Shown: positions 1 to 35,612 of the stretch, piece by piece
Numbering within the stretch: the first letter of the stretch is position 1
Layout of the letters: each line of letters starts with the position of its first letter
Source of the DNA: Bacteroidetes bacterium QS_3_64_15
GTDB taxonomy: Bacteria > Bacteroidota > Rhodothermia > Rhodothermales > Salinibacteraceae
DNA: 35,612 nucleotides
Direction of reading: 5' to 3'
Assembly: GCA_003022565.1 (NCBI GenBank)
Contig: PXTN01000127.1
Coordinates: 1 to 35,612, forward strand
The notes under the pieces: model-generated
Database searches by the model: none
What the model was told of the DNA's origin: nothing
The model's input: only the letters and a program-made list of their open reading frames with translations
Position numbers and translations under genes: made by a program

Positions 1-45
1 TCTCACTGGTTCTGCGAACCGGTCCGTACGCCCACGACGACTCGA

Positions 46-966
46 ATGCGTGCCAGCTACTGCGACGGCTACTACGTGCCTCTCCCCGAGGGCCATCCCT
101 TCCCGATGGCGAAGTTTCCGGCCCTGCACCGCCTGCTCCGCCGGGAAGGACTGCTCGGTCCAACCGATGTGGTCGCGCCCCGCCAGGCCGACTGGACCGA
201 TCTCCGTCGCATCCATACCTCCGAGTACCTGACCCATCTCGCGGAGGGCACCCTTCCCGACCGCGCCGAGCGGCGCATGGGCCTGCCGTGGTCGGAGCGG
301 CTCGTGTACCGGTCGCGGCTGGCCGTGCAGGGCACCATCAATGCGGCGTTCATGGCTTTGACGGACGGGCTCGCTGCCAATCTTGCGGGGGGCACCCACC
401 ATGCCTTTCCCACCCGGGGCGAAGGATTTTGCGTGCTCAACGACGTGGCCGTGGCCGTCCGGGTGCTTCAAGCAGCGTGCTGGGCCCAGCGGGTTCTCAT
501 CATCGACCTGGACGTGCACCAGGGCAACGCCAACGCCGCGGTGTTCGCGGACGACGACTCCGTCTTTACGTTCTCGATGCACGGGGCCAAGAACTACCCG
601 TTCGAAAAGCCGCCGTCCTCCCTGGACGTGCCTCTGGACGATGGGACCGACGATCAGAGGTACCTGGACACCTTGGAAACGTATCTCCCCCAGACCCTGG
701 ACGCCGCTCGGCCCGACCTCGTCTTCTATCTCGGGGGGATTGACGTGGCGACCGACGACCGGTTTGGGCGCCTCTCCCTCACGCGCGAGGGGCTCCACGC
801 CCGCGACCGGTACGTCCTGAGACGGCTCCGGGTCCGCGACGTGCCCGTTGCGCTTTTGCTCTCGGGCGGCTACGCCGACACTCCTGAAAAAACGGCCGAC
901 CTGCACGCGATCGCGCACCGGGAAGCAGCTCGTGTGTACGATGTGGCGACGGCTACCCCGACCTGA
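46..966 (+). CDS. Histone deacetylase family protein (arginase-fold zinc deacetylase)
   Basis: A 306-residue zinc-dependent deacetylase of the histone deacetylase/acetoin-utilisation superfamily. The conserved active-site elements are visible: the paired histidines in GGTHHA at residues 118-119, the zinc ligands in DLDVHQGN (Asp156, His158), the SMHGAKNYPF segment near 178-186, and a third acidic ligand in GGIDVATDDRFGRLSLT (Asp233). No signal peptide is seen, so it is probably cytosolic. Bacterial members deacetylate acetyl-lysine proteins, acetylpolyamines or small amides; the substrate here cannot be read from the sequence. It is the only plus-strand gene in the first 14 kb and faces hepT with a 15-bp gap. 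The family call is secure, the substrate is not. Confidence 0.93.
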   Translation: MRASYCDGYYVPLPEGHPFPMAKFPALHRLLRREGLLGPTDVVAPRQADWTDLRRIHTSEYLTHLAEGTLPDRAERRMGLPWSERLVYRSRLAVQGTINAAFMALTDGLAANLAGGTHHAFPTRGEGFCVLNDVAVAVRVLQAACWAQRVLIIDLDVHQGNANAAVFADDDSVFTFSMHGAKNYPFEKPPSSLDVPLDDGTDDQRYLDTLETYLPQTLDAARPDLVFYLGGIDVATDDRFGRLSLTREGLHARDRYVLRRLRVRDVPVALLLSGGYADTPEKTADLHAIAHREAARVYDVATATPT

Positions 967-981
967 CCGGTTGGCAGGTCA

Positions 982-1404
982 TCAATTGTTGTCCCTCGAG
1001 GGCGGCGTACCGTGGCGAATAGCTTCAGCGAATGCCCGAAAGTCTGACAGGCGCTCCAGCGCATCGAGAAGGAGCTCGTCGTCAACGTCTAGATACTCAT
1101 GCACGAGAACGTTCCTCATGCCGACAGCCTGAGTGAGCCGATCTGTCAGGTCATCTGGCAAGACGTCCTCTCGTCGAAGCACCCGGAGGCAATCGGCATA
1201 GCTGTCCGGATATCCGAGATTGTACTGGCTCACTACGGCACAAGCGATGTCGATGATCGCCTGAATGCTCTCCAGCATGCCGTATCGGAGGGCCCATCGC
1301 TTCTGCCGACCCTCCTTGAGATCATCAGTAGATGTCCCCCGAAAGCGCTCCAATTCTCGGAGATTCTCCTCCAAGCGTTTGAGTCTACTCGAGTACTCGT
1401 CCAT
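982..1404 (-). CDS. hepT: HepT-like HEPN-domain ribonuclease toxin (DUF86)
   Basis: A 140-residue HEPN/DUF86 protein. The diagnostic R-X4-H-X-Y motif is intact (Arg97, His102, Tyr104 within RNVLVHEY). An in-frame open region runs further upstream, but ATG at 1404 gives the usual N-terminus and a 20-bp overlap with the upstream mntA, as expected for translational coupling. In characterised pairs HepT is an RNase-type toxin silenced when the partner nucleotidyltransferase AMPylates the tyrosine of this motif (type VII toxin-antitoxin). With both the RNase motif and target Tyr present, this copy looks functional. The toxin role is inferred from family and context. Confidence 0.9.
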   Translation of the reverse strand: MDEYSSRLKRLEENLRELERFRGTSTDDLKEGRQKRWALRYGMLESIQAIIDIACAVVSQYNLGYPDSYADCLRVLRREDVLPDDLTDRLTQAVGMRNVLVHEYLDVDDELLLDALERLSDFRAFAEAIRHGTPPSRDNN

Positions 1405-1798
1405 AGCGTCCGTCGTCCAGGCGACGTTCCATGTCCCGAAGAATCCGATCGTGGACGGGCTTGAAATCCAAATACTCCCGCATGGCGCGAAACTTGACTT
1501 CATGGTACAGCGCCTCGTCTGCCACGTGAATGATCTCCCCAGACGCCAGTACACGATACACCACCCAGGCCGGCTGGTGCGCTAAATTCATGACGTCAAC
1601 GCGGCGCTCCGGGAGGGCCTCGTCCAGGGCAACAACGAGACGAAGAAATCGGTCTCGCTCCTCTACGTAGACCGCCACGTCCACGTCGCTCACAGGCGTG
1701 TCCCGCCCTGCCGCTACGGATCCGTGAAGCACCGAGAAGGAGATCGACGGCTGTCGAAGGACGGTTTGCAATCGATCGAGGAGGGCCTGTTTGTCCAT
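1385..1798 (-). CDS. mntA: MntA-like minimal nucleotidyltransferase antitoxin
   Basis: A 137-residue minimal nucleotidyltransferase. The GS-X10-DXD signature of the DNA polymerase beta superfamily is present (Gly26-Ser27, then Asp38 and Asp40 in GSVAAGRDTPVSDVDVAVY). The in-frame open region extends upstream into prmC, but that extension is low-complexity Arg/Pro/Gly shadow sequence; ATG at 1798 gives a family-like start. It lies directly upstream of, and overlaps, hepT. In known MntA-HepT pairs this enzyme transfers AMP to the HepT tyrosine and so neutralises the toxin. The 89-bp gap to prmC leaves room for its own promoter. Family assignment is strong; activity is inferred. Confidence 0.9.
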   Translation of the reverse strand: MDKQALLDRLQTVLRQPSISFSVLHGSVAAGRDTPVSDVDVAVYVEERDRFLRLVVALDEALPERRVDVMNLAHQPAWVVYRVLASGEIIHVADEALYHEVKFRAMREYLDFKPVHDRILRDMERRLDDGRYGRVLE

Positions 1799-1887
1799 TG
1801 TCCCGACCGTCCAAATGTACGAGGAAACGTCGCGGGGAAAAAGGTCTTCGGGAGGGACACGTTCCCGACGGATCGTACCGGATCGTC

Positions 1888-2787
1888 TCAGGGGCGCCGC
1901 CCCCACACGACGCGCGGGCGCCCGCTCAAGTCCTCGTCCGTGCAGATCTCCGCCAGGCGTTCCCGGCGGAGTAGGGCAGCAACCCCGTCGGCGTACGCGG
2001 CGTGGACCTCGAAGACGAACGACGCGTCCGGGGCACACAGAGCCCGTGCCCAGTCGGCAAGCGCTCGGTAGAAGCGAAGCGGATCGTCACCGGCGAAAAG
2101 TGCGACCGCCGGATCGTACTCGCGCACGACGGGCGGCAGAGCGTCGGCTTCATCCTCGGGGATGTAGGGGGGGTTAGACACCAGAAGGTCCAAATCCTGG
2201 GGCATCCCATTAGATCCCTCGTCGGCCAGCACGTCGGCCTCCAGAAATTGCACGTCCAGCTGCAGCGCGTCCGCGTTGGCCCGCGCCACCGCGAGGGCGT
2301 CGGGGCTTACGTCGCAGGCATGCACAACGGCGTCGGAGCGCTCGTGCTTGAGGGCGAGGGCGATGCACCCGCTCCCCGTGCCCACGTCGAGCACGCGGGG
2401 CCGCTCCCTGTTCTCGATACAAGCAAGCGCCCGGTCGACGACCGTCTCGGTCTCGGGGCGCGGCACCATTACGTCGGGGGACACCTGGAGCTGGAGGCCT
2501 CGGAATGACGCGTAGCCGAGGAGATGCTGCAGCGGCTCGCCCTGGACGCGGCGCTCCACCAGTTCGCCGAAGCGTTGCGCCACGTCAGGCGGGACGGGCC
2601 GTTCCGAGTGGGCGTAGAGTTGGGCCCGATCGCAGTCCAGAATCTCAGTCAATAGCCACTCTGCGGTTCGTCGCGGGGCCTGTCGGTCGGCCCCCTCGAG
2701 CCGTTGGGTGCCGCGGTGGAGGAGTCGTCGCCGCGTCGGCCCGGACTCGGACGTCTCTCCTCCTTCGGAACCGCGAGGGTCAACCAT
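1888..2787 (-). CDS. prmC: Peptide chain release factor N5-glutamine methyltransferase
   Basis: A 299-residue PrmC/HemK-family methyltransferase that uses S-adenosylmethionine to methylate the Gln of the GGQ motif in release factors RF1/RF2. The PrmC N-terminal helical domain covers about residues 35-100. PRPETE follows at 109-114. The SAM-binding motif DVGTGSG is at 134-140 and the catalytic NPPY is at 205-208. Length is slightly above the usual ~280 because of an Arg/Gly-rich N-terminal stretch before residue 30; an internal start is possible but ATG at 2787 is the longest plausible. It lies 49 bp downstream of the acylphosphatase gene, same strand. Confidence 0.95.
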
Positions 2788-2836
2788 GCAGCTACTCGTG
2801 TCGGGCTCTCGTTCGCTCGTGATGAGTCCCCCCGAG

Positions 2837-3124
2837 CTACCGGCGCACCTGGAAGGTGTGAAACTCGTCGGTGGCCTCGGACCAGTCCACGTCGACGTTC
2901 TCGACGCGTGCCGTACGCGGTCCCTCCTGAACGGCGTCGGCGAGAGACTCGAGCGCCTTTCGCGCCCCCTCCGCTTCCAGCCGCACCGATCCGTCGCGTT
3001 CGTTGCGCACCCACCCGGTCACGCCGAGTCGGCGGGCCCGCGTCCGAGTAAAGTTGCGGAACCCGACGCCCTGTACTCGTCCCGTAATCCGTGCAGAAAG
3101 ACGCTCTTGAGTCTCAGTGTCCAT
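2837..3124 (-). CDS. acyP: Acylphosphatase
   Basis: A 95-residue acylphosphatase, which hydrolyses the carboxyl-phosphate bond of acyl phosphates. The family signature [12 protein letters not shown] (residues 15-26) holds the catalytic Arg23, and VRNERDGSV supplies the catalytic Asn41. The length matches a single-domain enzyme. Thr25 replaces the more common Tyr or Val of the loop, which is within family variation. It precedes prmC on the same strand. The 171 bp upstream to phhA hold no gene, so it may have its own promoter. Confidence 0.95.
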
Positions 3125-3295
3125 AAGGAGATCGAGGATGCCGATGCAAGAGGCTCACGCACGCTGCTCAAACCGACTTCATCGCCGATGTTTTCGGGAC
3201 CCATCCCCAACGCAGAACGCCCCGCCTGCCGGCCTCCGGCACGACGGGCATGGACACTCGTTGGCTGACGGGGCCCGTAGAGGGCGGGACGAGCG

Positions 3296-4144
3296 CTACA
3301 GGAGACCCTTGCTCTTGGTCCAATCGCGGAAGCCGTCTACGAGCTGCTCGAAGGAGTCGAGGACGAAGAGCTCGTCTTGCAGGTTGTACACCTCGTAGTC
3401 GTCCTTCTCCACGATGTGCTCAGGATCGAAGGGGTGGAGGGTCACCTCGTCGGAGAGGGCGTGCGTAACTTCTTCATTCGAGGACACGATGCCGGCCCCG
3501 AAAATGCGCTTCTCTCCCTGCTCCTGAATCAGCCCGAACTCGACGGTGAACCAGTGAAACCGCTCCAGCCGCGGCCGGTCGGCCCCCTCGGCGTTCTGAG
3601 CCGCCTGGCCGTAGAGCTGGTAGAAGTCGGCAAACTCCGGCTGTGTGAGCATCGGCATGTGGCCGAAGATGTCATGGAAGCAGTCCGGGGCCGGCGTGTA
3701 ATCGAGTTCGTCCCGGCCGCGGACGTAATTCGTCGAGGGAAATTTGCGCTGCGACAGCAGTGAAAAGAAGTTTTTTTCATGGATGAGGCCGGGCACGTTG
3801 GCCACCGTCCACCCCGTCTCCTCGTCGAGGCGCCGGCTCAGGTCTGCCAGATCCGGAATGCGGTCGGCCTCCAGCTGCAGAACCTCCAGGCCGCGCATGT
3901 ACGCCTCGCAGGCCCGCCCCGGAAGCTGTTCCATCTGGCGCTCCACGAGAATGCGCCACGTCTCGTGGTCCTCTTCCGGATAGTCCGGGTATTCGATCTC
4001 GTCTCCAATCGGCGGCTCCTCCTCCAGCTTCTGCGGAATGGTGCGCGGATCGACGTCCTCCTCTTCTTCCTGCGCCGTTTCAAAGGCCGAACGTTCGTCC
4101 TCCGGCGTGTCCGGTGTTGTCGTGTCGACTGCGTCGGTGCTCAT
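3296..4144 (-). CDS. phhA: Phenylalanine 4-monooxygenase (pterin-dependent aromatic amino acid hydroxylase)
   Basis: A 282-residue monomeric aromatic amino acid hydroxylase, using tetrahydropterin and non-haem iron to convert phenylalanine to tyrosine. The iron triad is visible: His157 and His162 in FHDIFGHMPML and Glu202 in FTVEFG. The ATG at 4144 is fixed by a strong ribosome binding site (GAGGTGATAA just before it); the frame is open further upstream but has no family similarity. Residues 12-62 form an exceptionally acidic leader that other bacterial PhhA proteins largely lack, fitting salt-in adaptation. No pterin carbinolamine dehydratase gene is next to it. Tryptophan hydroxylase activity cannot be excluded from sequence. 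Confidence 0.93.
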   Translation of the reverse strand: MSTDAVDTTTPDTPEDERSAFETAQEEEEDVDPRTIPQKLEEEPPIGDEIEYPDYPEEDHETWRILVERQMEQLPGRACEAYMRGLEVLQLEADRIPDLADLSRRLDEETGWTVANVPGLIHEKNFFSLLSQRKFPSTNYVRGRDELDYTPAPDCFHDIFGHMPMLTQPEFADFYQLYGQAAQNAEGADRPRLERFHWFTVEFGLIQEQGEKRIFGAGIVSSNEEVTHALSDEVTLHPFDPEHIVEKDDYEVYNLQDELFVLDSFEQLVDGFRDWTKSKGLL

Positions 4145-4328
4145 TTTATCACCTCGAAATTCTGATTGATCAGCGAGAATGCAGGCGCGCAGGTGGTGTC
4201 CCGAGGATTTCGGAAGCGCTTTCAAACCGTCGTGAACTGCCGATGGGGGTTCACGGGATTGCAGGCGTTTTAATGGACCAGTCCCGGTCGATGATTCCTT
4301 GCCCCAGACGATCCCCACGTTTGGCCTA

Positions 4329-4541
4329 TCAGGAGCGGGCCTCGTCGAGGCGGATGATTCCGGCGACGCCGACGTAGCCAAGAAATGCCGCCGCACTGAT
4401 CATCAGTCCTGCCCGGGTGACCCGGGCCCCGTCGCCAATGACCTCCTCGGCCATGACCATCACGCCGAGGAAGAGGACAGCGATGCCACAGGCCCCAGCG
4501 AGAACGTGGGTCCAAGTTCGGAATGCTCGTCCGCCAAACAT
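4329..4541 (-). CDS. Small two-helix membrane protein, unknown function
   Basis: A 70-residue hypothetical protein with two hydrophobic helices, roughly residues 12-31 and 46-63, separated by a short acidic/Gly loop, and a charged C-terminus (RLDEARS). This is the pattern of a small inner-membrane protein. I do not recognise a family. Overlapping open frames on both strands make it less certain, but the clean two-helix hydropathy and ATG start support it. It sits between the redoxin gene (124 bp upstream) and phhA (184 bp downstream) on the same strand. No clear Shine-Dalgarno is seen. Confidence 0.55.
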   Translation of the reverse strand: MFGGRAFRTWTHVLAGACGIAVLFLGVMVMAEEVIGDGARVTRAGLMISAAAFLGYVGVAGIIRLDEARS

Positions 4542-4665
4542 AGGGCCACTGGGCTGGGCGCGGCAGTATGAAGCGAGGGCACCTCCTCCCCTCGCAGGAA
4601 GGGCCCGCCGCCCTCGAAGATCGGAGTCCGGAGTGCTACGGGACCATCGGTACGGGACGCCCCCG

Positions 4666-5262
4666 TCACGCAGCGTGTGCCGGCTCCACGTCCGGCTTCC
4701 ACTTGATGTTGCAGCCCATGGACGGATGCTGCTCCATGGTCACCTCGCCGGTCTCCAGCAGTTCGTCGAGGGCCTGGCGCAGGTCGCCGCCGTGCGCTTC
4801 CATGCCGTCGGGACGCGTCTCGTCGAAGCGGCCCCGGTAGGCGAGCGTCCGTTCCTCGTTGAAGACGTAGATGTCGGGCGTACAGGCCGCCTCGTAGGTC
4901 CGCGCCACCTCCTGCGACTCGTCCTGCAGGTAGGGAAAGGGATACTCCTTGTCCCGGGCACGCTCGGCCATGCTGTCGAACGAGTCGTCTGGATAGTTCT
5001 CCGGATCGTTCGAGCAGATGCCCACGAACTGCACCCCACGCTGCTGATACGTGCGGGCCACGTCGAGAAGGGCGTCCTCGATGTGCTGCACGTACGGGCA
5101 GTGGTTGCACATGAAGACGACCACGAGCACGTCCGCGCCGTCGTAGTCCGTGAGTGAGCGGTGGTCGTCCCCACGGTCGTCAACCTCGGGATTGGCGGCG
5201 GGCAGCGAAAAATCGGGAGCCGGGTGACCCAGCTCCATCATGGTGGACTCGGTAACGGCCAT
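4666..5262 (-). CDS. Redoxin-domain thioredoxin family protein (peroxiredoxin-like)
   Basis: A 198-residue thioredoxin-fold protein of the AhpC/TSA-Redoxin group. It opens with GHPAPDFSLPA, has the redox motif FMCNHCPYVQ with Cys52 and Cys55, and has the cis-Pro segment ACTPDIYVFN. The C-terminal SMGCNIKWKP is typical of the subgroup often annotated as thioredoxin family protein. There is no signal peptide, so it is probably a cytosolic disulfide reductase or peroxidase-like enzyme. The start is ATG 5262; a TTG four codons upstream is also open. A heptad inverted-repeat element lies about 70 bp upstream, between this gene and nadD. Confidence 0.88.
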   Translation of the reverse strand: MAVTESTMMELGHPAPDFSLPAANPEVDDRGDDHRSLTDYDGADVLVVVFMCNHCPYVQHIEDALLDVARTYQQRGVQFVGICSNDPENYPDDSFDSMAERARDKEYPFPYLQDESQEVARTYEAACTPDIYVFNEERTLAYRGRFDETRPDGMEAHGGDLRQALDELLETGEVTMEQHPSMGCNIKWKPDVEPAHAA

Positions 5263-5331
5263 GATCGATCTCAACGGTTATTCAGCAACAACGGATCGGA
5301 AGAATGCAGGCCTTGTCACGCAGGGGTGGGA

Positions 5332-5444
5332 CGTGTGATTCGTGAAGCGGGATTCGTGAAACGCACGCGGCTGAGAAGACGCATTCCGCCCCAGCCGCGC
5401 TCCTCACGCCTCACTCCTCATGCCTCACTCCTCACGCATCACGA
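5332..5444. repeat. Heptad inverted-repeat element, locus 1 (nadD/redoxin gap)
   Basis: Two arrays of degenerate 7-bp words face each other. The left array, 5332-5366, includes TTCGTGA at 5339 and again at 5353. The right array, 5403-5444, is six consecutive heptads with consensus CTCAYKC, ending in ATCACGA, the complement of the left word. A 36-bp spacer separates them. The element lies between co-oriented nadD and redoxin genes. Period and inversion are seen directly; function is unknown. Confidence 0.75.
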
Positions 5445-5493
5445 ATCCTTTCTCGATGGCCGTTGGGACTCCCTCTTCCCCATAATGCCTCCC

Positions 5494-6081
5494 TCACTCA
5501 GCCCCCCGATAGAGGTCGTGGGCATCAATGTAGGTGCGTACGGCATCCGGCACGAGATACCGGATGGACCGTCCCGCCCGGCGGCGAGCCCGGACTTCGG
5601 TCCCCGACACCTCCATAACCGGGGCGGCCACGTACCGGACGCGGTTGGCAAAGCGGGGTTCGGCCACGGACTCGATCCCCCCCGGTCGCTTGTAGACGAT
5701 GAGGGGGACACGCTCCGCAATCTCGCCGGGCCGGTGCCACTCCGCGAAGTGATCGAGACTATCACTGCCGATGATAAGGGCGAAGTCCGTGTCGGGATGC
5801 TGGTCCTGCAGCACCCGAAGGGTCTCGACCATGTACGATACGCCGTCCCGTTGCACCTCGAGGTCGCAGATTCGAAAGTGAGGGTTCGACTCCACGACGC
5901 GTCGGGTCATCGCAAGCCGATGCTCGACGGCCACCAACTCGTCGTCGGGCTTGTGAGGAGGCGTGGCATTCGGAATCCACCACACCTCCGACAGGTCGAA
6001 TTGGTCGCGGACGACCTCGGCGACGATGCGGTGCGCGACGTGTGGAGGGTTGAAGGATCCCCCAAAGAGACCGATATCCAT
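5494..6081 (-). CDS. nadD: Nicotinate-nucleotide adenylyltransferase
   Basis: A 195-residue NadD, transferring AMP from ATP to nicotinate mononucleotide to form deamido-NAD. The nucleotidyltransferase motif GLFGGSFNPPHVAH occupies residues 4-17, and the C-terminal counterpart of ISSTxIR appears as VSGTEVRARR. The substrate-binding segment IPNATPPHKP and the GSDSLDHFAEWHRP stretch also match. Length is normal. It begins 30 bp after the bamD stop on the same strand, so the two are probably co-transcribed. Confidence 0.96.
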   Translation of the reverse strand: MDIGLFGGSFNPPHVAHRIVAEVVRDQFDLSEVWWIPNATPPHKPDDELVAVEHRLAMTRRVVESNPHFRICDLEVQRDGVSYMVETLRVLQDQHPDTDFALIIGSDSLDHFAEWHRPGEIAERVPLIVYKRPGGIESVAEPRFANRVRYVAAPVMEVSGTEVRARRRAGRSIRYLVPDAVRTYIDAHDLYRGAE

Positions 6082-6111
6082 GGCACCTCGGGCCGGCGTG
6101 GCCCCTTCCGC

Positions 6112-6966
6112 TTAGTTGGAGCCGCGGGACGTGTCCTCCTGCGCGAGCGATTGCTCTCCGTCGCGGGCCTGCACACGGCCCAGCTTGCGCCGCGCCTCGC
6201 TGTAGAATCCCTCCGCTTCGTCGAGGAGATCGCTCTCGGGGAAAAGCTGCGTGAGGCGATTGTAGTTCTCGATCGCCTTCTGATACCGATCAGCCCGCTT
6301 CTCCTGAACGCTGCGGTCCGCGAATCGGATGTACGTGCGGACGGCTCCCACGAGCGCATCGTCGGCCCACGGGGTGTCTGGATACTGGTCGAAGGCCCCT
6401 TCGTACACCGTCGTGGCGGCCTTCCACATCTCCCGTCGCTCATAGAGCTGGCCCGCGGCGTACTTTTTCCGGGCAAGCTTCGCCCGGAGTTCGTTGACTT
6501 TCTCTTTGGCCTCCGGCGCGAGCTCGTGGTTCGGATGCCGATCGATGAAGAGCCGAAAGAGAGAGATGGCTTCCCGTGAGTCCGACTGATCGAGTCGGTA
6601 CATTGGGGAGCGCAGGTAGTACGAGTTGGCCCGTTCAAATTCAGCGCGGGGAATCAACTCGTTGTTGCGGTACAGTTGCGTGAAGCGCTCGAACTCATTT
6701 GCGGCCACCAAGTGCTTTCCGAGCTTGCGCTGGGCCATGGCGAGCTTGAAGCGGGCCTTCGGCGCCCATTCGTTTCCGCGCCCGTATTCGAACACGGCCC
6801 GGAAGAGGCGAATGGCCTGCTGGTAATCCTCTTCCTCCATCTGAGTCATGCCCTTCTTGTAGGCATCTTCGGGTCCCTCGTAGGTGATCTGACCGCTCCC
6901 CGAACACCCAACGAAGCCCCCGAAGAGCACGAAAAGAAGAGCGGGGACGAGAACCGAGAAACGCAT
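6112..6966 (-). CDS. bamD: Outer membrane assembly lipoprotein BamD (YfiO family)
   Basis: A 284-residue TPR lipoprotein of the BamD family, part of the BAM complex that inserts beta-barrel proteins into the outer membrane. The N-terminus is a lipoprotein signal with FVGC as lipobox (Cys21). TPR-like repeats follow, for example a YKKGMTQMEEEDYQQAIRLF-type helix pair and FERFTQLYRNNELIPRAEFE. The Phe at -3 of the lipobox is less usual but tolerated. The C-terminus is Asp/Glu/Ser-rich. It is followed closely by nadD. Related TPR lipoproteins exist, but the length and repeat pattern fit BamD best. Confidence 0.85.
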   Translation of the reverse strand: MRFSVLVPALLFVLFGGFVGCSGSGQITYEGPEDAYKKGMTQMEEEDYQQAIRLFRAVFEYGRGNEWAPKARFKLAMAQRKLGKHLVAANEFERFTQLYRNNELIPRAEFERANSYYLRSPMYRLDQSDSREAISLFRLFIDRHPNHELAPEAKEKVNELRAKLARKKYAAGQLYERREMWKAATTVYEGAFDQYPDTPWADDALVGAVRTYIRFADRSVQEKRADRYQKAIENYNRLTQLFPESDLLDEAEGFYSEARRKLGRVQARDGEQSLAQEDTSRGSN

Positions 6967-7100
6967 GGAGGGATGTCAGTACCAGGACGTGAAGCCAGTG
7001 GAGGTCGCTCCCGAGTGCCGCTGCGCCTTTCGTCCAGCCCGCTGAGCGCGCAGAACAGACAGCGCCGGGCCAAATCGGTGGGGGGAGGGTCTGTTCCTCC

Positions 7101-7118
7101 CGGGGCCTTTAAGCCCCG
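7101..7118 (-). terminator. Possible stem-loop between the LpoA-like gene and bamD
   Basis: A perfect 6-bp stem with a 6-nt loop (CGGGGC, then loop, then GCCCCG) lies 35 bp past the stop of the LpoA-like gene on the minus strand. No T-tract follows, so it is a weak intrinsic terminator at best. Confidence 0.3.
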
Positions 7119-7152
7119 ATGGATCGTGTCGGTACGGGCACACCCGCCTTCT

Positions 7153-8850
7153 CTACCGAAGGAGCTCGATCTGTTGGTTGCGGTATCGATGGATGAACAT
7201 CGACTGGTTTACGTTTTCTCCCTCGAAGCCGATGCGCATCCCAAGGCCCTCGTACGTCGGGGCGGTGCGGAGCGTGCGGGGGGTCAGCCGGGAGGGCGAC
7301 GGGGAGAGCTCGGACAGCACAAACTGCGCGACATCGTATCCCGCGTAGGCCAGGCGCCGCCCGTCGGCGGACAGTTCGTCTGGCGTCGTGCCGGTCAGGA
7401 GCCGATAGCGACGAACGAATCGTTGCACGGCCGGTCGGCTCGTCTGCACGTGGAAGCCGTTTGTGTAGGTGGCTCTCACGTCACTGGCCGCTTCCGTGAA
7501 GGGAAGGTCGTGCCACTCGGCATTGCCGAGTGCTCGTTTCCCCGGCAGCACCTGCTGTATGCCGGTGAGAACGCCCTGTATTTTGCCCGCAGCGCCCTTC
7601 CCCGACACGGGCAGGTACAAGGCCTCCGCCTGGGCCAGGAGCGAATCGACGGCGCCGGAATCTGCCTTGGCGGCACCGGGCTCTTGTCCGATGCCAAGCG
7701 AATCCTCCTCGATCAGCGCAGGGAGCCGCGACCAGTCCCCCGGGTCTTGAAGAGGAATCGTAAGGGGCACCTCTAGACCCCGGCGACGGGCTTCAGCCTC
7801 AAATCCTTCGGCCATGCGCGCACTGTAGCTGTTGCCGGACTCGTAGATGATTCCGGCTCGATCGATGAGGAGACTAGTCTTCGCAATCCGCGCCATGGCC
7901 CGGCCGCGCGCCGAAATCGTCGGGTTGGCCTGGAAAACGTAGTCGCGTCCCTTCGACACGCTCTCGTCAGTGGCCACCGGGGCCACGAGGAGCACCCCTG
8001 CTTCCTCGGCCCGTTTGCCGGCCGGGCGCGCCGCGCGGCTCCCAATGGGCCCGAGAATCACGTCCACGTCGTCAAGGCGCACGAGCGAGTCGACGGCGGC
8101 GCGGGCGGTTTTGGGCTTTGCTCCCATCCGGCGAAAATACATCTTGGCCACCCAGTCCGGCCGTGCCCCCTGCTCGGTAACGACCCAAAGCGAGTCGACC
8201 CGGAGCGTGTCGGTCGGGACCGCCGTGGTGGTCTCGTCGTCCGCCGCAGCCAGTCTGTCTCCGGGAGTCGGGGCTGTGTCGTAGCCCTCAGACGTATCGG
8301 CCGCCGACTGGAGGCCGGGGGGGCGGACGTACCGCCGCTGTAGACCGTTGTGCTCGTCTACCGCCAGGCGAATGCCGTTGAAGAGGGCCCGGGCCAGGGA
8401 GGCCTGCGCGGACTCCATCGGGAGCGCAATCCCGATGCGGAGTGTGTCTCGGGCCCGCGCGCCCCCTTGGAGACGGCTCCGGGCACGCTCGATGAGCGAT
8501 TCTGCCTGCTCCCGATACGTCGTCGCCGGATATCGATCGAGGAGCACGTCGAGCCGATCGATGGCTTCTTGGTAGCGCCCCAGCCGCACGAGCGCCTTAC
8601 CCCCCATTAGCAGCGCAGCCGTCGTTTTCCGGTTGAGCTCGTACTCGCTCACCAGCTGGAATCGCTCGAAGGCCGTTTTGTACTCGCCTCGCTCGAAGGC
8701 CGCAACCCCTTCCGTAAACAACAACTCCGCGTTGGGGATTTCGGGAATCTCCTCCTGCCCCTGTGCATGTACGGGGGTCGTCACCGCCCCGGCGATCACG
8801 GCTGCGACGAGCACGAGCGCCCGGATCGATCTGGAACGCCAGTTCACCAT
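7153..8850 (-). CDS. TPR plus type-1 periplasmic-binding-fold protein, LpoA-like architecture
   Basis: A 565-residue exported protein. Residues 1-29 form a Sec signal peptide ending around PVHAQ. Residues 36-130 are TPR-like (ELLFTEGVAAFERGEYKTAF, then GRYQEAIDRLDVLLDRYP). From about 138 onward it has a Leu/Ile/Val-binding-protein fold, starting with TLRIGIALPM and including DVILGPIGSRAA and AGIIYESGNSYSARMAEG. TPR followed by a LIVBP-like domain is the architecture of LpoA, the outer-membrane activator of PBP1A, but no lipobox is visible here. It could equally be a branched-chain amino acid type receptor; no ABC transporter genes are nearby, which favours a non-transport role. The ATG at 8850 starts the signal peptide; the open frame upstream is not used. 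Confidence 0.75.
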   Translation of the reverse strand: MVNWRSRSIRALVLVAAVIAGAVTTPVHAQGQEEIPEIPNAELLFTEGVAAFERGEYKTAFERFQLVSEYELNRKTTAALLMGGKALVRLGRYQEAIDRLDVLLDRYPATTYREQAESLIERARSRLQGGARARDTLRIGIALPMESAQASLARALFNGIRLAVDEHNGLQRRYVRPPGLQSAADTSEGYDTAPTPGDRLAAADDETTTAVPTDTLRVDSLWVVTEQGARPDWVAKMYFRRMGAKPKTARAAVDSLVRLDDVDVILGPIGSRAARPAGKRAEEAGVLLVAPVATDESVSKGRDYVFQANPTISARGRAMARIAKTSLLIDRAGIIYESGNSYSARMAEGFEAEARRRGLEVPLTIPLQDPGDWSRLPALIEEDSLGIGQEPGAAKADSGAVDSLLAQAEALYLPVSGKGAAGKIQGVLTGIQQVLPGKRALGNAEWHDLPFTEAASDVRATYTNGFHVQTSRPAVQRFVRRYRLLTGTTPDELSADGRRLAYAGYDVAQFVLSELSPSPSRLTPRTLRTAPTYEGLGMRIGFEGENVNQSMFIHRYRNQQIELLR

Positions 8851-8944
8851 GAAGACAGAGAACCTGATGCAGAAGATTGCTTCAGAAAGGTGTGGGCGTC
8901 TGTGCGTGTGGGCGTTCGGGCGGAGGCGATCCTTGGGCACAGTG

Positions 8945-9046
8945 CCGAATTGCGAATGTCAAATTTCGAATTGCCGACCGTTGCCCCTGAGGGCTGACTC
9001 TCTTCTCTCGAACATGGGCGCTCACTCGACCCTCGAAATTCGAAAT
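8945..9046. repeat. Heptad inverted-repeat element, locus 2 (guaA/LpoA-like gap)
   Basis: Four heptads of consensus NCGAATT run from 8945 to 8972, and two exact inverted heptads (TCGAAAT twice) from 9033 to 9046. AATTTCGAATT on the left pairs with AATTCGAAATT on the right, an 11-bp perfect inverted match. The spacer is about 60 bp. The element occupies the gap between the guaA stop and the start of the LpoA-like gene, both minus strand. Confidence 0.72.
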
Positions 9047-9070
9047 TGGCTACATCTTCCCCCTTCGCAA

Positions 9071-10651
9071 TCATTCCCATTCGATCGTGGCCGGGGGTTT
9101 TGAGCTCACGTCGTACACGGTGCGGTTGATGCCGGGGACCTCATTGACGATCCGGTTGGAGACGTGCCCGAGGAAATCGTGCGGGAGGTGCGCCCAGTCG
9201 GCCGTCATGCCATCCACGCTGGTCACGGCGCGGAGGGCGCAGACGTTTTCGTAGGTCCGCTCGTCCCCCATCACGCCCACGCTCTGCACCGGGAGCAGGA
9301 CGGCAAAGGCCTGCCACACCTCGTCGTAGAGGTCATTGGTCCGGAGCTCGTCGATGAAGATGGCGTCGGCCTCACGGAGGAGGGCCAATCGCTCGCGTGT
9401 CACTGGGCCCAGGATGCGGATGGCGAGCCCGGGCCCGGGGAAGGGGTGGCGCCCCACGATGGGCTCCGGCACGTCGAGCAAGCGGCCGATCTCGCGCACC
9501 TCGTCCTTGAAGAGCTCTCGGAACGGCTCGATGAGGTCAAAATCGAGCTGCTCGGGCAGCCCGCCCACGTTGTGGTGGGTCTTGATGGTGGCCGAAGGCC
9601 CCTTGAACGAGACGCTCTCGATGAGGTCGGGGTAGAGGGTGCCCTGCGCCAGGAACGTGGGGCGGTGCCCCAGGTCGGCGGCAATCGCCTCGGTCTGCTC
9701 CTCGAAGACCTCGATGAACGTGTTGCCCACGATGGTGCGCTTTTCCTCGGGATCGACCACCCCGTCGAGCCGCTCCAGAAAGCGGTCCGTGGCGTCGGTG
9801 GTGCGCAGGTCCATCTCAAAGTGGCCGCGGAAGGTGTCCTGCACCTGGTCCCACTCGCCCTTCCGCAGCACGCCGTTGTTGACGAAGATGCAGTGCAACT
9901 GGTTGCCGAGGGCGCGCTGCAGGAGGGCCGCTGCGACCGACGAGTCGACGCCACCGGACAGGCCGAGGATAACGTGTCGGTCGCCCACCCGCTCGCGAAT
10001 CTCGCGCACCTGCTCCTCGACGAACGAGGCGGGCGTCCAGTCGCCCCTGCAGCCGCAGATCTCGTACGCGAAGTTTTCCAGGATCTGCCGGCCAAAATCC
10101 GTGTGCACGACCTCCGGGTGAAACTGCACGCCGTAATACGGCCCCTTCGTGTCCCCCACGGCAGCCACCGGCGCGTTGTCGGTCCGGGCGATGACCTCGT
10201 AGCCGTCGGGCAGGGCCGTGAGGTGGTCGCTGTGGCTCATCCAGACGGTCGAGCCGCTGGGCACGCCTTCAAAGAGCCGCGACTTCTCCCCCCCATCCGG
10301 CGGTACCTGAATCTGCGCCCGCCCAAACTCGCGCCGCTCGGCCCGCTCCACCTCGCCCCCCAGCTGATGAGCCATCGCCTGGAGCCCGTAGCAAATGCCC
10401 AGGACGGGCACCGGGGACCCATCGGGGCGCTTGAGGTCGAGGAGCGCGGGGTCGAGCTGAGGTCCCTCCTCGTCGTAGACCGAGCAGGGCCCGCCGGACA
10501 GAATGACGCCGCGGGGCTCCAGCGCGTCGATCTCTGCCGTGTCCACCGTGCACGGATGGATCTCCGAGTACACGCCCGTCTCGCGCACCCGGCGCGCAAT
10601 GAGCTGGGTGTACTGGGAGCCGAAGTCCAGAATGACGATGTTCTCGTGCAT
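9071..10651 (-). CDS. guaA: GMP synthase (glutamine-hydrolysing)
   Basis: A full-length 526-residue GuaA, which converts XMP to GMP with glutamine and ATP. The N-terminal class I amidotransferase has Cys87 in GICYGLQ and His178/Glu180 in GVQFHPE. The ATP-pyrophosphatase loop SGGVDSS is at 232-238. The C-terminal dimerisation domain ends with the canonical [10 protein letters not shown]. It is downstream of gcvH on the same strand. A heptad inverted-repeat element ends only 8 bp upstream of the ATG and so would lie in the mRNA leader if transcription starts beyond it. Confidence 0.98.
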
Positions 10652-10658
10652 CCGGGGA

Positions 10659-10753
10659 TATTGCGTATTTCGTATTTTGCGTATTTCGTATTGCGTGGGA
10701 AGTCAGCCGGGCGTGCTCTACGCAATACGCATCACGCATTACGCACCACGCTA
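10659..10753. repeat. Heptad inverted-repeat element, locus 3 (gcvH/guaA gap)
   Basis: The left array, 10659-10695, has words TATTGCG, TATTTCG, a 9-bp variant, TATTTCG and TATTGCG. The right array, 10719-10753, has five heptads of consensus YACGCAH starting with TACGCAA. CGTATTGCGT on the left and ACGCAATACG on the right are exact complements. The spacer is 23 bp. The left array is itself symmetrical around the 9-bp word. Confidence 0.8.
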
Positions 10754-10801
10754 CACACAAACGCTCGACCGCGACGCGCCACCTCTCTCCTCTTGCCTCC
10801 C

Positions 10802-11176
10802 TCACGTCATCTCCGCGTAGGCGTCCGGCTCCATCAGGTCGTCAATCTCGTCGGGATCCGCAATCTCGATCTCGATCATCCATCCCTCCCCGTACGGATC
10901 GTCGTTGACCGTCTCCGGCACCGATTCGAGCTCGTCGTTGAAGGCCGTGATGGTGCCGCTCACGGGCATGTACAGCTCCGAGACCGTCTTGACCGCCTCG
11001 ATGGTGCCAAAGATCTCGTCCTGGCCGAGCTCGGTCCCCTCGGGCTCAATCTCGACGAATACAATGTCGCCCAGCTCGCTTTGCGCAAAATCGGTGATGC
11101 CCACGGTAGCCGTGCCGTTTTCGACGCGCAGCCACTCGTGGTCGTCTGTATAGTAGAGATCGTCCGGCGTGTCCAT
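10802..11176 (-). CDS. gcvH: Glycine cleavage system H protein
   Basis: A 124-residue lipoyl carrier protein shuttling the methylamine intermediate of glycine between the P, T and L proteins. The lipoylation site is Lys63 in GTIEAVKTVSELYMPVSG, and the N-terminal DDHEWLRVENGTATVGITDFAQ is typical. It is very acidic, in line with a halophile. No other gcv genes are adjacent. The 130 bp upstream to coaD hold no recognisable gene. Confidence 0.97.
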   Translation of the reverse strand: MDTPDDLYYTDDHEWLRVENGTATVGITDFAQSELGDIVFVEIEPEGTELGQDEIFGTIEAVKTVSELYMPVSGTITAFNDELESVPETVNDDPYGEGWMIEIEIADPDEIDDLMEPDAYAEMT

Positions 11177-11306
11177 TCGTCGTGAGGTCGAATCGTTGAG
11201 AGTTCGTGCTTGCGTGAAGATACGGGACGCGACGGCGAATCAAAAGGGGCGGTGCTCCGCCCGGTGTTCCCACGGACGCTCCCTCTCTCCAATTCCCTCG
11301 GCGGCG

Positions 11307-11801
11307 TTACGACCGTGCGGGGATGCCTTTTTCCTCCAGGGCCGCTACGACGGGCGGCGGTACGAACTTCGACACGTCCCCGTCCCACCGGTGTGCATCC
11401 CGGACCATCGACGAGCTGATGAGGGCGTACTCCTCCGAGGTCATAAAGAATACCGTTTCGAGCTCCGGGGCCAGCTTCCGGTTTGCAAACGCCATCCGAA
11501 ACTCCGCGTCGAAGTCACTCACCTGCCGGAGCCCCCGCACCAGCGCCGCCGCTCCCACGTCGTGCGCCCGATCCACGATGAGCCCTTCGTACGCGTGCAC
11601 CTGCACCCCGTGCAGATCCTGGGTGCACCGACGCACGAGGTCCGTGCGCTCCTCGGTCGAGAAGAGGGTTTCTTTCTCCAGGTTCACCCCCACGGTCACC
11701 TCCACACAGTCGAAGAGGCGGAGGGCCCGCTCCAGGACGTCCCGGTGTCCGAACGTGAAGGGATCGAACGTGCCGGGGTACAGAGCAAAGTTCTTATCCA
11801 T
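11307..11801 (-). CDS. coaD: Pantetheine-phosphate adenylyltransferase
   Basis: A 164-residue CoaD, catalysing the penultimate step of coenzyme A synthesis (4-phosphopantetheine plus ATP to dephospho-CoA). The nucleotidyltransferase motif YPGTFDPFTFGH (residues 8-19, His19) and the downstream ISSSMVRD segment are intact, and the length is normal. It follows rsmD by 39 bp on the same strand; rsmD-coaD is a widely conserved bacterial gene pair. Confidence 0.97.
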   Translation of the reverse strand: MDKNFALYPGTFDPFTFGHRDVLERALRLFDCVEVTVGVNLEKETLFSTEERTDLVRRCTQDLHGVQVHAYEGLIVDRAHDVGAAALVRGLRQVSDFDAEFRMAFANRKLAPELETVFFMTSEEYALISSSMVRDAHRWDGDVSKFVPPPVVAALEEKGIPARS

Positions 11802-11840
11802 GAGAATGGGGCAGTCAGGACCGGGGGACGCATCGGGCGG

Positions 11841-12461
11841 TCAGGAATCTTCCGTCGTCGAAATGCCCTCGCCCGCCGTGCCCTCGGTCACGGTCTCGTC
11901 GCTGACCCCGTCCTCCTCCGGCGGCAGCGGGGGCCGAAACAGACTCACGATGGTGCGCCCGTAGGACCGGCTCGTCATCAGATGCGGGTGCTCGTCGAAC
12001 CAGTCGTGAGAGCTGTGTTCGAGCGTGAATACGCCGTCGGTCTGGAGGTGTGGGAGGGCCAGGTCGGGCATGTCCTGCATGGCCTCCAGCTCGTAGGGGG
12101 GGTCCGCCGTGATGAGATCGAGCTCCGGCCCGCCGTAAGATCGCAGGTACTCCACGGCGTCGCCCTGAATAAAGATGCACTTGTCCTCGACGCCGAGCTT
12201 TTCGGCGTTCTCTCGCGCGTAGTCGAGCACCTCGCGCTTCTGCTCTACGAAGGTTACGAGGGCCGCTCCCCGGCTGATGGCTTCGAGTCCGAGGGCACCG
12301 GTTCCAGCAAAGAGGTCGAGCACCTCGGCCCCTTCGAGGTAGATGCGGGCGTCGATGAGCCCAAACAGCGCCTCTCGGGTGCGGGCCGTCGACGGACGGG
12401 TTTGGTGGCCCGACGGGGTCTTGAGGCCGTGTCCCCCGAACCGGCCGGCGATGAGTTTCAT
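11841..12461 (-). CDS. rsmD: 16S rRNA (guanine966-N2)-methyltransferase
   Basis: A 206-residue RsmD. The N-terminal RPSTARTREALFGLI is characteristic. The SAM-binding FAGTGALG is at 51-58 and the catalytic DPPY at 120-123. The last 30 residues are an acidic Pro/Glu/Thr-rich tail that most family members lack. It is directly upstream of coaD. A dispersed repeat with a possible outward promoter lies about 150 bp upstream. Confidence 0.94.
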   Translation of the reverse strand: MKLIAGRFGGHGLKTPSGHQTRPSTARTREALFGLIDARIYLEGAEVLDLFAGTGALGLEAISRGAALVTFVEQKREVLDYARENAEKLGVEDKCIFIQGDAVEYLRSYGGPELDLITADPPYELEAMQDMPDLALPHLQTDGVFTLEHSSHDWFDEHPHLMTSRSYGRTIVSLFRPPLPPEEDGVSDETVTEGTAGEGISTTEDS

Positions 12462-12614
12462 GGAAGACGGGAATCGAATCGTGAGAATATTCTGAGAGCC
12501 CCTTCGCAGACACCCAGCGTATGGTAAACGGCGCTCGACGGAGAGATCCGCAACCGTCTCGACCTCCTACACCGCCGGGGTGCTCTCTGCCCAAGATCCA
12601 GCGTGGGCAGGCTC

Positions 12615-12790
12615 ATACCGTCTGCCGAAGATCATTATACACGGTCGAGCGCTCGCGATCGCAGGACGCGCCTCCTGAGGAGGATCGGTTCATTCCGGCC
12701 CCTTAGCCGGACTCTTCGCCGTTCGAACACAGCACTCAAAACGAGTTCGGAGCCTTCGGTAACGCGGATGGTGATGTCCGGTCGTTGGCA
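12615..12790. repeat. Dispersed structured repeat, copy 1
   Basis: About 88% identical by eye to 19634-19808, in the same orientation. On the minus strand it starts immediately after the stop codon of the gene ending at 12791. It contains potential stems that persist in both copies: CCTC/GAGG around the CCTCCTGAGGAGG palindrome, and CCGGC/GCCGG. It also carries TATAAT on the minus strand (12634-12639) directed toward rsmD. A 1-bp length difference between copies breaks any shared reading frame, so it is probably non-coding. No terminal inverted repeats or target duplication were found. Confidence 0.85.
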
Positions 12791-13744
12791 TCAGGCCGAC
12801 TGAACCCTCAGCGCTCCCCCGATGCAGGGAGCGCATGCGCCGGGGGCCTCATTTTCCGGCTGCTCCGACGCCCAGCGGAGGACGCCGAATGGATCGAGCG
12901 AAACGGGCGAACAGTCGAAGATGGTCTCCAATGGCACGGTCGCGGCAGCATCGGCGCCGGGGCCATAGAGAGAGAGCCCGCAAACCTCACTCACCGGCAC
13001 CCCAATTCGATTGAGAAGCCCAACCGCGTAATAGGCCTGGTTCTTGGGACGTCGCGCTTCCCGGGCGGCGTGCGCGTGGAACCACGTCTCCTCGTGCGTG
13101 AGAGCATACTCGATGTACGTCGGGTAGTGCCCAATGGCCAGGCCGTAGTCCCCCTCATTCTCAGGAAGCTTATTCTCAGGGAGAAGGTCCTCCTCGGTTT
13201 CGGCGCGTCCCGTCAGCGAGGCAACAGCCTCCGTGCTCACCATCCGGACGAAATCCTGCACGGGAAGAGCGGCACGGAGGGCATCCTGAAGCTCCTCAAT
13301 GACCTGCGGCACGGCCAGCACGTGAACCCACTCAACGGTCTCTCCGCCTACCTCGACGGTCCGCACCGACCGGGACGTGATGTGAAGAGCATTGGGGGAC
13401 CGGGTGTTCGTCACCAGCGCCGCCTGATACGCGATGCGTTGTCCGCGCTCCCGCTCGGAAAGCCCGGCTGGGATCGGCACAAAGAAACTATAAACCTCCA
13501 GCGGATGGACGACCAGTGCGATGGCCGAGGCCTCAGTGTCCTCAAGGGCGTCTTGGGCGAAGGTGCCGACCCGGTCGAGGGCGTCCGGGACTCCGTCCGC
13601 ATCCCAGAGGACCCCACGTCCGTCCAGGTCGACGGTCGTCGAGTCGAGACGCCGGAGCTGTAGGGTCGAGTCCTCCCGTCCGATCTCAGCGCACTGGATC
13701 GACGGCCCTCGAATGTGGATCGCGGCCGAAATCGACTGCGTCAT
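12791..13744 (-). CDS. Acidic protein of unknown function, possibly PilM/GspL-like
   Basis: A 317-residue protein I cannot assign firmly. The sequence alternates short beta-like and helical segments (SISAAIHIRGPSIQCAEIGR at the start, AIALVVHPLEVYSFFVPIP near 75, YGLAIGHYPTYIEYALTHE near 200) and ends with PCIGGALRVQSA. That recalls the C-terminal glycine-rich strand of actin-like PilM/GspL pilus-assembly proteins. There is no signal peptide or membrane helix. ATG at 13744 is preferred over the in-frame GTG two codons upstream. It is 69 bp downstream of a single-helix membrane protein with which it probably forms an operon. A dispersed repeat abuts its stop codon. Confidence 0.6.
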   Translation of the reverse strand: MTQSISAAIHIRGPSIQCAEIGREDSTLQLRRLDSTTVDLDGRGVLWDADGVPDALDRVGTFAQDALEDTEASAIALVVHPLEVYSFFVPIPAGLSERERGQRIAYQAALVTNTRSPNALHITSRSVRTVEVGGETVEWVHVLAVPQVIEELQDALRAALPVQDFVRMVSTEAVASLTGRAETEEDLLPENKLPENEGDYGLAIGHYPTYIEYALTHEETWFHAHAAREARRPKNQAYYAVGLLNRIGVPVSEVCGLSLYGPGADAAATVPLETIFDCSPVSLDPFGVLRWASEQPENEAPGACAPCIGGALRVQSA

Positions 13745-13813
13745 AACCACTGTTCATTGCGTCCCGATTCCCCTTCAGACGGGAAGCCGCCTCGAAGGGC
13801 AACTCCACCGCGC

Positions 13814-14275
13814 CTACTCCCAGCTGGCAGCATCCGCCTGCGTCGGGTCCCCCGTCAGGGTTCCGATTCTGTCGTCGGTATCGGGATCCTCAAGGACGTA
13901 CGTCTCGACTCGGCCCGTATCATTAACGGCGTACTGGAACCGGTTTCCCGTGCGTGGGGAGTACAGGAGAGAGTCGAGATTGATCGGGCCTCCGAACACG
14001 CTATCCTGCCGGGCAGAGAGGATGGAGTCGTTGCGCACATGCTGCAGAAGCAGGTTCAGCGAATCCGGATACGACGCACTGTCCCGCTCGTAGTCGACCA
14101 GGGCCGTCCGGATGTTTTCCATCCGAGCTCGTGTCTCTTCAGTAATGCGCTGCTGGCGCTCGATGCGATCGTACGGCTTGGTGATCGACTGGTACAGGAA
14201 GTATGCGAGGACGACGATTGCGATGCCCAGGACGATTTGAACGCCCGTCTGTATCATTCCACTGCTCATTGCCAT
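13814..14275 (-). CDS. Single-pass membrane protein with periplasmic coiled coil, possibly pilus/secretion related
   Basis: A 153-residue protein with one hydrophobic helix near residues 9-29, then a charged helical region (KPYDRIERQQRITEETRARM) and a C-terminal domain containing SYPDSLNLLL and SPRTGNRFQYAVND. The segment of the form IRTALVDYERD followed by SYPDSLNLLL resembles the layout of GspG-type pseudopilins and of small periplasmic pilus-accessory proteins, but there is no prepilin peptidase motif. ATG 14275 is chosen; ATG 14269 is an alternative. The open frame upstream lacks membrane or family character. It precedes the possible PilM/GspL-like gene. Confidence 0.6.
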   Translation of the reverse strand: MAMSSGMIQTGVQIVLGIAIVVLAYFLYQSITKPYDRIERQQRITEETRARMENIRTALVDYERDSASYPDSLNLLLQHVRNDSILSARQDSVFGGPINLDSLLYSPRTGNRFQYAVNDTGRVETYVLEDPDTDDRIGTLTGDPTQADAASWE

Positions 14276-14673
14276 GAGAGCCGTTCGTGTTGACGAGAAA
14301 ATGACCGGAAAGGTGACGAGTGCTCCGAAAATAGGAGGCTCCTTTGCGAAATGCAATTTTCCTCTTCCTCTCACCACGGCAATCTGCTCGCTGGTTCTGC
14401 GGAGGTGCAAAATTCGGTGCTCCCACGCGCCCTGACCGGAGGGATGAAGTGCGCTCGGAGTGCTCCCATGTCCTCGTCCCGATGGGGTTCGGGACATGTT
14501 CTCCCGCGCATTCGCGGCGTCTCTCCCGTGATCAGCGGCAGCGAAGCCTCCTTCGTTGGTCGGGAGCTTCCAACATGCAGTCGCCCTGCCCTCCTCGTCC
14601 GAAAACAAAGCAGGGCCACCCGTGTTGGACTCGACCACTCTACATTCCCGCCGGACAACCGGTTGCCCATCCT
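14276..14673. other. Divergent intergenic region upstream of pdxJ
   Basis: About 400 bp between divergently transcribed genes, without a convincing ORF. It includes an inverted repeat (CATGTCC with GGGACATG, around 14468-14500) and several C/T-rich runs. Promoters for both flanking genes should lie here, but I cannot place them. Confidence 0.5.
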
Positions 14674-15405
14674 GTGATCAATCTCCTCATCAACGTCGAT
14701 CACGTTGGCACCCTCCGCAACGCCCGCGAGGAGACGTTTCCCGATCCTGTGCACGCCGCTGCCCGCTGCGAGCAGGCGGGCGCCGACGGCATTGTCTTTC
14801 ACCTGCGGGAAGACCGCCGCCACATCACCGAGCGCGACGTGCGGCTCCTGTCCGAGACCGTGCAGGGCAAGCTCGACTTTGAGCTCTCGACGGAGGCCGA
14901 GGTCGTCTCCATCTGCTGCGACGTGGCGCCGGAGCTGGCGACGCTGGTGCCGGAGCGGCGAGAGGAGGTCACGACGGAGGGGGGGCTCGACGTGACGGCG
15001 CACCGGCAACGTCTTGGCACCGTGACGGATCGCCTCTACGACGCCGGGGTGAACCAGATAAGCTTCTTCGTGGACCCGGTCCCGGCGCACATTGAGGCCG
15101 CCGTCGAGCTCGGGGCCAACTGCGTCGAGCTTCACACCGGCGACTTTGCCGAGGCCCCGACGGAGGCGGCCCGCCGCGAGGAGGCCGAGCGACTCGCCAC
15201 CGGGGCCGAGGCCGCCCACGAGGCCGGGCTCCGCGTGCACGCGGGGCACGGGCTCAATTACCGCAATTTTCCACTCTTCCGCGACGTGGTGCCGCACGTC
15301 GCCGAGGTCTCTATCGGATTCGCGGTGATGGCCCGCGCCATCCTGGTGGGGATGGATCAGGCGGTCCGCGACATGCAGGCAACCGTGAGGAACGCACAGC
15401 CGTAG
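14674..15405 (+). CDS. pdxJ: Pyridoxine 5-phosphate synthase
   Basis: A 243-residue PdxJ, the TIM-barrel enzyme that condenses 1-deoxyxylulose 5-phosphate with 3-amino-2-oxopropyl phosphate to pyridoxine 5-phosphate. The start is taken as GTG at 14674, because the family N-terminus INLLINVDHVGTLRNARE begins there and no ATG is near; the longer open frame upstream has no similarity. Other motifs: ADGIVFHLREDRRHI, FELSTEAEV, ISFFVDP, VELHTGDFA, VHAGHGLNYRN. No clear Shine-Dalgarno is seen. pdxB of the same pathway lies 1.1 kb downstream on the opposite strand. Confidence 0.95.
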   Translation: MINLLINVDHVGTLRNAREETFPDPVHAAARCEQAGADGIVFHLREDRRHITERDVRLLSETVQGKLDFELSTEAEVVSICCDVAPELATLVPERREEVTTEGGLDVTAHRQRLGTVTDRLYDAGVNQISFFVDPVPAHIEAAVELGANCVELHTGDFAEAPTEAARREEAERLATGAEAAHEAGLRVHAGHGLNYRNFPLFRDVVPHVAEVSIGFAVMARAILVGMDQAVRDMQATVRNAQP

Positions 15406-15477
15406 GATATCGGTGCATTCCAATCCTGCGAGTTGGCTGCCGAGCCGCTGCCATCAAGTGCTGTCATCGAGTGTGGC

Positions 15478-15540
15478 GACCGCAGACGGCCGACTGCAGC
15501 CGGCGGTCTGCGGTCAGCCGACGGCGGTCCGCCGTCTCGT
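15478..15540. repeat. Self-complementary heptad array, locus 4 (pdxJ/era gap)
   Basis: Eight consecutive 7-bp words fit GNCNGCN without exception from 15478 to 15533. Because that word is its own reverse complement under rotation, the array folds back on itself. GACCGCAGAC (15478) pairs exactly with GTCTGCGGTC (15506), forming a 38-bp palindrome with four mismatches centred on CTGCAG. Then GACGGCGG and CCGCCGTC (15520-15536) form a perfect 8-bp stem. It lies between co-oriented pdxJ and era. Confidence 0.82.
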
Positions 15541-15620
15541 CAGAGACAGCACACCGGCCACAGTTTGAACGTCCCCCGATCTCAACGACCACGCACTCTT
15601 CCTTCCACTCCGGCGCCTCT

Positions 15621-16535
15621 ATGGAGAACTCTGATCCCTTCTTCGAGGACATCTCCGACGACCACGTCAGTGGCTACGTGGCCATCGTGGGCAAGCCCAA
15701 CGTGGGCAAAAGCACGCTGATGAACGCGCTGCTCGGGGAGAAGCTGTCGATTGTCACCAGAAAGCCGCAGACCACTCGTCACCGCATCCTCGGGATCCAC
15801 TCGGGCCCCGACCACCAGGTCATCTTCCTCGACACCCCGGGCATCATCGAGCCTCGGTACGCGCTGCACGAGTCCATGATGGGACAGGTGCAGGGGGCCA
15901 TCCGGGACGCCGATCTGCTGCTCTTCCTCCACGAGGCGACGCAGGAGGAACCGGACACGCAGAGCCTCGAGAAGATCGGCGATACGCCGGCGTTTTTGGT
16001 GCTCACGAAGATGGACCTGATTCCGCGGGAGAAGGTGCTTCCGCTCGTCGAGTCCTACAAAGAGATCCGGGCCTTCGACGAGGTGGTGCCTACCTCGGCG
16101 AAGGACGGCCACAACATCCAGAAGCTTCTGCAGCTTGTCCTCGATACGCTTCCGGAGGGCCCACCCTTCTATCCGAAGGAGATGATCAGCGAGCATCCGG
16201 AGCGCTTCTTCGTGGCGGAGATGATCCGGGAAAAGGTGTACCAGTACTACCATCAGGAAATTCCTTACTCCGTGCAGGTCAACATCGTCGCCTACGAGGA
16301 GCGGGGCGAAGGGGAAAAGGACTACATTGACGCAGAGATCGTCGTCATGGAGGCGTCGCACAAGGGCATCCTCATCGGCGAAAGCGGCAAGGCCCTCAAG
16401 AAAATGGGCATGACGGCCCGGGAGGACATTGAGGCGTTCGTCGAGACCCCTGTCTACCTGAACCTGCACGTAAAGGTGCAGGAGAACTGGCGCGACCGGA
16501 AAAACATCCTCCGTTCCTACGGCTACCGGTCGTAG
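15621..16535 (+). CDS. era: GTPase Era
   Basis: A 304-residue Era GTPase, which binds the 3-prime end of 16S rRNA and helps assemble the small ribosomal subunit. G1 is GKPNVGKS at 24-31, G3 is DTPG at 71-74, and G4 is TKMD. The C-terminal KH domain includes SHKGILIGESGKALKKMG and ends NILRSYGYRS. ATG 15621 is used because residues upstream in frame are translated heptad-repeat DNA. The acidic N-terminus ENSDPFFEDISDDH is an extra of about 15 residues. It ends 9 bp from the convergent pdxB. Confidence 0.97.
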   Translation: MENSDPFFEDISDDHVSGYVAIVGKPNVGKSTLMNALLGEKLSIVTRKPQTTRHRILGIHSGPDHQVIFLDTPGIIEPRYALHESMMGQVQGAIRDADLLLFLHEATQEEPDTQSLEKIGDTPAFLVLTKMDLIPREKVLPLVESYKEIRAFDEVVPTSAKDGHNIQKLLQLVLDTLPEGPPFYPKEMISEHPERFFVAEMIREKVYQYYHQEIPYSVQVNIVAYEERGEGEKDYIDAEIVVMEASHKGILIGESGKALKKMGMTAREDIEAFVETPVYLNLHVKVQENWRDRKNILRSYGYRS

Positions 16536-16544
16536 CCGCTCGCC

Positions 16545-17723
16545 TCAGTCAGGCTGGATCGTCAGCCCCTCCTCGACGGCCCGAACGTGCGCCGACGGGA
16601 CGGCGGTGTGGGGAAGCGAGTGCTGCTGCAATTCTCGACGCCGTCGGTAGTCTTTGCGTAGACTCGTGAAGGCGTCCGCACGCGCCTCCGGAGAATTGTT
16701 GGGGATCGCCCGGAGCGCCGCATCGTCGGCCCGGAGGTCATAGGCCTGTCGGGCGAGGTGGTCGAGCCACTCCGTCGTCGACAACCGTGGATCCGGGGGC
16801 GTACACTGCAGCTCGTCTTTCGGGGTCGGTCGGAGGGCCGCCGTCCCGCCCCAGGTGGGCTCCACGCCCAGCTGCTCACATAGCGCGTCGTAGAGCATTT
16901 TCGTGCCCCGCACCTTCCCGTCGTACGCGTACCCGGCAATGTGTGGCGTGGCCACGTCCACGACCTCAAGAAGCGCTGGGTCGTGGGCAGGCTCATTTTC
17001 CCACACGTCGAGCACCGCCGCGCTCACGCTTCCCTGCGTCCGCGCTCGCCGTAGCGCGCCCCCGTCCACGACCGGCCCGCGCGACGTATTCAGAAGCCAC
17101 GCCCCGCCGGTGAGGCGCCCGAGAAACGCCGCGTCCACGAGGTGGTGGGTGGGGTCGGGGCCGTCGGTGGTGAGGGGAACATGCAGCGTCACGATGTCGG
17201 CCTCGTCCAGCACCGTAGCCAGGGGCACGAACGGATGGGCGCGCCCTTTCGCCTCCGCGACCCGGGCCCGGGGCGGATCATGTGGGAGAATCGTCATCCC
17301 CAGCGCCGGGAGCCGACGGGCGAGGCGTCCGCCAATGTTGCCACACCCGACGATGCCGACGGTCTTACCCCGAAGCGTCTCTCTGCGGCGGCGCGCCAGC
17401 ACCAGCAGCGCCGCGACCACGTAGTCGGCCACCGAATCGGCGTTGGAGCCGGGAGCGTGGGCGAACGGAATGCCCCGCTCCCGAAGGCAGGCCCGATCCA
17501 CGTGGTCCGTCCCGATCGTGGCCGAGCCTACGAAGCGCAGGTCCGTCCCCTGCAGCAGGGCGGGCCCGACAGGCGTGACACTCCGCACCAGAAGAGCATC
17601 CGCCCTCTCTACGTCCGGGGGGGCGATGTCTCGGCCCTGCTTCGTGGAGACCGTCCCGAACTGGCCAAACGCCTCCTTGACGCGGGGGATATTGGTATCT
17701 GAGAGGATCCGAATCTCGCCCAC
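16545..17723 (-). CDS. pdxB: Erythronate-4-phosphate dehydrogenase
   Basis: A 392-residue D-2-hydroxyacid dehydrogenase of the PdxB type, oxidising 4-phosphoerythronate in the DXP-dependent vitamin B6 pathway. The N-terminus RILSDTNIP is PdxB-like. The NAD-binding motif is GIVGCGNIGGRLA. The catalytic Arg (NTSRGPVVD), Glu (DVWENEP) and His (TPHIAGYAYDGK) are all present, and the C-terminal extension matches the PdxB dimerisation domain rather than generic family members. It starts with GTG at 17723. It converges on era with a 9-bp gap. Proximity to pdxJ supports the pathway assignment. Confidence 0.9.
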   Translation of the reverse strand: MGEIRILSDTNIPRVKEAFGQFGTVSTKQGRDIAPPDVERADALLVRSVTPVGPALLQGTDLRFVGSATIGTDHVDRACLRERGIPFAHAPGSNADSVADYVVAALLVLARRRRETLRGKTVGIVGCGNIGGRLARRLPALGMTILPHDPPRARVAEAKGRAHPFVPLATVLDEADIVTLHVPLTTDGPDPTHHLVDAAFLGRLTGGAWLLNTSRGPVVDGGALRRARTQGSVSAAVLDVWENEPAHDPALLEVVDVATPHIAGYAYDGKVRGTKMLYDALCEQLGVEPTWGGTAALRPTPKDELQCTPPDPRLSTTEWLDHLARQAYDLRADDAALRAIPNNSPEARADAFTSLRKDYRRRRELQQHSLPHTAVPSAHVRAVEEGLTIQPD

Positions 17724-18069
17724 GGGTACGATGTCGACGTGGGTTCGACAAAATCATTCGGCGTTCATATTGCAAAAAGCCCTTACATCAAGGCTGTACT
17801 GAGGAATGATCAAGCAAGAAGAAATGGCCGGTCAATTAAGGACCAATCAGAGATGAATAGCGCAGTTACACTCTTAAACCTCTACGTTTCAACACTTTAC
17901 GGAAAATTGTCTCTGGAAACTCGGATCGGGGCTCGGTAGTTGTTCACCTTAATGCGGTAAAGCGTCCGCGGCGATGTAGCCTTTTTGCCGTGCTGTTCCT
18001 TGAGAGATGTCTCATCTCCTCCGGTTTCGCTCACCGTTTCACAGGTTTTCGAATAGCGCACCCCGGTGC
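17724..18069. other. AT-richer intergenic region between pdxB and the SleB-type gene
   Basis: Visibly lower in GC than its surroundings, mostly at 17745-17935. It holds no recognisable gene; a 66-codon plus-strand frame from 17739 has no family features. It should contain the divergent promoters of pdxB and the hydrolase gene. Confidence 0.5.
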
Positions 18070-18801
18070 ATGAACAAGCGTACGATCGTTCTCTGTGCCT
18101 CCGTCGGCACCCTCGTGCTTTCGGCCGCCCACGCGCCCGTACTCCTTGAGCGTCCGGGAACGGACTCCTCCATCTCATCGGCCGCCGAGTCTTGCGCCCG
18201 CGTCCGGGAGTCCGAACCTGTCCGCTCCGCCGGCCACGCTCGTTCCGCCAACTCAACCCAGTCGTCACAGCCGACGGAGGCCTCTCTCGCGCAGCTCAGC
18301 GCTGCCTACGGGTCCCCCGACTCTACTCGCGAGACGACCGCCCCGTCCCCCGCCGAGGTCGACGAACCGACCCTCTGGCTCGCCCGCGTAATCTACTCCG
18401 AAACCAAACTGCGCCACGAGCAGGAACTGGTCGCCTGGGTGGTCCGCAACCGCGTCGAGACCGCTTACCGCGGCAAGAGCACCTACCGGGAGGTGATACT
18501 GGACCCCTACCAGTTTAGCGCCTTCAATCCCGGCTCCTCAAAACGATCGCTGCTGATGCACTTGGAGCCGGAGACGCCGCTCCCGCGGTGGAAGCAGGCC
18601 CTGTGGATTGCTTACTACGTGCGGCACGCGGACCCGATTTACCGTCCCTTCTCGCGTCAGACTCGCCACTTCTTCAGCGAACGGTCGATGATGGGACGTC
18701 CCAAACCGTTCTGGGCCCGCCGGCATCGGTTCGTATCTCCTGGCCGGGACTACCAAGTCGACGAGCGCCGTTTTCGGTTCTACGAGGGGATTTCGTCGTA
18801 G
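18070..18801 (+). CDS. Exported SleB-type cell wall hydrolase
   Basis: A 243-residue exported protein with a signal peptide (about residues 1-22, ending SAAHA). A low-complexity Ser/Ala/Pro-rich linker follows to about residue 100, then a C-terminal SleB/Hydrolase_2 domain. The domain begins LWLARVIYSETKLRHEQELV, with the catalytic Glu111 in YSET, and contains WVVRNRVE and YREVILDPYQFSAF. SleB enzymes are lytic transglycosylases or amidases acting on peptidoglycan; outside spore formers they act in general wall remodelling. The GEP motif after the catalytic Glu is replaced by KLR, so activity is not certain. ATG 18070 starts the signal peptide. Confidence 0.82.
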   Translation: MNKRTIVLCASVGTLVLSAAHAPVLLERPGTDSSISSAAESCARVRESEPVRSAGHARSANSTQSSQPTEASLAQLSAAYGSPDSTRETTAPSPAEVDEPTLWLARVIYSETKLRHEQELVAWVVRNRVETAYRGKSTYREVILDPYQFSAFNPGSSKRSLLMHLEPETPLPRWKQALWIAYYVRHADPIYRPFSRQTRHFFSERSMMGRPKPFWARRHRFVSPGRDYQVDERRFRFYEGISS

Positions 18802-18864
18802 CTCCGAAAGGCGACCGTGCGTACCGACGCAGCAGCCTTAAGGAAGTCCTGCGCAACAAGGCCA

Positions 18865-18888
18865 CCCGCTGTCCCGAGGGGTAGCGGG
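18865..18888. terminator. Possible bidirectional hairpin between convergent genes
   Basis: CCCGCT and AGCGGG form a 6-bp stem with a 12-nt loop between the convergent hydrolase and beta-barrel genes. There is no T-run on either side, so only position and symmetry support it. Confidence 0.3.
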
Positions 18889-18936
18889 CAGCCGGGGATC
18901 ACCAGTTAGGGGATTTCTTGAATCACGTTCGCGTCC

Positions 18937-19539
18937 CTAAAACGTCGCGTGAAGGCGGAGTGCAACGCCCTGGAACCGAGGCTCGTCGTCCGCGTCCTCG
19001 AAGAGGTCCCCCTCATCCTCCGTGTACTCGTTGATTCCGTACTCGTAGCGCAGTTCGGGCTGCAGCGTCGCTCCCTCGCCGAGCGAAATAGCTGCCCCAA
19101 CGCCGATGTTCAGTGAGTACGACACGTCCTTGAAATCGTCCCCGAAAGCGTCCTCTACTCTCGGGAAGACGGCCATGGGTCCACCCAACAGATAGGGAGT
19201 CACAAGAGGCACAGGAAGCGTGAACTTGAGGTCGACCGGTACCTCGAAGCGTTCGATCTCCGTTCGGTCGTTCGGAAATTCGTACTCGCCAACCTTTCGG
19301 TAAAGCAGGCCGGGGCGGATTTTGAGAGGTCCCGCCGCTGCGTCGTAGACGACGCCGAGGTGGTAGCCCGTCGCGTTCTCAAAGGTGGCATCTCCGCTGC
19401 TGGTGTTGATGTCGTCGGCCGTCTCGAAGTTGAGCCCCGCCGCCACCCCGAACTGGGCTTGGGCAGGCATGGCTACGCTGCCGAGAAGGAGCGCGGCAAA
19501 AAGAGTAGAGAGGACGATGCGTTTCGTTTGGATGTACAT
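18937..19539 (-). CDS. Outer-membrane beta-barrel protein, paralog 1
   Basis: A 200-residue porin-family protein (OmpW/PorT-like small barrel). A signal peptide (MYIQTKRIVLSTLFAALLLG through PAQAQ) is followed by alternating amphipathic strands and a C-terminal aromatic residue (LRLHATF). Those strands are typical of an 8-stranded barrel: FGVAAGLNFE, GYHLGVVYD, LKIRPGLLYR, VTPYLLGGP, LNIGVGAAI, LQPELRYEYG. ATG 19539 begins the signal peptide. It is clearly paralogous to the next gene upstream, with the same strand order. A dispersed repeat lies in its upstream region. The ligand or function is unknown. Confidence 0.85.
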   Translation of the reverse strand: MYIQTKRIVLSTLFAALLLGSVAMPAQAQFGVAAGLNFETADDINTSSGDATFENATGYHLGVVYDAAAGPLKIRPGLLYRKVGEYEFPNDRTEIERFEVPVDLKFTLPVPLVTPYLLGGPMAVFPRVEDAFGDDFKDVSYSLNIGVGAAISLGEGATLQPELRYEYGINEYTEDEGDLFEDADDEPRFQGVALRLHATF

Positions 19540-19633
19540 AGAGTAGTGTAACTGTGGAATAAAATGTCGAACACGTAGACCAACTCGACACCACTGCCCG
19601 TGATCCCCACCCACGAGTGGATTCCCGCGAGTT

Positions 19634-19808
19634 ATACCGTCTGCCGAAGATCATTATACGCGGCCGAGCACTCGCGATCGCAGGACGCGCCTCCTGATGA
19701 GGGTCGGTTCATTCCGGCCCCGAGCCGGACTCTTCGCCGGTCGAACACGGCATTCAAAACGAGTTCGGAGCACCCGGCAACGTGGACCGTGATTTCCGGT
19801 GGTTGGTA
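19634..19808. repeat. Dispersed structured repeat, copy 2
   Basis: Second copy of the repeat at 12615-12790, same orientation, about 20 differences including one indel. On the minus strand it begins exactly after the stop codon of barrel paralog 2 and ends 95 bp upstream of the ATG of paralog 1. The CCTC/GAGG and CCGGC/GCCGG stems are kept. The TATAAT at 19653-19658 (minus strand) points at paralog 1. Confidence 0.85.
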
Positions 19809-20450
19809 CTAGAAAAGAACGTTCAGGCGCAGGGCAAAGGCGTCAAGCTTCCGCTCCGTTGGCTCGAAGTCCGTGTCTCCGACCTCGAAGTCGTCTACGT
19901 AATCCGAAGCCCCAAACTCATACAGGAACTCGGGCTGTAGCGTCAACCCGACCCCGGGAACCGATATGCCTGCTCCCACCCCGACGTTGAACGTGAACGA
20001 GATGTCTTCGAGTTCGTCGTCAAACTCATCATAGTCACTCCGGGGGAAAAACGCCTTCGGCCCACCGAGGATGTAGGGGCTGACGAGAGGAAACGGGAGC
20101 ACCGTGACCCGAACATCGACCGGGACCTCAAAGGCCGTAACATCGGCCTCGTCAGGATCTATTTCCGGGACGCTAGTGAAATCGTAGCTGCCAACATTTC
20201 TGTAGAGCAGTCCTGGCCGCAGATTAACAGGACCGAGCCCAAGATCGTAGACGACGCCAATGTGGTACCCAGTGGCATTATCGAGCGTCTCATTTTCACC
20301 TGTATTCGTGGTGGTCTCGATGTCTCCCGCCGAGTCGAAGTTCAATCCGGCAGACACGCCAAGCTGAGCCTGAGCCGGGGGAGATCCAATGCCGAAAAGC
20401 AGAATGGCAAGGAGAGCAGAATACGTAATCCGTCTGAGCGAAGAGCGCAT
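19809..20450 (-). CDS. Outer-membrane beta-barrel protein, paralog 2
   Basis: A 213-residue paralog of the 18937-19539 product. The signal peptide ends PAQAQ. Strands match one for one: LGVSAGLNFD, GYHIGVVYD, VNLRPGLLYR, VSPYILGGPKAFFPR, FNVGVGAGI, LQPEFLYEFG, with terminal LRLNVLF. Periplasmic-turn or loop segments are Asp/Glu-rich (YDEFDDELED, YVDDFEVGDTDFE). ATG 20450 starts the signal peptide; the frame continues upstream only through mobile-element DNA. A MITE-like element lies 36 bp upstream of the ATG, so transcription probably starts inside the element or crosses it. Confidence 0.87.
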   Translation of the reverse strand: MRSSLRRITYSALLAILLFGIGSPPAQAQLGVSAGLNFDSAGDIETTTNTGENETLDNATGYHIGVVYDLGLGPVNLRPGLLYRNVGSYDFTSVPEIDPDEADVTAFEVPVDVRVTVLPFPLVSPYILGGPKAFFPRSDYDEFDDELEDISFTFNVGVGAGISVPGVGLTLQPEFLYEFGASDYVDDFEVGDTDFEPTERKLDAFALRLNVLF

Positions 20451-20486
20451 GAGAGCTGAGAACAGTTTGACGAGAACGTGTGAGTG

Positions 20487-20688
20487 CACGGCAATCGCAT
20501 CAAATGCTCTTACCCCAAAAATACCGCTCAAGGCATTCTCTGCTCACAGAAACACCCCCATCGTCGCTCTGAGCTTGACTCAGAGCCCATCCGATTGTAC
20601 GAAAAGTCCCAACCAGTCGATCGGATCGGCTCCAAAGCAAGTTTGGAGCGACAGTGGAAGTCCTTCCTGTGTTGATGCGATTGCCGTG
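20487..20688. mobile_element. MITE-like element A, copy 1 (202 bp)
   Basis: Perfect 17-bp terminal inverted repeats (CACGGCAATCGCATCAA at 20487-20503 and its complement at 20672-20688). It is flanked by a perfect 10-bp direct repeat CGTGTGAGTG at 20477-20486 and 20689-20698, the signature of a target-site duplication. Inside are two perfect 8-bp-stem hairpins, GCTCTGAG/CTCAGAGC (20566-20586) and GCTCCAAA/TTTGGAGC (20629-20649). It has no coding capacity. It differs from copy 2 at 8 of 202 positions. Confidence 0.92.
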
Positions 20689-21087
20689 CGTGTGAGTGGG
20701 ATTGGCCGTCGGCCCGGATCCTCGATGCGTCGCGGGGCGACATCCCCCACAAGAGGGAGAGCGCACCCCGAGGGCAGAAAGTAACAGGCCGCGAACAGAG
20801 TGTCCACGGCCCAACTGGTGCCCCTCGTCCGGATTGTGCGAAGGGACTGAACGTGGAGTGCCCTGAGGCCGCGGCAGAACGCGTCCCCATTGCAACCGCC
20901 CCCTTGAACAGCCTCGGACGGAGAGCGGGGTCCTTCCACGGATTAGTTACAAGCTGTTTTCGGGACCGAACGGTACACTCCTCGCCTCCTGCAACCTCAT
21001 TTGTGAAAACGAGTAGGGGCAACGAGTCTCCACAGACTCGACGCCGCCCTCCCACCTTTTGTCGTTTAAGCCTTTGGTCGCCTCTCC
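20689..21087. other. Intergenic region upstream of bshA
   Basis: Roughly 400 bp between MITE copy 1 and the bshA ATG, with no convincing gene. It should contain the bshA promoter; there is no clear Shine-Dalgarno before the ATG. Confidence 0.5.
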
Positions 21088-22236
21088 ATGAAAATTGGTA
21101 TCACGTGTTATCCCACCTACGGCGGCAGCGGGGTGGTTGCCACGGAACTCGGAAAAGCACTCGCCGAACGCGAACACGAGATTCATTTTGTTGCGTCGGA
21201 CCTTCCGTTTCGGCTTTCCCACGTGGCCGGCAACATTTTCTTCCACGAGGTCAACGTCCAGAGCTACCCGCTTTTCGACTATCCGCCGTATACCCTCTCC
21301 CTCACCAGTAAAATGGTGGACATCGCCAAGCACGTGGGACTCGATCTCCTGCACGTGCACTACGCCCTTCCCCACGCGTCGAGTGCTGTGATGGCGCGTC
21401 AGATCCTGGACTCGGAAAATCTCGACCTCCCCGTGGTGACCACCCTCCACGGCACAGACATCACCCTGATCGGCCAAGACCCCTCGTTTGCCCCCGTCGT
21501 CAGGTGGTCGATTGACGAGTCCGACGGCGTCACGGCCGTCTCCGATTATCTCCGGCAGGAGACCTACGACCACTTCGAGGTGTCCGAAGACATCGAGGTC
21601 GTCCCAAACTTCATCGACACGGACCGCTTCGTGCGCCAGGACAAGGAGCACTTTAAGCAGGCGCTCTGTCCCGATGGGGAAAAGGTGATTGTCCACGTCT
21701 CCAATTTCCGGCCCGTTAAAAACACCGGACAGGTCATCGAGGTCTTTCACCGATTGCAGAACGGCACCTCGAACGTGAAGCTCCTGCTGGTGGGCGACGG
21801 CCCAGACCGGGTGCCCACGGAGCGCAAGGCCCGTGAACTTGGGATCTATGACGACGTGCGCTTCCTCGGCAAGCAGGACCCAATCGAGGAAATCTTGTCG
21901 ATTGCCGATGTCTTTCTCATGCCGAGTGGTTCCGAGACGTTCGGCCTTGCGGCCCTGGAGGCAATGGCCTGCGAGGTGCCCGTCGTGGCGACCGACGCGG
22001 GAGGACTTCCGGAGCTCATCGTGCACAGCGAGACGGGCTTCCTCTGCCCCGTAGACGACGTGGACGAACTCACGGACTGCACCCGGACGTTGCTCACCGA
22101 CGAGGCGCTGCACGACGAGATGGCCAAGGCGGCGCGGCAGCGAGCCGTGGAGACGTTCGACATCGACCGCGTGGTGCCGATGTATGAGGACTACTACGAG
22201 CGTGTCCGCGGAGCCACTGTGCCTACCAGTGCCTAG
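21088..22236 (+). CDS. bshA: N-acetyl-alpha-D-glucosaminyl L-malate synthase (bacillithiol synthesis)
   Basis: A 382-residue GT4 glycosyltransferase of the BshA type, joining UDP-GlcNAc to L-malate in the first step of bacillithiol synthesis. The N-terminus KIGITCYPTYGGSGVVATELG is the BshA hallmark. Also present are LLHVHYALPHASSA, VVTTLHGTDITLIGQDPSF, the nucleotide-sugar site SNFRPVKNT, and the GT4 motif GSETFGLAALEAMACEVPVV. Length is typical. bshB and bshC are not in the window. It ends 6 bp from a convergent metallo-beta-lactamase-fold gene. Confidence 0.95.
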   Translation: MKIGITCYPTYGGSGVVATELGKALAEREHEIHFVASDLPFRLSHVAGNIFFHEVNVQSYPLFDYPPYTLSLTSKMVDIAKHVGLDLLHVHYALPHASSAVMARQILDSENLDLPVVTTLHGTDITLIGQDPSFAPVVRWSIDESDGVTAVSDYLRQETYDHFEVSEDIEVVPNFIDTDRFVRQDKEHFKQALCPDGEKVIVHVSNFRPVKNTGQVIEVFHRLQNGTSNVKLLLVGDGPDRVPTERKARELGIYDDVRFLGKQDPIEEILSIADVFLMPSGSETFGLAALEAMACEVPVVATDAGGLPELIVHSETGFLCPVDDVDELTDCTRTLLTDEALHDEMAKAARQRAVETFDIDRVVPMYEDYYERVRGATVPTSA

Positions 22237-22242
22237 CCTGCT

Positions 22243-22893
22243 CTATTTCCCAATCGCCTCTTGCACAAAGGGATTCTGCGTGCGCTCCCGGCCGATGGTT
22301 GTGGCGGGCCCATGGCCGGAGTAGATCGCAAAATCGTCGCCGAGCGGAAGGAGCTTCTCAGTAATCGAGTTCAGCAGCTGCGTCCGAGAGGTCTCTGGGA
22401 GGCCCTGCGTTCGGCCAATCGAGTTTTGGAAGAGGACATCGCCCGTGACGGCCTGCCGGCTCGGGCGGTGGACGAAAGAAATGGAGTCGGGCGAATGGCC
22501 GGGCGTATGTAGAATCTCAAGGGTCACGTCGCCGAAGGAAATGGTGTCCCCCTCCGCCAGGAGAGTGGTCGGGACGGACGGCGACTCGACCTCCACCCCG
22601 AAGGCCGTGGCCTGCTCGTCGGCTCGCTCGATGAAGGGCACGGCCGCCTCGTGGGCCTTGAAGCGCTGCCCAAACTGCTCCTCGAAAAATCGACATCCAA
22701 AGATGTGGTCGACGTGGGCGTGCGTGAGGAGCAGATGGCAAAGGTCCAGACCGTGCTCCTTGATGACGTCCATCACCTCTACGCATTCCGCCTCTGTGTC
22801 GCAGCTCGCGTCGATGAGCACCGCCTCGCCCTGGTCGTGGCACAGAAAGCAGTTCGTCATGAAGGGATTGAAGGTAAACGGCTCGACCTGCAT
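22243..22893 (-). CDS. Metallo-beta-lactamase-fold hydrolase (glyoxalase II-like)
   Basis: A 216-residue MBL-fold protein with the metal-binding motif THAHVDH (His58, His60, Asp62, His63), then HTPGHSPDSISF, GDVLFQNSIGR and the final metal-ligand segment YSGHGPATTIGRE. This is the group usually called hydroxyacylglutathione hydrolase-like. In a bacillithiol-making organism it may act on bacillithiol thioesters; that is an inference supported only by the adjacent bshA on the opposite strand. Cytosolic, no signal peptide. Confidence 0.9.
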   Translation of the reverse strand: MQVEPFTFNPFMTNCFLCHDQGEAVLIDASCDTEAECVEVMDVIKEHGLDLCHLLLTHAHVDHIFGCRFFEEQFGQRFKAHEAAVPFIERADEQATAFGVEVESPSVPTTLLAEGDTISFGDVTLEILHTPGHSPDSISFVHRPSRQAVTGDVLFQNSIGRTQGLPETSRTQLLNSITEKLLPLGDDFAIYSGHGPATTIGRERTQNPFVQEAIGK

Positions 22894-23375
22894 TGGCAGA
22901 CACGGTTGGGGAAGAGAAGGACGGATCGGACCTCCTCAATCTTCGCCGTCCGGGGAAGATCCGACGGATGCGGTTGGGCGCGTGAGAACGTAAGCGTAGT
23001 AAGCATGAGAGGCATGTCACGCACCACGTGCAACGTGTCATGCGTTCCTCCCACCTCCATATATCCATTCCCCCACACTTCTACGGCAATCGCATCAAAT
23101 GCTCTTGCCCCGAAAATACCACTCAAGGCATTCTCTGCTCACAGAAACACCCCCATCGTCGCTCTGAGCTTGACTCAGAGCCCATCCGATTGCACGAAAA
23201 GTCCCAATCAGTCGATCGGATAGGCTCCAAAGCAAGTTTGGAGCGACAGTGGAAGTCCTTCCTATGTTGATGCGATTGCCGTGCCCACACTTCCACTGCC
23301 CGAACACGCGATTTCCCCCTGGCGTTTACACGGTTCCTTTGGGCGGAGCGTGTTTGTAGACGGAGAGACGAGCCC
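22894..23375. other. Divergent intergenic region holding a heptad array and a MITE
   Basis: About 480 bp between the MBL hydrolase and LptF/G-family genes. Four heptads close to CACGYGY run from 23018 to 23045, with a looser facing array at about 22975-23010. MITE-like copy 2 occupies 23082-23283. The remaining 92 bp to the LptF/G start contain GGAGAGACGAGCCC just before the ATG, a plausible ribosome binding site. Confidence 0.6.
23082..23283. mobile_element. MITE-like element A, copy 2 (202 bp)
   Basis: Same length as copy 1 with 8 substitutions. The 16-bp inner portion of the inverted repeats (ACGGCAATCGCATCAA and its complement) is perfect. It is flanked by a different perfect 10-bp direct repeat, CCCACACTTC, at 23072-23081 and 23284-23293. 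Independent target duplications at the two copies show they arose by transposition. Both internal hairpins are preserved. Confidence 0.93.
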
Positions 23376-24833
23376 ATGCTGCGTCGCCTTCACTGGATCG
23401 TACTGCGTCGGCTGCCAGGCCCCTTCTTTGGATGGCTCGGCACGCTCATGTTTCTGCTGCTGATGCAGTTCCTCATCCGATGGCTGCCCGAGATTGCGGG
23501 GAAAGGCATTCCGATCCTCGTGATCATCGAGCTCATCGCCTACAACCTCGCCTACATGGTGGTGCTGGCGGTGCCCATGTCGGTGCTGCTGGCCGCCCTG
23601 ATGGCCTTCGGCGGACTTGCCGAGTCTGAATACTATACCGTCATTAAGAGCACTGGCATCTCTTTCGGCCAGATCGTGTGGCCCAGCCTCGTCATCGCCA
23701 CGGTCATCATGGGCGGGATGCTGTACTTCAACAACGTGATGCTGCCGGAAGCCAACCATCGGGCCCGCCAGCTCTGGAGCGACATTCGGGGCAAGCGGCC
23801 GGGCTTTGAGCTCCAGCCGGGCGTTTTTTACGACGGGGTGGAGGACTACAGCATCCTCGTCCAGGACCGACCGTCGGGAACCAACACGCTCATCGGCATC
23901 ACCATCTACGACTATACTCAGGGGCGGAGCCGGCAGGCCGTCATTAAGGCTGAACGCGGCACAATCGAGTCGCACGCCGGAGGCGCGCGCCTGACGCTTT
24001 CGCTGCAGGACGGGGTGATGCACCGCCCGCTTCCCCCGGACGCAAACAACCAGGACGGACGGTACGAACGGCTTGCCTTCGACCGCCACCGCATCCAGTT
24101 CGACATGTCCGACGCCGTCTTCCGACGGTCCGAGTCGGGAGAGAGCTCCCGATCCACCCGAACCATGCGCACGCCGCAGCTCCTCACCACGCTCGACTCC
24201 CTGAAGACGGACCGCCAATCGAAGTACCGCACCCTGCACGAGGAGGTGCGCGGCACCCTTCTCCCAGATACCTCCGATACGACCACCTCCAATACGACCC
24301 GGTCGGACACGGCCGCGGCGTCCGCCCCGGTCTCTCCCACGCACGAATCTGCGTACCTGGCCCTTGCCGGGCTCGAGGCCGGGCGTCACCGCTCGGTGAC
24401 GAGCACCGCTGCCCAGCGGGCCCGGAACACACAGTCGACCATCCAGAGCACCCGCCGTGATACGAAGTGGAAAAGCCAGCGCATCCGCAGTTACCAGGTC
24501 GAGTTCTACAAGAAGTTTTCGATTGCGCTCGCCTGTTTCGTCTTCATGTTTGTTGGAGCGCCGCTGGGACTGGCCATTCGTCGAGGCGGACTCGCTACGA
24601 TCGGTGCCATCGCCCTCGGAATCTTTATGTTTTACTGGATTACGCTGGTCCAGGGCGAGAAGCTCTCGGAACGCGGCTTCTTCCCCCCGTGGTTTGGGAT
24701 GTGGATTGCCAACCTGATCATGTCCGGCGCGGGCCTCTGGCTGATTCTGTATGTCGTGCTCGACCTGGGCGCCACTCCGCCCCTCCGCCGGCGCCTGTGG
24801 GACTGGCTCACCTCCACAGAACCCGGCGCGTAG
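23376..24833 (+). CDS. LptF/LptG family permease (YjgP/YjgQ)
   Basis: A 485-residue integral membrane protein of the LptF/LptG family, the permease part of the ABC system that extracts lipopolysaccharide from the inner membrane. N-terminal helices are near residues 18-36, 45-76 and 98-120. A periplasmic beta-jellyroll-like region follows, then C-terminal helices beginning with FSIALACFVFMFVGAPLGLA. A Ser/Thr/Arg-rich low-complexity insert of roughly 100 residues (about 255-360) makes it longer than the usual ~360. I cannot decide between F and G. It has an upstream purine-rich site and is followed by rsmI. Confidence 0.9.
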   Translation: MLRRLHWIVLRRLPGPFFGWLGTLMFLLLMQFLIRWLPEIAGKGIPILVIIELIAYNLAYMVVLAVPMSVLLAALMAFGGLAESEYYTVIKSTGISFGQIVWPSLVIATVIMGGMLYFNNVMLPEANHRARQLWSDIRGKRPGFELQPGVFYDGVEDYSILVQDRPSGTNTLIGITIYDYTQGRSRQAVIKAERGTIESHAGGARLTLSLQDGVMHRPLPPDANNQDGRYERLAFDRHRIQFDMSDAVFRRSESGESSRSTRTMRTPQLLTTLDSLKTDRQSKYRTLHEEVRGTLLPDTSDTTTSNTTRSDTAAASAPVSPTHESAYLALAGLEAGRHRSVTSTAAQRARNTQSTIQSTRRDTKWKSQRIRSYQVEFYKKFSIALACFVFMFVGAPLGLAIRRGGLATIGAIALGIFMFYWITLVQGEKLSERGFFPPWFGMWIANLIMSGAGLWLILYVVLDLGATPPLRRRLWDWLTSTEPGA

Positions 24834-24893
24834 TGCAGCCGGGCAGAAAATCGCGAAAGGTTCCGTCCGTGCATCGCGTTTCGAAGACCCGTA

Positions 24894-24955
24894 GTAGTGC
24901 GTATTGCGTGTGCGTGAGGACAACGAAGTACGCAGTACGCAACACGAAATACAAA
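24894..24955. repeat. Heptad inverted-repeat element, locus 5 (LptF-G/rsmI gap)
   Basis: The left array, 24894-24914, has words GTAGTGC, GTATTGC and GTGTGCG. The right array, 24928-24955, has GTACGCA twice, then ACACGAA and ATACAAA, approximately complementary to the left. The spacer is 13 bp. It uses nearly the same word as locus 3, 14 kb away. Confidence 0.72.
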
Positions 24956-25033
24956 ACTGCTCCCGAAGGACCTCTGCCTCGGAACTCCAACTTCTGCCCT
25001 TCCGCACCTCCACACGTTCGCCCTTACGGCTCC

Positions 25034-25702
25034 GTGCTCTACCTCGTCCCCACGCCCATTGGCAACCTGGACGACATCACGCTCCGGGCCCTCCGGGTGC
25101 TCCGCGAGGTCGACCTGATTGCCTGCGAAGACACCCGTACCTCCGGGCAGCTCCTCGATCACCACGACGTGGACACGCCCACCACCAGCTATCACGAGCA
25201 CAACGAGCGCGAGAAGGCGCCCGAGCTCATCACCCGCATGCGGGCCGGGCGCGAGATTGCCCTCATCAGCGACGCTGGGTCCCCGGGGATTTCCGACCCG
25301 GGATTCTACCTGGCCCGAGAATGCTGGAACGAAGACATCGAGGTGCAGGCCCTCCCCGGCCCCACGGCCCTCATCCCCGCCCTCACGGCCAGCGCCCTTC
25401 CCAGCGACCGCTTCGTGTTCGAGGGCTTCCTGCCCAAGAAGAAGGGCCGGCAGACCCGCCTGACGGAACTGTCCACCGAGCTGCGGACCATCGTGATCTA
25501 TGAGTCGCCGTACCGCCTGCTGCGCACGCTGGATGATCTGATCGAGCATCTCGGGGCCGACCGCCTCGCTGCCGTGGGCCGGGAGCTTACCAAGAAGTAC
25601 GAAGAGATTGAGCGGGGAACGCTCGAAGAGGTCCGGGCGTACTTCGCGGGGTATACGAAAGTCCGAGGCGAGTGCGTTATCGTGGTTCGAGGAGCATCCT
25701 AA
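25034..25702 (+). CDS. rsmI: 16S rRNA (cytidine1402-2-prime-O)-methyltransferase
   Basis: A 222-residue tetrapyrrole-methylase-fold enzyme. The start is GTG 25034, since the family N-terminus LYLVPTPIGNLDDITLRALR begins there; upstream in-frame codons are read-through of the permease gene and repeat DNA. Motifs: CEDTRTSGQLLDHH, ISDAGSPGISDPG, ALPGPTALIPAL, FLPKKKGR, YESPYRL, RELTKKYEE. It lacks the C-terminal domain of the ~285-residue enterobacterial enzyme, a common shorter form. Confidence 0.95.
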   Translation: MLYLVPTPIGNLDDITLRALRVLREVDLIACEDTRTSGQLLDHHDVDTPTTSYHEHNEREKAPELITRMRAGREIALISDAGSPGISDPGFYLARECWNEDIEVQALPGPTALIPALTASALPSDRFVFEGFLPKKKGRQTRLTELSTELRTIVIYESPYRLLRTLDDLIEHLGADRLAAVGRELTKKYEEIERGTLEEVRAYFAGYTKVRGECVIVVRGAS

Positions 25703-25787
25703 TCCTCGCTTTCCGGCCCCCCACGTGTACTCACGAGAGCCCCGCGTCATTTTTCGTGGCCCTTGTTCACTGGATGCCGACCGTCCC

Positions 25788-26426
25788 GTGAAGTCGCTTT
25801 CGACGTTGCTCCTGAGTTTCCTTCTCGTAGCGGCCCTTCCAGCCCACGCTCAAGACGGCTCGGAGTGTCCGGCCGGCCAGCTACAGCCCATTGATGCCGA
25901 GGTGTCGGCCGACTCAATGAACGCGACGACCGACGCCGGCACCCCGTTGGCCCGCCGGTCGACGGTCACCGATCCGACCCCTGCGGCATCGGTCTCCCCC
26001 ACCACGGACGCAGAGGCTTTCGTGCAAGATCGCATTGAGACGGACGGCCTCCACGTGGTGCACTTCTGGGCCCCCTGGTGCCCAAACTCGGAAAACGAAC
26101 TGGACAATGGCTGGGCGAATCTCGTCGCCGACAATCCGGACGTCACGTTCACGTTCGTGACCGTGTGGAACGACAACGAGAAGGGCACCGCGGTCCTCGA
26201 CGACTACGGCCTGCCCGACCGCGTCGTTGAGGTGACCCAGCCGGACCTCGGCCCGAGCGACGACGAGTCCAACCGGCGGTACTCCTTTCTGGGCCTCCCC
26301 GTCACCTGGATTCCGTCCACCTGGATCTTCCACGAAAACGGGGAGCTTGCGTTTGCGATGAACTACGGGGAGATGGAGATGGAGACCATCCAGTCGCTCC
26401 TCGACGCGACAAATGCAGACTGGTAA
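25788..26426 (+). CDS. Exported TlpA-like thioredoxin-fold protein with a single active-site cysteine
   Basis: A 212-residue exported protein starting with GTG at 25788, which gives a clean signal peptide (KSLSTLLLSFLLVAALPAHA). A Thr/Ala/Asp-rich linker runs to about residue 75, followed by a thioredoxin fold. The active-site region FWAPWCPNSENEL matches TlpA/ResA, but the second Cys is Ser (CPNS, Cys98). A Cys at 27 near the mature N-terminus is the only other cysteine. The cis-Pro loop is GLPVTWIPSTWIFHENGE. It is probably not a classical dithiol oxidoreductase; a mixed-disulfide or structural role is possible. 84 bp follow rsmI. Confidence 0.82.
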   Translation: MKSLSTLLLSFLLVAALPAHAQDGSECPAGQLQPIDAEVSADSMNATTDAGTPLARRSTVTDPTPAASVSPTTDAEAFVQDRIETDGLHVVHFWAPWCPNSENELDNGWANLVADNPDVTFTFVTVWNDNEKGTAVLDDYGLPDRVVEVTQPDLGPSDDESNRRYSFLGLPVTWIPSTWIFHENGELAFAMNYGEMEMETIQSLLDATNADW

Positions 26427-26495
26427 CTCGCTCGCCGCTCTTGGTCTGCACCCTGCCTTTTTAGACTTTTTCAGACACTACGGATTTTCGTTAGG

Positions 26496-29408
26496 ATGAA
26501 CCGGAAGAGGATTGATCGCATCACCGCCGGGCTCGTCTTTTTGTGGGCGCTCGGCCTCTATCTGGCGACCGTCGCCCCCACGGTCTCGTTCTGGGACCCC
26601 GGCGAGCGCATCGCGAGCGTCTACACGCTTCAGGTGATGCACCCGCCCGGAGCCCCGTTCTACCTGCTCCTGGGGCGGCTTTTCGCCATGCTGGCCCCCT
26701 CTCCCGAAACGGTTGCCTACGCAGTCAACCTGCTGTCGGTCCTCGCCAGCGCCGGCACAGTGCTGCTCACGCACCTCATTGTCGTCCGCCTGGTGCGGCG
26801 GTGGCAACCGGATCTACGCGAGCAGTCCACCGGGCAGTACGTGGTCGCCCTCACCAGTGGCGTCGTCGGGGCCGTCACGCTCTCGGTGAGCGATTCCTTC
26901 TGGTTTAACGCCGGCATCGCTGAGGTCTACGCCCTCTCCACCTTCTTCACCGCCATGGTCGTCTGGCTCGTGCTCCGGTGGAGCGACGCGGCCCGGGCCG
27001 AAGAGGCGAAACTGGGCAGTGGTCGTCACCTCTTCCAGCTCGACGCCAATCGATACCTCGTCGTCATTGCCTTTCTCTTTGGCATGGCCATCGGGGTTCA
27101 CTTGCTGAGCCTGCTGGCGTTCTTCTTTGTCGCCCTCATCGTCTTCTTTACCGAGTTTGACCGCGACCACTGGTCTACCCGGCAACGGTGGCTCCGCATC
27201 GTCGGGGCCGGTGCCATTTCGTCGGCCCTCTTCTTCGCGATCTATCCGGGCATCATCGTCGGGCTTCCCAGGGTCTTCGAGGCCATCGGGGCCCCCTTCA
27301 TCACGGCCTTCGTCTTGGCACTTCTCCTCGGTTACGGCATCTACAAAACGCATCAGAAGCGCCGGTCGGTGGCGAACCTTGCCTTCATGTGCGTCACGGT
27401 CATCTTTATCGGCTACATGTCGTACGCGCTCGTCTTCGTCCGCAGCGCCACCGACCCGCCGATTGACATGAACGATCCGGACACGATTGAGGAGTTCATC
27501 TCCTACCTTGAGCGCGAGCAGTACGGGGACACTCCGCTGCTGCAGGGGGTCACGTACGACGACGCGACCGGGCGGGTGAACCGCCGCAACGGGGAGACGA
27601 CGCTCTTCCCGCGGCGCCACTCCGTCGATCCCTCCCACTGGGAGGTGTATAAGCGCTACGACTCGGACCTGGAGTTCTTTCTCGATTACCAGGTGGGCTG
27701 GATGTACGTCCGGTACTTCCTGTGGAATTTCTCGGGGCGAGCGAGCGACGAGCAGGGGGCGAACTGGATCACCGGAGTCTCGGCCCTGGATCAACACGCC
27801 AATCTGCAAAAGCTACAGACGCCCAGCGAGAAGGAATCGCGCAACGCTTATTTCGCGCTCCCCCTCTTGCTGGGACTGTTCGGCGCCTTCTATCACTTTG
27901 GCCGCGACTGGCGACGGGCGTTCAGCGTGTTCGTGCTGTTCTTTATCACGGGCTTCGGCATCATTCTCTACCTGAACCAGACGCCGATGCAGCCGCGCGA
28001 GCGGCACTACTCATACGTGGGGAGCTTCTTCGCCTTTAGCTTATGGGTCGGGATCGGGGCTGGAGGCATCCTGCAAATGGTTTATGAGTCCGTCCACGAC
28101 TCCCTGTCGAGCATGGGACGGACGGCCTCCCTCCTCGGCGCCGGCCTGCTCGTCTTCATGGCCGTGCCGGGGTGGATGGCGCTGGAAAACTACGGCGACC
28201 ACGACCGGTCGGAGAACTACGTGCCGCGCGACTACGCGTACAACATGCTGAACAGCGTCGAGGAGGACGGCATCCTGTTCACCAATGGCGACAACGACAC
28301 GTATCCGCTCTGGTACCTCCAGAGTGTGGAAGGGGTGCGGCAGGACGTGCGCGTGGTCAACCTGTCGTTGCTCAACACGAAGTGGTACGTGCGCCAGCTT
28401 AAAACCGAGGCCGCGTATGAGTCGGATCCCCTACCCATTTCGATGTCGGAAGACCAAATCGGCAAGCTCGGCTATCGGCAGTGGAAGCCAAAGCAGATGA
28501 CACTGCCCGTGAACGTTGATCAGCTTCGCCCGAAAATTGAAGAGTACCTGCCGGACTCCACCCGTTCTTCGACTCTGGAAAGCCCGATGACCTGGGAGCT
28601 GAAAGGGCGTCCCTTCCGAAAAGACACGCGCATGCTGCAGACGGCCGACGTGACCATCTACAACATGCTGCGGACGAACGCCGAGAACGGGTGGAAGCGG
28701 CCCCTCTACTTCGCCGTCACGGTGGCTCGCTCCGGCCAGCTCAATCTCAAAAACTACTTTCAATTGGAAGGACAGGCCTACCGCGTCCTCCCCATCACGC
28801 ACGATCAACCGCTTGGGCGCGTGATACCAGGATTGACCGACGAGCGCCTCGCGGAATTCAGATTCACGAACCTCGATAATCCCTCGGTCTACTACAATCA
28901 GAACGCCCGTCGGATGGTGGACGGGTACCGACTCCACTTCTCCCACACGGCCGAGCAACTGGGACAAAGAGGACGCACGGAAACTGCGGAGCAACTCCTG
29001 ACCAACTTCACCGAGTCTGTTCCCTTTTCCACCATCCCGGCCGACATGCAAACGCTCTTCTTCACCGCCCAGGCCTACCGGGCCCTCGGCAACACGGAGG
29101 AGGTCGCGGAGCTCCTCGCGGACGCCGAGCCCCTCGTCCTGAACCAGCTCAGGGCGGCCAGCTCGCGACGGCAATTTAGCCGCGCCCTGCAGTACGCCGG
29201 TCGGGTTCGCTCGTCCTACCTCAAGGCAAATCAGACGGAGGCAATGGAGGCGTTCGACCAGAAAATCGATGACGCCCTGGCCAACGCTCCGTTTCAAGTT
29301 CCCGCGCGGCTTCGCCGGGCGTACGGCCTCGAGGCCGACACGAGTGGCGGCGGTCTGGAAACCCCTGGAATGATGCCGTCTCCAAGTCAAGGGGGCCCTC
29401 CCTCTTAA
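26496..29408 (+). CDS. GT117-family (DUF2723) membrane glycosyltransferase-like protein
   Basis: A 970-residue protein of the DUF2723 family, now grouped as glycosyltransferase family 117, common in Bacteroidota-related phyla and related in fold to protein O-mannosyltransferases. The signature FWDPGE (Asp34, Glu37) with HPPGAPFY (49-56) marks the first extracytoplasmic loop. About a dozen hydrophobic helices span residues 10-330 and 450-570, followed by a soluble part. That part has TNGDNDTYPLWYLQSVEGVR and C-terminal helical repeats (AEQLLTNFTES, AQAYRALGNTEEVAELLADA) like TPRs. It likely transfers sugar from a lipid carrier to an exported acceptor; the acceptor is unknown. GTTAGG before the ATG is a weak ribosome binding site. 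Confidence 0.9.
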   Translation: MNRKRIDRITAGLVFLWALGLYLATVAPTVSFWDPGERIASVYTLQVMHPPGAPFYLLLGRLFAMLAPSPETVAYAVNLLSVLASAGTVLLTHLIVVRLVRRWQPDLREQSTGQYVVALTSGVVGAVTLSVSDSFWFNAGIAEVYALSTFFTAMVVWLVLRWSDAARAEEAKLGSGRHLFQLDANRYLVVIAFLFGMAIGVHLLSLLAFFFVALIVFFTEFDRDHWSTRQRWLRIVGAGAISSALFFAIYPGIIVGLPRVFEAIGAPFITAFVLALLLGYGIYKTHQKRRSVANLAFMCVTVIFIGYMSYALVFVRSATDPPIDMNDPDTIEEFISYLEREQYGDTPLLQGVTYDDATGRVNRRNGETTLFPRRHSVDPSHWEVYKRYDSDLEFFLDYQVGWMYVRYFLWNFSGRASDEQGANWITGVSALDQHANLQKLQTPSEKESRNAYFALPLLLGLFGAFYHFGRDWRRAFSVFVLFFITGFGIILYLNQTPMQPRERHYSYVGSFFAFSLWVGIGAGGILQMVYESVHDSLSSMGRTASLLGAGLLVFMAVPGWMALENYGDHDRSENYVPRDYAYNMLNSVEEDGILFTNGDNDTYPLWYLQSVEGVRQDVRVVNLSLLNTKWYVRQLKTEAAYESDPLPISMSEDQIGKLGYRQWKPKQMTLPVNVDQLRPKIEEYLPDSTRSSTLESPMTWELKGRPFRKDTRMLQTADVTIYNMLRTNAENGWKRPLYFAVTVARSGQLNLKNYFQLEGQAYRVLPITHDQPLGRVIPGLTDERLAEFRFTNLDNPSVYYNQNARRMVDGYRLHFSHTAEQLGQRGRTETAEQLLTNFTESVPFSTIPADMQTLFFTAQAYRALGNTEEVAELLADAEPLVLNQLRAASSRRQFSRALQYAGRVRSSYLKANQTEAMEAFDQKIDDALANAPFQVPARLRRAYGLEADTSGGGLETPGMMPSPSQGGPPS

Positions 29409-29605
29409 GAGTCCCCTCAACCCTCTCCGTCTTCAAACAACAAGTAGGCCCGAGGCTCATGTTCAGAAATCGTGTGTGCGAACCAGGGCGGGGGTAAACG
29501 CTGGCGTGATTCGCTTCAGGTCGATCGCGAACTCGCAGATTGCCACGTAGCCGGCCAAGTGCTTCTTGTCGCCCCTCGGAAGGGACGCAAAAAGTTGCGC
29601 TTTGA

Positions 29606-30469
29606 CTATCCCTTCAGCAGACTCCGGAGGACGAACCAGACGTTTTCCCTTTTCTCTCGGAGGCGGCGCGAGAAGTAGGGAAACCACTCGGTGCCGTAGG
29701 GCACGTACACCAGCATGTTGTATCCCTCCGCGGCCATCTCTCGTTGCGTGGTGCGGCGTAGGCCGTAGAGCATCTGAAACTCAAAGTCGCCTGTTCCGAT
29801 GTCGCGACGGTCGGCGAAAGCCTTGGTGGCGTCGATGATCTGATCGTCGTGCGTGGCGATGCCGGAGCCATCGGTGTGCCGAAGGAGCCGCTCCATGTAG
29901 TCGATGTAGCGCGCCCGAATCCGGCTCATGTCCTGATAGGCAATCTCCTCGGGCTCGGCGTAGGCCCCCTTGCAGAGACGCACGCTCACCCCGCGCTCGC
30001 ACATGCGGTCGATGTCCCGATCCGTCCGCTTGAGCATGGCCTGCAAAACCGGCCCCACGTGGTTGGGAAAGTCAGGGTAGACCGCCTCGAAGAGGTTGAG
30101 CGTCGACTGGGTGAGGGCGCTGCCCTCCATGTCGAGCCGCACGAACAGGTCGTGCTCGGCGGCCACCTCCAGGAGCTGCCGCAGGTTGTCCTCGCAGAAG
30201 TCCTCGTCGATGAGCTGTCCCATCATCGAGAGCTTGATGGAGATGCGGTTGCGCAGATCCTCGGTGCCGTCCCGACCGGCGAGCGTGCGGATGAGGTCGA
30301 TGTAGGCATCCCGCGCGGCGAGGGCCTCCTCGCGCTCGTGCACATGCTCGCCAAGCTTGTCGAGGGCCACATGGAGGCCGTCCTGGTTGAGGTCGTCCAC
30401 GACCGGGAGCGACTCGTCGAGCGTCTCGCCCGCCACGAAGCGGCTCGCAAGGAAAAAGGGCAGTTTCAT
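29606..30469 (-). CDS. Proline dehydrogenase
   Basis: A 287-residue monofunctional FAD-dependent proline dehydrogenase, oxidising proline to pyrroline-5-carboxylate. Barrel motifs include RISIKLSMMGQLID, FVRLDMEGS, GVSVRLCKGAY and FEFQMLYGLR. The substrate-binding helix is YFSRRLREKRENVWFVLR, whose Arg-Arg pair contacts the proline carboxylate. The length is that of the short bacterial form. The partner P5C dehydrogenase is not in the window. It is convergent with the GT117 gene across 197 bp that contain only a weak stem (CGCAA/TTGCG, 29586-29599). Confidence 0.94.
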   Translation of the reverse strand: MKLPFFLASRFVAGETLDESLPVVDDLNQDGLHVALDKLGEHVHEREEALAARDAYIDLIRTLAGRDGTEDLRNRISIKLSMMGQLIDEDFCEDNLRQLLEVAAEHDLFVRLDMEGSALTQSTLNLFEAVYPDFPNHVGPVLQAMLKRTDRDIDRMCERGVSVRLCKGAYAEPEEIAYQDMSRIRARYIDYMERLLRHTDGSGIATHDDQIIDATKAFADRRDIGTGDFEFQMLYGLRRTTQREMAAEGYNMLVYVPYGTEWFPYFSRRLREKRENVWFVLRSLLKG

Positions 30470-30576
30470 TTTGAGCTAAGTAATGGAGGCTTGACTTGAG
30501 CGCCTCTGCGAAAGGCGCGGTCTGGATTAGCCTGCGCCCAACAGAGTCTAAAGAGGGCTCAGCAAAGAGGGACTTA

Positions 30577-30772
30577 GAGTCTGTTTTAATTTATCTCTCG
30601 GGCACCCCGGGGAGTACTTCCTCGCTCCGCTCGGGGCGCTCCGAGCGGCCTTGACGGGCTGCAAATCGCCCCTTCACTCGACCGGTAGCCCCACTACAGG
30701 CCTCGTTCAGGGGGCGATTTTCGCTCCGTCAATTCTCGCTCTCCCGATCCGACCCAAAATCAAAACAGACTC
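30577..30772. mobile_element. IS5-like MITE B (196 bp)
   Basis: Terminal inverted repeats GAGTCTGTTTT at 30577 and the complement AAAACAGACTC ending 30772, extending imperfectly another 6 bp. It is flanked on both sides by TTA (30574-30576 and 30773-30775), the 3-bp TNA-type duplication seen in part of the IS5 family. Inside, CCGCTCGG/CCGAGCGG forms one hairpin (30627-30648). A second, nested stem pairs TTGACGG (30651) with CCGTCAA (30726) and AAATCGCCCC (30663) with GGGGCGATTT (30711). No coding capacity. Confidence 0.85.
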
Positions 30773-31126
30773 TTAGGGAACAGAAGACTCGTCTGGGAAC
30801 TATCGAAATTGTTGTGGTGGACTACAGGCATACCACCGCTACAGGTGGGCAGATCAAATGGGTCCTCCTCTCGCCCCCTTAGCCCGTGACCAAAGCGCAT
30901 CTCCAACTCGCAGGGACCCGTTTCCGACTTCTTCCCAACCCTTGCCACAACTCCTCTCCCTCACGGGAAGCCCTCCCTCTGGGAAGCTATCAAAAAAGGA
31001 AAACAGGTGCCTTTCCCATCTTAGAAAGACGTGTACCCCAATTCTAAGGTACGAGCAGAGGAGTCCCCCGATTTGGGCTTCCTTGACGTTTCCACTTTCG
31101 AGGTGTCTCCAGCCAGTACTACAAAT

Positions 31127-31254
31127 GCCGATCAGGGGTTGAACCGCCGAATCGGACCTGAGCCACTGCCAAGGGTGATTTGCTTTTCGAAGAGCCGGAT
31201 TCAACGTGCCTTCAGAGCCTGCAAACGGCGATTTAGCTCAACCCCTGATCCGGC
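31127..31254. repeat. Inverted-repeat unit, possible small mobile element
   Basis: ATCAGGGGTTGA (31131-31142) and TCAACCCCTGAT (31238-31249) are exact complements. The similarity extends inward imperfectly to about 24 bp and outward through GCC/GGC. Flanks share TACAAA, but at unequal offsets, so a target duplication is not proven. Confidence 0.55.
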
Positions 31255-31379
31255 ATTACAAACCTAATTGTAGAATCGGTGCCCAAGTAAGCTGGCGGTA
31301 GGCAGTCGACAATCATTATCAGTAGGGCTCGGGCTCACGCACGGCCTCATGACGCTTCGCGCCCAAACCAATATTCAAA

Positions 31380-32651
31380 CTACAAGTTAGGATTGGTATC
31401 GATTTCGTTCGAGGGGATTGGCAGAAGCTCACCAGGGTTCTCCAGGGCCGACTCCCCGGCCTGCCAGGTTGGCGACTCAGTGCCAAACCGGAACATGTCG
31501 TTGAGACGACGCCCCTGCAGGAAGAGATTGGCCCGACGCTCATGCTCTAAGTAGGCAACCAAGTCGTCTCCCTGCTCAATGGGCGGAAGATTGTCCAATG
31601 CTCGCAGGTCGTTCAGTTCTTGTCGTGCACGGTCCGCGTCCCCACGTCCTAATGCATCTTCGGCAATGATGAGACGCATTTCTCGCGCAGACAACCAAGT
31701 GAGAGGTGCGAAGTCGGCCGTGAACTGCTCGATGTCTGTAAACTCGTCGGCGATCCGGGCAATACGCGGGTCCTGTTCTCCAGTTTTGGGATCCTCTACA
31801 TCGTCATTGATGGCAAGCTCCGCCCGGTCATTCACCTGACCAGAAACGTAGTTATCGATCTGCGGGTCTCTGTAGTCAAACTCCGCTTCGTAGTCCGGCG
31901 GCATCATACTCAGGGCGGCTTGCGCGTCGCTCACCGCGTCGGACGCGTTACTGACGAGGGGATCCGAAGGTGTTGACCCAGGGGGGTTCAGCTTATTCCA
32001 CACCGCCTTCGCATGCTTCGCCCGGGCCCGAACGCCGAGTGCTTGCATTTCGAGCTCCTCGTTTCCATTGGATCGGGCCCGGTCAATCGCAGTGCCTAAA
32101 TGATCGATCGCCTCGTCGTAGACTCGATCCATGTTGTCGGCGCCTATGGGCTCTCCTGCTTCCCGTTTGTCGGAGTACACAAAGTCGTCGTACGTGTCGG
32201 CGATCTGAATCCGCGTAAGTGCCGAGTACAGGTACGTCTTCGTTAAGGTAGAGGCCTGCGGAAGCTCTCCCTTGTCCTCTAGCGTGGTTAACCGTTCGAT
32301 GGCTTCGTCGGCCAGCCAGCGCGCCTCCGTAATTTCAGGCCAGGTATTGTTCGTAATCTCATTCCCGGGTCGGTCTAGTCGCCCGATCTGGAATCCCTGG
32401 TACGACTCGTACGATCCTTGCCATCGCATCTCATCCGAAGCCGCGGAAAGGGGCGCATAGGCCCACCCGGTCCCGTCCATGAGGGCATTCAGGAGTCCAT
32501 TCTTCAAGGCGCTGGCGCCCCGTGGGTCCTGCAGATCTTCTTCGACGAGACTGTTGGGATTGCTCGCATCAAGAATGTCGCACCCCGTGAGAAACAGGGT
32601 ACACATAAGGGCAACAGCAATTCCGAATGTCAAAACTCGGCGCATGCTCAT
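31380..32651 (-). CDS. SusD/RagB-family outer-membrane lipoprotein
   Basis: A 423-residue SusD-family nutrient-binding lipoprotein that caps its SusC partner. The signal peptide ends in the lipobox LTGC (Cys24), followed by DILDASNPNSLVEEDL, the typical SusD opening. TPR-like helices and the C-terminal SusD segment follow: LSAREMRLIIAEDALGRGDA, LEHERRANLFLQGRRLNDMFRF, LLPIPSNEIDTNPNL. It is shorter than glycan-binding SusD proteins (500-600), closer to forms linked to non-glycan substrates. ATG 32651 or 32645 are both possible. It lies 69 bp downstream of susC, same operon. Confidence 0.93.
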   Translation of the reverse strand: MSMRRVLTFGIAVALMCTLFLTGCDILDASNPNSLVEEDLQDPRGASALKNGLLNALMDGTGWAYAPLSAASDEMRWQGSYESYQGFQIGRLDRPGNEITNNTWPEITEARWLADEAIERLTTLEDKGELPQASTLTKTYLYSALTRIQIADTYDDFVYSDKREAGEPIGADNMDRVYDEAIDHLGTAIDRARSNGNEELEMQALGVRARAKHAKAVWNKLNPPGSTPSDPLVSNASDAVSDAQAALSMMPPDYEAEFDYRDPQIDNYVSGQVNDRAELAINDDVEDPKTGEQDPRIARIADEFTDIEQFTADFAPLTWLSAREMRLIIAEDALGRGDADRARQELNDLRALDNLPPIEQGDDLVAYLEHERRANLFLQGRRLNDMFRFGTESPTWQAGESALENPGELLPIPSNEIDTNPNL

Positions 32652-32720
32652 AGTAACAACTATCCTGTATTTTGTATGTCGTGTGGGGACGTACCCTGGG
32701 TAAGCTTTGCTAGTGTCATT

Positions 32721-35612
32721 CTAGAAGCTCGCCTCCAGTGTAATCGTGTAGGTTCTCAGCTGAGGCGTTCCGTACGTGTCCATTCCGCCCGCGAAGTTCT
32801 CCTCCGTGGTCGAACCCAATCCAGTTGCTGCTTCTCCCGTTGCAGTGGGGTCCACTCCGTCGTAGAGAGTCCAGAGGGCAAGGTTGTTTCCCTGAATACT
32901 GATGGAGCTTTGATCGACCCCCAGAGTGGACGTGATCGAACGGGGAATGCTGTAGGACAGAGACAGAGTCTGCCATCGCAGGTAATCCGCCTTTTCAATT
33001 TCATTGAGGCCGTCGTGCGGCGTAAGGGCCAAGATGTCATTCACCCACGTCCGAGCCGCATCAATCCGCTCTTGCGTGGAGCTCTCCGGATTTTGCAGCG
33101 TGGCATCCAAGCTGGCCGACCGCATGGTATTTCGACCGATTCCAGAGTTCACCTGCTGGAATCCACTGGTGAGGTTGTGGTGGTAATAGTTTCCAAATGC
33201 GTAGCGGAACCGAGTGCTTAGAGAAAACCCTTGGTACTGGGTGGAGATTCCTACTGCACCGCTCCAGTCCGGCGTTTGCTTGCCAAGATAGTGGTCCTTG
33301 TACACGCTGCCACCGGGGAGGGCATCGCCGTCTGGCCCGGCCGGCATGTAGAAGGAACGAAGCTCTGTTGGGTTGCGCGGCTGGGAGAAAAAGCTCTCCA
33401 GGGCCTCCTGGCTCGACGGAGTGCCATTCTGCTCCAGATCCAGTGGGAAGTCGACGCCTTCCGGAGCCTTCGTCCCGAAGTAGGCACCTGGAGCATACTC
33501 CTCTTTGATAAACATTCGATCCCGTGCATAGCTTGCATCAACCTTGATCGGTGGGGCGCCTCCCAGGGACGTCACCTCCTCATGCACGTAGGCCGCATTC
33601 GCGAAGGCGTCGAGCGAAAAGTCCTCCTTTTGCACCACGCTTCCATCGAGGCTGAACTCAAGCCCCTGTCCGGAAAGCTCTCCGACGTTTGTAAGCTGCG
33701 GAGTAGAAAATCCTCCGGAAGGTGGAAAGCTTCGATCAATGAGCGCATCCTCAGTCGTGCGGTTCCAGTACGTGGCGGACAGGGAGAGTCGATCTTGAAT
33801 AAGGCCCAAGTCGAAGCCAACCTCCCATTCCGTCGCCGTCTCAGGTTGGAGCTCCTCGTTTCCGAGATTTCCAGTTCGCACCCCCGTCCCTTCAGGAGAT
33901 TGAACGGGAGAGAACGTCGTAAAGGCGTCGAAGGCTCCTGGCTGCTGGCCAGATTGTCCCCATGCTCCACGAAGGCGGAGTTCAGATACCCCAGAGATCG
34001 AGAAGTTAAAGAAGTCCGTCGGAAGGAATGAAAGACTTGCCTTCGGATAAGTGGCGTAGTTGAAGTCATCCCCGAACGCGCTACTTGCGTCGAGGCGCAC
34101 GCCGAGTGTCAAATACACGGCCTCCTGGTAGTCAATCTGCTCTTGGGCAAACACCCCTACATCCGCAACCTCCTCGAAGGAACTAGCGGCATTCTGAATG
34201 CTCGTAGCGTCCACCGTTCGGAGCCCGGGACCCGGAAAATTCTCTCCGTCCGACGTCGACGTCTCAATCTCCGTCCGGTACAGCTGTCCACCAGCGACCG
34301 TCCCCGAGTTGAAGTTATTCCCGAGGCTCGTCGACCAGTCCAGCTTGGTCTCCAGCGAATAGGTCAGCACCGACCGATCGCCAACGACGAGCGCACCGTC
34401 TGGGGTGGGGGCAACCCCGTCCACGGCGTACCCGAACGGGGTATAATCCTGGCTCTGTTGCGAGTTGTAATCCACGCCGAACTGGACATCGGCCGTGAAA
34501 TTGTCTGTCGGCAGGTAGGAGGATTGCAATATAACCCGTCCCCGATTGCTGGCGTCTTCCACCTGAGGATACGTCCCTTCTCGCGGCGTTGCGAAAAACG
34601 GAAGGCCAAAGGTGTCAAACTCACTTGCTATGCCGGCGTTGGCCGGATTCGAGTACCGAGCCGTACTCGTCGGGGTGTAAATGGTGATGCCTTGCCCGTA
34701 GGTCTCACGGTCCGTACGAGCGTACTCTCCTTGAATGTTGAATCGCCATTGGTCGGAGGGAATTAGGCTCAAGTTCCCCGTCCAGAAGAACCGTCGGTTG
34801 GTGTCGTTAGCGTTTCCAACCGCGCCTCCATTGAACGAGGACGGCTGAGGATCCCACGGACCGTCGGTGAAACTGTATCTGAGGTTCGAGTAGTATGTCG
34901 CTCCCTGTCCTCCTCCCCGGACCGACGCTGAGATCTCCTGCCCCATTCCCGTTCCGTAAAGGTCGATGAGCTGACTGGGGCCTTCAAAGGGTTCGTACAG
35001 CTCCGCATCCACCCCAAGCACATCTTGCACCCTCGCCTGGGCGCCTTCGTTGTCGACGTATCCGGCTATTGGCTGGAACCGATCCGGCATCCGGTGAAAT
35101 GTATTCGAGATCTCGATGTCAAACTGAGGAGCTTGCTCTTGACCTCCACTCTTTGTAAAAATCTGGATGACGCCTGCATTCGCCTGCGATCCGTAGAGGG
35201 TGGCGGCGGCGGGCCCCTTCAAGATTTCCACTCTTTCGATGGCGTCAAAATTCAGCTGGGAGAGGGCCGACGTTTGGGCTAATCCGCCAGCGCTGACTCC
35301 CGGAGCAAATCCGCCCGTGGAGTTGATTCGAACCCCATCAACGTACACAAGCGGTTCATTTGACATCGAAATACTGGAGGAGCCGCGAATCCGAATCCGA
35401 GGCTCCTGGTCAATCGCTCCACTGCTCATGTTGATGTTCACGCCCGCTTCTTTTCCCACAAGCGCGTCTTCAATCGACTTCGTGCCAACGTCTTCAACCC
35501 CACTGAAGTCCACCGTAGAGACCGTATGTCCAATCGACTTTTGCGCCACTTCCCCTCCCGTCCCGGTCACCACAACCTCATCTAGTCCGAGTCGCTCTTC
35601 CCGCATCTCAAA
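32721..35612 (-). CDS. SusC/RagA-family TonB-dependent outer-membrane transporter (5-prime end off the window)
   Basis: A TonB-dependent receptor of the SusC family; 963 residues are visible and the frame stays open to the window edge, so the signal peptide and N-terminal carboxypeptidase-regulatory-like domain are missing. The plug domain begins GLDEVVVTGTGG and contains IRIRGSSSISMSNEPLVYVD followed by GVRIN, the SusC hallmark. The remainder is a 22-strand-type barrel ending in Phe (TITLEASF). TonB-dependent import of a substrate bound by the adjacent SusD protein is expected. No glycoside hydrolase or peptidase gene is in view to indicate the substrate. The methionine at 35606 is internal, not the start. 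Confidence 0.95.
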   Translation of the reverse strand, partial: FEMREERLGLDEVVVTGTGGEVAQKSIGHTVSTVDFSGVEDVGTKSIEDALVGKEAGVNINMSSGAIDQEPRIRIRGSSSISMSNEPLVYVDGVRINSTGGFAPGVSAGGLAQTSALSQLNFDAIERVEILKGPAAATLYGSQANAGVIQIFTKSGGQEQAPQFDIEISNTFHRMPDRFQPIAGYVDNEGAQARVQDVLGVDAELYEPFEGPSQLIDLYGTGMGQEISASVRGGGQGATYYSNLRYSFTDGPWDPQPSSFNGGAVGNANDTNRRFFWTGNLSLIPSDQWRFNIQGEYARTDRETYGQGITIYTPTSTARYSNPANAGIASEFDTFGLPFFATPREGTYPQVEDASNRGRVILQSSYLPTDNFTADVQFGVDYNSQQSQDYTPFGYAVDGVAPTPDGALVVGDRSVLTYSLETKLDWSTSLGNNFNSGTVAGGQLYRTEIETSTSDGENFPGPGLRTVDATSIQNAASSFEEVADVGVFAQEQIDYQEAVYLTLGVRLDASSAFGDDFNYATYPKASLSFLPTDFFNFSISGVSELRLRGAWGQSGQQPGAFDAFTTFSPVQSPEGTGVRTGNLGNEELQPETATEWEVGFDLGLIQDRLSLSATYWNRTTEDALIDRSFPPSGGFSTPQLTNVGELSGQGLEFSLDGSVVQKEDFSLDAFANAAYVHEEVTSLGGAPPIKVDASYARDRMFIKEEYAPGAYFGTKAPEGVDFPLDLEQNGTPSSQEALESFFSQPRNPTELRSFYMPAGPDGDALPGGSVYKDHYLGKQTPDWSGAVGISTQYQGFSLSTRFRYAFGNYYHHNLTSGFQQVNSGIGRNTMRSASLDATLQNPESSTQERIDAARTWVNDILALTPHDGLNEIEKADYLRWQTLSLSYSIPRSITSTLGVDQSSISIQGNNLALWTLYDGVDPTATGEAATGLGSTTEENFAGGMDTYGTPQLRTYTITLEASF

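Follow-up and report, generated by a model that had tools for sequence, protein, structure and literature searches.

The 175-bp repeat found twice in the window (the whole 35,612-nucleotide stretch of DNA analysed) is a non-autonomous MITE, an ordinary kind of element in itself. We consider it highly probable that the repeat was moved in trans by an IS630-type (DDE_3) transposase and that it inserts at, and duplicates, the triplet TNA. This reading is drawn from sequence comparisons: the termini of the element, TNA duplications across its family, insertion sequences (ISs) that share these termini, the empty site of one window copy and the distribution of insertion positions. From these we infer both the mobilisation in trans and the role of selection in intergenic placement. 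The interest lies in the TNA duplication and its stop-codon logic rather than in the MITE.

A dispersed repeat with inverted termini

The two window copies share their orientation and are 89% identical on alignment, confirming that the repeat pair is real. As originally noted, each directly adjoins the stop of the minus-strand gene upstream (last bases 12790 and 19808, next to TGA at 12793–12791 and TAG at 19811–19809), and each carries TATAAT on the minus strand toward the next gene (ATTATA at 12634–12639 and 19653–19658). The copies had been correctly located, but the given starts, 12615 and 19634, lie one base too far out, within the target duplication; the true starts are 12616 and 19635. 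The features are as follows.

12616..12790, minus strand: MITE copy 1 (175 bp), left end 12790, right end 12616
12791..12793, minus strand: target copy TNA (TGA on the minus strand), the native stop of the 319-aa gene; the relatives' homologue has TGA at the same place
12613..12615, minus strand: second target copy TNA of copy 1 (TGA on the minus strand)
12765..12790, minus strand: left terminal inverted repeat of copy 1 (consensus termini compared with shuffles)
12616..12641, minus strand: right terminal inverted repeat of copy 1, holding TATAAT at 12634–12639 (consensus termini compared with shuffles)
12791..13750, minus strand: 319-aa gene upstream of copy 1; no Pfam hit, syntenic position conserved in genus members
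11841..12461, minus strand: rsmD (named so in the original prediction), downstream of copy 1; leader block kept in relatives without the element
19635..19808, minus strand: MITE copy 2 (174 bp)
19809..19811, minus strand: left target copy of copy 2, TAG, the stop of beta-barrel paralogue 2
19632..19634, minus strand: right target copy of copy 2, TAA on the minus strand
19809..20531, minus strand: outer-membrane beta-barrel paralogue 2 (OMP_b-brl), upstream of copy 2
18937..19539, minus strand: outer-membrane beta-barrel paralogue 1, downstream of copy 2

Across its own genome (2.62 Mb, 131 contigs), the repeat occupies 12 convincing places, ten of them full-length (173–199 bp) and two truncated. 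Mean pairwise identity among the full-length copies is 83%; thus, transposition was not recent. One more partial copy of this subfamily lies in G002, a genome of the same genus, and no copy was found in the other 58 relatives searched. When the 199-bp form on contig C96 was used as query, extra partial copies appeared in the own genome (G000) at C81:22261-22346, C108:10544-10617 and C130:15154-15191. One copy (L151, contig C44, element 2020-2210) contains a short stretch, around CAATCGCGAGTGC, that is duplicated in tandem.

Aligned copies have sharp ends and unrelated flanks, with TNA preceding TACCAACTACCGGAAATCAC at the left and following TATAATGATCTTCGGCAGACGGTA at the right. Inverted termini had been reported as not visible; the ends in fact form imperfect inverted repeats of ~26 bp (TACC...GGTA), identical at 18 of 26 positions, a match equalled by 1 of 20,000 shuffles and a gapped score reached by 0 of 5,000. 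The repeat has the size and dispersal of a MITE (about 175 bp, where under about 300 bp is expected; multicopy, in 12 places; no transposase gene), together with terminal inverted repeats, a target duplication, termini common with an autonomous-type element and an empty site.

TNA duplication and related insertion sequences

We searched for the wider family with the terminal pattern ATACCNNNTNCCGANGATCNTTNTGCA, allowing up to 3 mismatches. The pattern matched 12, 15 and 26 times in the same-genus genomes G007, G008 and G010 (a control pattern, about 0) and was rare outside these three. The sister-genome elements are mostly MITEs of 120–193 bp belonging to differing subfamilies. Against a collection of genome contigs, the exact terminal-repeat pattern gave only four isolated matches, in unrelated phyla and at about chance level.

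What does the element duplicate? The original prediction saw no target duplication; a 3-bp TNA duplication is nonetheless evident. The sister genomes supply 37 paired elements and ISs. Of these, 26 carry TNA at either end, and 24 of the 26 pairs agree in N (permutation mean 10.2; none of 20,000 permutations attained 24). The flanks of copy 1 are TGA/TGA and those of copy 2 TAG/TAA, where TAG is probably a mutated TAA. In the own subfamily only 4/10 flank pairs are identical; the own copies would be insufficient alone, and it is the sister families that prove the TNA duplication. Read left to right, the own copies all have a purine, A or G, in the middle of the right-flank triplet, a one-sidedness with a two-sided chance of about 0.002 if purine and pyrimidine are equally likely, as judged post hoc; sister subfamilies have both in this position.

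Complete ISs bounded by these termini were found in G003 (1141 bp, flanks TTA/TTA), G004 (1147 bp, TTA/TTA) and G017 (1031 bp, TCA/TCA). The G003 transposase matches NCBIfam NF033545 (IS630; E = 1.9e-42) and Pfam DDE_3 (E = 2.5e-27). The DDE transposase of IS630 type is thus carried by the related ISs and not by the MITE, and every IS630 copy seen with these termini has a frameshifted or degraded transposase. In the own genome, which is 84% complete, we found no IS bearing the MITE's termini and no intact matching transposase; contig C78 carries just a distant DDE_3 fragment.

The missing intact transposase, like the weak agreement of the own flanks, would suit a structured non-coding RNA, or a repeat that multiplied by recombination, whether segmental duplication or gene conversion, and not by transposition. 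We regard this as extremely improbable, given the sharp boundaries between unrelated flanks, the terminal inverted repeats, the TNA duplications of the sister families, the ISs with the same ends and the empty site of copy 1; an Rfam scan of the window gave no match. A reading in which TA is duplicated around an element CC..GG was also rejected: TGA/TGA and TCA/TCA flanks lack TA, the empty site holds a single TGA, and the G017 IS itself has TCA/TCA.

In size, the related ISs (about 1.0–1.15 kb), with their terminal inverted repeats and NF033545 and DDE_3 transposase, resemble the IS630 family within the IS630-Tc1-mariner group. For that group as a whole a TA target duplication is stated (PMC8533490); TNA (TTA, TCA, TAA or TGA) is therefore a departure. 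A non-canonical 3-bp duplication in an IS630-type group bears on the evolution of target choice in the IS630-Tc1-mariner group. A literature search on Salinibacter MITEs and on IS630 elements that duplicate TNA, with ISfinder outside its scope, found nothing relevant. That an IS630-type clade shifted its duplication from TA to TNA and, in addition, has a real preference for native stops as safe sites, kept intact by the duplication, is conceivable, if rather doubtful.

A close parallel may be drawn with RUP (repeat unit of pneumococcus), a MITE related to IS630-Spn1 (PMC2229807, PMC3049150). RUP is likewise about 100–200 bp, non-coding and mostly intergenic, its termini match an IS630-family IS, and mobilisation in trans has been proposed for it. 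RUP targets, however, contain TA and its terminal repeat is listed as 9 bp, whereas here TNA is duplicated and the terminal repeats are about 26 bp; moreover, the present repeat has a low copy number and an unrelated sequence.

Placement at stop codons

TTA is the complement of TAA, and TCA that of TGA. Hence any TNA spells a stop on one strand or the other, so that an insertion can fall on a stop and duplicate it. This gives a simple sequence rule for a mobile element to settle immediately behind genes and do them no harm. In the mechanism that we propose, an IS630-type (DDE_3) transposase from elsewhere would bind the ~26-bp terminal repeats and move the MITE, which would insert at a TNA triplet and leave it duplicated. 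Native stops would be eligible targets, TNA reading TAA or TGA on one strand; insertion there would keep the stop intact and place the element directly behind the gene. Genic insertions would mostly be removed by selection, leaving survivors that are intergenic and sometimes exactly at a stop.

Where the duplicated triplet is now an in-frame stop, the target must, mutation aside, have been an in-frame stop before insertion. The search for empty sites in relatives that the original prediction proposed bore this out for copy 1: the homologous gene in G003, G004, G007 and G011 ends with TGA at the same place, and the element is absent. The gap to rsmD is 130–148 bp in these four relatives, compared with 151 bp here once the element and one TGA are subtracted. 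At copy 2, the barrel gene ends ...F-stop, at the same residue as in relatives, which have no element. The C96 copy is also missing from relatives, but their intergenic sequence has diverged too far for the target to be pinpointed. The neighbourhood of copy 2 is conserved, with two OMP beta-barrel genes in tandem at 18937-20531 against one in the relatives examined; copy 2 sits between the two paralogues.

Is the stop a preferred target? Placement at stops does not hold as a general rule. When distances to stops were checked, only 2/10 own full-length copies lay exactly at one, both in the window. The other eight are mostly intergenic; two meet short open frames, and several lie at distances of 27–382 bp from the closest gene boundary. 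Most copies of the own genome thus lie elsewhere, which is largely the outcome that the original prediction had named as counting against it. Of the sister elements, 6/26 are exactly at stops. Computed from the window and individual loci rather than from the whole genome, stops make up 3.5% of non-genic TNA sites at the sister-element loci, 7.0% in the window and 9.0% in the relatives' syntenic regions. We left the two window copies out of the test, as they had drawn notice by sitting at stops; the remaining 6/34 give a binomial p of 0.001 at a background of 3.5%, 0.05 at 8% and 0.12 at 10%.

These numbers bear on a mobile element that, over and above its need for TNA, actively prefers stops or the 3' ends of genes, for instance through a link to termination or to a protein bound there. 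The excess over the lower background speaks for such a preference, but it fades at backgrounds of 8–10%, purifying selection against promoter and gene hits can yield an equal excess, and the majority of copies are away from stops; we judge it unlikely. Any stop preference beyond target choice and selection is at most weak. Within the window, 792 of 1021 TNA sites (about 78%) lie inside genes, yet very few elements are found there, which points to loss of harmful insertions. The earlier suggestion of a mobile element with a site preference for gene ends thus survives in part: the repeat is a MITE, its TNA target includes stops and gene interiors are avoided, but exact placement at stops is not general.

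A comparable bias is known from BOX repeats of S. pneumoniae, in which 36/58 CDS overlaps are at extreme gene 3' ends (PMC3049150). The BOX repeat itself encodes the stop (PMC3049150), whereas in the present case the stop comes from the native target triplet, which insertion duplicates.

Promoter and terminator signals

The genes on either side of each window copy run in the same direction, TATAAT faces the next of them, and RNA-like hairpins can be drawn in the copies. The TATAAT and the hairpins had suggested a combined terminator/promoter cassette, that is, an intergenic control element under selection, serving as terminator for the transcript upstream and, through the outward TATAAT, as promoter for the next. 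Several results argue against it: (i) TATAAT lies within the right terminal repeat and is found in only 5/11 copies having that end, the others reading CACAAT, CATAAC, TACAAT, TACAGT or TATACT; (ii) a consensus scan confined to sigma-70 found no promoter pair near either copy; (iii) the scan for intrinsic terminators drew a blank at copy 1 and gave a single weak hairpin of 5 pairs at copy 2, so that a promoter pair and a U-tract terminator hairpin conserved among copies were not found; and (iv) other copies lie between genes of differing orientations. The two hairpins of the original prediction do appear in predicted folds, but the overall stability of copy 1 is ordinary (z = -0.58 on both strands), and two-sided compensatory change affects only 2/43 consensus pairs. 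Ordinary stability and almost no covariation likewise removed an RNA-structure hypothesis from consideration.

Upstream of rsmD, a block GGATCTCT...GTTTACCAT is common, with some variation, to relatives without the element; thus, the leader sequence is older than the insertion, which again argues against the cassette. We therefore hold a cassette to be very improbable; other promoter types, or a chance promoter effect of single copies, may occur. Correia/NEMIS elements of Neisseria are also MITEs with long terminal inverted repeats, and functional promoters are reported to arise from them (PMC2229807, PMC3049150). They differ from the present repeat in sequence and host, and here there is no evidence for the hexamer of the terminal repeat acting as a promoter.

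The window also holds an unrelated second MITE of ~202 bp, at 20487-20688 and 23082-23283, whose two copies are 97% identical. It has inverted termini of 15–17 bp, CACGGCAATCGCATCAA and TTGATGCGATTGCCGTG, the second copy beginning TACGG, and apparent 10-bp duplications, CGTGTGAGTG and CCCACACTTC. Additional copies lie on contigs C84, C89, C110, C98 and C86.
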